This document shows, in pieces, positions 1 through 64,000 of a stretch of DNA of 64,000 bases. Position numbers and translations under genes: made by a program. The DNA is from Ruminococcus sp. UBA6407. GTDB taxonomy: Bacteria; Bacillota; Clostridia; Oscillospirales; Ruminococcaceae. Where the stretch lies: assembly GCA_002438605.1 (NCBI GenBank), contig DJPR01000024.1, positions 17,166-81,165 of the forward strand. Direction: 5' to 3'. The notes beneath the pieces are model-generated. The model ran no database searches. It was not told the DNA's origin and saw nothing but the letters and a program-made list of their open reading frames with translations. Position 1 is the first letter of the stretch; each line of letters begins with the position of its first letter.

Positions 1-517
1 AATTTGAGAATGGGATTTTAAATTCATCAAGTACCTCACGAAAGGCCTTAAATCTTAAAATTGAATCTTCATTTGTTGAAGGTCCGCTTATAAATGCGAG
101 TTTAGTTTTTCCATGTACATTAATTATATGACGTACAGCTTCTTTTAATCCCTCACAGTTAAAGCGTATTGAAGAATAATTGCCTGTTTTCTGAGTCAAA
201 GTAATTACCGGCATGCCTTTAAAAGAAGAAATGGCTTGTGCCATTTCTTCAACTGAAACAAATGAACCGATAGAGCCTGTTTCTATAATAATACCGTCAA
301 GGCTTTTGGGTGTAATATTCTGAAGCATTGTAGTAAACTGATATAAATATTTTGAACCGATTTCATCAAAATATTTAGGTTTGATATAACGTACAGGTAT
401 AATAAAAAGATTCACATCATGCTTTTCAGCGGCAAGTAAAGCACCACTTATTATTGATGCAGTGAATTCATTATCAACATAAGGAACGGCTAAGCCGATA
501 TTTAAACGTTTTTTCAT
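1..517 (-). CDS. Sugar-binding-protein-like (LacI/PBP1 fold) regulator, 3' end cut off by window
   Basis: The first 172 residues are visible and the gene runs off the left edge. It opens directly with the first strand of a type I periplasmic-binding-protein fold (MKKRLNIGLAVPYVDNEF) and has the LacI-family pattern of an ISGP stretch followed by an arginine and a conserved GF/AF-like helix near residues 146-165. There is no helix-turn-helix ahead of this domain and no signal peptide, so it is neither an ordinary LacI repressor nor an exported binding protein. In Clostridia such N-terminal domains are often fused to a C-terminal output domain (GGDEF, kinase or AraC type); that part lies outside the window. 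The start at 517 is supported by an AGAGGTG ribosome site. Family assignment is fairly secure; the function is inferred. Confidence 0.7.
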   Translation of the reverse strand, partial: MKKRLNIGLAVPYVDNEFTASIISGALLAAEKHDVNLFIIPVRYIKPKYFDEIGSKYLYQFTTMLQNITPKSLDGIIIETGSIGSFVSVEEMAQAISSFKGMPVITLTQKTGNYSSIRFNCEGLKEAVRHIINVHGKTKLAFISGPSTNEDSILRFKAFREVLDEFKIPFSN

Positions 518-681
518 TTCGCACCTCTTTCGTGCATAATAAATATATATTAATGATAACACATTTTATAATCAAAGTCAATATAATTTTTGTGTAATTT
601 ATTGAAAGAATCTTAATAAAATTTTACATAAAATTGTGTGGAGTTGTATTGATTTATTTACAATAGTATAGAACATAAATA

Positions 682-711
682 CAGCACTGCAAAAATATAT
701 GAGCAGTGCTG
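682..711. repeat. Hairpin related to the dispersed AAGGCAGCAC repeat
   Basis: Arms CAGCACTGC and GCAGTGCTG (9 bp, perfect) enclose a 12-nt AT-rich loop, 25 nt downstream of the topoisomerase stop codon. Read on the minus strand it begins TTAAGGCAGCAC, as in other copies of the dispersed repeat. It may work as a terminator although no clean T-run follows. Confidence 0.5.
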
Positions 712-735
712 CCTTAATGTTTTTATAGTGCTGAA

Positions 736-2715
736 TTATGAAATATCAGCAAGTTCAAGATAATCACTGCCGAATTCAGAAATATATTCTTTTCTGCCCT
801 GCAAATCATCACCAAGCAGCATTTCAAATATTTCAGCAGATTCCTTTAAATTTTCAGATGTGACCTTTATAAGCCGTCTTGTATCGGGATTCATTGTTGT
901 AAGCGACATCATTTCAGGTTCATTCTCACCAAGCCCCTTTGAACGCTGAAGAGTATGCTTTTTATCTCCTATTTTTTCAAGAATATGCTGCTTTTCTCTT
1001 TCGGTATAAGCAAAGTAGGTCATATCCTTAGTTGTGATTTCAAAAAGAGGTGACTCAGCAATATAAACATAGCCTTCTTCAATAAGTGTCGGAGTAAGCC
1101 TGTAAAGCATAGTCAGAATAAGAGTTCTTATCTGAAAGCCGTCAACATCGGCATCAGTACAAATTACTATTTTGTTCCAGCGGAAATTTGCAAGATTAAA
1201 ATTTGATAAATCCTTGTTTGCTTTTGAGGTTACTTCAACTCCGCAGCCTAAAACTTTGATAAGATCAGTTATTATTTCACTTTTAAAAATTTTGCTGTAT
1301 TCAGCTTTAAGACAGTTCAGAATTTTGCCTCTTACAGGTATTACTGCCTGAAATTCAGCATCTCTTGCAAGCTTTACAGAACCAAGAGCAGAATCACCTT
1401 CCACAATGTACAGTTCCCTGCGTGACGTATCTTTTGTACGGCAGTCAACAAACTTCTGAACCATATTTGAAAGATCAATTGTACCAACAAGCTTCTTTTT
1501 CATGTTTTGTCGGGTACGTTCAGCATTTTCACGACTTCTTTTATTCAGCAAAACCTGCTCTGCAATTTTTGATGCTTCATCAGGATTTTCAATAAAATAT
1601 ATTTCAAGCTGATGCTTTAAAAATTCAGTCATAGCGTCGTAAATAAATTTATTTGTAATTGCTTTTTTAGTTTGATTTTCATACGAAGTCTGAGTTGAAA
1701 ATGATGAAGAAACAAGAATAAGACATTCCTCTACATCATTAAAAGTAATTTTCCCTTCATTTTTCAAGTATCCGTTGTTTTGTTTCAGGTAGGAATCAAT
1801 TTGTGATACAAAGGCTTGCTTAACAGCTCTTTCAGGTGAACCGCCATGTTCAAGGTAACTTGAATTATGATAATATTCAAGACGCTTTATCTGATTTGAA
1901 ATTGTAAATGCAACATCAAGCTTGACCTTGTAATCGTCCTTGTCGGCACGATCACGGCCTTTTTTTTCACACTGCCAATGCTGAACAGATGTAAGATTTT
2001 TTGAGTCTGCGATTTCCTTTACATAGTCAGTTATGCCGTTTTCATAAACAAATTCAGTTTCTGTAAAGTTACCGATATTATCCTGAGAGCGAAATATAAA
2101 TAAAATATTAGGGTTAACAACTGCCTGTCTTTTTAAAATATCATGGAAATATTCGTCCGGTACGTTTATTTCTGTAAATACTTCAAGGTCAGGCTTCCAT
2201 TTTGTTTTTGTACCTGTTTGTCTTTTTTTTATTGGTTCCTTTTTCAAACCGCCTATATTTTCACCCTTTTCAAAGTGAAGGGTAAACTTGAATCCGTCAC
2301 GAATAACCTCAACGTCCATGTATTCTGATGAGAATTGAGTTGCACAAAGTCCGAGTCCGTTCAAACCAAGTGAATATTCATATGAATCAGGAGAACTGTC
2401 ATATTTGCCGCCTGCATAAAGCTCACAGTAAACAAGCTCCCAGTTATAGCGTTCTTCAATTTTATTGTAATCTACAGGACATCCTCTGCCGAAGTCCTCT
2501 ACTTCTATAGAATTATCATTATATTTTGTTACAATTATTTTATTGCCGTATCCTGAACGTGCTTCATCAATTGAGTTTGAAATTATCTCAAATATCGAGT
2601 GTTCACAGCCGTCAAGTCCGTCTGAACCAAAAATTACTCCGGGACGTTTTCTGACCTTGTCAGCACCTTTAAGCATGGTAATGCTTTCGTTTCCATAATC
2701 ATTATTCTTTGGCAT
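736..2715 (-). CDS. Divergent type IIA DNA topoisomerase subunit B (GyrB/ParE paralogue)
   Basis: A 659-residue protein with the full GyrB/ParE layout. The N-terminal GHKL ATPase has the ExxxN helix (EIISNSIDEA), the DxGRGCP loop (EDFGRGCPVD) and a glycine lid (GLNGLGLCATQ). The transducer domain follows, and then the Toprim domain with EGDSA, DADVDG and the PVRGKILN and QRSKGLGE blocks. It would pair with a GyrA/ParC-type subunit to form an ATP-driven strand-passage enzyme. The EGDSA motif continues LGS where housekeeping enzymes have GGS, and the sequence is clearly divergent, so it is probably a second, non-housekeeping copy. No GyrA-like partner lies next to it in this window. A sigma-A-like promoter and an inverted repeat lie just upstream. 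Confidence 0.88.
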   Translation of the reverse strand: MPKNNDYGNESITMLKGADKVRKRPGVIFGSDGLDGCEHSIFEIISNSIDEARSGYGNKIIVTKYNDNSIEVEDFGRGCPVDYNKIEERYNWELVYCELYAGGKYDSSPDSYEYSLGLNGLGLCATQFSSEYMDVEVIRDGFKFTLHFEKGENIGGLKKEPIKKRQTGTKTKWKPDLEVFTEINVPDEYFHDILKRQAVVNPNILFIFRSQDNIGNFTETEFVYENGITDYVKEIADSKNLTSVQHWQCEKKGRDRADKDDYKVKLDVAFTISNQIKRLEYYHNSSYLEHGGSPERAVKQAFVSQIDSYLKQNNGYLKNEGKITFNDVEECLILVSSSFSTQTSYENQTKKAITNKFIYDAMTEFLKHQLEIYFIENPDEASKIAEQVLLNKRSRENAERTRQNMKKKLVGTIDLSNMVQKFVDCRTKDTSRRELYIVEGDSALGSVKLARDAEFQAVIPVRGKILNCLKAEYSKIFKSEIITDLIKVLGCGVEVTSKANKDLSNFNLANFRWNKIVICTDADVDGFQIRTLILTMLYRLTPTLIEEGYVYIAESPLFEITTKDMTYFAYTEREKQHILEKIGDKKHTLQRSKGLGENEPEMMSLTTMNPDTRRLIKVTSENLKESAEIFEMLLGDDLQGRKEYISEFGSDYLELADIS

Positions 2716-2725
2716 AATATTATTG

Positions 2726-2743
2726 AATACGGTTTACCGTATT
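2726..2743. promoter_or_regulatory. Inverted repeat overlapping the leader of the topoisomerase gene
   Basis: AATACGGT-TT-ACCGTATT, two perfect 8-bp arms with a 2-nt spacer, starts 11 nt upstream of the start codon and abuts the AAAGGAA ribosome site. It lies downstream of the predicted promoter, so it could be an operator that blocks elongation, or an RNA hairpin that hides the ribosome site. No regulator is identified. Confidence 0.45.
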
Positions 2744-2772
2744 TTCCTTTCATATTTTCAAAATTCTTTATA

Positions 2773-2801
2773 ATCATATCACAAAAAAGTAATAAATGCA
2801 A
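2773..2801 (-). promoter_or_regulatory. Sigma-A-like promoter of the topoisomerase gene
   Basis: Read on the minus strand: TTGCAT, 17-nt spacer, TATGAT. It gives a leader of about 50 nt that contains the inverted repeat at 2726-2743. Confidence 0.55.
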
Positions 2802-2883
2802 GCAGAGTATAAGCTTTCTGATAAGACGATTATCGCAAAAGTCTACAAATAACGCAAAAAATATTTATAATGTCAGGTTTTTA

Positions 2884-2912
2884 TTGACTATAAACAAAAC
2901 ATGTGATAAAAT
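2884..2912 (+). promoter_or_regulatory. Sigma-A-like promoter for the PH-domain/FkbM pair
   Basis: TTGACT, 17-nt spacer, TAAAAT. It is the only good promoter in the 370-nt gap before the PH-domain gene. The leader between it and the gene is filled by the repeat-bounded insertion at 2929-3047. Confidence 0.5.
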
Positions 2913-2928
2913 AAAAATACAGCAGTAA

Positions 2929-3047
2929 TTTAAGGCAGCAGCATACAAGGTTTTGGCCATGATTTGTGTGATGTTGACTTAACTTCATTACCTTTTCAGC
3001 ATGTTGTTCTAACAAACATTGCAGACCTTATTAATTATGCTGCTTAA
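2929..3047. repeat. Small repeat-bounded element (degenerate inverted ends)
   Basis: The left end reads TTTAAGGCAGCAGCATACAA and the right end (3036-3047) reads TATGCTGCTTAA, the inverse of the left end with three bases missing. The left end matches the dispersed repeat core. The roughly 120-bp span between promoter and gene looks like a degenerate non-autonomous insertion. No coding potential was seen inside. Confidence 0.4.
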
Positions 3048-3088
3048 TTCAGTGTATGACTGTCTTTGCAGCGGAATGGAGTTCCCCT

Positions 3089-3475
3089 ATGTCAAAAAAA
3101 GAAGAATTTGATTATATATGGACTGATAAAAAACGCACGCTTTTCGGACTTCCACTATCTTTTACGCGTTATTTTCTTACGGAAACCAAGTTTATTACAA
3201 GAACAGGTTTTTTAAGTATTGATGAAGATGAAATCGACCTTTATAAAATTACCGATAAAAAGCTGAAAATTCCGTTTTCTCAGCGTTTATTCAAATGCGG
3301 CAGTATAATTATATACAGTAAAGATACAGACACTCCTCAAAAAGAAGTACGCAGCATTAAAACTCCAAGAAAAGTATCTGAACTCATTGACAGATATGTA
3401 AATGCTCAGCGTGATAAGTACGGTATCCGCGGCAGAGATATGATGGGTACAGATGACTGTGACTGCAATATTTAA
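3089..3475 (+). CDS. PH-domain (bPH2-like) small protein
   Basis: About 128 residues with no signal peptide or membrane span. The pattern of short beta strands (FGLPLSFTRYFLTETKFITRTGFLSIDEDEIDLYKITD, then a second sheet and a C-terminal helix) is that of bacterial PH-like domains of the YdbT/bPH2 type; the tail is acidic and cysteine-containing (DDCDCNI). I chose the methionine at 3089, eleven codons inside the longest reading frame, because it has a GGAG ribosome site at the right distance. It is followed after 14 nt by the FkbM gene and they probably share a transcript. Cellular role unknown. Confidence 0.6.
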   Translation: MSKKEEFDYIWTDKKRTLFGLPLSFTRYFLTETKFITRTGFLSIDEDEIDLYKITDKKLKIPFSQRLFKCGSIIIYSKDTDTPQKEVRSIKTPRKVSELIDRYVNAQRDKYGIRGRDMMGTDDCDCNI

Positions 3476-3489
3476 CTGAGGTGAAAAAA

Positions 3490-4548
3490 TTGATTTCATT
3501 TATTACGGAAAAACAATCCTGCTGGGAACGTCTTAAAGCGGAAAAGCGTCCTATTTTTATATATGGTATGGGTGACGGTGCTTTAAAGATTATGAAAGTT
3601 TTTAAGCAGATGAATATAACCTTATCGGGTATTTTCGCAAGTGATGATTTTGTAAGAGGTCATTCGTTTGAGGGATATCGTGTTCATAAGCTTTCTGAAA
3701 TTGAAGAGGCTGTAAATGATTTTGTGGTTGTACTTGCATTTGCCGCAGGTTATCAGGAAATAGTTGATAAAATACATGCTATTGCTGCCAAGCATACATT
3801 ATATGTACCCGATGTTCCTGTTATAGGCGGAGGCCTTTTCACTTATGATTATTGTGTAGAAAATCAGGAAAAAATAGCTGAGGTTTATGCTGAGCTTGCT
3901 GACGATTATTCCAGAAAGGTCTATGCAAATATCATTAATTTTAAAATAAGCGGTAAAATTGAATATCTTTCGGCTGTTACAACTCCAAAAAGTGATATCT
4001 ACAAGAAGCTTATAAAACCTACGCTTAATGAACTTTATGTGGATTTAGGTGCTTATAATGGTGATACCATAAAAGAATTTCTTGAATATACAAGAGGAAA
4101 GTACCTTTCAATTTATGCGGTTGAACCTGACCGAAAAAATTATAAAAAACTGAGTAAGTTTGTTAACGGAATGCCGCATGTTCATGCTTTGAATTGTGCT
4201 GCATGGTGCTGCGATACGGAAATACCTTTTGCTTCAAAGTCGGGCAGGCAGTCATCAATTTCTGCTGACGGAACCTTGATTGAGGCTCGTTCAGTGGACA
4301 GTATTTTAGGCGGTCAGACTGCAACCTTGATAAAAATGGACGTTGAGGGGTTTGAACGTGAAGCTATATGGGGTGCGGCACAGACTATTGCACATTATAC
4401 ACCAAAATTAATGGTTTCACTTTATCACAGAAATGAAGACATATTTGAACTTCCTTTGCTTATAAAGCGTCTTAATCCGAATTACAAGCTGTATGTAAGA
4501 CATCAGCTTTATATTCCTGCATGGGAAACAAATCTGTATGCAATTTGA
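3490..4548 (+). CDS. FkbM-family SAM-dependent methyltransferase
   Basis: About 352 residues in two parts. The first third is a nucleotide-binding-like alpha/beta segment (IFIYGMGDGALKIMKVF, then VVVLAFAAGY). The rest is an FkbM methyltransferase with the SAM loop YVDLGAYNGDT, the acidic VEPD after strand 2 and the family signature IKMDVEGFEREAIWGA near the C-terminus. FkbM enzymes usually O-methylate sugars or polyketides; the substrate here is unknown. The likely start is TTG at 3490, served by GAGGTG at 3478-3483; a GTG at 3481 would be three codons longer but lies inside that ribosome site. A strong terminator follows. Confidence 0.78.
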   Translation: MISFITEKQSCWERLKAEKRPIFIYGMGDGALKIMKVFKQMNITLSGIFASDDFVRGHSFEGYRVHKLSEIEEAVNDFVVVLAFAAGYQEIVDKIHAIAAKHTLYVPDVPVIGGGLFTYDYCVENQEKIAEVYAELADDYSRKVYANIINFKISGKIEYLSAVTTPKSDIYKKLIKPTLNELYVDLGAYNGDTIKEFLEYTRGKYLSIYAVEPDRKNYKKLSKFVNGMPHVHALNCAAWCCDTEIPFASKSGRQSSISADGTLIEARSVDSILGGQTATLIKMDVEGFEREAIWGAAQTIAHYTPKLMVSLYHRNEDIFELPLLIKRLNPNYKLYVRHQLYIPAWETNLYAI

Positions 4549-4575
4549 CAGCGGAAATTTTCCGCTGTTTTATTT
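4548..4575 (+). terminator. Rho-independent terminator after the FkbM gene
   Basis: ACAGCGGAAA and TTTCCGCTGT form a hairpin followed by TTTATTTT. Confidence 0.8.
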
Positions 4576-4587
4576 TAATATCCCTGC

Positions 4588-4616
4588 TTGCATATTTTGT
4601 CAATTTGGTATATAAT
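4588..4616 (+). promoter_or_regulatory. Sigma-A promoter for nadE-pyrE
   Basis: TTGCAT, 17-nt spacer, perfect TATAAT, 32 nt before the nadE start codon and directly after the preceding terminator. Confidence 0.65.
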
Positions 4617-4648
4617 AGAATAGTAAAAATATTCGATTGGAGATTAAA

Positions 4649-6565
4649 ATGAAAGACGGTTTTATTAAAATTGCTTGTGCAACTCCTGAATTAAAAGTTG
4701 CTGACTGTGATTATAATTCGGATAAAATTTTGGAACTGATTAAAGAGGCATATGAAAAGGGTGTCAAAATAGTATGTTTTCCTGAGCTGTCTTTAACCGG
4801 TTATACATGCGGAGATTTGTTTTTGCAGTCTGCATTGATTGAATCTGTAGAGGAAAATCTGTTTAAGATAATAAATGAAACAGCTGATATGGAAATTATT
4901 TCAATAGTGGGACTGCCTTTCAGCTATATGACTAAGCTGTATAATTGTGCAGCAGTTATATATATGGGAAAAATTCTGGGAATAGTTCCAAAAGCAAATA
5001 TCCCGAATTACAGTGAATTTTATGAAGCACGTCATTTTGAACAGGGATTTGAATCTGAATATTGTGCTGTCATTAATGGCAATTATATATCCTTTGGAAT
5101 AAATCAGGTTTTTTCACTTAACGATTGTCCTGACTTCACATTTGGAGTTGAAATATGTGAGGATCTATGGGTTGGAGATACTCCGTCAGTCAAGCTTGCA
5201 AACAGTGGTGCAGCAATTATCTTCAATCTTTCAGCAAGTGATGAGATTATCGGCAAGGCTGAATACAGACGAACACTTGTAAAGGCAAAGTCAGGCAGCA
5301 CTCTTTCCGTATATGCTTATGCAGATGCAGGTATTGGAGAATCTACAACTGATATGGTTTTTGCAGGACACAATATTATTGCTGAAAACGGTTCTGTTCT
5401 TGCAGAGTCAAAACTTTTTGAAAACGGACTCACAATAGCTGATGTTGATGTATGCAAAATAGCTTCGGAACGCCGAAAAAGTACAACGTTTAAATATAAC
5501 GAGAAAAATTCTTATAATATTATCAATCACTTTTCTATGGAATGTACTGAAACAAAGCTTGACAGAGTTTTCCCACAGACTCCATTTGTACCGTCTGTAA
5601 AGTCAGATCTTGACAGGAGGTGCGAGGAGATTCTTACAATTCAGTCTGTCGGACTTATGACAAGATTACGTCATATAGGCTGTAAAGATGTTGTGCTTGG
5701 ACTTTCAGGCGGTCTTGATTCTACTCTTGCTCTTATTGTAATTGTTCATACCTTTGATATGCTCGGACTTGACAGAAAGGGCATACATGCAGTGACCATG
5801 CCGTGTTTCGGCACAACAGACAGAACATACAACAATGCTTGCAAACTTGCAAAATCATATGGTGCAAAGCTTGAAGAAATCAATATAAAGGACAGTGTAA
5901 ATCAGCATTTTAAGGATATCAGCCATGATTCTGAAATGCATGATGTAACATATGAAAACTCGCAGGCAAGAGAACGCACACAAATTCTTATGGATAAGGC
6001 TAATCAGTACAAAGGCATAGTAATAGGAACAGGTGATTTATCGGAGCTTGCATTAGGCTGGGCAACATATAACGGTGACCATATGTCGATGTATGCTGTT
6101 AATTCGTCAGTACCTAAAACACTTGTAAGATGGCTTGTAAGCTATGAAGCAAGCTGTTCTGACGGCGAATTGAAACAAATTCTTACTGATGTTCTGGAAA
6201 CTCCTGTAAGCCCTGAACTGCTTCCGCCTGAAAAGGACGGTTCCATTGCTCAGAAAACAGAAGATTTGGTCGGCCCGTATGAGCTTCATGATTTTTTCCT
6301 GTATTATATGATAAGGTTTGGTTATTCTCCTTTAAAAATATTCAGAATAGCTTGTATTGCTTTTAAAGGCAAGTATACTGCTGATATAATTTTAAAATGG
6401 GAGAAAACTTTTTATAGAAGATTCTTTGCACAGCAATTTAAACGCTCATGTATGCCTGACGGTGTAAAGGTGGGAAGTGTTACGCTTTCTCCAAGGGGGG
6501 ATTGGCGTATGCCGAGTGACGCTTCGGCAAATATATGGCTGAAACAGCTTGAACAAATTAAGTGA
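4649..6565 (+). CDS. nadE: Glutamine-dependent NAD+ synthetase
   Basis: Makes NAD+ from deamido-NAD+, ATP and glutamine. The protein (638 residues) is the two-domain eukaryote/actinobacteria-like type. An N-terminal nitrilase-fold glutaminase carries the Glu (CFPELSLTGYTCGD), Lys (VPKANIPNYSEFYE) and Cys (GVEICEDLWVGD) triad; a C-terminal synthetase carries the SGGLDST pyrophosphatase loop and the GTGDLSELALGW block. Length is normal for the family. The start at 4649 follows GGAG at the usual distance; a TTG four codons earlier overlaps that site. It lies 67 nt ahead of pyrE with a repeat hairpin between, so the two may be cotranscribed. Confidence 0.95.
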   Translation: MKDGFIKIACATPELKVADCDYNSDKILELIKEAYEKGVKIVCFPELSLTGYTCGDLFLQSALIESVEENLFKIINETADMEIISIVGLPFSYMTKLYNCAAVIYMGKILGIVPKANIPNYSEFYEARHFEQGFESEYCAVINGNYISFGINQVFSLNDCPDFTFGVEICEDLWVGDTPSVKLANSGAAIIFNLSASDEIIGKAEYRRTLVKAKSGSTLSVYAYADAGIGESTTDMVFAGHNIIAENGSVLAESKLFENGLTIADVDVCKIASERRKSTTFKYNEKNSYNIINHFSMECTETKLDRVFPQTPFVPSVKSDLDRRCEEILTIQSVGLMTRLRHIGCKDVVLGLSGGLDSTLALIVIVHTFDMLGLDRKGIHAVTMPCFGTTDRTYNNACKLAKSYGAKLEEINIKDSVNQHFKDISHDSEMHDVTYENSQARERTQILMDKANQYKGIVIGTGDLSELALGWATYNGDHMSMYAVNSSVPKTLVRWLVSYEASCSDGELKQILTDVLETPVSPELLPPEKDGSIAQKTEDLVGPYELHDFFLYYMIRFGYSPLKIFRIACIAFKGKYTADIILKWEKTFYRRFFAQQFKRSCMPDGVKVGSVTLSPRGDWRMPSDASANIWLKQLEQIK

Positions 6566-6566
6566 A

Positions 6567-6606
6567 TTTAAGGCATTACCGTACACTGTCTTGTGCGGTA
6601 ATGTCA
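6567..6606. repeat. Dispersed repeat, paired copy forming a hairpin
   Basis: TTTAAGGCATTACCGTACA faces TTGTGCGGTAATG in inverted order, giving an imperfect 13-bp stem between nadE and pyrE. No T-run follows, so it is not an obvious terminator. Confidence 0.6.
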
Positions 6607-6632
6607 AATAAAAAACATGGAGGTACATAAAA

Positions 6633-7286
6633 ATGAATTACAAAGAAAGCTTTATTAAATTTATGGTGGACTGCGGAGTCCTTACATTCGGAGATTTTAC
6701 GCTGAAAAGCGGAAGAAAAGCTCCTTACTTTATTAACTGCGGAAATTATAAAACAGGTGCACAGCTTGCAAAGCTTGGAGAATACTATGCAGAATGTATC
6801 CATGAAAACAATATACCTGTAGAAACACTTTTTGGGCCTGCTTATAAAGGCATTCCGCTTGCTGTATCAACAGTCGTTGCTCTCAGCAATAAGTTTGGCA
6901 TAGACGTTTCATATTGTTTTGACCGTAAAGAAGCTAAAGACCATGGCGAAGGCGGTATGTTTGTTGGAAAGACCTTGACTGATGGTGAAAAGGTTATTAT
7001 CATTGATGATGTTATGACATCAGGAAAAGCACTCAGAGAGTCAATGCCAAAGCTGAAATCAGCGGCAGATGTTAATGTTACAGGAATGGTTATTACTGTT
7101 GACAGAATGGAGAAGGGTACAGGTGAACTTTCTGCTGTTCAGGAGGTTAAGCGTGACTTTGGTGTGACGGTTTATTCAATTGTAAATATGCAGGACATTA
7201 TTGATGCAATTAAAAATGATATAGTTCCCGGAAAGGAATATCTTGATAAAATGCTTCAATATCGTGAAGCATATGGAGTAAAGTAA
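6633..7286 (+). CDS. pyrE: Orotate phosphoribosyltransferase
   Basis: Converts orotate and PRPP to OMP in pyrimidine synthesis. The 217-residue protein has the N-terminal hood (FGDFTLKSGRKAPYFINCG) and the PRPP-binding signature VIIIDDVMTSGKA. A GGAGG ribosome site precedes the ATG at 6633. It is separated from the other pyrimidine genes, none of which are in this window, and sits downstream of nadE. Both products handle phosphoribosyl-type substrates, but a functional link is only a guess. Confidence 0.95.
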   Translation: MNYKESFIKFMVDCGVLTFGDFTLKSGRKAPYFINCGNYKTGAQLAKLGEYYAECIHENNIPVETLFGPAYKGIPLAVSTVVALSNKFGIDVSYCFDRKEAKDHGEGGMFVGKTLTDGEKVIIIDDVMTSGKALRESMPKLKSAADVNVTGMVITVDRMEKGTGELSAVQEVKRDFGVTVYSIVNMQDIIDAIKNDIVPGKEYLDKMLQYREAYGVK

Positions 7287-7287
7287 T

Positions 7288-7322
7288 AAGACAACACCGC
7301 ACAAGCTTTATGTGATATTGCC
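7288..7322. repeat. Dispersed repeat copy after pyrE
   Basis: AAGACAACACCGCACAAG is followed by the imperfect inverse TGTGATATTGCC. It starts 2 nt after the pyrE stop codon. Confidence 0.55.
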
Positions 7323-7331
7323 ATAAGAAAA

Positions 7332-7356
7332 ATGCCATACAAAGTTTGTATGGCAT
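7332..7356. promoter_or_regulatory. Perfect 12-bp inverted repeat upstream of the GNAT gene
   Basis: ATGCCATACAAA-G-TTTGTATGGCAT ends 6 nt before the ribosome site of the acetyltransferase. There is no T-run on the plus strand, so it may be a regulatory hairpin or operator rather than a terminator of pyrE. Confidence 0.45.
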
Positions 7357-7375
7357 ATAAATGAGGAACGATACA

Positions 7376-7915
7376 ATGGTATTAAATACAGAAAGATTAA
7401 TGCTTCGTAAATGGACGGAGGCAGATGCAGAAAGTCTATTTGAATATGCCAAGGATCCGGAAGTTGGACCAACTGCAGGTTGGCCGCCGCACAAAAATAA
7501 AGATGAAAGCCTGAGTGTTATTAAAAATGTTTTTAATGGGGCTGAATGTTATGCAATTTGTGAAAAAGGCAATAATGAGGCTATTGGAGCAATTGAACTA
7601 AAACTAAACGGCAGTACGGATATGACAGACCGTGATGATGAATGTGAGCTTGGCTATTGGCTCGGCAAACCTTTTTGGGGTAAAGGATATATTCCTGAAG
7701 CTGCGAGGGAAATCATAAGACATGCTTTTGAGGAGCTCGGAATGACAACAATCTGGTGCGGATATTATGAAGGAAATTATAAATCAAAAAGAGTTCAGGA
7801 AAAACTAGGATTTATATATCATCACACTTGTGAAGAAGTAGATGTTCCATTGATGAATGAAGTAAGAGTAGGGCATACAAATTACATGACAAAAGAGCAA
7901 TGGAAGAAATCGTGA
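7376..7915 (+). CDS. GNAT-family N-acetyltransferase (RimJ/RimL-like)
   Basis: About 179 residues. It starts with the RimJ/RimL pattern TERLMLRKWTEADAESLFEYA. It contains the acetyl-CoA loop region GYWLGKPFWGKGYIPEAAR and the late helix NYKSKRVQEKLGF. The family transfers acetyl groups from acetyl-CoA to N-terminal amines of ribosomal proteins or to small amines; the substrate cannot be told here. The start at 7376 is preferred over 7361 because GAGGAA lies inside the longer version at the proper spacing. A long perfect terminator follows. Confidence 0.85.
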   Translation: MVLNTERLMLRKWTEADAESLFEYAKDPEVGPTAGWPPHKNKDESLSVIKNVFNGAECYAICEKGNNEAIGAIELKLNGSTDMTDRDDECELGYWLGKPFWGKGYIPEAAREIIRHAFEELGMTTIWCGYYEGNYKSKRVQEKLGFIYHHTCEEVDVPLMNEVRVGHTNYMTKEQWKKS

Positions 7916-7951
7916 CATAATTCTCATGTAGCTTGTTGTTGATATGTTTAC

Positions 7952-7989
7952 AAAACAAGGCTCTCAGAATATTCTGAGAGCCTTGTTTT
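7952..7989. terminator. Perfect 19-bp palindromic terminator
   Basis: The arms read AAAACAAGGCTCTCAGAAT and its exact inverse with no spacer, ending in a T-run. It would work in both directions. Confidence 0.85.
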
Positions 7990-8003
7990 AATATTACTGC
8001 TGA

Positions 8004-8096
8004 TTAGCCGAATAAACCTTTTTGATCAAAGGCGCTTCCCAGCCCCATTTCTAAAGACTTTTTAACTACTTTTTCAAAAGGGTTATTATCAATCAA
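8004..8096 (-). pseudogene. Possible gene remnant (C-terminal fragment)
   Basis: A 30-codon open stretch on the minus strand ends KSLEMGLGSAFDQKGLFG, has an in-frame stop immediately upstream of its TTG and no ribosome site. It looks like the tail of a decayed protein-coding gene, but no family was recognised. The rest of 7990-8184 is AT-rich and shows nothing else. Confidence 0.2.
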
Positions 8097-8184
8097 TTAA
8101 TATATTAAGTTTTACTTATGTGTCATAATCTTAATTTATTAATAAAATAAGTTTAAATTAACTATTATTTTTTGTAAAAAACTC

Positions 8185-8213
8185 TTGAAAATTTTATTAA
8201 ATACGGTTATAAT
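8185..8213 (+). promoter_or_regulatory. Sigma-A promoter of the esterase gene
   Basis: TTGAAA, 17-nt spacer, perfect TATAAT. The start point should be near 8220, leaving an untranslated leader of about 150 nt. Confidence 0.75.
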
Positions 8214-8368
8214 ATAAGTATTATAGCAATGCAATGAAGTAATGCGACATAAGATGAAAAAGCAAACCGTATACTACAAGGCTGACGACAAAGTCTTTTG
8301 ACGTTCTTTTTGCGGTGGTGCCTTTATACGTTTTATGATAACGGATTTTAAGAAACGGAGAGGTTAAA
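8214..8368 (+). promoter_or_regulatory. Long, possibly structured leader with a 15-codon reading frame
   Basis: CGTATA (8268-8273) can pair with TATACG (8325-8330) and AAGGC (8278-8282) with GCCTT (8320-8324), leaving CTAC bulged, so a closed domain of about 60 nt can form. Within it, 8254-8301 reads MKKQTVYYKADDKVF and stops, but has no good ribosome site. GCAAACC and GACGACAAAG faintly recall cyclic-di-GMP-I aptamers, but the rest does not fit. Function unknown. The ribosome site of the next gene is GGAGAGG at 8357-8363. Confidence 0.35.
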
Positions 8369-10093
8369 ATGAATAATAAGAAAAAATCAATCTTTTTATT
8401 ATCGGCATTTATTATGTCACTTATGAGTGTTTCAAATGCAAATGCTGCTGAAATTGATATTTCAAGCTTGAATAAGGTTATTCTTGCAAAAAATCAAGCG
8501 ACTGAGTCTGATGATATAAATTCTGATAACATCATTGATATTTTCGATTCTATTGAATTAAGGAAAATTTATATGAAAAATCAATCTTCAACTGGCGAAA
8601 TAAAAACTGATAACTACTCTGCAACGGAAGAAAATGTCAAGCTTGTCGGAAGAAATTATATAAATAAAGGTACAACATGGCTTACTCAAAGTGGTTCAGC
8701 TGTTGAATTTGACGTAACAGGTACTTCTGTTGAAATTACATTGGCAGGTGACGGTTCTGTTAATTCGGAAGATGCATATAAACCAAGATATGCAGTTATT
8801 CTTGACGGTGAAGTAATTAAAGACTCCCTTATGAGTAAATCTTCTGAAACGATAAAGGTGTTTGAAAGCAAATCTTCCAAAAAAGCAACTGTCAAAGTTA
8901 TTCTTCTTTCAGAGGGAGCTATGGGTGCTGTTGGGGTAAGCAACATTTCGGTTACATCTGAATATACAAATCCGATAAAGCCTGTTCCAAAAAAAGAACT
9001 CAGCATTGAATTTATAGGAGATTCAATAACCTGTGCTTATGGTGTTGAGGGTAAATCTTCTTCGGAATCATTTAAGACTTCAACTGAAAACTTTATGAAG
9101 TCCTATGCATATCTTACTGCAAAGCAGCTTAATGCTGATTACAGTGCAGTTTCATACAGTGGTCATGGAATAATTTCAGGATATACTTCGTCTAACAAAA
9201 GAGTAACAGAAAGCCTTATTCCTGATTATTATGACTTGATTAATAAAAACAGCGATTATGCTTATGAATGGGACTTTAAAAGCCACCCCAATGATGTTGT
9301 TGTAATTAATCTTGGTACAAATGATTCGTCATATCTTAGTTATGACTTTGATGCGTCCGCACCTGACTTCATTAATGGTTATGTTGATTTCCTTTATGAT
9401 GTCCGAGAGAAAAATCCTGATGCATATATTATCTGTACTCTTGGTACAATGGGCGGATATGATGTGTATGAGCTTATTACTCAGGCTGTTGACCGATTTA
9501 ATTCTGAAACAGGAGATAAGAAGGTTTCATATTATCGTTCCACAACACAAAATGCATCTGACGGTTATGGTTCAGACTGGCATCCGTCTGAAATAACACA
9601 GCAAAACAGTGCATATGTTCTCGCTGATAAAATTTGTCAGGTTCTTGGAATTGAGTCAAGTCAGATCGGACTGAATATGGCTGAAAATTCCGAATATAAT
9701 GTTGTGATTAATAACAGCAATGCTTATGCTGCGCAATATGTAGGTTATGACAAGTCATTCTGGATAAATACTTCAAATGGTGGTGAGGATAAATCTGATA
9801 TTGAAGCCTGTATTTCAGATATAGCACTTAAAAAGGGTGCTGAATATCGCCTTGAATTTGATTATACTTCATCAGTATCTGATGTTGAAATTCCATTCGA
9901 TATCAGACTGAACAGTGATGCCAATAAATCTGCGTACAGCGATAAATTCAAAACTTCTTCCGATAAGCTGCATTATTCAGCAGAATTCACTTCTGAATTT
10001 ACTGATGCAGAGTCAGCTCTTGTATTCTATTTAGGAGGCAATGACTATTTTAATTTAACGCTTTCAAATATTAAACTAACAAAACTTTCATAA
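8369..10093 (+). CDS. Secreted CE2-type SGNH acetyl esterase with N-terminal half dockerin
   Basis: A 574-residue exported protein. Residues 1-26 are a signal peptide (cut after NANA). Residues 48-68 form one dockerin calcium-loop repeat (DDINSDNIIDIFDSIELRK), with no second repeat found. A jelly-roll-like domain (about 85-195) and an SGNH hydrolase follow, as in carbohydrate esterase family 2: GDSIT with Ser219, GTND at 316-319 and DWHP with His405. Residues 435-574 look like a carbohydrate-binding beta-sandwich. CE2 enzymes remove acetyl groups from xylan or mannan. A dockerin normally has two repeats and sits at the C-terminus, so both the half repeat and its position are unusual. Confidence 0.82.
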   Translation: MNNKKKSIFLLSAFIMSLMSVSNANAAEIDISSLNKVILAKNQATESDDINSDNIIDIFDSIELRKIYMKNQSSTGEIKTDNYSATEENVKLVGRNYINKGTTWLTQSGSAVEFDVTGTSVEITLAGDGSVNSEDAYKPRYAVILDGEVIKDSLMSKSSETIKVFESKSSKKATVKVILLSEGAMGAVGVSNISVTSEYTNPIKPVPKKELSIEFIGDSITCAYGVEGKSSSESFKTSTENFMKSYAYLTAKQLNADYSAVSYSGHGIISGYTSSNKRVTESLIPDYYDLINKNSDYAYEWDFKSHPNDVVVINLGTNDSSYLSYDFDASAPDFINGYVDFLYDVREKNPDAYIICTLGTMGGYDVYELITQAVDRFNSETGDKKVSYYRSTTQNASDGYGSDWHPSEITQQNSAYVLADKICQVLGIESSQIGLNMAENSEYNVVINNSNAYAAQYVGYDKSFWINTSNGGEDKSDIEACISDIALKKGAEYRLEFDYTSSVSDVEIPFDIRLNSDANKSAYSDKFKTSSDKLHYSAEFTSEFTDAESALVFYLGGNDYFNLTLSNIKLTKLS

Positions 10094-10096
10094 AAT

Positions 10097-10137
10097 AAAG
10101 CTGCTGCGGCTTTTAAACCACAGCAGCTTTTTATTTT
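10097..10137 (+). terminator. Terminator after the esterase gene
   Basis: AAAGCTGCTG and CAGCAGCTTT stem (with two further inner pairs), followed by TTATTTTA. Confidence 0.8.
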
Positions 10138-10240
10138 ACTCTCTTTTTGTTAATACACTTTTTTCTTTTTCTATATATTTAAATATTGTTTATTCAGAAA
10201 TTAATTCTGAACAATCTCTCGTTTTGTTAATTTTATATTT

Positions 10241-11584
10241 TTATCTGTCTGTATCTTGCGATTCTTCATATCTAATGTCATCTGACTCAGCTATAATTTG
10301 ATAATCATTTTCAATTACATTAGCGATATTATTAGCAAATTGTGTGACTTTTGAATTTGTATTATAATAAACAAATCTTATTTTTGTATTAGGGATAAAG
10401 TTATATATGTCATTATATCCATAATACAATCTTTCAGTATCACTCATTGCATAGAATGTAAAATTATTTTTTTTCTCAAACTGAGGGATAAATATGTTAT
10501 CAAGTTTAGTATATTCTGAATCAGTAACTTCAAAAAGATATTCTGTCATTTTTGAATTTTTCAAAACATTTTTGTAATTATCATTGCTGATATTTATTTC
10601 ATCATCAAATGATTTAAAGAAAGGATTTATATTGCCATTTTGTTCAACCTGACCTTCTTTGTATGCTATCTCATTCCAGCAATCATTTAAAAGTTCATTA
10701 TCAAATTCACATATATTTTTATATTGATCATAATAGCAGGATTTGAGTTCATAGTTATAACTTATGCCGCAGTTAATACATAAATACAAAACGTCTGTTG
10801 ATAGATTATATATGTTTCCGTTTAGTTTATATACAGATTTATAATTATATGAGACTGCATATGAAGGATAATATTTATAAAGTAAAAATCCGCTTTCATT
10901 TGCATCAAAATTACTTAAAATAGTTTCATCAAACAAAGCATTTCCATTTTCTGTTTTCGGATATTCAGGCAAGTCAGGCATGTCATCAAGACTGAATTTA
11001 GCCTTTGAATCTACAATACTGATAATATTTTCATCTGAATATTCATTTTGATATTCAACAAGATATATCTGATTTGTTTTAATTTTATTTTTGTCGACTA
11101 TAGCAGGCGGGTCGTAACAGAGCTTGGTATAAACTCTTACATAGATATTTTCAGAGCTTTCTTCCGGAAAGTAATATACATACAATGGATTTATAAACAT
11201 CGAAAAGTAATTATATTCATCAAGCGTGTAATCTGAATAATCATATTCATATTCGGAAAGCTCATAATCAAGTTCACTTTTTAATATATCAAATCGTTCA
11301 GTTGATGTTAATTGGATTTTTGCATTTTGGTCGATATAATTATGCAGACCATTCGGTACAGTTAAGAATAAAATCAAAGCAAAAACTGCACATAAAGCTA
11401 AAACGTGGGTGAATTTAAATGTCTTTTTTCCTGTTACATTTTCCAGTTCGGTAACTGTAAAATAATTATCCTCTAACTTTGAATTTTTATTTGGGTATGC
11501 TTTTTTGGCAATTTTGTCAAAGCAGTCAACAGATTCGGAAAGGTCATCAAGCTTTTCCTTCAGATATTTTTCAAATTCATTCAT
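10241..11584 (-). CDS. Single-span membrane protein, probable anti-sigma/receptor partner of the ECF sigma factor
   Basis: 447 residues. About 59 cytoplasmic residues (many charged, FEKYLKEKLDDL at the start) precede one membrane span at 60-77, and a long outside region of about 365 residues rich in Tyr, Asn and Asp follows. The start codon overlaps the sigma-factor stop codon by one base (TAATG), indicating translational coupling. That arrangement, and the topology, are those of anti-sigma factors. The zinc HxxxCxxC motif of classical ZAS anti-sigma factors is absent and I do not recognise the outer domain. The role as sensor is inferred from context. Confidence 0.6.
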   Translation of the reverse strand: MNEFEKYLKEKLDDLSESVDCFDKIAKKAYPNKNSKLEDNYFTVTELENVTGKKTFKFTHVLALCAVFALILFLTVPNGLHNYIDQNAKIQLTSTERFDILKSELDYELSEYEYDYSDYTLDEYNYFSMFINPLYVYYFPEESSENIYVRVYTKLCYDPPAIVDKNKIKTNQIYLVEYQNEYSDENIISIVDSKAKFSLDDMPDLPEYPKTENGNALFDETILSNFDANESGFLLYKYYPSYAVSYNYKSVYKLNGNIYNLSTDVLYLCINCGISYNYELKSCYYDQYKNICEFDNELLNDCWNEIAYKEGQVEQNGNINPFFKSFDDEINISNDNYKNVLKNSKMTEYLFEVTDSEYTKLDNIFIPQFEKKNNFTFYAMSDTERLYYGYNDIYNFIPNTKIRFVYYNTNSKVTQFANNIANVIENDYQIIAESDDIRYEESQDTDR

Positions 11585-12156
11585 TATTGTTCACCTGCTT
11601 TCTTTTGTAAAATTTCAATCGCTTTTTTATAGCGTGATTTAACAGTTGATTCAGGAACTTTTAGAATTTTTGCAATTTCTTTAAAGGTCAGCTCATTGTA
11701 ACACTTCATTATAACAATCTGCTTTTGCTTTTCATTCAGATTTTTAAGCAGCTGATTTATAAAAATACAGTCCTCAACTTGCCTGTCAGCTTCGCCATAG
11801 CTTTGTATAACTTCGTTAAGGCAATCACGTTTATAGCGCCTATAGTGTTCCATGGCAACATTTCTTGCAATTTTATAGATAAATCCTTTTCCGTTGCCTT
11901 TTGATGCAGAAAATTTTTTTATTTGAGTAAGTCTTATAAAAGTTTCTGCAACGCAGTCTTCGGCAAGATGATAATCGCCTACAATACTGAATGCAAGTGC
12001 AAAAACCCCTTTTTTAAATGTATTGTAAAGAATTTCAAGACTGGATTTATCAGTTCTGCATTTGATAATGAGTTCATTAAAATCAATGAGATCATTATCA
12101 ACGACATTAGTAATTATTTCACTCCCCCCCATAACCGCTTCGTTTGCTGCAATCAT
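11584..12156 (-). CDS. ECF-type RNA polymerase sigma factor
   Basis: 190 residues. Region 2 (about 40-110) includes FALAFSIVGDYHLAEDCVAETFIRL and the -10-recognition helix near YKIARNVAMEHYRR. Region 4 (about 135-185) includes the helix-turn-helix ELTFKEIAKILKVPESTVKSRYKKA. No regions 1 or 3, so it is an ECF sigma factor. AAGGAAG precedes the ATG. A run of seven G residues (7 C on the plus strand at 12124-12130) lies in codons 9-11. The gene upstream is closed off by its own terminator, so sigma and membrane partner form a two-gene unit. Confidence 0.9.
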   Translation of the reverse strand: MIAANEAVMGGSEIITNVVDNDLIDFNELIIKCRTDKSSLEILYNTFKKGVFALAFSIVGDYHLAEDCVAETFIRLTQIKKFSASKGNGKGFIYKIARNVAMEHYRRYKRDCLNEVIQSYGEADRQVEDCIFINQLLKNLNEKQKQIVIMKCYNELTFKEIAKILKVPESTVKSRYKKAIEILQKKAGEQ

Positions 12157-12235
12157 ATAAAACCACTTCCTTTAAACTGTTTTCATATATTAGTGACTTT
12201 AAATGATAAAAAAGACGAAAAATTTTTATATTTTT

Positions 12236-12272
12236 ATAAAAAAATGTCTGCATATTAAATTTCATGCAGACA
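12236..12272 (-). terminator. Terminator of the secreted dockerin gene
   Basis: TGTCTGCAT and ATGCAGACA arms with a T-run on the minus strand (A-run at 12237-12244). It separates the dockerin gene from the sigma-factor operon. Confidence 0.8.
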
Positions 12273-12289
12273 GGTATGACTTATGTGAA

Positions 12290-13417
12290 TTATTTTGTGC
12301 CGTTAATTATATCCCAATCTCCGCTTGAACCTGAAGAAATCATAGCATAATAAGTTAAAATTCCGGCTGCATCAATGGCATCAATAACGTTATCATTATT
12401 TATATCGGCTTTGGAAATCTGCACATCAGTAAGTTCTTCTTTTATGCTGCCTGTCTGAACTTGAGAATAGTATGTTAAAACAGCTGAAGCATCTATTGAG
12501 TCAACAGTTCCGTTTTCATCAATATCTCCCTTTATAAACGGCGTTTGAAGAGTAATTTCATAAGATGCAATGTAGTTTGTGTTTTTGGGAGGATATATAT
12601 ATATTGTAGCTTTATCAGACTCCGCAAAAGCTTCTTTGGCAGTAGAGTAATTTGAAATGCAAATATCTGAAACGTCTATTTTTTCTTTTTCAATTATTAT
12701 TTCATTTTTTTCATTTATTTTTTGTGATTCTGTTGTAATTGTGACTGATAATCCCGTTAAATCAATAGTTTCAGATTTGTATTTATAAATAGTTTTAACA
12801 GGCAGACTTTCTAATGCAATACTTGCTTTAATATATAGAGCATGTACTTCTGTATCATCCCTTATTAATTCAGGGATACTTTCCCATGATAAAAACTTCA
12901 TTTCAGTATACGAATTTACACGTTGATACATTTTATCAGTATCAATTTTTGAAAAATCAATGTTTTTTTCATATCCTACAGTTTGTGTTGCGTATACATT
13001 TCCGTTGTAGTCATAAAAAGTAACTACGCAATCCTTGTTTTCGGAAAATTTTACTTTTATATTTGTGTCCTCAGAAACAGAAAATTCAAGAAGTCCCTTA
13101 TCGTCTGCATCATATACTTTGTCACTTGGCATTGCGGTATCATTTATAAGAATTTCTGATACATGATATTTTTCATCTGACTTCAATTTGAGCAAATAGA
13201 CTTTTTTGTCCTTATCATATGTTAGTGATGCTGTGTTATTTTCATTGCCGCTGTTGTTATATTCAAGATTTACTTCAAATTTTTTTTCTGTATCCTGTTC
13301 ACTTAATTGAGTGTCAGCAGCTGCTATTGCATTATTTTTGTAATTTGCGTTAGATAAAGTACAGCACACTGAAAGCAACAATCCAATTGAAAGTGCAGTT
13401 ATTTTTTTTATATTCAT
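12290..13417 (-). CDS. Secreted dockerin-bearing protein of unknown function
   Basis: 375 residues with a signal peptide at about 1-33. Residues 45-290 are beta-rich with no enzyme motif that I recognise; there are bacterial-repeat-like stretches (YDYNGNVYATQTVGYEK and similar). The C-terminus is a complete two-repeat dockerin: GDIDENGTVDSIDASAVLTYY near 296-316 and ADINNDNVIDAIDAAGILTYYA near 336-357. Both calcium loops keep the Asp/Asn positions. It should therefore dock onto a cohesin on the cell surface or a scaffoldin. AGGAAAGG precedes the ATG. A terminator follows. It might be a non-catalytic cellulosome-type component. Confidence 0.75.
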   Translation of the reverse strand: MNIKKITALSIGLLLSVCCTLSNANYKNNAIAAADTQLSEQDTEKKFEVNLEYNNSGNENNTASLTYDKDKKVYLLKLKSDEKYHVSEILINDTAMPSDKVYDADDKGLLEFSVSEDTNIKVKFSENKDCVVTFYDYNGNVYATQTVGYEKNIDFSKIDTDKMYQRVNSYTEMKFLSWESIPELIRDDTEVHALYIKASIALESLPVKTIYKYKSETIDLTGLSVTITTESQKINEKNEIIIEKEKIDVSDICISNYSTAKEAFAESDKATIYIYPPKNTNYIASYEITLQTPFIKGDIDENGTVDSIDASAVLTYYSQVQTGSIKEELTDVQISKADINNDNVIDAIDAAGILTYYAMISSGSSGDWDIINGTK

Positions 13418-13471
13418 TATTAAAATCCTTTCCTGAAATATATAATTATATAATAATTTATAAATATAATA

Positions 13472-13792
13472 TTATGTCGAATTGTCATGTGAATTTGCAG
13501 AATGCTGTGTTAAATTCTCTTTGAAAAATAATCTGCAGTGTGGTGAAATTTTTTTCGCAAGATTTATGTATTTTTCTTTATTCATTCTCAGCATCATAAA
13601 GTCTGCCGAAATTAAAGAATTGGATTTATTGTCATATTTATATACCGCATAAAGGACTATTTCGTCCCAATCAATATAATCAAGTATTTTTTCAGCATTC
13701 TTTTCAAATTTAAGAAATTGCTCGTTTAAGCTTTCAATATCTGTAAATCCGCAATAATGTGAATTTCTATATATATCAACAAATCTTGCCAT
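13472..13792 (-). CDS. Hypothetical small protein
   Basis: 106 residues, no signal peptide or membrane segment, acidic and rich in aromatic residues, with helical stretches (FLKFEKNAEKILDYIDWDE). AGAGGTG stands at good spacing from the ATG, which supports it as real. It lies 54 nt ahead of the dockerin gene on the same strand and may be cotranscribed with it. Function not recognised. Confidence 0.55.
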   Translation of the reverse strand: MARFVDIYRNSHYCGFTDIESLNEQFLKFEKNAEKILDYIDWDEIVLYAVYKYDNKSNSLISADFMMLRMNKEKYINLAKKISPHCRLFFKENLTQHSANSHDNST

Positions 13793-13910
13793 GAAATCAC
13801 CTCTTACAGCATTAATATAGCTTTCTGATTTTTGCGGTACTACTTTTTAATTTTATCACATATTTTTGTTGAATTCAAGAGGGTTTAAATGGATTTTTTG
13901 CAATAGCATG

Positions 13911-13938
13911 AGGCACAGGTAACATCGCACAAAGTACG
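13911..13938. repeat. Degenerate dispersed repeat copy
   Basis: AGGCACAGGTAACATCGCACAA resembles the core AAGGCAACACCGCACAA with a short insertion. The remaining gap (13793-14079) holds only this and the terminator of the next gene. Confidence 0.4.
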
Positions 13939-13989
13939 TTAAAATTTTTTGCATTGTATTACAATAAATTGTACTGAAAATATGTAATA

Positions 13990-14038
13990 AAATATAAAGC
14001 TCCCACTGAAATTCGGTTTTCACGAATCTCAGCAGGAG
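13990..14038 (-). terminator. Terminator after the GGGtGRT gene
   Basis: CTCCTGCTGAGATTCG faces CGAATTTCAGTGGGAG on the minus strand (16-nt arms with mismatches), followed by an AT-rich T-run. Confidence 0.75.
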
Positions 14039-14079
14039 TTAATAATTATTCGTTAAATTCTATTTAAGCTGTTAGAAGC

Positions 14080-15078
14080 TTACTTCATAGCCTCTTCAAC
14101 AGCAACAGCACAAGCAACAGTAGCACCTACCATCGGGTTGTTGCCCATACCGATAAGTCCCATCATCTCAACGTGAGCAGGAACAGAAGAAGAACCTGCA
14201 AACTGAGCGTCTGAGTGCATTCTGCCCAAAGTATCAGTCATACCGTATGAAGCAGGACCTGCAGCCATATTATCAGGGTGGAGAGTACGGCCTGTACCGC
14301 CGCCTGAAGCTACAGAGAAGTACTTTTTGCCCTTTTCAAGACATTCCTTCTTATATGTACCTGCAACAGGGTGCTGGAATCTTGTAGGATTTGTTGAGTT
14401 ACCTGTAATAGAAACGTCAACGCCTTCCTTCCACATGATGGCAACGCCTTCAGTAACGTCATTAGCACCATAGCAGTTTACCTTAGCACGAAGTCCGTTT
14501 GAATAAGCCTTGCGGAAAACTTCTTTAACTTCACCTGTGTAATAGTCCATTTCAGTTTCAACATAAGTAAAGCCGTTGATTCTTGCAATGATCTGAGCTG
14601 CATCCTTGCCAAGACCGTTAAGAATAACTCTGAGAGGCTTTTTACGAACCTTGTTAGCCTTTTCAGCAATACCGATAGCACCCTCAGCAGCAGCAAATGA
14701 TTCATGACCTGCGAGGAATGCGAAACATTCTGTTTCCTCTTCAAGGAGCATTTTTCCAAGATTACCATGACCAAGACCAACTTTTCTCTGGTCAGCAACA
14801 GAACCCGGAATACAGAAAGCCTGAAGTCCTTCGCCGATAGCAGCAGCAGCGTCAGCAGCTCTTGTGCAGCCTTTCTTTATAGCAATAGCACAGCCAACAG
14901 TATATGCCCACTTTGCATTTTCAAAGCAGATTGGCTGGATACCCTCAACGAGCTTGTAAATGTCAAGACCTTTTTCCTTGCAAACATCAGCACATTCTTC
15001 AATGCTGTTCATACCATACTGCTTGATAACAGCAAGAATCTGCTTTTCTCTTCTTTCATATGATTCAAATAAAGCCAT
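14080..15078 (-). CDS. GGGtGRT protein (conserved, function unknown)
   Basis: 332 residues, cytoplasmic. Residues 259-265 read GGGTGRT, the motif that names this family of conserved anaerobe proteins. Other glycine-rich stretches include GLGHGNLGKML (101-111) and the helix AAAEGAIGIAEKA. It carries eight or more cysteines outside any clear metal motif. It sits 14 nt downstream of the NifU-like gene, an association that is typical of the family. The pair is therefore probably a functional unit linked to iron-sulfur chemistry, but no reaction has been assigned that I know of. AGGAGG precedes the start. Confidence 0.82.
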   Translation of the reverse strand: MALFESYERREKQILAVIKQYGMNSIEECADVCKEKGLDIYKLVEGIQPICFENAKWAYTVGCAIAIKKGCTRAADAAAAIGEGLQAFCIPGSVADQRKVGLGHGNLGKMLLEEETECFAFLAGHESFAAAEGAIGIAEKANKVRKKPLRVILNGLGKDAAQIIARINGFTYVETEMDYYTGEVKEVFRKAYSNGLRAKVNCYGANDVTEGVAIMWKEGVDVSITGNSTNPTRFQHPVAGTYKKECLEKGKKYFSVASGGGTGRTLHPDNMAAGPASYGMTDTLGRMHSDAQFAGSSSVPAHVEMMGLIGMGNNPMVGATVACAVAVEEAMK

Positions 15079-15092
15079 TGTACAAGTCCTCC

Positions 15093-15785
15093 TTATTCTT
15101 TTCTTGGGTCGATAATTTTAACAGCATCAGCAACTCTGCCGTACTGACCCTTAGCCTTTTCAAAAGCTGTATTAGCATCGTCACCGGCTTTGATGAAGTC
15201 CATCATTTTGCCGAAGTTAACGAACTGGTAACCGATAATTTCGTCATCTTCATTGAGAGCAATACCTGTAACATAACCATCAGTCATTTCAAGGTAACGT
15301 GGACCTTTTGCAAGAGTACCATACATTGTACCAACCTGTGAACGAAGACCCTTACCAAGATCCTCAAGACCTGCACCGATAACAAGACCGTCCTCTGAGA
15401 AAGCACTCTGTGAACGTCCGTAAACGATCTGGAGGAAAAGTTCTCTCATAGCTGTATTAATAGCATCACAAACGAGGTCAGTATTAAGAGCCTCTAAAAT
15501 TGTTCTGCCTGGAAGAATTTCAGAAGCCATAGCAGCTGAATGAGTCATGCCTGAGCAGCCGATTGTTTCTACGAGAGCTTCCTGAATAACGCCTTCCTTA
15601 ACATTAAGAGTAAGCTTGCAGGTACCCTGCTGAGGAGCACACCAGCCTACACCGTGTGTAAATCCTGAAATATCAGAAATCTGAGATGCCTTAACCCATT
15701 TAGCTTCTTCCGGAATTGGAGCTGCACCATGAGCAACGCCCTGTCTGACAGAGCACATGTTTTCTACTTCATGAGAATAAATCAT
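15093..15785 (-). CDS. NifU/IscU-like iron-sulfur scaffold protein, partner of the GGGtGRT protein
   Basis: 230 residues. The middle has an IscU-like arrangement: Cys49 and Cys56 (GVGWCAPQQGTCKLTL), Cys77 (ETIGCSGMTHS) and Cys106 in the helix after SEILPGRTILEAL. In IscU/NifU three such cysteines hold the nascent cluster. The C-terminal 100 residues are an extension absent from IscU. AAGGAG precedes the ATG. It is the first gene of a two-gene operon closed by the terminator at 13990-14038. Scaffold activity is inferred from the cysteine pattern. Confidence 0.75.
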   Translation of the reverse strand: MIYSHEVENMCSVRQGVAHGAAPIPEEAKWVKASQISDISGFTHGVGWCAPQQGTCKLTLNVKEGVIQEALVETIGCSGMTHSAAMASEILPGRTILEALNTDLVCDAINTAMRELFLQIVYGRSQSAFSEDGLVIGAGLEDLGKGLRSQVGTMYGTLAKGPRYLEMTDGYVTGIALNEDDEIIGYQFVNFGKMMDFIKAGDDANTAFEKAKGQYGRVADAVKIIDPRKE

Positions 15786-15812
15786 AGTAATTTAATACTC
15801 CTTTCATAATTG

Positions 15813-15892
15813 AGACAGTACCGCACAAAGACTGGTTGTATATAAGCTATGCTTTTATTTCCGCCGCACAATCCTTGTGCGGTACTGCCTTG
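15813..15892. repeat. Dispersed repeat, two inverted copies about 45 nt apart
   Basis: The left copy reads AGACAGTACCGCACAAAG; the right copy reads the inverse, TTGTGCGGTACTGCCTT. The right half also forms its own hairpin (CCGCACAA-TCC-TTGTGCGG, 15864-15882). The 80-bp unit looks like a miniature inverted-repeat element upstream of the NifU-like gene. Confidence 0.65.
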
Positions 15893-15977
15893 AAAAATAT
15901 GCAATATAAGCACATACAAACATTATATAACATTTTGTGACTAAAATCAAGTATTTTTTTATCATAACTTTTATCGT

Positions 15978-16047
15978 GAAAATTGCAATATAAAATGTCA
16001 CCAAAGATTCGGAGAAAGATTTAGTGACATTTTATATTGCAATTTTC
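15978..16047. repeat. Perfect 24-bp inverted repeat with 22-nt loop
   Basis: Positions 15978-16001 are the exact reverse complement of 16024-16047 (arm begins GAAAATTGCAATATAAAATG). It lies between two divergent genes, so it is not needed as a terminator, and it ends 28 nt before the -35 box of the efflux-gene promoter. It could be a miniature element remnant or a cruciform-forming regulatory site. Confidence 0.7.
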
Positions 16048-16075
16048 TTTGCCGTGATAATGATACATTTTATGG

Positions 16076-16104
16076 TTGAAATTTGAAAACAGATGTGATA
16101 TAAT
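16076..16104 (+). promoter_or_regulatory. Sigma-A promoter of the efflux-pump leader
   Basis: TTGAAA, 17-nt spacer, perfect TATAAT. The start point should be near 16111, about 145 nt before the pump gene and 26 nt before the leader peptide. Confidence 0.8.
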
Positions 16105-16136
16105 GAAAGCAATTAAAAATATAATGGGGGAAGAAA

Positions 16137-16175
16137 ATGAGATTATGCATTTATACAACTCCATGCAAGGAATGA
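16137..16175 (+). CDS. Leader peptide MRLCIYTTPCKE upstream of the efflux pump
   Basis: A 12-codon reading frame with a strong ribosome site (GGGGGAAG, 16126-16133) and ATG start, placed between the promoter and the pump gene. Its last codons overlap one arm of a hairpin and the anti-sequestering strand described under 16159-16252. The layout is that of leader peptides that control erm and mef resistance genes by drug-induced ribosome stalling. The N-terminal MRL recalls macrolide arrest peptides that contain MRL, although the next residue is Cys rather than Arg or Lys. No experiment is known to me; the reading rests on architecture. Confidence 0.65.
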   Translation: MRLCIYTTPCKE

Positions 16176-16252
16176 CGGACTGCATGGAGAATTAAATCTG
16201 CCGTCACACCTTGCATTCCTGACTAAAATTCATTTCAGAAAAGGAGCAAGGT
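16159..16252 (+). promoter_or_regulatory. Translational attenuator with mutually exclusive hairpins
   Basis: Stem 1:2 pairs CTCCATGCA (16159-16167) with TGCATGGAG (16181-16189). Stem 3:4 pairs ACCTTGC plus TCCT (16208-16220, 2-nt bulge) with AGGA plus GCAAGGT (16242-16252) and so buries the AAGGAG ribosome site of the pump. The alternative stem 2:3 pairs GCAAGG..TGACGG (16165-16178) with CCGTCA..CCTTGC (16201-16214) and would free the ribosome site. A ribosome held near codon 4 of the leader would block stem 1:2 and favour 2:3. This is the logic of ermC-type attenuation. Confidence 0.65.
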
Positions 16253-16255
16253 ATT

Positions 16256-17524
16256 ATGAAAACCTTAAAAGAACTAAAACTTTTTATTATTCTTTGGCTT
16301 ACCCAATCATTTTCTTCTTTGGGCAGTGCTATGACCAACTTCGCACTTGTAATATGGCTTTATCAGGACAGCGGCTCAGCTTTAACCACTGCTTTATTGA
16401 GTGTTTGTTCTTACGCACCATATGTCCTGATGAGTATTTTTGCAGGAGCTATAAGTGATAAGTGGAACAAAAAAGCAGTTATGCTTGTATGTGACAGTTT
16501 TGCGGCTGCCTGCACAATTATCATATTTGTTTTGCTGAAAACAGATACTCTGGCTGTATGGCACTTATACGTTTTAAACGCATTGAACGGCCTTATGAAC
16601 TCTGTACAATCACCTGCTTCAGATGTAGCTGTCACTCTGCTTACACCTGAAAAGCACTATCAGAAAACAAGCGGCTTGCGTTCATTTTCCAACTCTCTTG
16701 TATCTATTCTGACACCAGCTTTTGCCGCTGCACTTCTTTCTTTTGCAGGAATTGAAGCCGTTATTGCTTTCGACCTTATCACATTTTCAGCGGCATTTAT
16801 AGTACTGCTGTTTTTTATCAGAATTCCCGAGGCAGCACAGAAATCGGAAAATAAGGAAACACTGCTGCAATCAGCTAAAAGCGGACTTGTATATTTAAAA
16901 TCAAATCAAGGTATTCTATGGCTTATTCTTTTTTTATCCGCAATTAATCTTATTGCTTCAATACATAGCTCGGCACTTCCTGCACTGATACTCTCTAAGT
17001 CAAATAAAACTGCATTGGGAATCGTCAACAGCTTTACCGGAATTGCTACTTTGCTTGGAAGTATTATTGCAACATTTCTTCCTAAGCCTAAAAGCAGAAT
17101 TAAAATGATATGCAACTGTCTGCTTATTGCAATGAGTACTGAAAACTTTTTGCTTGCTTTGGGAAACAGTACTCTTGTTTGGTGTATAGGTACTGTTCTT
17201 GGGTGGATATTTATTCCGCTGATGAGTGCAAACTATGATGTGATTTTCCGAAGCAATGTTCCAAAAGAAATGCAGGGACGAGTATATTCTGTCAGAAACA
17301 CACTTCAATTCTTCACCATTCCGGTTGGATATTTTCTTGGCGGACTTCTGGTTGATGATGTTTTTGAACCATTTATGAAAAATATAAAAATCAAACCCCT
17401 TATTAATATATTTGGTTTAGGAAAAGGTTCGGGAGCAGCTCTTTTGTTCTTTATAATCGGTATTGCAGGTGTAATTGTCTGCCTGTTTTTTCAAAATGTC
17501 AAAAAATTAAAGGAGCTTGAATAA
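16256..17524 (+). CDS. MFS efflux transporter (Mef-like drug exporter)
   Basis: 422 residues with about twelve membrane spans. The N-terminus (WLTQSFSSLGSAMTNFALVIWLYQ) matches the opening of Mef-type macrolide exporters, and the loop SDKWNKKAVMLVCD after span 2 is the MFS motif A position. It should expel a drug by proton antiport. The start at 16256 is served by AAGGAG at 16241-16246. The upstream leader peptide and attenuator suggest induction by a ribosome-targeting compound; the substrate is not known. A 40-nt perfect palindrome follows the gene. Confidence 0.82.
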   Translation: MKTLKELKLFIILWLTQSFSSLGSAMTNFALVIWLYQDSGSALTTALLSVCSYAPYVLMSIFAGAISDKWNKKAVMLVCDSFAAACTIIIFVLLKTDTLAVWHLYVLNALNGLMNSVQSPASDVAVTLLTPEKHYQKTSGLRSFSNSLVSILTPAFAAALLSFAGIEAVIAFDLITFSAAFIVLLFFIRIPEAAQKSENKETLLQSAKSGLVYLKSNQGILWLILFLSAINLIASIHSSALPALILSKSNKTALGIVNSFTGIATLLGSIIATFLPKPKSRIKMICNCLLIAMSTENFLLALGNSTLVWCIGTVLGWIFIPLMSANYDVIFRSNVPKEMQGRVYSVRNTLQFFTIPVGYFLGGLLVDDVFEPFMKNIKIKPLINIFGLGKGSGAALLFFIIGIAGVIVCLFFQNVKKLKELE

Positions 17525-17609
17525 TAACCAAAAACATATATTCAATGACGAGTATGGGATTACAGTCTTGCCTTAAGCTCAAATTTTGTCTGCGAAATCA
17601 TGAATTTCC

Positions 17610-17649
17610 TGAAAGAACACACCACTATATATAGTGGTGTGTTCTTTCA
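17610..17649. terminator. Perfect 40-nt palindrome: terminator and/or NrdR-like site
   Basis: Two exact 20-nt arms without spacer lie between the efflux gene and nrdD. It can end transcription of the pump gene (the arm ends TTCTTTCA). The central 16 bp, CCACTATATATAGTGG, also fits the NrdR-box core CTATATATAG, which matters because nrdD follows. The rest of 17525-17769 shows nothing else. Confidence 0.65.
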
Positions 17650-17769
17650 TTACTACAAGAAATGAAAAGAAACGCAGAATAGGGAAAAAGCTGCATTTCG
17701 GCAAATTATTGTGTTAGTATTTACTAAAATAATAATTAAAATGTGAGATTTATATAGCCTGTTGTACCA

Positions 17770-17798
17770 TTGACATTATCCTCTGAAAGGATTATACT
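17770..17798 (+). promoter_or_regulatory. Sigma-A promoter of nrdDG
   Basis: Perfect TTGACA, 17-nt spacer, TATACT. The start point would be near 17805. Confidence 0.8.
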
Positions 17799-17820
17799 AG
17801 AATATAGTTATTCGCATGAA

Positions 17821-17836
17821 ACACTAGATATAGTAT
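17821..17836. promoter_or_regulatory. NrdR box upstream of nrdD
   Basis: ACACTAGATATAGTAT fits the 16-bp NrdR consensus (acaCwAtATaTwGtgt) in its core. It lies just downstream of the promoter and ends 3 nt before GGAGG. A second, imperfect copy (ACTAGAATATAGT, 17796-17808) overlaps the -10 box. NrdR represses ribonucleotide reductase genes when dATP is high. Confidence 0.65.
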
Positions 17837-17854
17837 TATGGAGGTTCGGGTAAA

Positions 17855-20173
17855 ATGATAATTCATATTATAAAACGAGACGGCAGAAAGGTTCCGTTTA
17901 ATATCGAAAAGATTGCCAATGCCGTTTTTAAAGCAGCACAATCATGCGGCGGAAGTGATTTTAACGAGGCAATGGATGTTGCTGTAAAAACTTGTGAACT
18001 TTACGAAAAAGAGTATGGCAATGAAGTTCCTACAGTTGAGAAAATTCAGGATATAGTTGAAAAAGTTCTTATTGAAAACGGACATGCCAAAACTGCCAAA
18101 GCATACATTCTTTACAGATATGAGCGTACCCGTTCCAGAGAAATGAAAACAAACCTTATGCGTGTTCTTAATGAACTTACTTTCAATCCTGCCAAAGACA
18201 GTGATATTAAGCGTGAAAATGCTAATATTGACGGCGATACCGCAATGGGAACAATGCTTAAATACGGTTCTGTTTCTGCTAAAGAATTCTATGAAATGTA
18301 CGTTCTTGAGGAACGTCATGCAAAGGCTCATAAAAATGGTGACATTCACATACATGACCTTGACTTCTTAACTCTTACTACAACATGCTGTCAAATCGAC
18401 CTTTTAAAGCTGTTCCATGGCGGATTTTCAACAGGTCATGGCTTTTTAAGAGAGCCAAACGACATTGCAAGCTACTCGGCACTTGCCTGTATAGCTATAC
18501 AGTCCAATCAAAACGACCAGCATGGCGGACAAAGTGTTCCAAATTTTGATTACTCAATGGCTGAGGGTGTAAGAAAGACATATTCTCACAGATATGTACA
18601 AAATATTGCACGAGCTTTAGACCTCATTGCTAATATTGATAATGCAGATGAAACAGCAAAAAATATTTTTAATGAGATAAAAGGAAAATACAATATTATT
18701 CCAAATCTGGCGAATGACAGTGGATATACCGAAAAAGAATTTGAAAAACTTTGTGAAATCACTGATACAGAAACTGCTGAAAAAATACAGAAATTTGCTG
18801 TTAAAAATGCTCAGAAAGAGACAGACAGAGCTACATATCAGGCAATGGAGGCACTTATCCATAACCTTAATACAATGAACAGCCGTGCAGGTGCTCAAAC
18901 TCCTTTCAGTTCAATTAATTATGGTACCGATACAAGTCCTGAAGGAAGAATGGTTATAAAAAATGTTCTTCTTGCTCAGGAAGCCGGACTCGGAAATGGT
19001 GAAACTCCTATTTTCCCGATACATATTTTCAAAATTAAAGAAGGCATTAATTACAACAAAGATGATATCAACTATGACCTGTTTAAGCTTGCCTGCCGTG
19101 TATCTGCAAAAAGACTTTTCCCTAATTTCTCTTTCCTTGACGCACCTTATAACCTCCAGTATTATAAAGAGGGTGATTATAATACCGAAGTTGCATATAT
19201 GGGTTGCCGTACAAGAGTAATCGGAAATGTTTATGACCCAACAAGAGAAATCGTAACAGGCAGAGGAAATTTAAGCTTTACATCTATTAATCTCCCTCGT
19301 CTTGCAATTAAAGCTGACCACAATGTAGGTGCATTTTTCGATATGCTTGATGAAATGATGGATTTGACTATCGAACAGCTTTTACACCGTTTTAAAATAC
19401 AGTCGCAGAAAAAAGTAAGAAACTTTCCTTTTCTTATGGGACAAGGGGTATGGATAGATTCAGATAAACTCAGTGCCGATGATACTGTAGGTGAAATTCT
19501 GAAGCATGGTACTCTTTCAGTCGGCTTTATCGGACTTGCTGAAACATTAAAAGCTCTTATCGGAAAACATCATGGTGAAAGCGAAGAAGCAAGAGAGCTT
19601 GGTCTTGAAATTATACAGGCAATGAGAAATCGTCTTGATGAAGAATGCAAAAGAACAGGTCTTAACTTCTCACTTCTTGCAACTCCTGCCGAAGGACTTT
19701 CTGGCAGATTTGTCCGTATGGACGCTGAAAGATATGGCATTATTGAGGGAGTAACAGACAGAGAATATTATACAAACTCTTTCCATGTTCCTGTATATTA
19801 CCCAATCAGTGCATTTGAAAAAATAAAGATAGAAGCTCCTTATCACGCTCTTACAAACGCAGGTCACATAAGCTATATTGAACTTGACGGTGACCCAATG
19901 GAAAATCTTGATGCCTTTGAAAAGGTTGTACGCTGTATGAAGGAGGCAGGAATAGGATACGGCTCAATAAACCATCCCGTTGACCGTGACCCTGTATGCG
20001 GATATACAGGTATTATCGGTGAATGCTGTCCTATGTGCGGACGTAAGGAAAATTCAGATGATGTAGCATTTGACCGCATAAGACGTATAACTGGTTATCT
20101 TGTCGGAACTATTGACAGATTTAATAATGCAAAACGTGCTGAGGTCAACGACAGAATAAAACATAATATATAA
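17855..20173 (+). CDS. nrdD: Anaerobic (class III) ribonucleoside-triphosphate reductase
   Basis: Reduces NTPs to dNTPs with a glycyl radical, in strict absence of oxygen. The 772-residue protein has an N-terminal ATP-cone (about 1-90, IKRDGRKVPFNIEKIANAVFKA), the catalytic barrel, a four-cysteine zinc site (CGYTGIIGECCPMCG, about 726-740) and the radical loop RRITGYLVG, with the radical expected at Gly747. GGAGG precedes the ATG. It is followed 9 nt later by its activase gene. NrdR-like boxes upstream suggest dNTP-responsive repression. Confidence 0.96.
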   Translation: MIIHIIKRDGRKVPFNIEKIANAVFKAAQSCGGSDFNEAMDVAVKTCELYEKEYGNEVPTVEKIQDIVEKVLIENGHAKTAKAYILYRYERTRSREMKTNLMRVLNELTFNPAKDSDIKRENANIDGDTAMGTMLKYGSVSAKEFYEMYVLEERHAKAHKNGDIHIHDLDFLTLTTTCCQIDLLKLFHGGFSTGHGFLREPNDIASYSALACIAIQSNQNDQHGGQSVPNFDYSMAEGVRKTYSHRYVQNIARALDLIANIDNADETAKNIFNEIKGKYNIIPNLANDSGYTEKEFEKLCEITDTETAEKIQKFAVKNAQKETDRATYQAMEALIHNLNTMNSRAGAQTPFSSINYGTDTSPEGRMVIKNVLLAQEAGLGNGETPIFPIHIFKIKEGINYNKDDINYDLFKLACRVSAKRLFPNFSFLDAPYNLQYYKEGDYNTEVAYMGCRTRVIGNVYDPTREIVTGRGNLSFTSINLPRLAIKADHNVGAFFDMLDEMMDLTIEQLLHRFKIQSQKKVRNFPFLMGQGVWIDSDKLSADDTVGEILKHGTLSVGFIGLAETLKALIGKHHGESEEARELGLEIIQAMRNRLDEECKRTGLNFSLLATPAEGLSGRFVRMDAERYGIIEGVTDREYYTNSFHVPVYYPISAFEKIKIEAPYHALTNAGHISYIELDGDPMENLDAFEKVVRCMKEAGIGYGSINHPVDRDPVCGYTGIIGECCPMCGRKENSDDVAFDRIRRITGYLVGTIDRFNNAKRAEVNDRIKHNI

Positions 20174-20182
20174 GGTGATTTT

Positions 20183-20683
20183 ATGAATTTAAGAGTTGCC
20201 GGAACAGTCAATGACTCGATTGTAGACGGTCCGGGAATAAGATTAACTATCTTTACGCAGGGCTGTCCGCATCACTGTGCAGGCTGTCACAATCCGCAGA
20301 CTCACGATTTTAACGGCGGAAGTATTACAGATACAGCTGATTTGCTGGAAAAAATCAAAGGCAATCCACTGCTTGACGGTGTTACGTTCAGCGGTGGTGA
20401 GCCGTTTTGTCAGGCAGAGGCTTTAGCTGAGCTTGGCAACGATATCAAGTCATTGGGACTTAATGTAATTACATATACAGGTTATACTTTCGAGTATCTT
20501 TTTGAACATAAAAATGATAATTCTTATGGAAAGCTGCTTGAAGTAACAGATTTTCTCATAGACGGAAAATTTATTGAAAGCGAAAAAGACTGGCAGCTGA
20601 AATTCAGAGGCAGCAGAAATCAAAGATATCTGGATTGTCAAAAAAGCCTTGAAACAGGCAGTGCAGTTGAAATTGAACCGTAA
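20183..20683 (+). CDS. nrdG: Anaerobic ribonucleotide reductase activating protein (radical SAM)
   Basis: Generates the glycyl radical on NrdD by reductive cleavage of SAM. The 166-residue protein has the CxxxCxxC cluster ligands Cys28, Cys32 and Cys35 (GCPHHCAGCHNP) and the SAM-binding FSGGEPF stretch. Its length fits the compact NrdG type. It is the second gene of the nrdDG operon and ends at a strong terminator. Confidence 0.96.
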   Translation: MNLRVAGTVNDSIVDGPGIRLTIFTQGCPHHCAGCHNPQTHDFNGGSITDTADLLEKIKGNPLLDGVTFSGGEPFCQAEALAELGNDIKSLGLNVITYTGYTFEYLFEHKNDNSYGKLLEVTDFLIDGKFIESEKDWQLKFRGSRNQRYLDCQKSLETGSAVEIEP

Positions 20684-20684
20684 A

Positions 20685-20720
20685 AATACCCCCTTGTGTA
20701 TAATAGCACAAGGGGGTATT
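20685..20720. terminator. Bidirectional terminator between nrdG and the spore-protein gene
   Basis: AATACCCCCTTGTG and CACAAGGGGGTATT, perfect 14-bp arms with an 8-nt loop, between convergent genes. Confidence 0.9.
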
Positions 20721-20731
20721 TCAATTATTAC

Positions 20732-20911
20732 TTACTGCATTTTGTATGCGTCAATCATTTTCTTTACCATCTGACCGCCTATTGAGCCTGCTTCTCTTGC
20801 TGTAAGGTCACCGTTGTATCCCTGCTTGAGATTAACACCTACTTCGCTTGCTGACTCCATCTTAAATCTTTCGAGAGCTTCCTTGCCCTTCTGAGTAAAT
20901 TCACCCTTCAT
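20732..20911 (-). CDS. Alpha/beta-type small acid-soluble spore protein
   Basis: 59 residues. It carries the DNA-binding SASP signature near the C-terminus (GDLTAREAGSIGGQMVKKMIDAY) and the upstream ASEVGVNL segment that contains the GPR protease region. SASPs coat and protect DNA in the spore core. I start it at 20911, where AAAGGAG stands 7 nt upstream; an in-frame extension to 20971 has no ribosome site. Its presence indicates that the organism sporulates. No sigma-G promoter could be assigned with confidence. Confidence 0.93.
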   Translation of the reverse strand: MKGEFTQKGKEALERFKMESASEVGVNLKQGYNGDLTAREAGSIGGQMVKKMIDAYKMQ

Positions 20912-21010
20912 AACAAAATCTCCTTTAAATAATATTTTTGATGCCGTAGTAGTATTATGGCGTTTTTTCATTTTGATATGTCAGGTAATTTTTTGAAATT
21001 AAGGTAACAC

Positions 21011-22792
21011 TTAATCATCATTTTCAGCAGTTACTGCAATGCCAAGAACATCTAAGCTTTCTTTGTCAACAGTTGACGGACAAGCAGACATAAGCTCACT
21101 TGCATTCTGAACTTTCGGAAATGCTACAACATCTCTCAGACTTTCAGCCTGCAGCATTACCATAGCAAGTCTGTCAAGACCAATTCCAAGTCCGCCATGA
21201 GGAGGTGCACCATATTTATAGGCTTCAACAAGGAAACCGAATTTTGCTTCTATTTCTTCATCTGTCAAACCTAATGATTGGAACATTTTTTGCTGAAGTT
21301 CATAATCTGTTATACGAATTGAACCTGAAGATAATTCCGTACCATTAAGTACAAGGTCAAAAGCCTTTGCAATAACCTTTTCAGGTGCAGAATCAAGATA
21401 CTGAATACAATCATCCATAGGCATTGTAAATGGATGATGCATTGCAAGCCATGTATTGCTTTCATCATCCCACTCAAAGAATGGAAATTCAGTAATCCAA
21501 AGGAAATTAAACTGATTTTCAGGAATTATATCAAGCTGCTTTGCTACCTGCAAACGCAATGCTCCAAGAACAGGCAGTGTAATCTTATTTTTATCTGCTA
21601 CGATAAGAGCAACGTCACCCTGTTGGCAACCAATTTTTGCAAGAATTGACTCAAGCTCACCCTCTGCCAAAAACTTTGCAAATGAGCATGAAGGCTTTTC
21701 GTCAACCCAACGTACGAATGCGAGTCCTTTAGCACCAATGCCTCTTACCATTTCAGTAAGCTTGTCTATTTCTTTTCTTGTAAGAACTTTGGCAGAATTT
21801 TTTGCTACTATTGCACGAACGCTTCCTCCTGCCTCGATAGCTGATGTAAACACGCCAAATCCGCAATTTTTAACAAGCTCGGAAATGTCCTGTATCTCCA
21901 TATCAAAACGTGTATCAGGCTTATCCGAACCATAACGTTCCATAGCTTCTTTATAGGTCAAACGCTTAATCGGAAGTGAAACATCCATATTAAGCACTTT
22001 TTTGAACAAATATGAAATAAATCCCTCTGTCATTTCAAGAATATCATCAACATCAACAAAAGACATTTCAAGATCTATCTGAGTAAATTCAGGCTGTCTG
22101 TCTGCTCTTAAATCTTCATCACGAAAACAGCGTGCAAGCTGAATATATCTGTCAAAGCCTGAAACCATAAGAAGCTGCTTATAAATCTGAGGTGACTGCG
22201 GCAATGCATAAAATTTTCCGTTATGAACTCTTGATGGGATAAGATAGTCTCTTGCTCCCTCTGGAGTTGATTTCATCATCATCGGAGTTTCAATTTCTGT
22301 GAAATCATTTGCATAATAATACTCTCTTGCAGCCTGAGCAATCTTATGTCGCATAATAATATTATTCTGCAAAGGTGCACGTCTAAGGTCAAGATAACGG
22401 TACTTCAAACGAAGCTCCTCATTTACCTTTGTTTCATTTGTTATTTCAAAAGGAGGTGTCTGAGCTTTTGCAAGTATTCTCAAATCGCTGACAATAATCT
22501 CAACATGACCTGTTTTTATCTCATTGTTTACGCTTGAACGTTCCTGAACCATGCCCTTTGCCATAAGCACATATTCACTTCTGCATGATGACGCTTTTTC
22601 AAAAATTTCTCTATCTGTTTCATCATTGAATGCAAGCTGTACTATACCTGTTTTATCTCTTAAATCAATAAATATAAGATTGCCTAAGTCACGAATTTTC
22701 GCAACAAATCCACCGACCGTAACCTCTTCCCCTGCTTTTGTAACTTCTCCGCAATAATGTGTGCGTTTAAGTCCGTTCATATTATCTGCCAT
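21011..22792 (-). CDS. aspS: Aspartyl-tRNA synthetase
   Basis: Charges tRNA-Asp. The 593-residue bacterial-type protein has the N-terminal OB fold (about 1-105), class II motif 2 (FRDEDLRADRQPEFTQID) and motif 3 (GGLGIGLDRLAMVM), with the bacterial GAD insertion between. I begin at 22792 (MADNMNGLKR) because GGAGAAG lies at proper spacing; an ATG five codons earlier contains that site. It follows hisS by 32 nt, so the two synthetases form one operon, as in many Firmicutes. No T-box leader was found ahead of the pair. Confidence 0.95.
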   Translation of the reverse strand: MADNMNGLKRTHYCGEVTKAGEEVTVGGFVAKIRDLGNLIFIDLRDKTGIVQLAFNDETDREIFEKASSCRSEYVLMAKGMVQERSSVNNEIKTGHVEIIVSDLRILAKAQTPPFEITNETKVNEELRLKYRYLDLRRAPLQNNIIMRHKIAQAAREYYYANDFTEIETPMMMKSTPEGARDYLIPSRVHNGKFYALPQSPQIYKQLLMVSGFDRYIQLARCFRDEDLRADRQPEFTQIDLEMSFVDVDDILEMTEGFISYLFKKVLNMDVSLPIKRLTYKEAMERYGSDKPDTRFDMEIQDISELVKNCGFGVFTSAIEAGGSVRAIVAKNSAKVLTRKEIDKLTEMVRGIGAKGLAFVRWVDEKPSCSFAKFLAEGELESILAKIGCQQGDVALIVADKNKITLPVLGALRLQVAKQLDIIPENQFNFLWITEFPFFEWDDESNTWLAMHHPFTMPMDDCIQYLDSAPEKVIAKAFDLVLNGTELSSGSIRITDYELQQKMFQSLGLTDEEIEAKFGFLVEAYKYGAPPHGGLGIGLDRLAMVMLQAESLRDVVAFPKVQNASELMSACPSTVDKESLDVLGIAVTAENDD

Positions 22793-22824
22793 TATCGACT
22801 TCTCCATTTCAAGTATTTTTCCTT

Positions 22825-24141
22825 TTATTCATTATCTGTTTTCATAAGCTCATCAAGATTTCCAAGCATGTTATCAACACATACAGCATCAAACTTGTTT
22901 TTAAAGTTATCATCAAGATCCAATTCAAGTTCTTCGCCTTTTGCCATGTTCTTGACCTTTACCTTACCGCTTGTAAGTTCATTTTCACCAAGAACAATTG
23001 TAAATGCAGCATCTATCTTATTTGCATATTTCATCTGAGCTTTCAGACCTCTGCCGATTACGTCATATTCAACCCAATAACCGTATTCACGCAAATCTCT
23101 CGCTATCAGCATAGCTTTTTCCAATGCGGCATCATCCATAGGAGCAATATATAAATCGCACTTTCTTGGCTGCAAAAAGTCGCAGTTCTGCTTTTCCATA
23201 GTAATGAGTATTCTTTCAATTCCCATTGCAAAACCAAGTGCAGGTGTATGCTGTCCGCCCAACTGCTCAATCAAGCCGTCATAACGTCCGCCGCCGCAGA
23301 CTGTTCCCTGTGCACCGATTTCAGTCGTAACAAATTCAAAAACTGTCTTTGTATAATAATCAAGACCTCTTACAATCTTTGGGTTAACCTTAAATGCTAT
23401 TCCAAGGTTTGTAAGATATTTTTGCAGCTTTGTGAAATGCTCACTGCACTCCTCACAAAGATAATCAAGGATAATCGGAGCATCCTTCGCAATTTCAGAA
23501 CAAATTGGACTTTTGCAGTCCAATATTCTCATAGGATTTTTTTCAAGTCTTGAAAGACATGTATCGCAAAGCTCTGATTTTTTGCTTTCAAAATATTCCT
23601 TTAAAGCAGCATGATATTTTGCTCTGCACTCCGGACATCCGATTGAATTTATATAAAGCTCAATATTTTTTAATCCGAGTCTGTCGAGAAGTGTTTTTGC
23701 AAGTGAAATAACCTCGGCATCTGCACTTGGTGACTGACTTCCTGCCATTTCCAGTCCGAACTGATGAAATTCACGCAGACGTCCTGCCTGTGGTCTTTCG
23801 TGTCGGAAACATGAAAGAATGTAGAAAACTCTTTGGGGCATTGCTTCATTCATAAGTCCATTCTGAAGCATGGCTCTTATTGTACCGGCAGTTCCCTCAG
23901 GTCTTAATGTAAACTTAGTTTCCTTTGCAATAACAGAGTACATTTCCTTCTGAACTACATCTGTTGTTTCTCCGACTGAACGCAAAAAAAGGTCAGTATT
24001 TTCAAAAGTAGGGATTCGTATCTCACTGAATCCGAAACTTTCAGCAACATCCCTTGCAATTTTTTCAACAGTATGCCATTTGTGAACATTTTTAGGAATA
24101 ACGTCCTCTGTTCCGTTTGGTCGCTTAATATTAAGTGCCAT
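22825..24141 (-). CDS. hisS: Histidyl-tRNA synthetase
   Basis: Charges tRNA-His. The 438-residue protein has the N-terminal RPNGTEDVIP motif, class II motif 2 (FRHERPQAGRLREFHQFG), the histidine loop VRGLDYYTKTVFE and motif 3 (LGFAMGIERIL), followed by the anticodon domain. It contains two CxxC-type pairs in the middle (CPEC, CDTC) seen in some Firmicute homologues. First gene of hisS-aspS; the gap upstream holds a terminator for mgsA. Confidence 0.96.
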   Translation of the reverse strand: MALNIKRPNGTEDVIPKNVHKWHTVEKIARDVAESFGFSEIRIPTFENTDLFLRSVGETTDVVQKEMYSVIAKETKFTLRPEGTAGTIRAMLQNGLMNEAMPQRVFYILSCFRHERPQAGRLREFHQFGLEMAGSQSPSADAEVISLAKTLLDRLGLKNIELYINSIGCPECRAKYHAALKEYFESKKSELCDTCLSRLEKNPMRILDCKSPICSEIAKDAPIILDYLCEECSEHFTKLQKYLTNLGIAFKVNPKIVRGLDYYTKTVFEFVTTEIGAQGTVCGGGRYDGLIEQLGGQHTPALGFAMGIERILITMEKQNCDFLQPRKCDLYIAPMDDAALEKAMLIARDLREYGYWVEYDVIGRGLKAQMKYANKIDAAFTIVLGENELTSGKVKVKNMAKGEELELDLDDNFKNKFDAVCVDNMLGNLDELMKTDNE

Positions 24142-24180
24142 TTATATCATGCCTTTCCTCATATTTTTCATTACTTATAC

Positions 24181-24208
24181 AATAAAATTGTCCCTTTACA
24201 AGGGACAA
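24181..24208 (-). terminator. Terminator of the minD-mgsA unit
   Basis: TTGTCCCTT and AAGGGACAA with a 3-nt loop, then TTTTATT on the minus strand. Confidence 0.8.
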
Positions 24209-24269
24209 CCTTATTCAAGGTATCAGAATTACTGAAATTGCTTCAGAACAATACGTTATGCAAAAATTC

Positions 24270-24671
24270 TTATATTGTCGGATTTCCAATTTCACGCCAA
24301 TCCAGATCTCCACGTTCAAGTGCAAGTATCAAAGCTTCAGCAGTAGCAATATTTGTTGCTACTGGAACATTATGTACATCACAAAGTCGTAAAAGATTCA
24401 TATCATGAACATCTGTTTTCTTTGGATTAATCGGATCACGGAAAAATAAAAGCACATCAACTTCATTACATGAAAGCAATGCAATAATCTGTTCTGCACC
24501 GCCTCGTCCGCTTAAATATCTCTTGATTTCAAGACCAGTGGCTTCACTAACCTGCTTACCTGTTGTACTTGTAGCACATAATGTATGTTTAGATAAAATG
24601 CCACAGTAAGCACTGCAAAACTGAACCATAAGCTCTTTTTTAGCATCATGTGCTATAATCGCAATCTTCAT
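24270..24671 (-). CDS. mgsA: Methylglyoxal synthase
   Basis: Converts dihydroxyacetone phosphate to methylglyoxal and phosphate, a bypass of lower glycolysis. The 133-residue protein shows the family segments IAIIAHDAKK at the start, ATSTTG for phosphate binding, the SGRGGAEQI loop and DPINPKKTDVHD with the catalytic Asp. It sits 43 nt after the MinD-like gene. In many Clostridia mgsA closes the minCDE-rodA cluster, so this pairing looks like a shortened form of that cluster. Confidence 0.95.
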   Translation of the reverse strand: MKIAIIAHDAKKELMVQFCSAYCGILSKHTLCATSTTGKQVSEATGLEIKRYLSGRGGAEQIIALLSCNEVDVLLFFRDPINPKKTDVHDMNLLRLCDVHNVPVATNIATAEALILALERGDLDWREIGNPTI

Positions 24672-24714
24672 ATTATCATTCCTTTCGGTTAAATATAGTT
24701 ATAAAAAATTTGTA

Positions 24715-25455
24715 TTATGAAATCTTAATTGTAAGAGGTGCATTTTCACCATTCAATCTTTTTGAAATAGCATCAAATGCTTTCAGACTTTCGGAATTTG
24801 TTGGTATCGGATAGCCCTTTCCTGTTGCAACTGTAAGATTAAAATCTTCAGGAATTACACCTATAAGCTGAACACCTATTGTATCTATGATTTCATCAAG
24901 GTGCTTTACAAGCTCACTTCCAATTGCCTTCTTTGTTACCCTGTTAATGATAAGGCGCTGACTCTTATTTCCTCTGTTATAGAACTCATCAGACATCATA
25001 TTTGCATCTCTTATGCAGACAGGATCAGGGGTAGTAACAACCAGAATAAGATTTGCCTGTTCAACGATATCGAATACATGTGAATTAATGCCTGCACCGG
25101 TATCAATAATAATATACTCGAAATACTTTTTAATAGAGCGGCAGATTTCTACGATTTTATCTGCTGAAACCGAAGCAAATGGATTTTTCGGTGAGCAAAG
25201 TATGCTAAGGTTGCTTGCCATATCTACTTGTGTAACAGCTCCAAGCACATCCTTTTTCCCACTCAAAACATCACCAAGATCATATTGGATTTTACCTTCC
25301 ATACCAAATATAATATCAAGACATCTCAGTCCGAAATCCAGTTCAATGATAAGAGTTCTGTGTCCCTGTTTAGCGAGGGTATAACCTAAACCTGCACAAA
25401 TACTTGACTTTCCTGTTCCGCCTTTACCTGAAGTTACAGCAATAATTTTTGACAT
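24715..25455 (-). CDS. minD: MinD/ParA-family ATPase, probable septum-site protein
   Basis: 246 residues. The deviant Walker A is SGKGGTGKSS, followed by switch-like IELDFGLRCLDIIFG and IIIDTGAGI, as in MinD. The start at 25455 follows GGAGC; a longer frame upstream has no support. The C-terminal amphipathic membrane-binding helix of classical MinD (LFG-type tail) is not visible: the protein ends NGENAPLTIKIS. No minC or minE is adjacent. The neighbour mgsA supports a MinD origin, but it could act as another ParA-type positioning ATPase. Confidence 0.75.
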   Translation of the reverse strand: MSKIIAVTSGKGGTGKSSICAGLGYTLAKQGHRTLIIELDFGLRCLDIIFGMEGKIQYDLGDVLSGKKDVLGAVTQVDMASNLSILCSPKNPFASVSADKIVEICRSIKKYFEYIIIDTGAGINSHVFDIVEQANLILVVTTPDPVCIRDANMMSDEFYNRGNKSQRLIINRVTKKAIGSELVKHLDEIIDTIGVQLIGVIPEDFNLTVATGKGYPIPTNSESLKAFDAISKRLNGENAPLTIKIS

Positions 25456-25590
25456 AATAGCTCCTTCCCAAAGCAATATCAACTTGTGCCATTGCATCCG
25501 CAAAACAGCTGAACTCTCAGGCAACAAAATAGCTTTATTGTAATTAAATTAACATAATGAAATCATTTTCAAATAATACTTCATTTATTA

Positions 25591-25618
25591 TTATAGCACA
25601 AATTTTAAAATTGTCAAA
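25591..25618 (-). promoter_or_regulatory. Sigma-A promoter of minD-mgsA
   Basis: On the minus strand: perfect TTGACA, 16-nt spacer, perfect TATAAT. The leader is about 130 nt; its only visible structure is a small CTGA-GAGT-TCAG hairpin. Confidence 0.7.
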
Positions 25619-25652
25619 GAAGTTTTATATAAATAAACTATAATTGTGCAAT

Positions 25653-26204
25653 TTACTGTCTTTCCTCATATGCTGATTGTGCAATATTACGAAATTCAGC
25701 ATCAAATTCGCCAAGAGCTGACACTATTTTATTAACAGTTTTTTCTATTCCGCAGTTATTCTCATCTATAATTATATCTGCATATTTTTCGTACAGTGGA
25801 ACACGCTCTGAATACAAATCCCAAAGCCGCTGATTTTTTCTTATTACAACACCTCGATTTTTTATATTTCCAAGGCGGTATTTAAGTTTATTGTAATCCA
25901 GCTTCAAGTAAATTATTATACCTATATCAGAAAGATTTTTCATTGCCTCTGTTCCATATACAACGCTTCCGCCTGTTGCAATAACAGAGTTTTCTGCTTT
26001 TAATCTGCTGTTTATTCTATTTTCAACAGCAATAAATCCATCTACACCTTCACGAGCAATAATTTCCCTGAGCAGTCTTTTTTCCTCCTGCTGAATGACC
26101 AAATCAGAATCAACAAATTTATAACCTAATATTTTAGCAAGAATAACTCCTATTGTACTTTTGCCAACTCCGGGCATACCAATTAAAACAATATTATTTT
26201 TCAA
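25653..26204 (-). CDS. aroK: Shikimate kinase
   Basis: Phosphorylates shikimate with ATP in the chorismate pathway that feeds tryptophan synthesis. The 183-residue protein has Walker A GMPGVGKST, the shikimate-binding FVDSD, the IATGGSVV loop (GGS where many have GGG) and a lid-like RxxLY region (NQRLWDLYSERVPLYEKYAD). No other shikimate genes are adjacent. Confidence 0.88.
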   Translation of the reverse strand: MKNNIVLIGMPGVGKSTIGVILAKILGYKFVDSDLVIQQEEKRLLREIIAREGVDGFIAVENRINSRLKAENSVIATGGSVVYGTEAMKNLSDIGIIIYLKLDYNKLKYRLGNIKNRGVVIRKNQRLWDLYSERVPLYEKYADIIIDENNCGIEKTVNKIVSALGEFDAEFRNIAQSAYEERQ

Positions 26205-26381
26205 ATTAACCAGCTCTTTCTGAAAATAAACATTATTGATATTTTACCATATTTTATACAAATAGTCAAGAAGTGCAATATTAAGCTTTAGGTATATAAA
26301 ATATATATTAGAAAAATATTTATTACTTATCATAAATCAAAATAATACGTCAGGTAAAATAGATTTCCTTATATATAAAAT

Positions 26382-26409
26382 GCCTGAGAAAGCATCAACT
26401 TTCTCAGGC
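26382..26409. terminator. Terminator downstream of the 26.4-kb unknown gene
   Basis: GCCTGAGAAAG and CTTTCTCAGGC, 11-bp perfect arms, T-rich on both flanks. Confidence 0.8.
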
Positions 26410-26441
26410 TTAATTTTTATATAGTTATATGCATTATGAAT

Positions 26442-27644
26442 TTACCATACCTTATAATCTTTTGCAACGATTTTATATGATGTTCCCGAAACAAACATCT
26501 GTCTTGGATCGTGTCCATCCTTAACAGCCTTTTGCATCTCTTTAAAAGCAACACTGTTTGCAACGATTTTCATAACCTTTTCCTTTTCAGGCTTTACTCT
26601 GTTAAGATAGTCAAGCACGACCTGCTGCAAATAGAAATATGATCTAAGCTGCGTCTTTTTAAATTCAACTGCTCTGACACCTTGATTTTCTGTTTCAGCA
26701 TTTTCTTCATTATTTTTGTCATCTGAGTCTTCAATCAGGAAAAGACTATCACCCTCACCATATCCGAGAACTATTCTCGCAAAGATTTCAGGAATAAATA
26801 TTCTTATTTCTGTGGAAAGTGAAATATTGCCTGCAAGTTCATCAATTTCTTTTTTAAGATTTTGATAATCCTCAGATGAATTGCAATTTTCCATAAGCTC
26901 AATAGTCCTTCTTGCACAATTTACAACATGCTCTTTAGTAAATGGACACTTATCGTCCTCTCTCTGAACAAATATTGCATACTGCTTTTCAGTAACAAGT
27001 ATGTCCTTGTCTTCCCAGCTGTCAATATACTTTTGGAAACACTGATGAAGTCCGGGACACACTGTACCGTTTACTCTTACTTCAATAGTTTTCTTATCCT
27101 TATGACGTGCAAGGAAAATTCTTACCCAATAATATTTTTTTGAACCAAGATAACGTGGAATAACGTCCTTAATGAAATTTATAAGCATTGCAGGTTTCTT
27201 ATCCCTGTCACCCATTAAAACTACAGACTGTGCATACATGTCATAATCATAATGCTGTTTAAGATAATTTGATGTAACATGAATACCGCCTTTACCTGTT
27301 GATGCCATTTGAAGCGGATGCCATAAACCGCCTCTGAAACTATCAACAGCCATTTGAACTGCCATTTCAATTCCCTTGCCCTGTGCTGCAACCGGTTCAA
27401 TAATCGGTTCATCAAGATCATCATGCTTTAAAATATAAATCACCTGAAGAAGATTTATGCCATCTTTTTCTTCAGACTTTCCAATCTGAACGTCAATTGA
27501 AAAACCTGTTCTTGGGAGCAAAAGACAATTATCATAAATTGTTCCCTGCAGCTTTTCATTAAGGCATTCCAAAATCAGAAGCTTAACGTCCTTTTCCTTA
27601 TTTTCTTCCTCTGTCTGTGCATTTTTCTTTTTAAAAATATTCAC
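26442..27644 (-). CDS. Conserved-looking cytoplasmic protein, function unknown
   Basis: 400 residues, no signal peptide or membrane span. It begins with a charged stretch (KKKNAQTEEENKEKD). The N-terminal half has segments such as GFSIDVQIGKSEEKDGINLLQVIYIL and GGLWHPLQ that could belong to a DUF6348-like domain, but I am not certain. An acidic linker (near 305-320) precedes a helical C-terminus. It lies 54 nt after prmA on the same strand and its ATG follows AAAGGAGTATGTT. A role cannot be assigned. Confidence 0.6.
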   Translation of the reverse strand: MNIFKKKNAQTEEENKEKDVKLLILECLNEKLQGTIYDNCLLLPRTGFSIDVQIGKSEEKDGINLLQVIYILKHDDLDEPIIEPVAAQGKGIEMAVQMAVDSFRGGLWHPLQMASTGKGGIHVTSNYLKQHYDYDMYAQSVVLMGDRDKKPAMLINFIKDVIPRYLGSKKYYWVRIFLARHKDKKTIEVRVNGTVCPGLHQCFQKYIDSWEDKDILVTEKQYAIFVQREDDKCPFTKEHVVNCARRTIELMENCNSSEDYQNLKKEIDELAGNISLSTEIRIFIPEIFARIVLGYGEGDSLFLIEDSDDKNNEENAETENQGVRAVEFKKTQLRSYFYLQQVVLDYLNRVKPEKEKVMKIVANSVAFKEMQKAVKDGHDPRQMFVSGTSYKIVAKDYKVW

Positions 27645-27698
27645 TTTAACATACTCCTTTGTGTTTAATAATTATTTGTATTTAAACAGATAATTATT

Positions 27699-28673
27699 TC
27701 AGATTTTATTATGTATAAGCTTTACAGCTGCCCATCCTTCCTTTATATTATTCTCCAATGCAGTAAATCCGCATTTTTCAACAGCATTTACAACTTCGTC
27801 CATACGCTCCTCAATAATACCTGAAATAATAAGTATTCCATTATTTTTAAGGTATCTGTCAAAAAGGTTTCCCATAGCGATAAGAACGTCCGCAACTATA
27901 TTTGCTGTTATAATATCATATTTTGCGTCTATTTTATCTGCAAGACTGTCATCACATAAAACGTTTCCGCAATATGCCTTATAACATTCTGTTGATATAT
28001 GATTTTTTTCTGCATTTTCCATTGCTGCTGCTACAGCATTTTCCTCAATGTCAACTGCAACTGCACTTTCTGCACCCAACAGCATTCCTCCAATTGAAAG
28101 AATACCGCTACCGCAGCCCATATCCAAAAGTTTATCTCCCTTTTGAATTGACTTTTCCAAAAGCTCAAGACAAAGCCTTGTTGTATGATGCTGACCTGTT
28201 CCAAAGCTTGAAGCAGGATCGATTTCAAGTATAAGCCTGTTATCAGGGTTATCACATTCTTCCCATGATGGCTTTACTATGAGCTTATCACCTATTTTCA
28301 GCGGCTTAAAATACTGCTTCCAATTATTTGCCCAATCTTCTTCACGAATACTGCTAAGCTCCGCCTCAAGACGTCCGTATTTTACGTCTGCATCATCAGC
28401 TTTCATTGATTTCAGCATTGTTCTTATTGAGATGAGCATTTCTGCACCTTGATTATTATCAGGTAAGTAAACGGTAACGCATGTTTCACAGTTTGAAAGT
28501 CCCATTAAATCATCATCAATGTAATCCCATTTACCGTTTTTATTTTCAAGGAACTCATTAAAATCCTCTGAGTCCTTGATTACAAAGCCCTTAATTCCTA
28601 TGTCCATTAATTTTGAGCAAAGTATATCAATGCCTTCCGTGCTTGTATATATATTTACTTCTGTCCATTCCAT
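27699..28673 (-). CDS. prmA: Ribosomal protein L11 methyltransferase
   Basis: Trimethylates lysines on ribosomal protein L11 using SAM. The 324-residue protein has the N-terminal recognition domain (MEWTEVNIYTSTEG), the family block DPASSFGTGQHHTTRLCLELLE, SAM motif I LLDMGCGSGILSIGG and the NIVADVLI motif. Length is normal. It sits 16 nt downstream of the dockerin/SH3b gene and could be read from the same transcript. Confidence 0.94.
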   Translation of the reverse strand: MEWTEVNIYTSTEGIDILCSKLMDIGIKGFVIKDSEDFNEFLENKNGKWDYIDDDLMGLSNCETCVTVYLPDNNQGAEMLISIRTMLKSMKADDADVKYGRLEAELSSIREEDWANNWKQYFKPLKIGDKLIVKPSWEECDNPDNRLILEIDPASSFGTGQHHTTRLCLELLEKSIQKGDKLLDMGCGSGILSIGGMLLGAESAVAVDIEENAVAAAMENAEKNHISTECYKAYCGNVLCDDSLADKIDAKYDIITANIVADVLIAMGNLFDRYLKNNGILIISGIIEERMDEVVNAVEKCGFTALENNIKEGWAAVKLIHNKI

Positions 28674-28689
28674 TAAAATATCAATCTCC

Positions 28690-30360
28690 TTATCTTGTGC
28701 AAATCATAATCAGAAAGTCTATAACGTCATTATTATCAACCAGTCCGTCATTATTTATATCAGCCGCTTCAATTTCACAATTTCTAAGCATTGATATTCC
28801 GCCAGGTAATGTCTGCTGACTTTCGATATAATGATTTAAAACTGAAAGGTCACGTTCATTTACAATTCCGTCACCGTTTATATCACCCTTTTGCAGCTGA
28901 ACCTCATCACCTGCAAAAATAAGGTCATAGTAAGAAATCCACGCTGTATCCGTATCAAACTTTATTTTACAAAAGCCGTTTGTTACATTTAAAACTTCAA
29001 CAACATATCCGTTTACAGCCGATGCAATAATTTGCGATGACGCATCAGCTTCCTTTCTGATAACTGCATTTTGGTTATTTATAAAATACTCACCCAATGG
29101 TATTTCATATTTATATTCAGCAGAATATAAATACGCCCAGCCGCTGATACCTTTGTAAGATATCCTTGTCATACCATTGGCACTTTTATCTGCTAAAAAT
29201 TCAACTCCCTCAGGAATAACAGCTATAATATTTGATGATACATTATTAAGCAGTCTTACATTGATTGGTGCAGATGCTGTATACATACCGTTTGCAAATG
29301 ATTTATCACTGTTGTATGTAACCTTGGAATTCATATTCAGCCAGCCGTTTTTTCCATTATAAGTCACATATCCCCAGTTATCAGACGATTTTGTAACCTC
29401 AAAAGAATCATTGATGTCTATTTCCTGAATTACATTAGCATTTTCAGCTTTTGCATCATAAATTTTCACCTTTTCATCTGCATTATAACTTCCTGTCTTG
29501 TACTCAAACGGAGAAATATATTCAGCATAATCAAGACATATCCACGCTTCCTTGTTGTTGTATGATATCTTTCCCCAATTGCCGCTTATTGCAGTTACCG
29601 ATACAGACGTACCATTATCAAGCACACCGTAAGAAGACGAAGCTGTTGTAGGCTGAACACGATAATTCAGGTAATCTGTAGTTTTATATTTACCGATAAG
29701 ATATTGTTTTGGCTGAGTTGTAGTAGTCACAGCAGGAGATGTGCTTACGGGAGATTTTGACGCTTTAAATAAACGCAGGCATGATATGCCGCTTACATTG
29801 TATTCATCAAACATAACAGTAGAATTTTTACGTCCGGGGTCACATATATATACTGTATCGCCAATAATGCTGTCAACAAGCACAAAATGCCCGCCTACGT
29901 CACAAAGCACATAGTATCCTTTTTTTAACTGTGCATTTATTTCAGATGCAATACCCGATTTGGTTCTTTGTGTAATATCATATCCTGACACAAATTTAAC
30001 GTCTGAGACTAGAGATGTAATATTTGCCCATGATGTTATTGCCCCTGTACTTGTAAAACCACCAATTGAATTAAAATGGTCAACAACTGTACCGGGATTA
30101 AAGTTATCGGCTGAAACAGCTCCTGCATGAACACAAAGCATGGCTAATGCGGTTACGGCACAGCCATATTTTGCGACTGTGTACTGCGGATTACCTCCAA
30201 GACTTTTGTTGCCCCATCTGGAATCCATTTGAAGCCATGTCCGATAATCTTCAGCAGCACTGGCAGTTCCCGTTTTCATCGGAAACTGATAAAACATTCC
30301 GATACCAATAACTAAAACCAAAAGAAATGTAAATCCTTTTTTTATCATTTTCCTATGCAT
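28690..30360 (-). CDS. Secreted C39-like peptidase with SH3b repeats and a C-terminal dockerin
   Basis: 556 residues. A signal peptide (about 1-36) is followed by a C39-like cysteine-peptidase domain (about 38-205) with Cys67 (YGCAVTALAML), His158 (GGHFVLVD) and Asp174 (YICDPG). Then come four SH3b-type repeats (about 215-475; each has an N-W-G-K-like core) and a two-repeat dockerin (GDINGDGIVNERDLSVLNHY and AADINNDGLVDNNDVIDFL). The start at 30360 has GGAGG. SH3b domains bind cell-wall peptide, so it may cleave wall or secreted peptides while docked to a cohesin. It follows the MoxR/DUF58/transglutaminase genes by 56 nt. Confidence 0.85.
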   Translation of the reverse strand: MHRKMIKKGFTFLLVLVIGIGMFYQFPMKTGTASAAEDYRTWLQMDSRWGNKSLGGNPQYTVAKYGCAVTALAMLCVHAGAVSADNFNPGTVVDHFNSIGGFTSTGAITSWANITSLVSDVKFVSGYDITQRTKSGIASEINAQLKKGYYVLCDVGGHFVLVDSIIGDTVYICDPGRKNSTVMFDEYNVSGISCLRLFKASKSPVSTSPAVTTTTQPKQYLIGKYKTTDYLNYRVQPTTASSSYGVLDNGTSVSVTAISGNWGKISYNNKEAWICLDYAEYISPFEYKTGSYNADEKVKIYDAKAENANVIQEIDINDSFEVTKSSDNWGYVTYNGKNGWLNMNSKVTYNSDKSFANGMYTASAPINVRLLNNVSSNIIAVIPEGVEFLADKSANGMTRISYKGISGWAYLYSAEYKYEIPLGEYFINNQNAVIRKEADASSQIIASAVNGYVVEVLNVTNGFCKIKFDTDTAWISYYDLIFAGDEVQLQKGDINGDGIVNERDLSVLNHYIESQQTLPGGISMLRNCEIEAADINNDGLVDNNDVIDFLIMICTR

Positions 30361-30416
30361 TGAAATAACCTCCGATTCTACCATTTTACATTATTTCCCT
30401 AAGAATCCCCCTTATT

Positions 30417-32633
30417 TCACCGTTTCTTTTTTCTATGCTCCTTATAAGCGTTATATATTTTAAGGTAAACTTCAACTATGCTTTGTTTTTCTTTCTCTGA
30501 AACCGCTATATCTCCGTATACCTTTTTGTTAAAAGCATCAGAAATTACATGCATATCTATTTTTTCTTTTTTATTTATTTTATCTGCAATTTCATCTGCT
30601 GTCTTATCTGAACCAATACCGTAAAGCCTGCATATTCTACGCATTACAAGCAAAGCAGCTTTATCAGGTTCAGATCTGTTAATCTTTACAACAAAGTATC
30701 TCTGATATGCTGACGGATATATCTTTACAGCTGCTAAAATAATCAGACCAAGAATTACAAGAACTATTCCTGATTTAAAAAGATTTTTAGTTGCAGTTCC
30801 CTGTACGGAATCGTCTGAAATAGTCAGGTTATCTGATATAGTTGGTTCAAATGAAACCCAACCAATTGTACCAATGTAAAGTTCAGGGAAACCATGAGCA
30901 TCCATTTCTCTTATTTTATATAGTTTTTTGCCATATGAGTCGCTCCCTGTTTCCATTGACATACTGTATCCCTCTGCATATCGTGCAGGAATTCCCGCTG
31001 CTCTTGAAAGCAGAACCATTGCTGTTGCATACTCATAGCAAACGCCTCTATGTGTTTCAAAAAGAAACGTTTCTGCATTATCACCTTTATCTTTTTTATA
31101 TTTAAGGTCATAAATAAAATCATTATTATAAAAATATGATTGAATTGCCAATGCTTTATCAAAATCGGAATACAAACCGTCTGTTATTTCATCGGCTAAC
31201 TGCTTAATTTGCGAGCTGTCACCATAATCAAGGAAAAATTCGTCATCAAAACCAATTGCTTTGTTTATAACAGCTTGTTTTTCAATTTCACCATTTTCAG
31301 AAAGAACGTCATGAGCATCATTTAAAAGCTCTGAATATGAGTCGCTGTATGAAACTGCATCCAGTATATTTTTTACTGATTCCGAATAAAGAAAATTATC
31401 GGAATAATATGTCATCGAGAAGCTCTGCGTATATCCGAAACGTCCGTTCTGCTTAAAAAACACATCATTATCTGTACGTTTTATTTCAGTTTTTCCGCTG
31501 CTGCCTTCAACCTCATGATACAGGGTAGGAACAGGCAGGAGCTGTGACGAATGATTCTGTGTTTCCAGCTTAAGCTCTTTAAGTTCTGGATATTTTATAT
31601 TTTCAGTATTCAATCCGCTGAGATTGTACTTTTCAGCAAATTTGGAATCCAATTCCGCTGCTGAAACAACAGCACTGTATACTTCCGTTACATCTTTTGT
31701 AAAAACAGCATTTTCAGACGTTGGATAATATGTGTCATCATATTCTGTATTCCATGAATCAGTATTAAAATCATATGTCGAAAAAGAACGTGTTTTCAAA
31801 CGAAGCGGCTCGTCCGCATGACCATAATACAAAACCTTATCAGATGTATTTGACAAAAAATTGTTGTTTGATGTAGTATCAATAAAAACACTGACAGTTT
31901 TAAGAAGTTTATCAGTAAATTGATCAGCATTAATAAGTGTTTCAAGCACCGTTCTGTCCTCTTTTACTGTTGGCTTAGGAAGAATAGCTGCCGCTGAACC
32001 AAAAACAAGTGCAAACACAAGAGTACACTTCCACATCTCACCCTTATCCACAATTTTTACATTTCCGTCACTTATCATCTGACGATAATTTACCATTGTT
32101 ATAAAATACATCATTGCAAGTGCAATAATAAAGTAAACCGGCATTTTCTCATATTCCTTGCCATACACAGCAAACGGTATGATGAATATAAGAAATCCCA
32201 TAAAAATTCTGTAGCGGACTTTTGTGAAATAATATACAACTGATGTAAAGAATCCTGTCATTAGCACAAACATTGCGAATGTATACCATGACGAATATTC
32301 CAAAGCGTCCTGAGGAGTAAGAAACCAAACCATGAAATCTACAGGATAGTTTTCTGCTCCGTTGTCAATAAACACTTTAGTCAAAAACATCCCCAAGAAT
32401 AATATAACGATATATATAACAGGTCCAATAAGTTTATGCTTTGCAATAAAGTCAAAAATCTTAAACATAATCGCAGTCATTATTAAAGCTATAAAGCCAA
32501 AAACAAGCGTCAGACTGCTTTTGTAATGATACATTACCGCCATAATCAGCAATACATTATATATCAGTACATTATCCCCGAAAATGCTGAACAGCTTTTT
32601 TTTCAATGAAGATTTTTCTGTTGTTCTATCCAT
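30417..32633 (-). CDS. Membrane transglutaminase-like protein (TgpA type)
   Basis: 738 residues. The N-terminal third has about seven membrane spans. A large outside domain follows and contains the transglutaminase core: Cys in GVCYEYATAMVLLSRAAGIPARYAEGYS and His in MDAHGFPELYIGTIGWVSFEPT. A further span lies near residue 630 and a cytoplasmic tail closes the protein. It is the third gene of a MoxR-DUF58-TgpA unit, a very widespread arrangement whose job is thought to concern surface-protein processing or cell-envelope assembly. Confidence 0.88.
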   Translation of the reverse strand: MDRTTEKSSLKKKLFSIFGDNVLIYNVLLIMAVMYHYKSSLTLVFGFIALIMTAIMFKIFDFIAKHKLIGPVIYIVILFLGMFLTKVFIDNGAENYPVDFMVWFLTPQDALEYSSWYTFAMFVLMTGFFTSVVYYFTKVRYRIFMGFLIFIIPFAVYGKEYEKMPVYFIIALAMMYFITMVNYRQMISDGNVKIVDKGEMWKCTLVFALVFGSAAAILPKPTVKEDRTVLETLINADQFTDKLLKTVSVFIDTTSNNNFLSNTSDKVLYYGHADEPLRLKTRSFSTYDFNTDSWNTEYDDTYYPTSENAVFTKDVTEVYSAVVSAAELDSKFAEKYNLSGLNTENIKYPELKELKLETQNHSSQLLPVPTLYHEVEGSSGKTEIKRTDNDVFFKQNGRFGYTQSFSMTYYSDNFLYSESVKNILDAVSYSDSYSELLNDAHDVLSENGEIEKQAVINKAIGFDDEFFLDYGDSSQIKQLADEITDGLYSDFDKALAIQSYFYNNDFIYDLKYKKDKGDNAETFLFETHRGVCYEYATAMVLLSRAAGIPARYAEGYSMSMETGSDSYGKKLYKIREMDAHGFPELYIGTIGWVSFEPTISDNLTISDDSVQGTATKNLFKSGIVLVILGLIILAAVKIYPSAYQRYFVVKINRSEPDKAALLVMRRICRLYGIGSDKTADEIADKINKKEKIDMHVISDAFNKKVYGDIAVSEKEKQSIVEVYLKIYNAYKEHRKKKR

Positions 32634-32635
32634 AC

Positions 32636-33826
32636 TTACTTAACCAACTTATAATTATTGTCATCATCAAGATACCATATTGATGATGAAAAGTCTTTTA
32701 CTGTATTTATTGTATCTGATATAATTATATTGCAATTTTCCATGTTTTTAAGCAAATTAATATTTGCTGCATAAGCTTCTGTAAGACATGGCACTGCTAA
32801 AATTAATGCACAAGCACCGCCTATATCAAGATTTTGCATCTCTATTCCCGAATCATCATTTATTGGTACAGCAAGTATACCGAAAAGAACCTGATTTGCC
32901 ATATCTTCGCTTTCAACAGTTCTTTCTGCAACAGAGCCATCAGCAGAACGAAAGAAAAATCTGCACCCTATCCCCTGCTTAATAAAAAGCATGAGAAGTC
33001 CGAACACCGATTCATATAGTTTTTCCTCACGAATTACTGAACCTAATATATTTTCACTTTTGGGTCTGTATAAGTCAAACACTATTGCAGGCTGAACTGA
33101 GGAAACAGCTTCATCAAGACGAACCATAAGCTTATTTCGTTTTGAAGAAACCTTCCAGTTTATGCGTTTAAGTGAATCACCCTCGATATATTCTCTGTGT
33201 TCATAACCGGGATTTGTATTTGCTGAAAAAGCAAGAACAGAATCCTGTTCTTCCTCATCATCACTTGTGATTACAACATCACTGATAAGTCGGTAAAGCT
33301 GTACAGATGCTGAAATCTCCGGAATATCAGGAATTACACCTATTGATAAAGTTTTTGGAAGAGTATTTTTAGTTTTGAGTTTAAAAAACCCAAGAAAATC
33401 GCAAATATAAACTTCCTTTACGGCAAAACGTCCATTTCCACCGTATTTAGCAAATAATTTATGATTTATGGTTATACTTTGTTTGAAATTCAAAGCTGTA
33501 CGATAAGCATTCACAGACTGCGTAAAGACTTCTCCGCATTCTGTATGAATTTCAACAAATCCTATTGGACAATGTGTATGTTTTACTGCATTTATTTTTA
33601 TTTCAATCTCATTTCCTTTTTTCACATATGCTTCACTTTCAAGTGAAACCTGAACCTTATCTCTGCCCAGAGCAGTAAAAATAATTGAAACAATCGGTGC
33701 AGAAAAAGTAAAAAACACCAAGATTATTCCCATTTCACCGTCCATATAGAAAGTAAAAATAAATAAGAGAAAACAAACAGCCAGAAATGAAAATATCGGT
33801 TTTATAGAATCTATTTTTTTCTTCAT
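32636..33826 (-). CDS. DUF58-domain membrane protein
   Basis: 396 residues with two N-terminal membrane spans and the DUF58 signature EYIEGDSLKRINWKVSSKRNKLMVRLDE, after which a von Willebrand A-like domain is expected. Its start overlaps the MoxR gene by 4 nt and the TgpA-like gene begins 2 nt after its stop, so the three are translationally linked. DUF58 proteins are the usual partners of MoxR AAA+ ATPases. Confidence 0.9.
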   Translation of the reverse strand: MKKKIDSIKPIFSFLAVCFLLFIFTFYMDGEMGIILVFFTFSAPIVSIIFTALGRDKVQVSLESEAYVKKGNEIEIKINAVKHTHCPIGFVEIHTECGEVFTQSVNAYRTALNFKQSITINHKLFAKYGGNGRFAVKEVYICDFLGFFKLKTKNTLPKTLSIGVIPDIPEISASVQLYRLISDVVITSDDEEEQDSVLAFSANTNPGYEHREYIEGDSLKRINWKVSSKRNKLMVRLDEAVSSVQPAIVFDLYRPKSENILGSVIREEKLYESVFGLLMLFIKQGIGCRFFFRSADGSVAERTVESEDMANQVLFGILAVPINDDSGIEMQNLDIGGACALILAVPCLTEAYAANINLLKNMENCNIIISDTINTVKDFSSSIWYLDDDNNYKLVK

Positions 33827-34752
33827 ACAGGTATTACCGTAGTATCTATAAGATTTTGAACGTACTTTTCAGCTGTACCGAACGTATTTTTACCCTGCTG
33901 AGATAAAATAATTCTGTGAGATAAAACAGCTTCGGCTATCTTCTTTATGTCCTCAGGAATAACAAATGCTCTTTCATAAACAAAAGCACATGCCTTTGCC
34001 CCCTTATACAATGCAATACTTCCACGCGGACTTATTCCGAGCGTAACATACGCACTCTTTCTTGTTTCAGTTACGAGAGCTATTATATACTGACGTATTT
34101 TATCAGAAACCTGAACATCTTTAACCTGCTGCTGCAAAATCTGAATATCATTGACCGTAAGTGCAGGCTCTGAAATATTACGAATCGGATTTCCCTTTTC
34201 CGTACGTTCAAGAATTTTTATTTCCTCTGACGGTTCGGGATATCCCATTGAAAGCTTCATAAAAAATCTGTCCATCTGAGCTTCGGGAAGGTGATATGTT
34301 CCGTATGTTTCAACAGGATTTTGTGTAGCCATTACCATAAAAGGCTTTGGCAGCTTATGGGTTTCTCCGTCAAGACTTATCTGATATTCCTCCATTGCCT
34401 CCAGAAGTGATGACTGTACCTTTGGAGAGGCACGATTTATTTCATCTGCAAGAAGGAAGTTACACATAACTGCTCCCTCACGATAAACAAAGTCACCGTT
34501 TTTCTGGTCAATAGAAGTAAATCCTGTAATATCAGACGGCATAACATCAGGCGTTAACTGAATTCTGTTGAATTTTCCTCCGATTGAACGTGACAAAGCA
34601 GTAACAAGCTGTGTTTTTCCTACGCCGGGAACATCCTCAAGAAGAACATGTCCCTCACAAAGCAGTGCAATAATTATTTTACTGATTGTATCATTTTTTC
34701 CGACAATAACCTTACTTATTGAGTCATGCAAGGCAACAATACTACTGTTCAT
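33823..34752 (-). CDS. MoxR-family AAA+ ATPase
   Basis: 309 residues. Walker A is EDVPGVGKTQLV, Walker B is NFLLADEINRASPKVQSSLLEAMEE, sensor 1 lies in MVMATQNPVETYGTYHLPEAQMDRF and the C-terminal lid follows. MoxR ATPases act as chaperones for metal insertion or complex assembly on VWA-type proteins, here probably the DUF58 product. First gene of the unit that continues through DUF58, TgpA and perhaps the secreted dockerin protein. Confidence 0.93.
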   Translation of the reverse strand: MNSSIVALHDSISKVIVGKNDTISKIIIALLCEGHVLLEDVPGVGKTQLVTALSRSIGGKFNRIQLTPDVMPSDITGFTSIDQKNGDFVYREGAVMCNFLLADEINRASPKVQSSLLEAMEEYQISLDGETHKLPKPFMVMATQNPVETYGTYHLPEAQMDRFFMKLSMGYPEPSEEIKILERTEKGNPIRNISEPALTVNDIQILQQQVKDVQVSDKIRQYIIALVTETRKSAYVTLGISPRGSIALYKGAKACAFVYERAFVIPEDIKKIAEAVLSHRIILSQQGKNTFGTAEKYVQNLIDTTVIPV

Positions 34753-34869
34753 AAATCAAATCCTTTCAAAAATATGCAAAGAACTGCCTTTTATCATTAT
34801 AACATATTTAAATAAATACTTCAAGTATCGTAAAGGAAATATTGGCATGTGTAATTTGTTAACTTTGCA

Positions 34870-34912
34870 CAAAAAAAGAACTGTACTGAAACAATCTTCA
34901 AGTACAGTTCTT
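34870..34912 (-). terminator. Terminator of pyk
   Basis: AAGAACTGTACT and AGTACAGTTCTT, perfect 12-bp arms, then TTTTTTT on the minus strand. Confidence 0.9.
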
Positions 34913-34939
34913 ATATTTACGCTGTCATAAAGGAGATTT

Positions 34940-36370
34940 TTAATCAACGTGTCCGATTTTCTCGACTTTCATCAAATTCGTTGTTCCTGAAACTCCAAGC
35001 GGAACACCTGCTGTAATGACAACAATATCTCCGTCTTCTGCAATTCCTCTTGACTCAGCCGCTTCTACAGCTGAGGCAAACAAATCATCGGTATTGGTTT
35101 TTTCGTCTATTACAAAAGGAGTAACGCCCCAGCTCATATTAAGCTGTCTGCAAACAGTGTCACTTGTTGTGCAGCCGACAATAGGGCAATCGGGTCTGTA
35201 TTTTGAAATAAGTCTTGCAGTTTTTCCTCCCTTAGAAACTGTGATAATTGCTTTTGCATTAAGATCGTGTGCTGTGGTAACCGTAGCATGTGCAATTGCA
35301 TCGGCAATTGTATTGCTTACTTCGGTTGGCCTGTTAAGGAATCTCTTTCTGTAATCTATATTTTTTTCTGTTGTTTCTGCAATAAGAGCCATAGTTTTTA
35401 CAACTTCAATAGGATAAGCACCTGCCGCTGTTTCTCCTGAAAGCATAATAGCACTTGTGCCATCATATATTGCATTAGCAACATCAGTTATTTCTGCTCG
35501 TGTAGGACGTGGATTTGTTATCATTGATTCAAGCATCTGTGTTGCAGTTATAACCTGCTTACCTGAATTATATCCCTTATGAATAAGTGTTTTCTGAATT
35601 GCAGGAATTTGCTCAAACGGTATCTCTACACCCATATCTCCTCTTGCAACCATAATTCCGTCTGCTGCATCAAGGATTTCATCTATATTTTCAACACCGT
35701 CAAGATTTTCGATTTTTGCAATAATTCTTACGTCAAACCAACCAAGGCTCTGAGTAAATTTTCTAAGATAATTTATATCAGCCGATGTTCTTACAAAGCT
35801 TGCTGCAATAAAATCATATCCCATTTTTGAAGCAAACTCAAGGTCATTCATATCTGCATCGCTTAAATAAGGCATTGACAGCTTTACTCCGGGAACATTA
35901 ATTCCCTTGTTGTTTGAAAGTATGCCGCCATGAATTATTCTGCATGTAATATCAGTTCCGCTTACTTTTTCAGCAACAAGCTCAATTACGCCGTCATTAA
36001 TAAGTATCTTTGTACCGATTCCCACATCTTTAGGAAGATTTTTAAATGAAATACTGCCAATTTTGTTTGTACAGGTTACATCATTTGTAGTAAGAACATA
36101 AGTGTCCCCGTCAAAAATCTCAACAGGCTTATCATCAGTAAATCTACCAAGTCTTATCTCAGGACCTTTTGTATCCATAAGAGTTGCAATAGGCATACCA
36201 AGCTCATTTCTAAGCTTGTTTACCATTTCAAAGCGCTTTTTATGAGTTTCATAATCTCCATGTGAAAAATTAAAACGAGCTACATTCATTCCGGAAATCA
36301 TAAGCTCACGCATTACAGCCTCATTATCGGTTGCAGGTCCTATTGTACAAACAATTTTAGTTTTTCTCAT
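34940..36370 (-). CDS. pyk: Pyruvate kinase
   Basis: Converts PEP and ADP to pyruvate and ATP. The 476-residue protein has the N-terminal RKTKIVCTIGPA, the barrel with MDTKGPEIRLG, the active-site block IIAKIENLDGVENIDEIL, and DGIMVARGDMGVEIPFEQIP. It ends after the regular C-terminal domain and lacks the extra PEP-utiliser domain that some Firmicute enzymes carry. Monocistronic: terminators or gaps flank both sides. Confidence 0.96.
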   Translation of the reverse strand: MRKTKIVCTIGPATDNEAVMRELMISGMNVARFNFSHGDYETHKKRFEMVNKLRNELGMPIATLMDTKGPEIRLGRFTDDKPVEIFDGDTYVLTTNDVTCTNKIGSISFKNLPKDVGIGTKILINDGVIELVAEKVSGTDITCRIIHGGILSNNKGINVPGVKLSMPYLSDADMNDLEFASKMGYDFIAASFVRTSADINYLRKFTQSLGWFDVRIIAKIENLDGVENIDEILDAADGIMVARGDMGVEIPFEQIPAIQKTLIHKGYNSGKQVITATQMLESMITNPRPTRAEITDVANAIYDGTSAIMLSGETAAGAYPIEVVKTMALIAETTEKNIDYRKRFLNRPTEVSNTIADAIAHATVTTAHDLNAKAIITVSKGGKTARLISKYRPDCPIVGCTTSDTVCRQLNMSWGVTPFVIDEKTNTDDLFASAVEAAESRGIAEDGDIVVITAGVPLGVSGTTNLMKVEKIGHVD

Positions 36371-36433
36371 AAACTTTCTCCTTTAATAAACAGAAAAGCA
36401 GACAGACTTTTCATCAGATTGCATGGAACTTCT

Positions 36434-36449
36434 TGCGGCATTGCCTTTA
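36434..36449. repeat. Partial dispersed repeat arm
   Basis: TGCGGCATTGCCTTTA is a single reverse-oriented arm in the pyk leader region. Confidence 0.35.
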
Positions 36450-36550
36450 CATTATTATACATCAAAACTGTAAAAAATTAAAGCGTCGAATGAAATTCTT
36501 AACATTTGCTTAATATATTTTCAGAATTGTTTATTTTTATAAACACAATT

Positions 36551-38908
36551 CTAAATTTTACGGATTTTAGCAAAATTAGCCATTATTTTTTTTGTCCCTA
36601 CTTTATCAAATGCGATTTCAAGCATACTGTCATTTGTTATTTTCTGAGCTGAAATAACAACTCCTTCACCAAAAATATTATGGATAACTCTGTCACCGAC
36701 ATTAAACTCTACATTTTCGTTTTTAGCAGTCTGCTTTGTTCTGTTCCTTGCAAGCTGCTGCTGCAAACTGCTCGAATGAACTGACGTTACAGTATCATCA
36801 CTTTTATCCATTTTCTTTAAGGCTATTGTATTATCATGCTTTTCTATAAACTCACTGCCTATTTCCTTGATAAATCTTGAAGTCAGGTTACGCTGTGTCT
36901 GACCGTAAAGCATTCTTTGTGCAGCACTTGAAATGTAAAGATGCTTTTTTGCTCTTGTAATGGCTACATAAGCAAGCCTGCGTTCCTCCTCAAGTTCCTC
37001 TAAGCTGTCCATTGAACGAAAACCCGGGAATATTCCCTCCTCCATGCCGACAACATAAATATTATCGTATTCAAGTCCTTTAGCTGAATGTATGGTCATT
37101 AAAGTAACTTTATCATCTAAACCGCTGTCACGATCAGCTTCCGTATAAAGTGCGACTTCTTCAAGAAATCCGCTGAGAGTCGGTTCTTCCGCTTCATTAA
37201 CATAAGAAGCTATTGTAGAATGAAGTTCATCAACATTCTCTATTCTTGATGTACCTTCTTCGCCCATTGATTTCAGATATGCCATATATCCTGTTTTATC
37301 CAGAACCTCATCAAGAAATTCATCAAGAGGAATCGTATCCGCTTTTTCAATGAGATTATCAAAAATCTCTGCAACTGCCTTTAACACAGCAGATTTTTTT
37401 GAAAGCGGAGGATAGTCACTGCTGTTTCGCATGACTTCAAGCGGACTTAGTTTAAGATCTCGGCTTATCTCCTCAAGAACAGTAACTGTTGCATCACCGA
37501 TACCCCTTTTCGGTTCATTTATAATACGCTTAAGCCTCAGCATATCGTTAGGATTATTCAAAAAGCTGAGATATGCAGTAACATCTTTAATTTCCTTGCG
37601 GTCATAGAAACGCATTCCGCCGTAAACACGATAAGGAATACCGCTTTTAATAAATGAACGCTCAATAATATTAGATTGTGCATTCATTCTGTAAAGTACA
37701 GCATTATTTCCGTATTTACCAGTCTCTTTGTAATATTTCAGTATTTCAGACGCAACAAACTGTGCCTCATCATTTTCATCACAAGCCTTATACCAGTAAA
37801 CCTTTTCCCCTTTAGCGCCCTTAGTCCAAAGTGATTTTGGCTTTCTGCCCTCGTTGTTGCTTATAACAGAATTTGCCGCATCAAGTATTGTCTGAGTAGA
37901 ACGATAATTCTGTTCAAGGCGAATTACCTTGCTTCCCTCAAACTGTTTTTCAAAGCTGAGGATATTTGTAATATCCGCACCCCTGAATTTATAAATACTC
38001 TGATCATCATCACCTACAACACAGAGATTTTTATGTTCAGCGGAAAGGAGTGATACCAGTCTGAATTGAACCTGATTTGTGTCCTGATATTCATCTACCA
38101 TAATGTATTTATATCTGTTTCTGAATTTTTCAAGTGCATCAGGAAATTCCTCAAAAATCTTTACGGTAAGAAGAAGAATATCATCAAAGTCCAGAGCATT
38201 TGAATCCTTCAATCTGCTGCAATAATGTGCATAAATACGAGCAATTACCTTTTTTCTGAAATCTCCGCCTGCGTCATTTTTCATCATTTCAGGACTTATC
38301 ATTCTATTTTTTGCAAAGCTTATCTCGCTAAGCACACTTCTCGGCGGAAAATTCTTTTCTGATATTTCAAGCTCACTCATAACGGCTTTCACCAAGCGCT
38401 GTGCATCATCAGAATCATAAATTGTAAAATCCCTGCCATAACCTATTCTGTCAATTTCCTGACGCAAAATTCTTACACAAGCTGAATGGAATGTTGAGGC
38501 GTTAATATTCAGTGCTTCTTCTCCCAGAACTGCATTAAGACGTTCCTTAAGTTCTGCTGCTGCCTTATTTGTAAATGTAATTGCAAGTATATTCCAAGGT
38601 CTTACAGGATTTACTGCAACAGCGTCACGCAAACCGTCAACATCATCTGTTTCACCGTTTATATAGGATTTAAGGAACTCTACATCAAAATCAGATCCTT
38701 TTCTTGCTGTATCAAAAAAGGCATTTCCAAAATTAATCATATTTACAATTCGGTTTACAATTACAGTTGTTTTACCGCTTCCTGCACCTGCAAGAACAAG
38801 CAAGGGTCCGTTTACAGTAAAAACCGCCTCCTGCTGCATTTCATTCATTCGGCTGAAATATTGTTTTAAAGCTGTTTGTTTTAATTCAATATATGAATCA
38901 TTACTCAT
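36551..38908 (-). CDS. pcrA: UvrD/PcrA-type ATP-dependent DNA helicase
   Basis: 785 residues, superfamily 1A helicase. The Q motif (MNEMQQEAV), Walker A VLAGAGSGKTTVIVNRI, Walker B YKYIMVDEYQDTNQVQ, motif III VVGDDDQSIYKFRGAD, motif IV LEQNYRST, motif V VTLMTIHSAKGLEYDNIYV and motif VI RRLAYVAITRAKKHLYIS are all in order. The last 60 residues form the Tudor-like domain (FNVGDRVIHNIFGEGVVI) typical of Gram-positive PcrA. It unwinds DNA 3' to 5' in repair and removal of RecA. Confidence 0.95.
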   Translation of the reverse strand: MSNDSYIELKQTALKQYFSRMNEMQQEAVFTVNGPLLVLAGAGSGKTTVIVNRIVNMINFGNAFFDTARKGSDFDVEFLKSYINGETDDVDGLRDAVAVNPVRPWNILAITFTNKAAAELKERLNAVLGEEALNINASTFHSACVRILRQEIDRIGYGRDFTIYDSDDAQRLVKAVMSELEISEKNFPPRSVLSEISFAKNRMISPEMMKNDAGGDFRKKVIARIYAHYCSRLKDSNALDFDDILLLTVKIFEEFPDALEKFRNRYKYIMVDEYQDTNQVQFRLVSLLSAEHKNLCVVGDDDQSIYKFRGADITNILSFEKQFEGSKVIRLEQNYRSTQTILDAANSVISNNEGRKPKSLWTKGAKGEKVYWYKACDENDEAQFVASEILKYYKETGKYGNNAVLYRMNAQSNIIERSFIKSGIPYRVYGGMRFYDRKEIKDVTAYLSFLNNPNDMLRLKRIINEPKRGIGDATVTVLEEISRDLKLSPLEVMRNSSDYPPLSKKSAVLKAVAEIFDNLIEKADTIPLDEFLDEVLDKTGYMAYLKSMGEEGTSRIENVDELHSTIASYVNEAEEPTLSGFLEEVALYTEADRDSGLDDKVTLMTIHSAKGLEYDNIYVVGMEEGIFPGFRSMDSLEELEEERRLAYVAITRAKKHLYISSAAQRMLYGQTQRNLTSRFIKEIGSEFIEKHDNTIALKKMDKSDDTVTSVHSSSLQQQLARNRTKQTAKNENVEFNVGDRVIHNIFGEGVVISAQKITNDSMLEIAFDKVGTKKIMANFAKIRKI

Positions 38909-39090
38909 ATTACTTACTCCATTCAGTATTAATTTTCAGAATGCAACTCCATAAACGCAATCTGATTTTTATTTTGACTATAAATCCTGTTCAAAACATA
39001 TCCTTTATGATTATACCACAAATTTACAAGCATGAAAATACCTATTTTACTATTTTCAATTTATAAATTTATCCTTTAAGGAGATAATAT

Positions 39091-39114
39091 TTTAGGCAAT
39101 ACCACACAAAAGCA
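39091..39114. repeat. Dispersed repeat copy between two ribosome-site copies
   Basis: TTTAGGCAATACCACACAAA lies between two direct repeats of AGGAGATA (39079-39086 and 39128-39135); the second is the ribosome site of the symporter gene. Confidence 0.5.
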
Positions 39115-39141
39115 TATTTTTGTTAATAGGAGATAGCATAA

Positions 39142-40470
39142 ATGAAAAAAGAAAAATGGTCATCTGATTTCGGATTTCTTATGGCAGCTGCCGGTTCAGC
39201 AGTCGGGTTGGGAAATATATGGAAGTTTCCGTATGTCACAGGAAAAAGCGGTGGAGCTGTTTTCCTTGTTGTTTACTTCATATTGCTTATCATTCTGGGT
39301 GTTCCTGTACTGCTTTCCGAAATGTGCATAGGACGTTCCACAAGAAAAAATCCTATTGACGCCTGCCGAACAATTAATAAAAACTGGGGATTTACAGGCG
39401 CATTCGGAATAATAGGTGCATTTATTATCCTTTGTTATTATGGAGTCATAGGAGGCTGGGTTATAAAATATATAATTCACTATATTTTCAATTCTTCAAT
39501 TGACAATGCATCAGAATATTTTGATAAATTTTCCTCCGGTACATTTATGCCCATACTCCTGCATTTTATTTTTACATTTTCCTGTGCATTAATTGTTATC
39601 AACGGAATTTCAAAGGGCATTGAAAAAATATGTAAGTTCTTTATGCCTGCACTTCTTATTATGATTATAATACTTACCTTTAAATCATTTTCACTTGACG
39701 GCAGCATTAATGGAATAAAATTTTTTCTGAAACCCGATTTTTCAAAGCTTCAATCGTTCAGTGATTGGGCAGTTCTTCTTACCGGTGCAATGGGACAGGT
39801 TTTTTTCAGTCTGAGTCTTGGTATGGGTACGCTGATAACATACGGTGCATATCTTGATAAAAGTACAAGCCTTACTAAATCGGCAATATATATCCCTCTT
39901 ATAGACTTCATTATTGCACTTCTTTCAGGCCTTATGATTTTGCCTGCAGTATTTGCATGCGGCATTCCTCCGACAGCAGGTTCCGGAATGATTTTTATTA
40001 CACTTCCTCAGGTTTTTGCTCAGATAAGCGGCGGACGTTTCTTTGCGGTTATTTTCTTTCTGCTTATTCTTTTTGCAGCAGTTACATCTGCAATATCACT
40101 GCTTGAAGTTATTGTTTCATACATTATGAACAGACTAAAACTCAGCAGAAATAATGCTGCATTAATAAGTGCATTTGTAATATCAGTAATAGGAATTCCT
40201 GCATCAATGTCATTTGGAAAATTAAGTAATTTCAAAATTTTCAATATGAATTTCTTTGATTTGCTTAATTTTATATCTGATAAACTGCTGATGCCTCTCG
40301 GAGCTTTAGGTATTTGCATTTTATGCGGATATGTCTGGAAAATTGACAATCTTTCAGCTGAAGCTGGTGTTAAAAGTTCATTTGTAAAGAACTTGCTCAA
40401 TATTTCAATAAAATATATCTCTCCTGCAATGATTTTTATTATTTTCATAACATCACTTTTCAATTTATAG
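39142..40470 (+). CDS. Sodium-dependent transporter, NSS (SNF) family
   Basis: 442 residues, about eleven membrane spans. The opening WSSDFGFLMAAAGSAVGLGNIWKFPYVTGKSGGAVFL is the NSS signature for the unwound span 1 that binds sodium and substrate; IGRSTRKNPIDACR follows span 2. Bacterial members of the short, eleven-span kind (MhsT/TnaT-like) import amino acids, often tryptophan or other hydrophobic ones, with sodium. The substrate cannot be told from sequence alone. Ribosome site AGGAGA at 39128-39133. It converges on the VanY-like gene with a shared terminator between. Confidence 0.92.
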   Translation: MKKEKWSSDFGFLMAAAGSAVGLGNIWKFPYVTGKSGGAVFLVVYFILLIILGVPVLLSEMCIGRSTRKNPIDACRTINKNWGFTGAFGIIGAFIILCYYGVIGGWVIKYIIHYIFNSSIDNASEYFDKFSSGTFMPILLHFIFTFSCALIVINGISKGIEKICKFFMPALLIMIIILTFKSFSLDGSINGIKFFLKPDFSKLQSFSDWAVLLTGAMGQVFFSLSLGMGTLITYGAYLDKSTSLTKSAIYIPLIDFIIALLSGLMILPAVFACGIPPTAGSGMIFITLPQVFAQISGGRFFAVIFFLLILFAAVTSAISLLEVIVSYIMNRLKLSRNNAALISAFVISVIGIPASMSFGKLSNFKIFNMNFFDLLNFISDKLLMPLGALGICILCGYVWKIDNLSAEAGVKSSFVKNLLNISIKYISPAMIFIIFITSLFNL

Positions 40471-40477
40471 CAAAAAA

Positions 40478-40502
40478 TAAAGGGACTGAATCAGTCCCTT
40501 TA
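40478..40502. terminator. Bidirectional terminator after the NSS gene
   Basis: TAAAGGGACTGA and TCAGTCCCTTTA, perfect 12-bp arms separated by one base. Confidence 0.85.
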
Positions 40503-40530
40503 TAATCCACAATCAGTGCAATATAATGCT

Positions 40531-40574
40531 CAGGCAACACCGCACAAAGAATGCACAGTGTTGTCATTGCTGCC
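40531..40574. repeat. Dispersed repeat, imperfect inverted pair
   Basis: CAGGCAACACCGCACAAAG faces TGCACAGTGTTGTC and ends in TTGCTGCC, just downstream of the VanY-like stop codon. Confidence 0.6.
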
Positions 40575-40575
40575 A

Positions 40576-41532
40576 TTATTTAATTACAGTAATGATAAAT
40601 CCGTCAATATTATTTCCGGAAATAGTATAATTAAAATCCACCGGAACACTTATTGTAGTTTCGGCTCCGTTCATATCAGCAGAAGCATAATATATCTCAT
40701 AAGATTTTTCGTTTAATGTATACTCAAAAGCACCTGTATCAAGAGTATAATTTTTTAAAAAATCTATATATTCTTCAAGACAATAATTCTTTTCTTTCAT
40801 TATTGCCGCATGAACGTCGCTTACATATCTTAAATGAGCAACAGATGCTGAAACGCCTGTTATGCTTTCCTTGTCTTGCGGATATCTTACTATAAAGCCA
40901 TACTTTGTACAATTATCTATTATCCAGCTTTCTGTGTCCATGCCGTCATATTCAATTATCTCACCGCTTGAGGACTTTATCGCAAGATCAACTGTATATC
41001 CTGTTATTGATTCGGGATATGATACAGTGTATATGCTGTCCTCACCACTGTAGCTTTGAGTTGTGCTGTAAACGACAAAATTATCATTTCCTGTTGCAGC
41101 ATTATAATCACTCATCATTTTGTTAAGCTGACCGGCAGCCTCAATGCTTAGCACCATATTCTCATCTCTGAGAATATAAAAATCATTTTTAGTTTCTGCC
41201 AAACCTGTCATGCTGAGAAAAATTCCATTTGCCGGATTGCCTGCATTTATCAGGCATAAACTCCCTGTATACATACTCTCACGAGAAACATTTATCTGAG
41301 AATAGCCAAGATGTTCAACTGAACCTTCTGCATCAGGTTCAGAATCTGTGCTTAAAATGGTTATATTACTTCCTGAAATATCCAAGCTTTTGAAATTTCC
41401 ATTTACAATTATACTTCCTGTTGTGGTATCATAAAATTGACGTCTGACGCAGTCAACAGCAATTATTGAAACTATGCAAACGATAAATGTCCAAAAGACT
41501 CTTCTCCAGTTAAGTCTTTGGTTTTTTTTCAT
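40576..41532 (-). CDS. Membrane-anchored VanY-like (M15B) protein with degenerate active site
   Basis: 318 residues. One N-terminal span (about 11-27) anchors an outside domain of D,D-carboxypeptidase VanY fold: GYTVDLAI near 178-185, then SWIIDNCTKYGFIVRYPQDKESITG and AHLRYVSDVHAAIM. In active VanY the first zinc block is SxHxxGxAxD and the last is ExWH. Here the first His is Ser175 while Asp182 stays, and the ExWH block reads SVAH, so the catalytic Glu is lost and only His233 remains. It is probably not a working zinc peptidase. It lies 124 nt downstream of a DD-carboxypeptidase gene, suggesting a wall-related role such as peptide binding. Confidence 0.7.
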   Translation of the reverse strand: MKKNQRLNWRRVFWTFIVCIVSIIAVDCVRRQFYDTTTGSIIVNGNFKSLDISGSNITILSTDSEPDAEGSVEHLGYSQINVSRESMYTGSLCLINAGNPANGIFLSMTGLAETKNDFYILRDENMVLSIEAAGQLNKMMSDYNAATGNDNFVVYSTTQSYSGEDSIYTVSYPESITGYTVDLAIKSSSGEIIEYDGMDTESWIIDNCTKYGFIVRYPQDKESITGVSASVAHLRYVSDVHAAIMKEKNYCLEEYIDFLKNYTLDTGAFEYTLNEKSYEIYYASADMNGAETTISVPVDFNYTISGNNIDGFIITVIK

Positions 41533-41578
41533 TATGCTCCTCCATTTTGTTGTTTTCTCTATCTTAATCTATATGTCA

Positions 41579-41605
41579 TTTAAGGCAACAGCGCACAAGG
41601 TACGT
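41579..41605. repeat. Dispersed repeat copy
   Basis: TTTAAGGCAACAGCGCACAA between the VanY-like and carboxypeptidase genes, single arm. Confidence 0.55.
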
Positions 41606-41656
41606 CATAAGCCTGTGAATTATCCGTCATATTACACATAATTTTCTCACCATTTA

Positions 41657-42817
41657 TCATGTCACAGGAGGAACATAAGGCTCTCCTCCATAACAAAATA
41701 CGCTGTAACCGCTTAATGTTTCATAAATTGTTTCCCATTTTGACCAACCGTCTGCAAGCACCATAACATAGATTTTACCGTTAATTTCCGCAAAGCTTGC
41801 AAGACACTGTCCTGATTCATCAGTAAAGCCTGTTTTTCCGCCCTTTACAACTACTCCGGGCATTTCAGTACCTGTCATTCTGCTGAACATTGTACTAGTC
41901 AAAGTCAAGCCTTCAGGATTGTATTCCGTTGGTGCTATTTTATATTCATATGTTTCAAGAACTTCACGACAAAAATCATTTTTAAGAGCATACTCCAATA
42001 TAATTGCAATATCCTCCGCAGTACTGTAATTTTCAGGATCATGAAGTCCTACAGGATTTGTAAAATGAGTATTTTTAAGTCCGAGTTCCTTAACCTTATC
42101 ATTCATCATGCTGACGAAAGCTTCTTCCGAACCACCTACATGTCTTGCAACCGCAACTGCTGCATCTGCACCTGACGGCAGTACAACACCATAAATCAAA
42201 TCTTTTACAGTAGGAGTTTCACCAGACGCAAAGCCTGCTACCGACGCTTCCTGTGCGATAAGCGGATCAATCATATCGGCAGTTATCAATACTGTTTCCT
42301 CCAGATTATCCGTATTTTCAGCCGCAACAATAAGAGTCATGATTTTTGTAAGTGAAGCAGGGTACATTTTCACATTATAATCATGTTCGGCAACAATTTC
42401 ATTTGTTTCAGTATCTACAACAATTGCATACAAAGAATTATATTTTCTTACTTCTTCCGCATTATCTTCAATTATTTCAAAATTTTCTGCTGCCTCTGAA
42501 ATTTCTGATGCCGCTTCAGTATTTTCCTCTTTGCCAAATTCAGGATTAAGTAAATAGAAATCAACCGTTTTATCAGTAAAAACGGGATAAAAAACGGCAG
42601 GCTCTGACTCTTCAATCTGTTCAATTACGGAGCTTTCTGAATCTGATATTACAACAGATTCCTGACTATCCACAATAATCTCAGCCACACTTGCAGGCTT
42701 TTTGTTAAATGAGGAAATAATCAGGGAAATACCGAAAATCAAAATAACCAGAAGAAGTAAAGTCACGCCTACCCTAAAATAGTTTAATCTGACTTTGCCC
42801 TTTCTTTTGCTATACAT
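41657..42817 (-). CDS. D-alanyl-D-alanine carboxypeptidase (S11 family, PBP5-like)
   Basis: 386 residues. One membrane anchor (about 16-36), a Glu/Ser-rich linker to about 120, then the S11 serine peptidase: SxxK in YPASLTKIMT (Ser155, Lys158), the SxN-like SGADAAVAVA, and KTG in KGGKTGFTDESGQC. It trims the terminal D-Ala of peptidoglycan stem peptides. Anchoring at the N-terminus and lack of a C-terminal amphipathic helix differ from classical PBP5. The ATG at 42817 follows GAGGTG; a TTG four codons earlier overlaps that site. Confidence 0.9.
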   Translation of the reverse strand: MYSKRKGKVRLNYFRVGVTLLLLVILIFGISLIISSFNKKPASVAEIIVDSQESVVISDSESSVIEQIEESEPAVFYPVFTDKTVDFYLLNPEFGKEENTEAASEISEAAENFEIIEDNAEEVRKYNSLYAIVVDTETNEIVAEHDYNVKMYPASLTKIMTLIVAAENTDNLEETVLITADMIDPLIAQEASVAGFASGETPTVKDLIYGVVLPSGADAAVAVARHVGGSEEAFVSMMNDKVKELGLKNTHFTNPVGLHDPENYSTAEDIAIILEYALKNDFCREVLETYEYKIAPTEYNPEGLTLTSTMFSRMTGTEMPGVVVKGGKTGFTDESGQCLASFAEINGKIYVMVLADGWSKWETIYETLSGYSVFCYGGEPYVPPVT

Positions 42818-42971
42818 TCTACACCTCAATGGTTTTATCTCTATTAATATTATTGTAATACATATTTTTCAGAATGTCAACTGTATTTGCAAAATCTACA
42901 TTATGCACAAACAAAACTTATAAAAAGCACATTATATTTTGTCGCAAACAGTCGTATCCTGACTGCATAAG

Positions 42972-43002
42972 TCAGCACCGCACAAATATTGTGCGGTGCT
43001 GA
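42972..43002. repeat. Dispersed repeat, perfect hairpin after atpC
   Basis: TCAGCACCGCACAA-ATA-TTGTGCGGTGCTGA, perfect 14-bp arms, 17 nt downstream of the atp operon. It is the most regular copy and may have been recruited as the operon terminator, though no T-run follows. Confidence 0.7.
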
Positions 43003-43019
43003 AACAAATTAATTGATTT

Positions 43020-44833
<1,814 letters not shown>

Positions 44834-45694
44834 TTAGTCCTGAGCATTTGCTCCGCCCACAATCTCTGTTATTTCCTGAGTAATTGCAGACTGCCTTGCT
44901 CTGTTATATATAAGTGAAAGATTATCAATTATTTCTGTTGCATTATCTGTTGCATTTTCCATTGCCATACGTCTTGCTGCCTGTTCAGAAGCAAATGAAC
45001 ACACAACTGCTCCATAAATAAGACTTGCTATATATTTTGGCACAAGCTCCTCAAAAATTGCAGAAGCAGACGGTTCATAGCGTATAACCGATTTATTCAA
45101 AGGCTGCTGTGCAAGATTTTCAAGCGGAATAACACTTATGCATCGTGCCTCCTGCAAAACAGGAGATACATAATCAGTAAAAATCAATTCAACTTTTCCG
45201 ATTGATTTATGCTTTCGATAAAGCTCGATAATCATTTCAGCAATATCCAAAGCCTTGTATATGGTCATATTCTCGCTTATATCCTCAAAGCTTTTGAATA
45301 TTTTTGCATTTCTTTTTGAAAAATGCTCAACTGCTTTTTTTCCTATAGGAATAATAACGCTGTTTCCGCCAATTTCTTCTATTTTTGATTCAGCAAGTTT
45401 AAGTGCGTTTGCGTTATATCCCCCTGCAAGTCCCCTGTCACCTGCAATTACAATTATCAGTGAGGTATTGCAGTCTGATTTTCTTGTATAAACCGAATTG
45501 AAGAATTTATCCTGAGCAGCAATTTCACACATTGTTTCATAAACAATATTGAAAAACGGCATAGCTGCATCAGCTTTTTCTTTTGCTTTTTTAAACTTTG
45601 AGGAAGCAACAAGCTCCATAGCCTTTGTAATCTGCATAGTGCTTTCAACGCTTTTTATTCTGCGTTTAATATTTTTCATATTGCCTGAAGCCAT
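44834..45694 (-). CDS. atpG: ATP synthase F1 subunit gamma
   Basis: 286 residues: the central shaft. N-terminal helix NMKNIKRRIKSVESTMQITKAMELVASSK-type and the C-terminal helix AARRMAMENATDNATEIIDNLSLIYNRARQ-type form the coiled coil; the globular Rossmann-like part lies between (ITEI.. end typical). Flanked by atpA and atpD. Confidence 0.95.
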   Translation of the reverse strand: MASGNMKNIKRRIKSVESTMQITKAMELVASSKFKKAKEKADAAMPFFNIVYETMCEIAAQDKFFNSVYTRKSDCNTSLIIVIAGDRGLAGGYNANALKLAESKIEEIGGNSVIIPIGKKAVEHFSKRNAKIFKSFEDISENMTIYKALDIAEMIIELYRKHKSIGKVELIFTDYVSPVLQEARCISVIPLENLAQQPLNKSVIRYEPSASAIFEELVPKYIASLIYGAVVCSFASEQAARRMAMENATDNATEIIDNLSLIYNRARQSAITQEITEIVGGANAQD

Positions 45695-45708
45695 TATATC
45701 ACCTCAAA

Positions 45709-47226
45709 TTATTTTTTATCAGCCATGTACTTTTCAGCAAAAGCTGTCAGTGCCTCTTTAAGACGTTCTTCCGTTTCAGGAGTCAAATCCTTGGTATCTC
45801 TGATAGAATCAGTAATTTCAGGATATGAAGTATCCACATATTCAAAAAGAGCCTCCTGATAATCACTTATCAGCTTTACAGGAATGGTACTGAGGTAATT
45901 ATGAGTAACTGCATATATGATAATTACCTGATTTTCAACAGCAACAGGTTTGTTTCTGTCTTGTTTAAGAACCTCAACTATTCTTTCACCCTTCGCAAGA
46001 CGTTCCTTGGTATCCTTATCCAAATCCGAACCAAATTGTGAAAACGACTGTAATTCACGATATTGAGAATATGAAAGCTTCAATGAACCTGAAACCTTTT
46101 TCATAGCCTTTATCTGAGCAGCACTTCCTACACGGGATACTGAAATTCCTGGGTTTACAGCAGGACGTACACCTGCATTAAACAGGTCTGTTTCAAGGAA
46201 TATCTGACCATCTGTAATAGAGATTACGTTTGTAGGAATATATGCAGAAACGTCACCTGCCTGAGTTTCAATAATCGGCAGGGCAGTAAGACTTCCTCCG
46301 CCATAATTTTCATTAAGTGAACAAGCTCTTTCAAGAAGTCTTGAATGGAGATAGAAAACATCACCGGGAAAAGCCTCACGTCCAGGCGGACGCTTAAGAA
46401 GAAGTGAAAGGGTACGATATGCAACAGCATGTTTAGACAAATCGTCATAAACGCAAAGCACGTCCATCCCTTTATCTAGAAAATATTCTCCTATCGTACA
46501 GCCCGAATAAGGTGCGATATACTGCAGCGGAGCAAGCTCTGAAGCTGTAGCCGATACAATAATCGTATAGTCCATAGCACCTGATTTAGTAAGTGTTTCA
46601 ACAACATTTGCAACAGTAGAACGCTTCTGACCTATTGCAACGTAAACACATATTATATCCTTGCCCTTTTGATTTATTATTGTATCAAGGGCAATTGCAG
46701 TTTTACCTGTCTGTCTGTCACCGATAATAAGCTCACGCTGACCTCTGCCTATAGGAATCATGGAGTCAATTGCCTTGATTCCTGTCTGCAAAGGCTTGTG
46801 AACTGATTTTCTTGTAATAATTCCCGAAGCAATTTTTTCAATCGGAGCTTCACCTTCAGCTCTTATCGGACCTTTTCCGTCAATAGGTTTACCAAGAGCA
46901 TTTACAACTCTGCCTATCATTGCCTCACCGACAGGAACAGATACAATTTTTCCTGTTCTTTTTACAACAGAACCTTCCTTTATATCAATGTCTGAACCAA
47001 GCATAACTGCACCGACAAATGTCTGTTCAAGGTTAAGAGCCATGCCCATAACTCCGTTTTCAAATTCAAGAAGTTCGCCTGACATACATTTTTCTATTCC
47101 GTTTATATTTGCAATGCCGTCGCCTACCGTCATAACTGTTCCGACATCTGAAAGCTCCATTTTATTGCGGTAATGCTTAATTTGTTCTTTTATAATGCCG
47201 CTTATTTCTTCTGGGCGTAAATCCAT
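45709..47226 (-). CDS. atpA: ATP synthase F1 subunit alpha
   Basis: 505 residues. N-terminal crown ([32 protein letters not shown]), Walker [19 protein letters not shown], Arg-finger region in [17 protein letters not shown]. Non-catalytic nucleotide-binding partner of beta. AAGGTG precedes the ATG at 47226. Confidence 0.97.
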
Positions 47227-47251
47227 TAATACACCTTCTTTAAATTAATTA

Positions 47252-47791
47252 TCAGTCATTATCTTTCAATTCCTTGGCTATACTGCCTATCCTGGACGAA
47301 ATACTGTTATCTATAAGAGTATCGCCATATTTAAGCTGTACACCGCCAATAATGTCTTTATTGATTTTTTCAATAAGTTTAATTCTTTTGTTGAGTTTAT
47401 TCTGGAGCTTTACAGTAAGTCTGAGTCTTTCATCTTCGGTAAGTTCAACACCTGTTGTTACTGTAACCTCCTCAATATTATTTTTCTGGTTATAAAGCTT
47501 TCGGAATACTTTTTCTATTTCACAAATATAGTTGATTCTTCCACGTTCGGTAAGCAGACAAAGAAAGTCTAACAGCATACCGCTTGTTTTGCTGAAAACC
47601 TGTTGAAGAACAGAAATACGCTCCTCTTTTGAAAGAGTTGGGAGAGTCAGCAGCTGCGTAAGCTCAGGGTTGCTGCTGAATATTTCAGCAATAGTTGAAA
47701 GCTCATAGCAAATATCATCAAGGCAGTCGCTTTCTTCCGCAAGCTCAAAAACAGCCTCTGCATAGGCTGACGCTACGTTGTTCTGACTCAT
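47252..47791 (-). CDS. atpH: ATP synthase F1 subunit delta
   Basis: 179 residues: N-terminal six-helix bundle (ASAYAEAVFELAEE) and the C-terminal signature IIGGVQLKYGDTLIDNSISSRI. Links the stator stalk to alpha. Its start overlaps the atpF stop by 4 nt. Confidence 0.95.
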   Translation of the reverse strand: MSQNNVASAYAEAVFELAEESDCLDDICYELSTIAEIFSSNPELTQLLTLPTLSKEERISVLQQVFSKTSGMLLDFLCLLTERGRINYICEIEKVFRKLYNQKNNIEEVTVTTGVELTEDERLRLTVKLQNKLNKRIKLIEKINKDIIGGVQLKYGDTLIDNSISSRIGSIAKELKDND

Positions 47792-48288
47792 GTTTCATCA
47801 CCCACATTTTCAATAAATTCATCAATAAAGCGTCTTTGGTCTTGTTCATTGATTTCCTTATCAACAATTTTTGAAGCAACCATAACAGCCAAATCCGATA
47901 TTTCAGAACGTATTTCACTTCTTGCAGACTGTTTTTCACGTTCAATATCAGCTTCGGCTTTCTGCTTAATCTGAATTGCGCCAGCTTTCGCATTATTGAG
48001 AATTTCTTCTGAACGTCGGTTAGCTTTTTCAGAGGCTGCTTTTATAATATCAGCAGATTCATCTCTTGCACCTGAAATAAGTTTATTATAATGCTCCTCA
48101 GCTTCTTTTGCTTTTTCAAGAGCATTATCAGCTTTACTGTAAGTTAAAGCAATGTCGTCCTTACGTTCTTCAAGCATTTTATTTACGGGTTTAAACAGAA
48201 AATGCTTTATAACAAGAAATAAAATAAGAGTATTTATGAGTGTAAAAAATATAGATCCAGGATCAATAGACAAAAAATCTAAATTCAT
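47788..48288 (-). CDS. atpF: ATP synthase Fo subunit b
   Basis: 166 residues: one N-terminal membrane span (about 10-29, IFFTLINTLILFLVIKHFLF) and a long charged helix (EERKDDIALTYSKADNALEKAKEAEEHY in part) that forms the peripheral stalk dimer. Eighty-four nt separate it from atpE; that gap contains a degenerate dispersed repeat. Confidence 0.95.
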   Translation of the reverse strand: MNLDFLSIDPGSIFFTLINTLILFLVIKHFLFKPVNKMLEERKDDIALTYSKADNALEKAKEAEEHYNKLISGARDESADIIKAASEKANRRSEEILNNAKAGAIQIKQKAEADIEREKQSARSEIRSEISDLAVMVASKIVDKEINEQDQRRFIDEFIENVGDET

Positions 48289-48314
48289 TGTGTCACTCCC
48301 ATATTTATAGTATC

Positions 48315-48353
48315 AAGACAATTGCGCACACAAATAAGTGAAATGCGGTTGTC
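48315..48353. repeat. Degenerate dispersed repeat inside the atp operon
   Basis: AAGACAATTGCGCACAC faces TGCGGTTGTC. It forms a weak hairpin between atpE and atpF. A similar but weaker CGTACAA/TTGTACG pair lies at about 48670-48708 between atpB and atpE. Confidence 0.4.
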
Positions 48354-48372
48354 ATCAATAATTTGTTTTTTA

Positions 48373-49481
<1,109 letters not shown>

Positions 49482-49489
49482 AATTCATA

Positions 49490-49861
49490 TTACCTCCTTA
49501 CTATTATAGAATGCACAGTATAAATTGGTTTTGGATAGATAAGTGGAAGAATAATTCCCAAAGGATTAAGAAAATTCAGTTTAAATCCGGCTGCAATAGC
49601 CGTACATGAAATAAAAGAACGTAAAAGATATCCTTTAAGCATTGGATTTCCTGCTGTATTTTGTATTCTTGTATTTTTCAGAACTGAATTATAAAGTAAT
49701 CTCATGTTTAAAATCAATACAGCAGTTCCAATAAGCAATGAAACTGCCATTGAAAACGTAAACCCGATAAAAAGCGAAGAAATCAGGAAAACAGCTCCAT
49801 CAAGGCAAAGAGAGCATATAAGAATAAACTTAATTTCTCTTTTAAAATCCGAATACTGCAC
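49490..49861 (-). CDS. atpI: ATP synthase assembly protein I-like
   Basis: 123 residues with four hydrophobic segments in two hairpins, as in AtpI, which helps assemble the c-ring. Its last codons (AGG AGG TAA) form the ribosome site of atpB. A TATAAT-like box at 49896-49901 on the minus strand could be the operon -10, but the -35 is poor. Sequence similarity in this family is low; position carries much of the call. Confidence 0.75.
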   Translation of the reverse strand: MQYSDFKREIKFILICSLCLDGAVFLISSLFIGFTFSMAVSLLIGTAVLILNMRLLYNSVLKNTRIQNTAGNPMLKGYLLRSFISCTAIAAGFKLNFLNPLGIILPLIYPKPIYTVHSIIVRR

Positions 49862-49940
49862 ATAGACCTCCTGAAAAATACAGATACATATTCTTATTAT
49901 AACACTTTTTTCTGAAAAAATAAAAGTCTGAAAATTTTTA

Positions 49941-49976
49941 TTTTAAAAAACAGACTGCCATGTTTACAGCAGTCTG
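49941..49976 (-). terminator. Terminator of the cohesin-lipoprotein gene
   Basis: CAGACTGC and GCAGTCTG arms with a T-run (A-run at 49945-49950 on the plus strand). Confidence 0.8.
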
Positions 49977-49978
49977 TC

Positions 49979-50030
49979 AGAACCTGTCCGGATAGGAGAT
50001 ATGTACGAATTTTTTATGTGGACAGGTTCT
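49979..50030. repeat. 11-bp inverted repeat just after the cohesin lipoprotein stop
   Basis: AGAACCTGTCC and GGACAGGTTCT enclose 30 nt. It ends 14 nt downstream of the stop codon and adjoins the terminator. It could be the trace of a deletion or insertion at the 3' end of this gene. Confidence 0.4.
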
Positions 50031-50044
50031 TAAACTATTATTTA

Positions 50045-50974
50045 TTAATAAGTTAAAGATGTATTTGCTATCTTATCAAATTCACCAACTGAGTATGCAT
50101 CAACAATTGTCAAAGCATTTTTATCATATTCAAAGTTGAAGTTCATAGCACAAAGCCCCGGATTATTAAGCATCTTAAATCTTACAGTAACAGTATCTCC
50201 CTGTTTTCCTGAAGCACTTTCGGCAATAACAGTAAACTTGCCGCCGTCGTCTACATTCTGCTGTTCAGCATTCTGAGAAACGTATACATAGCCGTCAATT
50301 ACATTTTCAGGGTATGTAGCAGATAATGCTTTAATATTTGAGAACTGTGGTTCTGTAATGGTAATAGGATACTTTCCGTCCGGAATATCTTTCTTTATTT
50401 CAAACTTTACTTCAATAAAGTAATCGTTAAAAGTAAAGTCTTTTTCCTGAGAAACATCAAGCCACCATGCGTTACAGTTTACCATATTTGATTTATAGCT
50501 GCTTGAAGTTGTTGTCTGAGTGTTGTTATTATTAGAACTGCCCTTAGCAGTTACAGTAACAGCTGATGTTGCAGGAACTATATTTGTAACAACTGAACCT
50601 GAAGCATCTGTTTCTTTTTGACCGTCTGCTTTAGTAGCTTCAACAACTTCTGTTGCAGGCTGTCCGTTTGCCTGAGTAACAGTTACAAACTCAGTAACAG
50701 GCTGTCCTTTAGCATCAGTTACAACATAATACTCCTCTGATGAAGAAGTTGTATTTTTAGGATCAGCGTCTGTAGGGTCTGCACTGTCAAGAGAATTATC
50801 ACTTGAATCTGAATTAGTATCATAATTAAAAGTAAGGCTATCCTTTGAAAGTTCCTTTTTCTCTTCATCGGTAAGTGACGGTGTATTGTTTTTTTCAGCA
50901 CATCCTGCAAAAGCAGCAACCACAATTGCTATCAATGAAGAAAGTGCAATAAATCTCTTTTTAAAATTATTCAT
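50045..50974 (-). CDS. Lipoprotein with cohesin-like halves in swapped order
   Basis: 309 residues. Signal peptide ends in a lipobox, FAGC with Cys25. A Ser/Thr/Asp-rich linker with imperfect repeats (AKGQPVTEF, ANGQPATEV) runs to about 160. Residues 168-234 look like the second half of a cohesin: Trp, VKFEIKKDIPDGKYPITI, then DGYVYV. Residues 244-309 look like the first half: SGKQGDTVTVRFKMLNNPGLCAMNFNFEYDKNALTIVDA in pattern, ending where the other half begins. Together they add up to one cohesin, so a circular permutation is plausible. A lipid-anchored cohesin would hold dockerin proteins on the cell surface. The start at 50974 has AAAGGA; a promoter with perfect boxes lies upstream. Confidence 0.7.
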   Translation of the reverse strand: MNNFKKRFIALSSLIAIVVAAFAGCAEKNNTPSLTDEEKKELSKDSLTFNYDTNSDSSDNSLDSADPTDADPKNTTSSSEEYYVVTDAKGQPVTEFVTVTQANGQPATEVVEATKADGQKETDASGSVVTNIVPATSAVTVTAKGSSNNNNTQTTTSSSYKSNMVNCNAWWLDVSQEKDFTFNDYFIEVKFEIKKDIPDGKYPITITEPQFSNIKALSATYPENVIDGYVYVSQNAEQQNVDDGGKFTVIAESASGKQGDTVTVRFKMLNNPGLCAMNFNFEYDKNALTIVDAYSVGEFDKIANTSLTY

Positions 50975-51059
50975 AACAAAAATCCTTTCATTATAAAAGC
51001 TTTCAGCAAAATTCTGAGAAGCACAGAAAATGCTACAGCTAAACATTTTTCTTTTACTC

Positions 51060-51088
51060 ATTATACACACAACTAGTAAAAATGTCAA
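51060..51088 (-). promoter_or_regulatory. Consensus sigma-A promoter of the cohesin lipoprotein gene
   Basis: TTGACA, 17-nt spacer, TATAAT, both boxes perfect, on the minus strand. The leader is about 80 nt. Confidence 0.85.
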
Positions 51089-51207
51089 GGGATTTAATAA
51101 ACTGTAACTTTATGTCAACTAATTATCATATTCCTTTCACATATTATTTATTCATTATACACAAAAAGTTTATTTTGTAAAAAATAAGTGAATAGATTTT
51201 TATAATG

Positions 51208-51236
51208 TTGAATTTAAAAAAATATTGGTATATAAT
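51208..51236 (+). promoter_or_regulatory. Sigma-A promoter of the TVP38 gene
   Basis: TTGAAT, 17-nt spacer, TATAAT. It is divergent from the cohesin promoter about 120 bp away. Confidence 0.7.
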
Positions 51237-51272
51237 AAAGGAAAAGCAGTTTTCGTTCAGGAGATGGTTTAA

Positions 51273-51962
51273 ATGAAAAAGAAGTCAAAAATAATATTCA
51301 CTTTATTTATTGTGATACTTTGTATTGCCTTAACCATTCTGCTTATTCCCTTTGTCAAGCTTTTATCTACAGAACAGGGCAGAGATATTATAGATGAAAA
51401 AATATCATCTTTAGGAATTTTTGCTCCGCTTGCTTTTATATGTCTTGAAATTCTGCAAATTGTTGCAGCATTTGTTCCCGGAGCACCTGTAGAAATTTTG
51501 GGCGGAGTTTTGTTTGGCGGATTCTGGGGCGTTATCCTTTGCTTTGCAGGAATATTTACAGGCTCGGCTCTGGTATTCTCTCTTGTAAAAAAATTCGGAC
51601 AGCCTTTGGTGCATAAAATTTTTTCTCAGGAAAAGCTTGAACACAATAAATTTATGAAGCTTATGAATGATGAAAAAAAACTTACTTTAATTATATTTAT
51701 TTTATTTCTTATACCCGGAACACCCAAGGATTTTTTAACGTATATTGCCGCACTTACATCAATAAATCCATATAAATTCTTTTTTATTGCGGCAATAGCG
51801 AGGACTCCTTCCATGGCTTGCTCAGTATTTATGGGTGCAAGCATCGGTGAAGGACGTTATATAATGAGTCTTGTCTTATTCGGAGTCATAATTTTATTAA
51901 GCATAATAGGTTATCTTGTAAAAAATAAAATAGATAAAAATAAAGAAAAGCATATAAAGTAA
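51273..51962 (+). CDS. TVP38/TMEM64 (VTT-domain) membrane protein
   Basis: 229 residues, about five hydrophobic segments. The VTT/DedA-like core is visible: VAAFVPGAPVEILGGVLFGGFWGVILCFAGIFTGSALVF in pattern, a charged loop, then FLIPGTPKDFLTYIAALTSINPYKFFFIAAIARTPS. Proteins of this superfamily act in membrane lipid movement and homeostasis. CAGGAG precedes the ATG. Monocistronic. Confidence 0.88.
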   Translation: MKKKSKIIFTLFIVILCIALTILLIPFVKLLSTEQGRDIIDEKISSLGIFAPLAFICLEILQIVAAFVPGAPVEILGGVLFGGFWGVILCFAGIFTGSALVFSLVKKFGQPLVHKIFSQEKLEHNKFMKLMNDEKKLTLIIFILFLIPGTPKDFLTYIAALTSINPYKFFFIAAIARTPSMACSVFMGASIGEGRYIMSLVLFGVIILLSIIGYLVKNKIDKNKEKHIK

Positions 51963-52021
51963 CATTTATTCAAATCCAATACAACATTATAGGCAAGTTT
52001 TGTCAGATTTATAAAAAACAC

Positions 52022-52050
52022 TTGAAATTTATTGTGAAATAACGTATAAT
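52022..52050 (+). promoter_or_regulatory. Sigma-A promoter of the HD-domain gene
   Basis: TTGAAA, 17-nt spacer, TATAAT. The leader of about 105 nt is AT-rich and shows no clear structure. Confidence 0.7.
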
Positions 52051-52163
52051 ATAATTAAGTCAATACTGCATAAAAATTTATATGCTTGTTTTATTGGTTC
52101 AGCACTCAATTATTATATTGCTGTTGCACATGAGCCTTAATTTATTTTGATTGGAGTCTTATT

Positions 52164-52688
52164 ATGCTTAAAGCTATCGGTTCAAAGAAAGATTTAACCG
52201 AAAACAGTTATTATGACTGTATAAAAGATATCGTTGAATCCGATGAAATGATAAAATTAAAGGACATAACACATCATGTTTCAACAACAAGATTTCAGCA
52301 TTGTCTTAATGTATCATATTATAATTATATTATCTGCAAAAAATTAAAACTTGACGCCGTATCTGCTGCAAGAGCCGGTCTTCTTCATGACCTTTTTTAT
52401 TATAACAGAAAAGAGTACAACAAGAATAAAGGCTTGCTTTTAAACAGCAAAAAAACACTTTCACATAGTGCATTTCATTCTCTTGTCGCTTTGGAAAACG
52501 CCTCTAAGCTCATTGATATGAATGAATGTGAACGGGATATTATAGAGAAACACATGTGGCCTGTTACAAAAAAATTTCCTAGGTACAGAGAAAGCTATAT
52601 TATAGTTTTAGTCGATAAATATTGTGCAATTCTTGAATTTTTTTCTCCGAATATAAGAAAATTAACAGGAAAAATAAAAAGAAAATAA
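52164..52688 (+). CDS. HD-domain phosphohydrolase-like protein
   Basis: 174 residues. It has the HD-domain ligand order: His in RFQHCLNVSYYN, His-Asp in AGLLHDLFYYN, His in SHSAFHSLVAL and a late Asp in VLVDKYCAIL. Such proteins bind two metals and cleave phosphate esters, often of nucleotides. Substrate unknown. TTGGAG precedes the ATG; a strong terminator follows. Confidence 0.85.
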   Translation: MLKAIGSKKDLTENSYYDCIKDIVESDEMIKLKDITHHVSTTRFQHCLNVSYYNYIICKKLKLDAVSAARAGLLHDLFYYNRKEYNKNKGLLLNSKKTLSHSAFHSLVALENASKLIDMNECERDIIEKHMWPVTKKFPRYRESYIIVLVDKYCAILEFFSPNIRKLTGKIKRK

Positions 52689-52691
52689 TAT

Positions 52692-52738
52692 AATGCAGTA
52701 CAAAGCCAACAAACATCACTTTGTACTGCATTATTTTA
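52692..52738 (+). terminator. Terminator of the HD-domain gene
   Basis: AATGCAGTACAAAG and CTTTGTACTGCATT, perfect 14-bp arms, then ATTTTAT. Confidence 0.85.
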
Positions 52739-52756
52739 TGCAATTCTGTACACTAC

Positions 52757-52778
52757 TCTTTGTACGGTGCTGCCTTTA
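52757..52778. repeat. Dispersed repeat arm overlapping the end of trpA
   Basis: TCTTTGTACGGTGCTGCCTTTA, the reverse-oriented arm, running into the trpA stop codon. Confidence 0.5.
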
Positions 52779-53546
52779 TTTTTTTACAGCCTCTTTCATA
52801 CTTTTGACATAGTCATAAATATAGTCGTCTGCATTCTCACCATGTTCTGCGATTATTTTTACAATTGCACTTCCTACAATTACTCCGTCTGCAAGTTTTG
52901 CGTATTTTTCAGCCTGTTCCGGAGTATTTATGCCGAATCCGATTGCAGCAGGCACGCTGCTGTACTTTCTTACTGCTTCAACAATACTCTCTAAATCAGT
53001 TTTTATTTCTGAACGCATACCGGTAACACCCATTGAAGAAACAATATAAATATATCCCTCTGCTTCCTGTGCAATTAGCTTTATCCGCTGTTCCGAAGTA
53101 GGTGCAATGAGTGAAATAACATCAACATTATTTGCTTTTGCATATTCTTTAACTTCGTCTTTTTCTTCATATGGCATATCAGGTATTATTATACCGTCTA
53201 CACCTGTTTCAGAACATTTTTTAAAAAATCTGTCTGCTCCGTATTTAAAAACAGGATTTAAATATGTAAGAAATACTATTGGTGTATCATATTTTTTTCT
53301 TATCTTTACTACAAGTTCAAAAATATCTTTTAACTTTGTTCCTGCTGACAATGCTCTTACATTGGCTGCCTGAATAACAGGACCTTCTGCTATCGGATCT
53401 GAAAACGGTATGCCTATTTCTATAAGATCTGCTCCCGCTTCAATCATTTTTATTATAAACTGCTCGCTTTTTTCTATTGACGGATCACCTGCTGTTAAAA
53501 ATCCTATAAAAGCCTTTTCTTTAAATGCACTTTTTATATTACTCAT
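52776..53546 (-). CDS. trpA: Tryptophan synthase alpha chain
   Basis: Cleaves indole-3-glycerol phosphate to indole and passes it to TrpB. The 256-residue barrel has the catalytic Glu in [19 protein letters not shown] and the catalytic Asp in [11 protein letters not shown], and the phosphate loop GFGINTPEQ. Overlaps trpB by 8 nt. Last gene of the trp operon. Confidence 0.97.
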
Positions 53547-54723
53547 AAAGTTTCTCTCCTCTGTATCTTGCTATTGCAGCAACGTCTTTATCTCCTCTGC
53601 CTGAAAGACATATTATTATTATATCGTCCCTGCTGTAGTTCTTTGCGATTTTCATTACATGTGCAACAGCATGTGCTGATTCAATTGCACATATAATTCC
53701 CTCTGTTCTAGCAAGATATTCAAATGCTGCAACTGCTTCTTCATCAGTTACAGGAACATATTCTGCACGTCCTGTATCATGAAGATTTGCATGTTCAGGG
53801 CCTATTCCGGGATAATCAAGTCCTGCTGAAATTGAATATACAGGGGCAATCTGTCCCTCATCGTTCTGACAGAAATATGACTTCATTCCATGGAAAATTC
53901 CAAGACTTCCATTGGCAATCGTTGCAGCATTTTTTTCTGTATTTACACCAAGTCCTGCCGCTTCACAGCCAATCAGCTCAACATCTTTATCTTGAATAAA
54001 GTTATAAAACATTCCCATTGCATTGCTGCCGCCGCCGACACAAGCTACAACTGCTGACGGAAGTTTACCCTCCTTATCCAATATCTGCTGACGAGCTTCT
54101 TTGCTTATTACGCTTTGAAAATCTCTCACAATCATCGGGAATGGATGAGGACCCATTACCGAACCGAGTACATAATGAGTATCTTCTACTCTTGAAACCC
54201 ATTCTCTCATTGCTTCATTTACCGCGTCTTTAAGAGTCATTGTTCCGCTTGTAACTGCATTAACCTTTGCACCTAAAAGTTTCATTCTGTAAACGTTAAG
54301 TGCCTGACGTTCCGTATCTTCCTTGCCCATAAATATTTCACATTCAAGACCAAGCAAAGCTGCCGCAGTTGCTGTTGCAACGCCATGCTGTCCCGCACCT
54401 GTTTCAGCTATTACTCTTGTTTTTCCGAGTTTCTTCGCAAGAAGCACCTGCCCAAGAACATTATTTATCTTATGTGAACCTGTATGATTCAAGTCCTCAC
54501 GCTTAAGATATATCTTTGCTCCGCCCAGATCCTTTGTCATTTTTTCAGCATAGTAAAGAAGTGACGGACGTCCTGCATATTCTGCAAGAAGCTTATTTAG
54601 CTCATTATTGAATTCTACATCATTTTTATAAAATTCATAGCTTTCCTCCAGCTTATGAATCTCATTCATAAGCGTTTCAGGTATATACTGTCCGCCATGA
54701 ATACCATATCTTCCCTTACTCAT
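53539..54723 (-). CDS. trpB: Tryptophan synthase beta chain
   Basis: Joins indole and serine to tryptophan with PLP. The 394-residue protein has the PLP lysine in [28 protein letters not shown] and the phosphate loop [12 protein letters not shown]; this is the TrpB1 type that works with TrpA. Overlaps trpF by 8 nt. Confidence 0.97.
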
Positions 54724-55318
54724 CTCTTATACTCCTGACTAATTTTATTATTTTCTCTCTGTCCTTAATGCCATCAGACTCTGCACCGCTGCTTACATCT
54801 ATGCAATAAGGATTTAAAGATACTGCATTTTTTATGTTTCCTGCATTAATACCTCCTGCAAGAAAAATTCTGTCATTTACCTTGTTTTTGATTAAGCTGT
54901 AATCAAAAGCTTTCCCTGTACCTCCGCTTCCGTTGTCTAAAAGAAAGAAATCTGCATCAATCTCATTAATTTGGTCAATGCTGAATTCATTGCTGATTGA
55001 AATTGCTTTTATTATTTTGACTTTTCCGTCTGTTTTTTCTCTCAGTTTACTTATATAAACATTATCCTCGTTACCATGCAGCTGAGCTAAGTCAATTATA
55101 CCATTTTTGGCAAGCTCTGCAATCATATCCTGTGGTTCATTTACAAATACGCCCACAGATTTTATTCTGCTGTTTAAATCTCTTTTCAAATCATAAGCCT
55201 GTTGTAAGGTTACCTGACGTCTGCTTTTTGAAAAGACAAATCCTATGTAATCAGGCAATGCTTCATTAACATATTCTATATCTTCATTTCGCTTGAGTCC
55301 GCATATTTTTATTTTCAT
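54716..55318 (-). CDS. trpF: Phosphoribosylanthranilate isomerase
   Basis: 200-residue barrel: [13 protein letters not shown] at the start with the catalytic Cys, [10 protein letters not shown], catalytic Asp in [16 protein letters not shown] and the phosphate loop [10 protein letters not shown], ending [17 protein letters not shown]. Overlaps trpC by 4 nt. Confidence 0.96.
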
Positions 55319-56097
55319 ATCATACCTCTGAAGGTCTTAAAAAGCTCCGCAATATTATCACTTTTCATAAAAGCCTCACCTATTAAAACTGCGTCAACAC
55401 CATATTCACGAACTGCCTTTATATCCTCTGCTGTATGTATACCGCTTTCCGAAACAAATATCTTGTCATCAGGTATATGTTTTCTTAATTTTTCACTTGT
55501 TTTTAAATCAACTGAAAAATCATTAAGATTTCTGTTGTTTACTCCGATTATTTCTGCACCAGATGCCAGAGCTTTCTGAACTTCATCTTCATCATGTGTC
55601 TCAACAAGTGCAGAAAGTCCCAGACTATGAGCTAGCTTAAGATATTCTGAAAGCCGCTTTTCATTAAGAATACTGCAAATCAGCAGTACTGCTGACGCTC
55701 CTATTACTTTTGCTTCATATATCTGATATTCGTCAATTATGAAATCTTTGCGTAGCAATGGCAGTTTTATTTTTTCCGATATTTCAGTAAGATAACGATT
55801 ATCTCCTTTAAAAAATTCAGGTTCTGTAAGAACTGAAACAGCGTCAGCGCCATATTTTTCATAGTTTTCGGCTATTTCAATATAAGGAAAATCCTCTGAT
55901 ATAATGCTTTTTGATGGTGATGCTTTTTTCACCTCGCATATAAACGACAGTTCTTTCTTTGACAATGCCTTTTTAAACGGAAAATCCCTGTTAATCTCAC
56001 ACTTTTCCGCTTTTTGTTTCATTTTTTCAGGAGCAATAAACTCTTTGCTATGTGCAACTCTTTTAGCTGTAGAAACAACTATCTTATCAAGTATCAC
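55315..56097 (-). CDS. trpC: Indole-3-glycerol phosphate synthase
   Basis: 260 residues. FICEVKKASPSKSII with the catalytic Lys, LLRKDFIIDEYQIYEAK, GVNNRNLNDFSVDL and VSESGIHTAEDI are the family blocks. Overlaps trpD by 4 nt. Confidence 0.96.
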   Translation of the reverse strand: MILDKIVVSTAKRVAHSKEFIAPEKMKQKAEKCEINRDFPFKKALSKKELSFICEVKKASPSKSIISEDFPYIEIAENYEKYGADAVSVLTEPEFFKGDNRYLTEISEKIKLPLLRKDFIIDEYQIYEAKVIGASAVLLICSILNEKRLSEYLKLAHSLGLSALVETHDEDEVQKALASGAEIIGVNNRNLNDFSVDLKTSEKLRKHIPDDKIFVSESGIHTAEDIKAVREYGVDAVLIGEAFMKSDNIAELFKTFRGMI

Positions 56098-57110
56098 TGA
56101 ATGTCCTCCTTTGTCAGCTTTAAAAATTCATTAAGCTTATTAAGTGCTTTGCCGCTGTCAATTGAATTTTCTATTATCTCTTTTATATCAAGGAGTTCCA
56201 TTTCCGGATGTACAAGATGATATGCATATATACAATTCAGAACCACTGCATTTCTCTTGTGTCCCTTTTCTCCGTTTAAGATACTTAATGTTATCTCTGC
56301 ATTTTCCTGCGGACTTCCTCCTGTTAAATCATTTTTAGAGCATCTATCAAAGCCCAGCTTTTCAGGAGTAATAATATATTCGCTTTCCTTGCCATCAATT
56401 ATCTCATAAACTGCTGTTTCACCGCATAATGAAATTTCATCAAGTCCGTCACGTCCATAAGCTGTCATAAGATTTTTTACTCCGATATTTGCAAGTGAAT
56501 GTGCAAGCGGCTTCAAGAGTTCTTCACTGTAAACTCCCATAAGCTGATATTTTGGAAATGCAGGATTTGACAAAGGTCCTACAAGGTTAAAAATTGTTTT
56601 TATTCCTATTTCCTTTCTGACCTTACCTACATACTTCATTGCTGAATGATACTTCTGTGCAAATAAAAAGCAAACTCCTGTTTTATCAAGTATTTCTCCG
56701 CTTTTTTCAGCTGATATATCAAGCTTCGCTCCAAGTGCCTCAATTAAATCTGCTGCACCGCATTTGCTGGATGCTGCTCTGTTGCCGTGTTTCGCTACAT
56801 CTATACCGGCTGCACTTAAAACGAATGCTGAAGTGGTTGAAATGTTAAAGCTGTCAGACTTATCTCCGCCTGTTCCAACTATATCAAGAACTTCACTTTT
56901 GTGCGGAAGCTGTAAGCAATATTTTCTCAATATGGTTGCAGCTGCTGTAATTTCATCTATGGTTTCACCTTTTATGGAAAGTGCTGTAAGGAATGCACTT
57001 ATCTGTATATCATTAACTGCTCCGCTCATTATCTTATCAAAAGCATTTTCAGTCATTTCACGGCTTAAAGATTTTCCCTGAGCTATATAGCTTATTTCAT
57101 TTTTTAACAT
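56094..57110 (-). CDS. trpD: Anthranilate phosphoribosyltransferase
   Basis: 338 residues. Glycine loop DIVGTGGDKSDSFNIST, KHGNRAASSKCGAADLIEALG and the anthranilate region FLFAQKYHSAMKYVGKVRKEIG show the TrpD family. It is not fused to TrpG, which is a separate gene 12 nt upstream. Confidence 0.96.
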   Translation of the reverse strand: MLKNEISYIAQGKSLSREMTENAFDKIMSGAVNDIQISAFLTALSIKGETIDEITAAATILRKYCLQLPHKSEVLDIVGTGGDKSDSFNISTTSAFVLSAAGIDVAKHGNRAASSKCGAADLIEALGAKLDISAEKSGEILDKTGVCFLFAQKYHSAMKYVGKVRKEIGIKTIFNLVGPLSNPAFPKYQLMGVYSEELLKPLAHSLANIGVKNLMTAYGRDGLDEISLCGETAVYEIIDGKESEYIITPEKLGFDRCSKNDLTGGSPQENAEITLSILNGEKGHKRNAVVLNCIYAYHLVHPEMELLDIKEIIENSIDSGKALNKLNEFLKLTKEDIQ

Positions 57111-57122
57111 AATAAAAACTCC

Positions 57123-57689
57123 TTACTTATTTAAAAAATTTTTTATTATTATGTCGCCCTGAGGTGTCATTATTGATTCAGGATGAAACTGCACTCCCCA
57201 GACTCTGTAATCCTTATGTGCAACCGCCATTATTTCTCCATCATCTGATTTCGCCGTAACTTTCAGGCAATCCGGAAGCGACTCCTCTACTGCCGAAAGT
57301 GAATGATATCTTGCAACCTTTATGATGCTGTCCATATCCTTAAACATCGGATGTGATGTATCTATTTTTATATTGTCTGCCTTTCCATGAACAAGCCGCT
57401 TTGCATTGGAAACCTTACCGCCGTATGCTTCAACGATTGACTGATGTCCAAGGCAAACACCAAGAATACTTATTTTGCTGCCTAATTCTTTTATTATATT
57501 TATACACTCACCTGCTTGTGACGGTGTTTTTGGTCCGGGAGAAATTACAATAAATTCAGGATTGAGTTTTTCAATTTCAGCAGCAGTCATTTCATTGTTT
57601 CTTATAACCTTTATGTCATCATCAAATTTTCCTATCTGCTGATAAAGATTATATGAAAAGCTGTCAAAATTATCTATAAGTAAAATCAT
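57123..57689 (-). CDS. trpG: Anthranilate synthase glutamine amidotransferase subunit
   Basis: 188 residues, class I glutamine amidotransferase. IDNFDSFSYNL opens it, the nucleophile lies in ILGVCLGHQSIVEAYG and the His-Glu pair in WGVQFHPESIMTPQG. It supplies ammonia to TrpE and may also serve para-aminobenzoate synthesis. One-base overlap with trpE. Confidence 0.95.
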   Translation of the reverse strand: MILLIDNFDSFSYNLYQQIGKFDDDIKVIRNNEMTAAEIEKLNPEFIVISPGPKTPSQAGECINIIKELGSKISILGVCLGHQSIVEAYGGKVSNAKRLVHGKADNIKIDTSHPMFKDMDSIIKVARYHSLSAVEESLPDCLKVTAKSDDGEIMAVAHKDYRVWGVQFHPESIMTPQGDIIIKNFLNK

Positions 57690-59173
57690 CAGTTTATACC
57701 TCCCTCTGCTCTTTTTACTGCCTGAACAACTGCACCTGCTTTATTAATGCATTCCTGATACTCTTTTTCAGGTACACTGTCAGCCACTATTCCTGCTCCG
57801 CTTCTTATAAAAAGTTTTCCGTTTTTCTTAACGGCAAGTCTTATTGCAATACATACATCAAGATTTCCTGAAAAATCAAGATATCCTATTGCTCCGCCGT
57901 AAATGCCTCTTTTATTATTTTCAAGTTCATTTATTATTTCACATGCTCTGAGTTTTGGTGCTCCGGAGAGAGTTCCTGCCGGCAGTATTGAATCAACAGC
58001 ATCAAGAGCGTCCTTATCATCTGCAAGCTCACCTTTTACAGATGAACCTATGTGCATTACCTTTGAAAAATATTGCACTTCCATATATTTGTCAACTTCT
58101 ACTGTACCTATCTTACTTATCCTGCCAATATCATTTCTTCCCAAATCTACAAGCATATTATGTTCTGCAAGTTCTTTTTCGTCACTAAGCAGGTCATATT
58201 TAAGTGCCAGGTCTTCATCTTCACTTTTACCTCTTGGCCGTGTGCCTGCAAGCGGATATGTGTGAAGAACACCATTATCAAGTCTTACAAGAGTTTCAGG
58301 TGATGCACCTGCAATCTCTACATCATCACTTGAAAAATAAAACATATAAGGTGATGGATTTTCTGTTCTTAAAATCCTGTAAGTATCAAATAAGCTACCC
58401 TCTGCTTCAGCTTCAAGTCTGTTTGAAAGAACAACCTGAAAAATATCACCGTCATATATATACTTTTTCGCTTTTTCAACCATTGAGCAATACTCCCCTT
58501 TGGTAAAAAGAGGCTTGATTTCAGATTTTAGCTTCAAAGGTTCACTTTTATGTGACTTTCCATTTATTATAAGTTCTGAAATTTCTTTCAGTTCATCACA
58601 TGCCTTTTTATAATTTTCAGTTAAATTATCTACAGCTATATTTATAATAATAAACACTTTCTGCATATTACTGTCAAACGCTATTACCTTATCAAAGAGC
58701 ATCAGGTCTACATCTTTGAAATTTTCAGTATCCTCCGCATCAAGTTTAAGTTGAGGTTCACTGTATTTTATATAATCATAAGAAAAGTAACCTACAAGTC
58801 CTCCTGTAAATGTAGGGAGATTGCTGCAATGGGGACTTTTATATTCCCTGAGAATTTTTTTGATATACTCTCTCGGATTAACATTTTCAAACTGTTTTAC
58901 ATCTCCGTTTTTTATCCGGAGCTTTCCGTCAGTACAAGTAATCTCCATGGACGGTTCATATCCGAGAAAAGTATATCTGCCCCACTTTTTTGCACTGTCT
59001 ACACTTTCAAGCATAAAACAATGGTGACTTGCTTCTTTCAGTCTTGTCATTACCTTTATCGGCGTAAGCATATCGGATAAAATCTCAGCTGCTATTGGAA
59101 CAATGCTGTATGAACCGCTTTCAGTCATTTTCTTTGCGTCATCAAAAGTTGTAATAATCTCAAAGTTATGCAT
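57689..59173 (-). CDS. trpE: Anthranilate synthase component I
   Basis: 494 residues. Makes anthranilate from chorismate. The N-terminal part holds the feedback-site pattern (LLESxD-like: FMLESVDSAKKWGRYTFLGYEP); the chorismate-binding C-terminal part has FQVVLSNRLEAE, PLAGTRPRGKSEDEDL and FIRSGAGIVADSVPEKEYQEC. First gene of trpEGDCFBA, under a T-box leader. Confidence 0.96.
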   Translation of the reverse strand: MHNFEIITTFDDAKKMTESGSYSIVPIAAEILSDMLTPIKVMTRLKEASHHCFMLESVDSAKKWGRYTFLGYEPSMEITCTDGKLRIKNGDVKQFENVNPREYIKKILREYKSPHCSNLPTFTGGLVGYFSYDYIKYSEPQLKLDAEDTENFKDVDLMLFDKVIAFDSNMQKVFIIINIAVDNLTENYKKACDELKEISELIINGKSHKSEPLKLKSEIKPLFTKGEYCSMVEKAKKYIYDGDIFQVVLSNRLEAEAEGSLFDTYRILRTENPSPYMFYFSSDDVEIAGASPETLVRLDNGVLHTYPLAGTRPRGKSEDEDLALKYDLLSDEKELAEHNMLVDLGRNDIGRISKIGTVEVDKYMEVQYFSKVMHIGSSVKGELADDKDALDAVDSILPAGTLSGAPKLRACEIINELENNKRGIYGGAIGYLDFSGNLDVCIAIRLAVKKNGKLFIRSGAGIVADSVPEKEYQECINKAGAVVQAVKRAEGGIN

Positions 59174-59241
59174 ATAGCTACCTCCCTTATCTGTCAGGAA
59201 AAAGTTTTAATACCAATCACCTAAAAAATACCAGTATAAAC

Positions 59242-59520
59242 AAAAAATCCTTGACAAGATAAAATAATCTTGTCAAGGACTAATATAACTATACTTATAT
59301 CAGCGGTGCCACCTTGATTTACAAAACTGTACTCTCAGCAGGATACTATCATATCCCCGACAACTAACGTATGCCAAAACGTCATGGAATACTCGGAACA
59401 ATCCTTTGACCATGCCCTCAGCGGTCCATTTAACAGTCCGTATCATTTCAGGCTTTCACCTACCCTGAATCTCTGTAAAGTCGGTTTCTGTTTTTATCTC
59501 CGCTTCAACGGTTTTAATTT
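59242..59520 (-). ncRNA. T-box riboswitch with tryptophan specifier, upstream of trpE
   Basis: On the minus strand the leader has an AGAGA-type stem I, a specifier loop with UGG (plus-strand CCA at 59426-59428, in AAAUGGACC), the T-box core AAGGTGGCACCGCTG (about 59298-59316) and a terminator made of TCCTTGACAAGAT and ATCTTGTCAAGGA (59248-59279) followed by a T-run. Uncharged tRNA-Trp would stabilise the antiterminator and switch the trp operon on. Confidence 0.93.
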
Positions 59521-59526
59521 ATCATT

Positions 59527-59555
59527 ATTATATTCCTTCAAAACAAAAATGTCAA
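59527..59555 (-). promoter_or_regulatory. Consensus sigma-A promoter of the trp operon
   Basis: TTGACA, 17-nt spacer, TATAAT on the minus strand, both perfect; transcription should start near 59520, at the beginning of the T-box. Confidence 0.88.
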
Positions 59556-59698
59556 TAGCCTGAAGTGTTTTTTTGTTTTTTTAACAATTTGAGCCATAAA
59601 AATTAAATTCATAAATGTCGATGCTTAAAAAACAAAAATCTCAAAAGTCTAAATTCTTATTTAATTGAGGAAGCAACCAAAAACACATTAAACTCAAT

Positions 59699-60403
59699 TT
59701 ATAAAACTTCAATCATTCTGTATCCAACGCCAATTTCTGTAATGATATAGACAGGCTCTGCCGGACTTTTTTCAATTTTCCTGCGAATATTAGCCATATT
59801 CACACGCAGTATCTGATTATCACATTTCATATTTGGACCCCAGATATTCTTTATTATATAATCGTATGTCAAAACCTTGCCTGCATACTTCGCAAGCAAA
59901 GAAACTATTTTATATTCATTTTGTGTTAATCCTGCATCTTTTCCATTTATAAACACTCGCCTTTTGTTATAATCGACACATAGTTCGCCAACACAAAATT
60001 CGTTTAATTGAACATTCATGCCTGTTTGACCGGAGTTTGAATGCCGCAGTCCTGCACGAACTCTTGCCAGCAGTTCCGCAGTACCAAAAGGCTTGCTTAT
60101 ATAGTCATCTGCACCCAAATCTAATGCCTCAACCTTATCATGCTCATGAGTTCTTGCTGACACAACTATAATCGGCATAGATGACCATTCTCTGATTGAC
60201 TTTAAAATTTCAAGTCCGTCCATATCAGGCAGTCCCAAATCCAAAATAACCAGATCGGGACAATATGAATTTACCATCATCATAGCTTCAGCACCGTTTT
60301 TAGCTGTATATGCATTATATCCATTAGCAGTAAAAACCATTTTCAATATACTGCTTATGCTGTTTTCATCCTCTATAATTAATATTGTATATTTGTTTGA
60401 CAT
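59699..60403 (-). CDS. OmpR/KdpE-family response regulator
   Basis: 234 residues. Receiver domain (1-120) with acidic pocket IIEDE, phosphoacceptor Asp in LVILDLGLPDMDG, switch Ser/Thr in IIVVSART and Lys in ISKPFG. The C-terminal winged helix (about 135-232) ends IITEIGVGYRMIEV, close to KdpE. It is paired with the kinase 11 nt upstream. KdpE proteins control potassium uptake genes; no kdp genes are in the window. Confidence 0.9.
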   Translation of the reverse strand: MSNKYTILIIEDENSISSILKMVFTANGYNAYTAKNGAEAMMMVNSYCPDLVILDLGLPDMDGLEILKSIREWSSMPIIVVSARTHEHDKVEALDLGADDYISKPFGTAELLARVRAGLRHSNSGQTGMNVQLNEFCVGELCVDYNKRRVFINGKDAGLTQNEYKIVSLLAKYAGKVLTYDYIIKNIWGPNMKCDNQILRVNMANIRRKIEKSPAEPVYIITEIGVGYRMIEVL

Positions 60404-60414
60404 ATGTACTCCTT

Positions 60415-61479
60415 TCAGACAGGAAGATTAAAGCTGAAAAACGCTCCGCCGTCTTTATTATTTCCGGCATTCATTGTACCATTGTGTGCTTTTATTATAG
60501 TATTGCAAACCGAAAGTCCAATACCCATATTTCTTTTTGCATCACTGTAGGATTCACTCATATTGCATGCATCGTTAAAAATATCAGCAAGCTTCTTTTT
60601 TGAAATTCCTACACCGTTATCGCTTATTTTAAACATTATGCTGTCATCCTCCGCTACAACAGACAGTATGATTTGCGTAGCAGTTTTTGAGTGCATTACA
60701 ACATTTTCTAAAATATTTATGATAACCTGTTCAATCAGCATAGCGTCCATAGGAATAAACAGAAGTTCATCAGGTACTGTTAATTTTATAGGCATATCCG
60801 GGAATCGCTTTTTGAATTTTCTAACGGAAGCAGCGACAACTTCTTCAACTGCCTCAGGAGTTTTCGTAATTTTTGCGGAACTGTTTTCAGAATTATCAAT
60901 TCTTGTTATCGAAAGCAGATTTTCAACCATTCTTATAAGCCATTCCGAATCTTCTTTAATGCCCTGCAAAAATTCTATACGCTGTTCTTTTGATATATAG
61001 CTGTCGTTTTCAATCATCGCTGAACTTGCACCTACTATAGAAGTAAGCGGAGTTCTAAGGTCATGAGACACTGCACGGAGCAGATTGCTCCTCATCTTTT
61101 CACGTTCCGCCTCAATTTTAATCTTTTCCTGTGCTTTGATTTGCGATGTAAGGGTACTTGTAGCAACAGCAACAACCAGCATGGATAAAATTGAAACAGG
61201 ATACCCGGATAATGTGAAATTAAAATCATAATACGGATATGTAAAAATAAAATTAACAATCAGTACACTTAATAATGATGAAATTATACCATAAACGTAA
61301 CCATAAGTAAGTCTGGAAATTATGAATACCGCTAATATAAAGATCATCGGAGCATAAGCAGCTGTATGGTCCACTATTCTTAAAATGTAGCAGATGAGAA
61401 TTGCACACATTATTATTATTACAGATACAAGCACATTTCTTAGCAAGGATTTAAAAGAATCCCTTTTTAAAATTCTCAT
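60415..61479 (-). CDS. KdpD-like sensor histidine kinase lacking the N-terminal sensor domains
   Basis: 354 residues. Four membrane spans (about 15-110, DUF4118 type as in KdpD), then HisKA with His139 (RAVSHDLRTPLTSIVGAS) and HATPase (N-box VIINILENVVMHSK, G1 DNGVGISKK, G2 NMGIGLSVC). The KdpD and Usp domains of full-length KdpD are absent, so the stimulus may differ from classical potassium sensing. First gene of a kinase-regulator operon. Confidence 0.88.
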   Translation of the reverse strand: MRILKRDSFKSLLRNVLVSVIIIMCAILICYILRIVDHTAAYAPMIFILAVFIISRLTYGYVYGIISSLLSVLIVNFIFTYPYYDFNFTLSGYPVSILSMLVVAVATSTLTSQIKAQEKIKIEAEREKMRSNLLRAVSHDLRTPLTSIVGASSAMIENDSYISKEQRIEFLQGIKEDSEWLIRMVENLLSITRIDNSENSSAKITKTPEAVEEVVAASVRKFKKRFPDMPIKLTVPDELLFIPMDAMLIEQVIINILENVVMHSKTATQIILSVVAEDDSIMFKISDNGVGISKKKLADIFNDACNMSESYSDAKRNMGIGLSVCNTIIKAHNGTMNAGNNKDGGAFFSFNLPV

Positions 61480-61647
61480 TATCCATACCCCTAACTATAT
61501 TTTGACATAAACAAACTAAATTCAACACTGTTATTATATCATATTTCCAAAACTTAATAAAGTATTTAATTGCATTTTTACGTTAAGATGAAGTTAAGAT
61601 TTTATAACATTGCTATAGATAAAAACGTAATATGCTGATATATAATT

Positions 61648-61685
61648 AAAAACCTATACAAACAAAATTTGTACAGGTTTTTATA
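61648..61685. terminator. Terminator between the AraC gene and the kinase operon
   Basis: AAAACCTATACAAA faces TTTGTACAGGTTTT with one mismatch; T-runs on both strands. Confidence 0.75.
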
Positions 61686-61697
61686 AAATCAATGTAA

Positions 61698-61737
61698 TTT
61701 AAAGCAGCACCGAACACGCTTTATGCGGTACTACATT
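61698..61737. repeat. Dispersed repeat, imperfect inverted pair at the end of the AraC gene
   Basis: TTTAAAGCAGCACCGAACA faces TGCGGTACTACATTA; the right end includes the AraC stop codon. Confidence 0.55.
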
Positions 61738-62650
61738 AACTTATTATAATTGATTCATCTGAAGCTGAAGAATCATTAATAACTGCCGCCTCATTTGAAC
61801 TGTAAAATTTCTTAAAGTCTGACGGCGTACAATGCTTTATTTCCTTAAAAATACGGTTAAAAGTAGTAAGACTCGAAAATCCTGAACGCATAGCAACCTC
61901 TGTAATAGGAATACTTGGATCCAAAAGAAGCATCTCAGCTGCTCTGGTACGTCTTGTGTTTATATATTGCAGATATGACATTGAATTATACTGCTTAAAA
62001 ATTCTTGAAAAGTGATACTTGCTGTAGCCTGCAATATCAGCTAATTTATCAAGTGAAATATCATACATATAATTCTTGTCAATATATTTTAAAACCATAC
62101 TGAATTTTTCATTATATTCAAGCAGCTTGTTTTTTTCACATGGAAAACTTATCCTGTACTGCTGCAATTGGTATTCCCTTACAGCAACAAGCATTCCTAT
62201 AAGATTCATATAAATTTTCACATCTGAGATTTCAGAACCTGAATAATATTCCGAATATATATCAAGCATGCCTTTTTTTGCTCGTATATACAGGTTTTTA
62301 TCAATTTCAGGATTAATATAGATAGGAGCAGCAAGAACAGGCGATACTGCCTCTAATGCAGATGCGTCTGCTAAAACAGAATTGTCACATTGAAAAATAA
62401 TGCGTCTTCCCTCTTGAGACGGAAGCGTATGCAGTTCTCCGGGAGGAATAATTATTATTTCTCTCTCATTAAGAACATATTTTGTTTCACCTATATACAC
62501 AACAAAACTGTTTTGTAAAGGCATAATTATCTCCACAGCATTATGCCAGTGGGTCGGATATGTTTCTGTTTCCACATTATCATAAAGCATTACAAACCGC
62601 TTATTTTCATATTCAACCGTTTCATAATCTCCCAAAAGATTTTTTATCAT
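61736..62650 (-). CDS. AraC-family transcriptional regulator with cupin sensor
   Basis: 304 residues. The N-terminal cupin (THWHNAVEIIMPLQNSFVVYIGETKYVLNEREIIIIPPGELHTL in pattern) should bind a sugar or related ligand. The C-terminal double helix-turn-helix includes SLDKLADIAGYSKYHFSRIFKQYNSMSYLQYI and PITEVAMRSGFSSLTTFNRIFKE. GAGGTG precedes the ATG at 62650. It is divergent from the mutarotase-fold gene, its likely target. Confidence 0.9.
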   Translation of the reverse strand: MIKNLLGDYETVEYENKRFVMLYDNVETETYPTHWHNAVEIIMPLQNSFVVYIGETKYVLNEREIIIIPPGELHTLPSQEGRRIIFQCDNSVLADASALEAVSPVLAAPIYINPEIDKNLYIRAKKGMLDIYSEYYSGSEISDVKIYMNLIGMLVAVREYQLQQYRISFPCEKNKLLEYNEKFSMVLKYIDKNYMYDISLDKLADIAGYSKYHFSRIFKQYNSMSYLQYINTRRTRAAEMLLLDPSIPITEVAMRSGFSSLTTFNRIFKEIKHCTPSDFKKFYSSNEAAVINDSSASDESIIIS

Positions 62651-62916
62651 ACTTAAACACCTCACTTTTTAATCAGAACTTGTTCTCAACACTCAGCAAA
62701 ATCTGTATTATATGTTACTCGTATTTTTGTCATACTGCACACATAATCTGCTGCCGTATTCATGTACCTTCGCCCTAAATATTCAGCCAAAAACAACTTG
62801 CCTCGTTCATACCAAAAATTGTGATTAAATTCCGGTCACACTACTATAATTTATACTATTATTATAAAACGATTTTAGTTTTTTGTAAATAGATTTTTAA
62901 ATTTTTGTGTAAAATG

Positions 62917-62946
62917 AGCAATAAACAGCAATAAAACAGCAACAAA
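62917..62946. promoter_or_regulatory. Three helically phased direct repeats, candidate AraC operator
   Basis: AGCAAYAAA occurs at 62917, 62927 and 62938, about one helix turn apart. The set ends 4 nt before a poor -35 region (62951) of a promoter whose -10 is a perfect TATAAT (62974-62979). This is the layout expected for an activator-dependent promoter. The rest of the 357-nt gap is AT-rich with no other feature. Confidence 0.45.
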
Positions 62947-63007
62947 TGACTAGTTAATTTTAAAAAACTGTAATATAATAATATCAGTAAATAAAAAGGA
63001 GAACAAT

Positions 63008-63898
63008 ATGCCTGTTAAATGTTATGAAACCGAATACAAAAACTTTGGTAGATGTGTTTGTTTGGAGAATGACATCATCAAGCTCATGGCAACGGTGGAT
63101 GTTGGCCCAAGAATAATCTATTTCGGACTTTGCGGAAATGAAAACATATTATTTGAAGATATAGACAGAAATTTTTATGAAATGAATAAAGGCTATGGAA
63201 TATGGTACGCTTACGGCGGACACAGACTATGGTCAGCTCCGGAAACGATGCCGGAAACATATCTTCCCGATAACCATTATGTAGATTACTCATTTAAAGA
63301 TGACACTCTTACTCTTACTCCTCAAACAACAATTTCAGGCAAGCAATTCTCTATTGTATGCAGAATGTCAGACAAAAACAAGGTTAAAATTGAAAATCGC
63401 ATTACAAATTGTTCATCAAAACCTCAGAGCTTTGCTCCATGGTCTGTAACAGGCTTCTCGTCAGGCGGAACTGAATTTATCCCATTATGCAGTAAAAATA
63501 CCGGCTTTCTGCCAAACAGAACCATGGCTTTGTGGAGTTACTCTGATATAAATGATAAGCGTTTTACATTAGCAGATAATTATGCCACTCTGAAACATAA
63601 TGAATCTGAAAGCAAAGCATTTAAGGTTGGCTTTAATGTCAATGACGGATTTATAATCTATACGGCAGGAAACCAGATTTTCAAGAAAACCTTTGATAAT
63701 TATAAGAATACAAATTACCCCGACTTCGGATGCAATTTTGAAACTTATACTAATAAACATTTTCTTGAATGTGAGCTTCTTGGTGAAGAACGTGAATATA
63801 TGCCTTCTGAAACAGCAATTATTTCTGAAACTTGGGAAATCAGAAAAACTGAGTGGGATACTGAAAAAATAATTTCAGAATATATTAACAACCTGTAA
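63008..63898 (+). CDS. DUF4380/aldose-epimerase-fold protein
   Basis: 296 residues, cytoplasmic. The N-terminal strand pattern (ATVDVGPRIIYFGLCGNENILFED) and the signature YGGHRLWSAPETMPETY belong to a galactose-mutarotase-like beta-sandwich family (DUF4380 type); the conserved His lies in GGHRLW. These proteins probably bind or interconvert sugars. AAAAGGAG precedes the ATG. Divergent from, and likely activated by, the AraC regulator. Confidence 0.75.
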   Translation: MPVKCYETEYKNFGRCVCLENDIIKLMATVDVGPRIIYFGLCGNENILFEDIDRNFYEMNKGYGIWYAYGGHRLWSAPETMPETYLPDNHYVDYSFKDDTLTLTPQTTISGKQFSIVCRMSDKNKVKIENRITNCSSKPQSFAPWSVTGFSSGGTEFIPLCSKNTGFLPNRTMALWSYSDINDKRFTLADNYATLKHNESESKAFKVGFNVNDGFIIYTAGNQIFKKTFDNYKNTNYPDFGCNFETYTNKHFLECELLGEEREYMPSETAIISETWEIRKTEWDTEKIISEYINNL

Positions 63899-63977
63899 AT
63901 CAACATCATTGATACAGTCTTACACTTAACGCAAGATTATACAGAATTTGAATTTGTCATTACATAAAGGTATATTA

Positions 63978-64000
63978 TAGGCAACACCGCACAAAGCACG
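63978..64000. repeat. Dispersed repeat copy at the right edge
   Basis: TAGGCAACACCGCACAAAG, the clearest match to the consensus left arm; the rest lies outside the window. Confidence 0.6.

Follow-up and report, generated by a model that had tools for sequence, protein, structure and literature searches.

A leader peptide and competing RNA helices upstream of an MFS pump gene in Ruminococcus: a probable ribosome-stalling attenuator found across Clostridia

The window analysed here, a stretch of 64,000 nucleotides from Ruminococcus sp. UBA6407 (source genome of 2.14 Mb in 46 contigs), carries a promoter, a short leader reading frame and a set of hairpins ahead of a gene for a 422-residue MFS pump. 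This arrangement, noticed in a preliminary description made from the letters alone, is real and stands well above chance (Table 1). We put the probability at about 0.83 that the element is a translational attenuator of the ribosome-stalling kind, read by the stalled ribosome, and an antibiotic that stalls translation on the 12-codon leader peptide probably turns the pump on. If this is right, many clostridial genomes, those of the named pump relatives being all metagenome-assembled, carry inducible intrinsic resistance under one recognisable RNA, and resistance-type genes could be found through the switch rather than through homology. It would also open a defined stall position (codon 4-5 of M-x-L-C-I) to direct tests with a panel of drugs, and the element would provide a clear example of alternative RNA states whose choice depends on a narrow window of ribosome positions.

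Table 1. Features of the leader region and the pump gene, in positions of the window
Feature	Position	Strand	Remark
Promoter, TTGAAA-17-TATAAT	16076..16104	+	11/12 consensus positions; TG precedes the -10
Ribosome site of the leader ORF, GGGGGAAG	16126..16133	+	
Leader ORF, 12 codons, MRLCIYTTPCKE-stop	16137..16175	+	Consensus M-x-L-C-I-x-x-A-P-C-K-x-stop in relatives
Segment 1, CTCCATGCA	16159..16167	+	Pairing with segment 2
Segment 2, TGCATGGAG	16181..16189	+	
Putative anti-sequester arm (3' end of segment 1 and hairpin loop)	16165..16178	+	Swap test, alignment
Putative anti-sequester partner, CCGTCACACCTTGC, with segment 3 inside	16201..16214	+	
Segment 3, ACCTTGC, 5' arm of the sequestering helix	16208..16214	+	
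Pump Shine-Dalgarno, AAGGAG	16241..16246	+	GGAG 16243-16246 alternatively pairs with CTCC 16159-16162
Segment 4, GCAAGGT, 3' arm of the sequestering helix	16246..16252	+	
MFS efflux pump, 422 aa, TIGR00900/Mef-like	16256..17524	+	PF07690, E 2.9e-36
Perfect inverted repeat 3' of the pump, possible terminator	17610..17649	+	Two 20-nt arms, 100% complementary

Leader frame and alternative RNA helices

Promoter-like sites number four in 15950-16300 as compared with 2.0 in shuffles, and the one listed in Table 1 is alone in exceeding 9 of 12 consensus positions, which bears out the consensus promoter of the preliminary description. The leader region folds at -34.3 kcal/mol against -23.9 +/- 3.2 kcal/mol in shuffles (z -3.2; 1 of 200 as good). 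A search of 15950-16300 for terminator-like sites found none, so that regulation is most likely exerted at the start of translation. Rfam 15 gave no match in the window at the gathering score; the best weak match of 16050-16320 was MIR1507 on the opposite strand (E 0.42), and a scan of 18 relatives returned no family for the leader element. Among the literature matches listed, judged by title or the start of the abstract, we found no published description of the element, and an earlier description is possible. Two further inverted repeats were noted in the vicinity. One, at 15978-16047 directly 5' of the promoter (28-nt arms, 96% complementary), may represent either a small mobile repeat or a terminator, and the other, at 15813-15890 (22-nt arms, 86% complementary), lies upstream of a minus-strand GGGtGRT gene and its neighbour.

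The Mef-like pump that had been described downstream of the leader is present as an MFS protein whose Mef-type matches lie below the family cut-offs: in NCBIfam it scores highest against TIGR00900 (177.5 of 319.6 bits) and next against MefB (115.6 of 800). No solved structure matched the pump in sequence at E 0.001. Relatives of the pump occur in Ruminococcus, Oscillospiraceae, Lachnospiraceae and further clostridial MAGs. Five pump loci (G068, G096, G117, G123 and G124) each have a single in-frame stop within the pump match, suggesting occasional decay of the pump.

The consensus of 132 distinct leaders is M-x-L-C-I-x-x-A-P-C-K-x-stop. A permissively defined Shine-Dalgarno-like motif lies upstream of 127 of the 132, compared with 47.7 in shuffled upstream sequences (highest count 66 in 500 shuffles); the anchored codon 1 is ATG, GTG or TTG in 117, and codon 13 is a stop in 123, where TGA doubles as stem-arm sequence. 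The 12-codon frame with its own ribosome site, as proposed beforehand, is thus kept in relatives, and a conserved short reading frame of this kind, so far as alignment can tell, is what one expects of an attenuator. Leu3 looks to have been selected as a peptide residue, its codons being TTA/TTG or CTN with TTY in 0 of 22 (Fisher p 9e-14, uncorrected for relatedness). Codon 4 encodes Cys in 89 leaders, Ala in 14, Met in 8, Ile in 8, Thr in 5, Gly in 4, Glu in 2, and Ser and Arg in 1 each (n=132), so that Met, Ile, Glu or Arg occupies this position in 19 of 132; Ile5 is found in 80 of 132. Codons 8-12, in turn, track the stems, compensated stem changes giving APRK in L005 and ALCK in L035. The pN/pS ratio was 0.71 for codons 2-7, 0.61 for codons 3-5 and 0.27 for codons 9-11, but at such divergence it is near saturation and does not separate selection on peptide from selection on RNA; codon coupling was therefore used instead.

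Covariation was counted on 35 leaders in a MAFFT alignment, with 500 shuffles for comparison. In the OFF state (helices 1:2 and 3:4), 98.6% of cells are standard and six pairs have both sides changed; these two-sided changes amount to 22 cells against 5.8 in shuffles, and the covariation score was reached by 0 of 500 shuffles, with no excess of further pair types over shuffles (315/500). Helix 1:2 is paired in 98.7% of cells with both sides altered in 4 of its 9 pairs, and in helix 3:4 one pair is altered on both sides, from CG to UA, in 13 of the 35 rows. The candidate ON helix, 16165-16178 with 16201-16214, is standard in 92.7% of cells. Both sides have changed in 7 of its 14 pairs (40 cells against 14.6 in shuffles; covariation score reached by 0 of 500 shuffles and pair count by 2 of 500). 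At one ON pair, 20 rows have C-G and 14 have G-C; at another, 20 of the 35 rows have a non-standard combination. In the window itself 12 of the 14 positions pair and two mispair.

Because alignment and relatedness can mislead, an alignment-free swap test was run by in silico hybridisation of the loop arm beyond GCAAGG, either to the partner region of the same locus or to those of other loci. Across 130 loci the mean duplex energy was -12.7 kcal/mol with the own partner and -7.9 kcal/mol with others', the lowest of 2000 permutation means being -8.6. The own partner was among the best 10% for 77 of the 130 loci, a rank that is limited because close relatives have partners in common. The swap test took the place of ON-helix counts on two model-fitted alignments (A2 and A3), since in A2 insert columns split the arm. 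Covariation in the alignment and the swap test together argue that the ON arm consists of the 3' end of segment 1 and the loop rather than segment 2. A classical 2:3 anti-sequester (TGCATGG with CCTTGCA) can be drawn by eye in the window with six pairs and one mismatch, but it was rejected because it is not kept in relatives that have CTTTGC as segment 3.

Of the four-segment scheme in the preliminary description, then, pairings 1:2 and 3:4 stood and covary, and the 2:3 alternative gave way to the arm given in Table 1. As to the burial of the pump's AAGGAG by helix 3:4, the site is mostly paired in the predicted free RNA (mean unpaired probability 0.23), and it adjoins the helix core. Homologous loci lacking a conserved frame or compensatory stem changes had been named in advance as the outcome that would speak against an attenuator; the comparison found instead a conserved frame and covariation in both the sequestering and the anti-sequester helix. 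The sequestering helix and a helix mutually exclusive with it are both, as the substitutions indicate, conserved, in keeping with an attenuator.

Distribution and downstream genes

The pump occurs at E <= 1e-60 in 51 of 125 genus genomes, and the leader model matches at 51 of 51 of these pump loci (the last being G077, L227), three of them imperfectly. L166 is a weak model match (25.6 bits, E 0.0029) with no consensus-type leader, L011, at a contig end, keeps the 3' half of the element only, and L013, likewise at a contig end, is truncated ahead of the leader start. A search model, R1, was built from the 35 MAFFT-aligned leaders and used for wider searches at E <= 1e-4. Matches came from 57 of the 396 genomes sampled in the family, 34 of 394 in the order, 24 of 391 in the class and 4 of 398 in the phylum; these samples overlap and include the window's own genome, and together they yield 106 distinct places. 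The element also precedes an MFS gene in records of Monoglobus (M. pectinilyticus, L174) and Subdoligranulum (L175). A pattern search for the leader in viral contigs identified four contigs, two of which (L223 and L226) have the element before an MFS gene; for CatA, viral contigs gave no match. By the evidence of these matches, the element is widely and portably distributed and conserved in Clostridia.

Most of the 106 survey elements (90) lie before homologues of the window's MFS pump, 7 before CatA-type acetyltransferases and 5 before other ORFs, while 4 have no intact ORF. The 90 pump homologues are 40-100% identical to the pump and include a few fragments (e.g., L084 and L132). Other downstream genes encode a MATE transporter (L138), an alpha/beta hydrolase (L149), a protein without a Pfam match (L144), and a ceramidase-like (L091) and a radical-SAM-like (L147) protein, both below the Pfam cut-off. 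Identification of the L091 protein as Ceramidase_alk was rejected, as its 23 of 32.1 bits fall below the cut-off and it has no solved relative. The idea that it might act as a phenicol amidase, which is an assumption of ours, was set aside, and no relevant paper was found for it among the literature matches listed.

Several loci merit separate mention. In L076, L121 and L122, inspection by eye finds only a C-terminal pump remnant (GKGSGAALLF-type end) after the leader, and these loci look as if an internal deletion had removed the pump and left the switch. Positions 2175-2274 of L138 match the azaaromatic (yjdF) riboswitch directly after the leader-bearing MATE gene. Positions 7-585 of L052 hold a CatA-like gene, with 36% identity to the L119 protein, upstream of an element-bearing MFS locus.

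Five of the seven CatA proteins were scanned, and Pfam CAT recognises all five, four at E 2e-55 to 2e-59 and the 80-aa fragment L146, which has an in-frame stop, at 2e-12; the same four score 202-212 bits against an NCBIfam CatA cut-off of 270. The L119 protein matches solved CAT structures, and in L096 the leader preceding CatA reads MKLCIAASPCKA. Because the L120 protein is 90% identical to that of L119, and L150 equals L145 in both element and protein, there are at most six independent CatA cases. The L119 protein was searched at E <= 1e-30 in 143 family and 143 class genomes, of which 35 and 12, respectively, had a match, and the 43 CatA-type loci from these searches, plus a Pusillibacter plasmid gene, were scanned for the element. 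Two of the 44 loci, L177 and L207, carry it, and the survey had included both; it is absent from 42. Of the latter, 41 are distant, with 27-48% identity to L119; the plasmid gene (L176, NZ_AP023421.1), on a Pusillibacter faecalis plasmid typed as conjugative, is CatA-like, 73% identical to L119 and without the upstream element. The element thus marks one CatA subgroup rather than CatA at large. The comparisons demonstrate, at the level of aligned loci, a conserved frame, both helices and placement before genes of different resistance types.

Stall position and the inducing drug

We infer both the drug-induced stalling and the codon at which it would take place. With no drug present, hairpin 1:2 would form and helix 3:4 would hide the pump ribosome site. 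A ribosome carrying an antibiotic would halt when roughly codon 4 or 5 occupies the P site; its leading edge would then cover CTCC (16159-16162) and leave GCAAGG onward free. Hairpin 1:2 being broken, 16165-16178 could then pair with 16201-16214 and withdraw segment 3 from segment 4; CTCC, a second strand able to cover the ribosome site, would also be removed, and the pump would be translated.

A ribosome footprint was imposed on the folding of each leader: positions from -14 to +15 relative to the P-site codon were kept unpaired, codon by codon. In 110 of 129 leaders the pump ribosome site was predicted to be most accessible when the P site holds codon 4 (42 leaders) or codon 5 (68 leaders), in agreement with the stall near codon 4 that had been proposed for the window. 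The best codon depends on where the leading edge of the footprint is placed: at +13 it is codon 5 (33 of 45), at +17 codon 4 (29 of 45). The median unpaired probability across the 129 leaders rises from 0.31 in free RNA to 0.44-0.46, with a gain above 0.2 in 60 leaders and any gain at codon 4 or 5 in 121; in the window, the probability is 0.23 in free RNA, 0.45 with codon 4 in the P site and 0.38 with codon 5. The predicted opening is therefore modest. In the folding model the window's free RNA is OFF, the site is open at codons 4 and 5, and 3:4 is restored at codons 6, 9 and 12, closing it again. With codon 3 in the P site the ON helix forms, yet pairing of CTCC 16159-16162 with GGAG 16243-16246 locks the site. 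The stall window predicted in this way falls on the conserved L-C-I stretch, and the two were derived separately. A stall with codon 9 in the P site, which would make Ala8 the penultimate residue, was considered and rejected: the chloramphenicol rule fits 131 of 132 leaders there, but the window's site stays closed in the folding model. The stem also imposes an xCT codon at that point.

As to the inducer, our leading candidate is a drug acting at the peptidyl transferase centre, and most likely a phenicol, because the same leader type precedes both CatA-type acetyltransferases and the pump; we hold this assignment tentatively and rate its chances somewhat short of even. Chloramphenicol stalling is described as favouring a penultimate Ala and, less so, Ser or Thr, as helped by a P-site Asp and by Lys at -3, and as hindered by Gly in the P or A site (PMC11832420, PMC8987054). 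With codon 5 in the P site, the Ala/Ser/Thr rule is satisfied by 20 of 132 leaders, and by 109 of 132 only if Cys is counted as well, a fit that is suggestive, not decisive. The figure of 20 of 132 and the absence of the element from 42 of 44 CatA-type loci count against the phenicols. A broader proposal, which we consider possible with the odds leaning against it, is that a single type of arrest peptide (M-x-L-[C/A]-I), with Cys or Ala beside the P-site residue, senses phenicols or some other inhibitor of peptidyl transferase and represents a new portable class of sensor in Clostridia, reused before MFS, CatA, MATE and hydrolase genes. Were this true, the downstream genes would amount to a list of candidate resistance functions, and the penultimate Cys would extend the known Ala/Ser/Thr context rule.

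A serious rival, although we regard it as unlikely, is a multi-drug sensor of translation stress like E. coli toiL, in which several unrelated ribosome drugs would stall the leader and open the pump site. The diversity of the downstream genes (MFS, CatA, MATE and hydrolase-type) would suit such a sensor, and toiL, for which at least five drug classes are described (PMC12121999), is a precedent; however, the folding model opens the site over about two codons, and the conservation of Leu3 is at the amino-acid level, which together suggest one context-specific stall.

Induction by macrolides, hinted at in the preliminary description, fared worse. The mef/msr leader peptides are given as MTASMRLR/K, with mef(E) acting through a terminator (PMC4335068), and a macrolide-bound ribosome stalling on MRL, in an attenuator like the erm and mef/msr leaders, would accord with the window's leader, which starts MRL, and with a pump that resembles Mef proteins, albeit below family cut-offs. 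Yet MRL begins 13 of 132 leaders, the +x+ motif ([RK]x[RK]) occurs within residues 1-8 of 1 of 132, the terminator of mef(E) (PMC4335068) has no counterpart in 15950-16300, and the CatA-type genes downstream of 7 of the 106 elements point to phenicols, so that we consider macrolides improbable as the inducer. Starvation for cysteine or isoleucine, sensed at codons 4-5, would explain the prevalence of Cys4 and Ile5 but is very improbable, given that a ribosome with the Cys codon 4 in its A site has codon 3 in its P site, where CTCC locks the window's site in the folding model, that residue 4 is not Cys in 43 and residue 5 not Ile in 52 of the 132 leaders, and that the downstream gene classes include no cysteine or isoleucine gene. 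An RNA-only switch or riboswitch with an incidental reading frame, which would account for the variation of codons 8-12 with the stems and for L138, where the RNA is kept and read in a different frame, merits equally little credence in view of the ribosome-site, start and stop counts above, the Leu3 codon coupling and the lack of a matching Rfam family.

Comparison with known attenuators

The four-segment scheme is that of ermC, and the proposed stalling attenuator departs from it in that the loop and the 3' end of segment 1, instead of segment 2, would serve as anti-sequester, in that a second OFF pairing, CTCC:GGAG, is predicted, and in that the genes that follow are mostly pumps and some CatA, with no methylase. 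It shares with ermC-type attenuators the short leader ORF, the alternative RNA folds and a ribosome site that would be hidden until a stall (PMC5418344). Translational attenuators before cat, cmlA and fexA are established, as are the erm leaders (PMC5418344), and the sharing of one leader type by CatA-type and MFS pump genes is reminiscent of the former, which precede acetyltransferase or exporter genes in that account. The CmlA leader is described as having KNAD (PMC10192921), whereas M-x-L-C-I-x-x-A-P-C-K-x has no KNAD-like motif.

A parallel in gene order is mef(E)/mel, where a leader peptide likewise precedes a Mef-type MFS pump and the anti-attenuator arm likewise lies at the 3' end of the first hairpin arm (PMC4335068). 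However, mef(E)/mel is described as transcriptional, with a terminator and the peptide MTASMRLR (PMC4335068), in contrast to the different peptide, and the lack of a terminator in the scanned region, seen here; the consensus peptide is also unlike the macrolide arrest peptides named in that source. Leaders with uORFs are established for ABC-F genes (PMC10201436), and cplR, which is from Clostridia, vmlR and lsaA resemble the model proposed here in combining uORF stalling with Shine-Dalgarno sequestration. As that source describes them, their uORF consensus spans 3-4 residues (MR[I/M], MIN and MAGN), the genes are of the ABC-F type, and for cplR transcription termination takes part (PMC10201436). 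As the covarying positions suggest, the arrangement of arms in the present element is distinct from that of known attenuators of the same kind.
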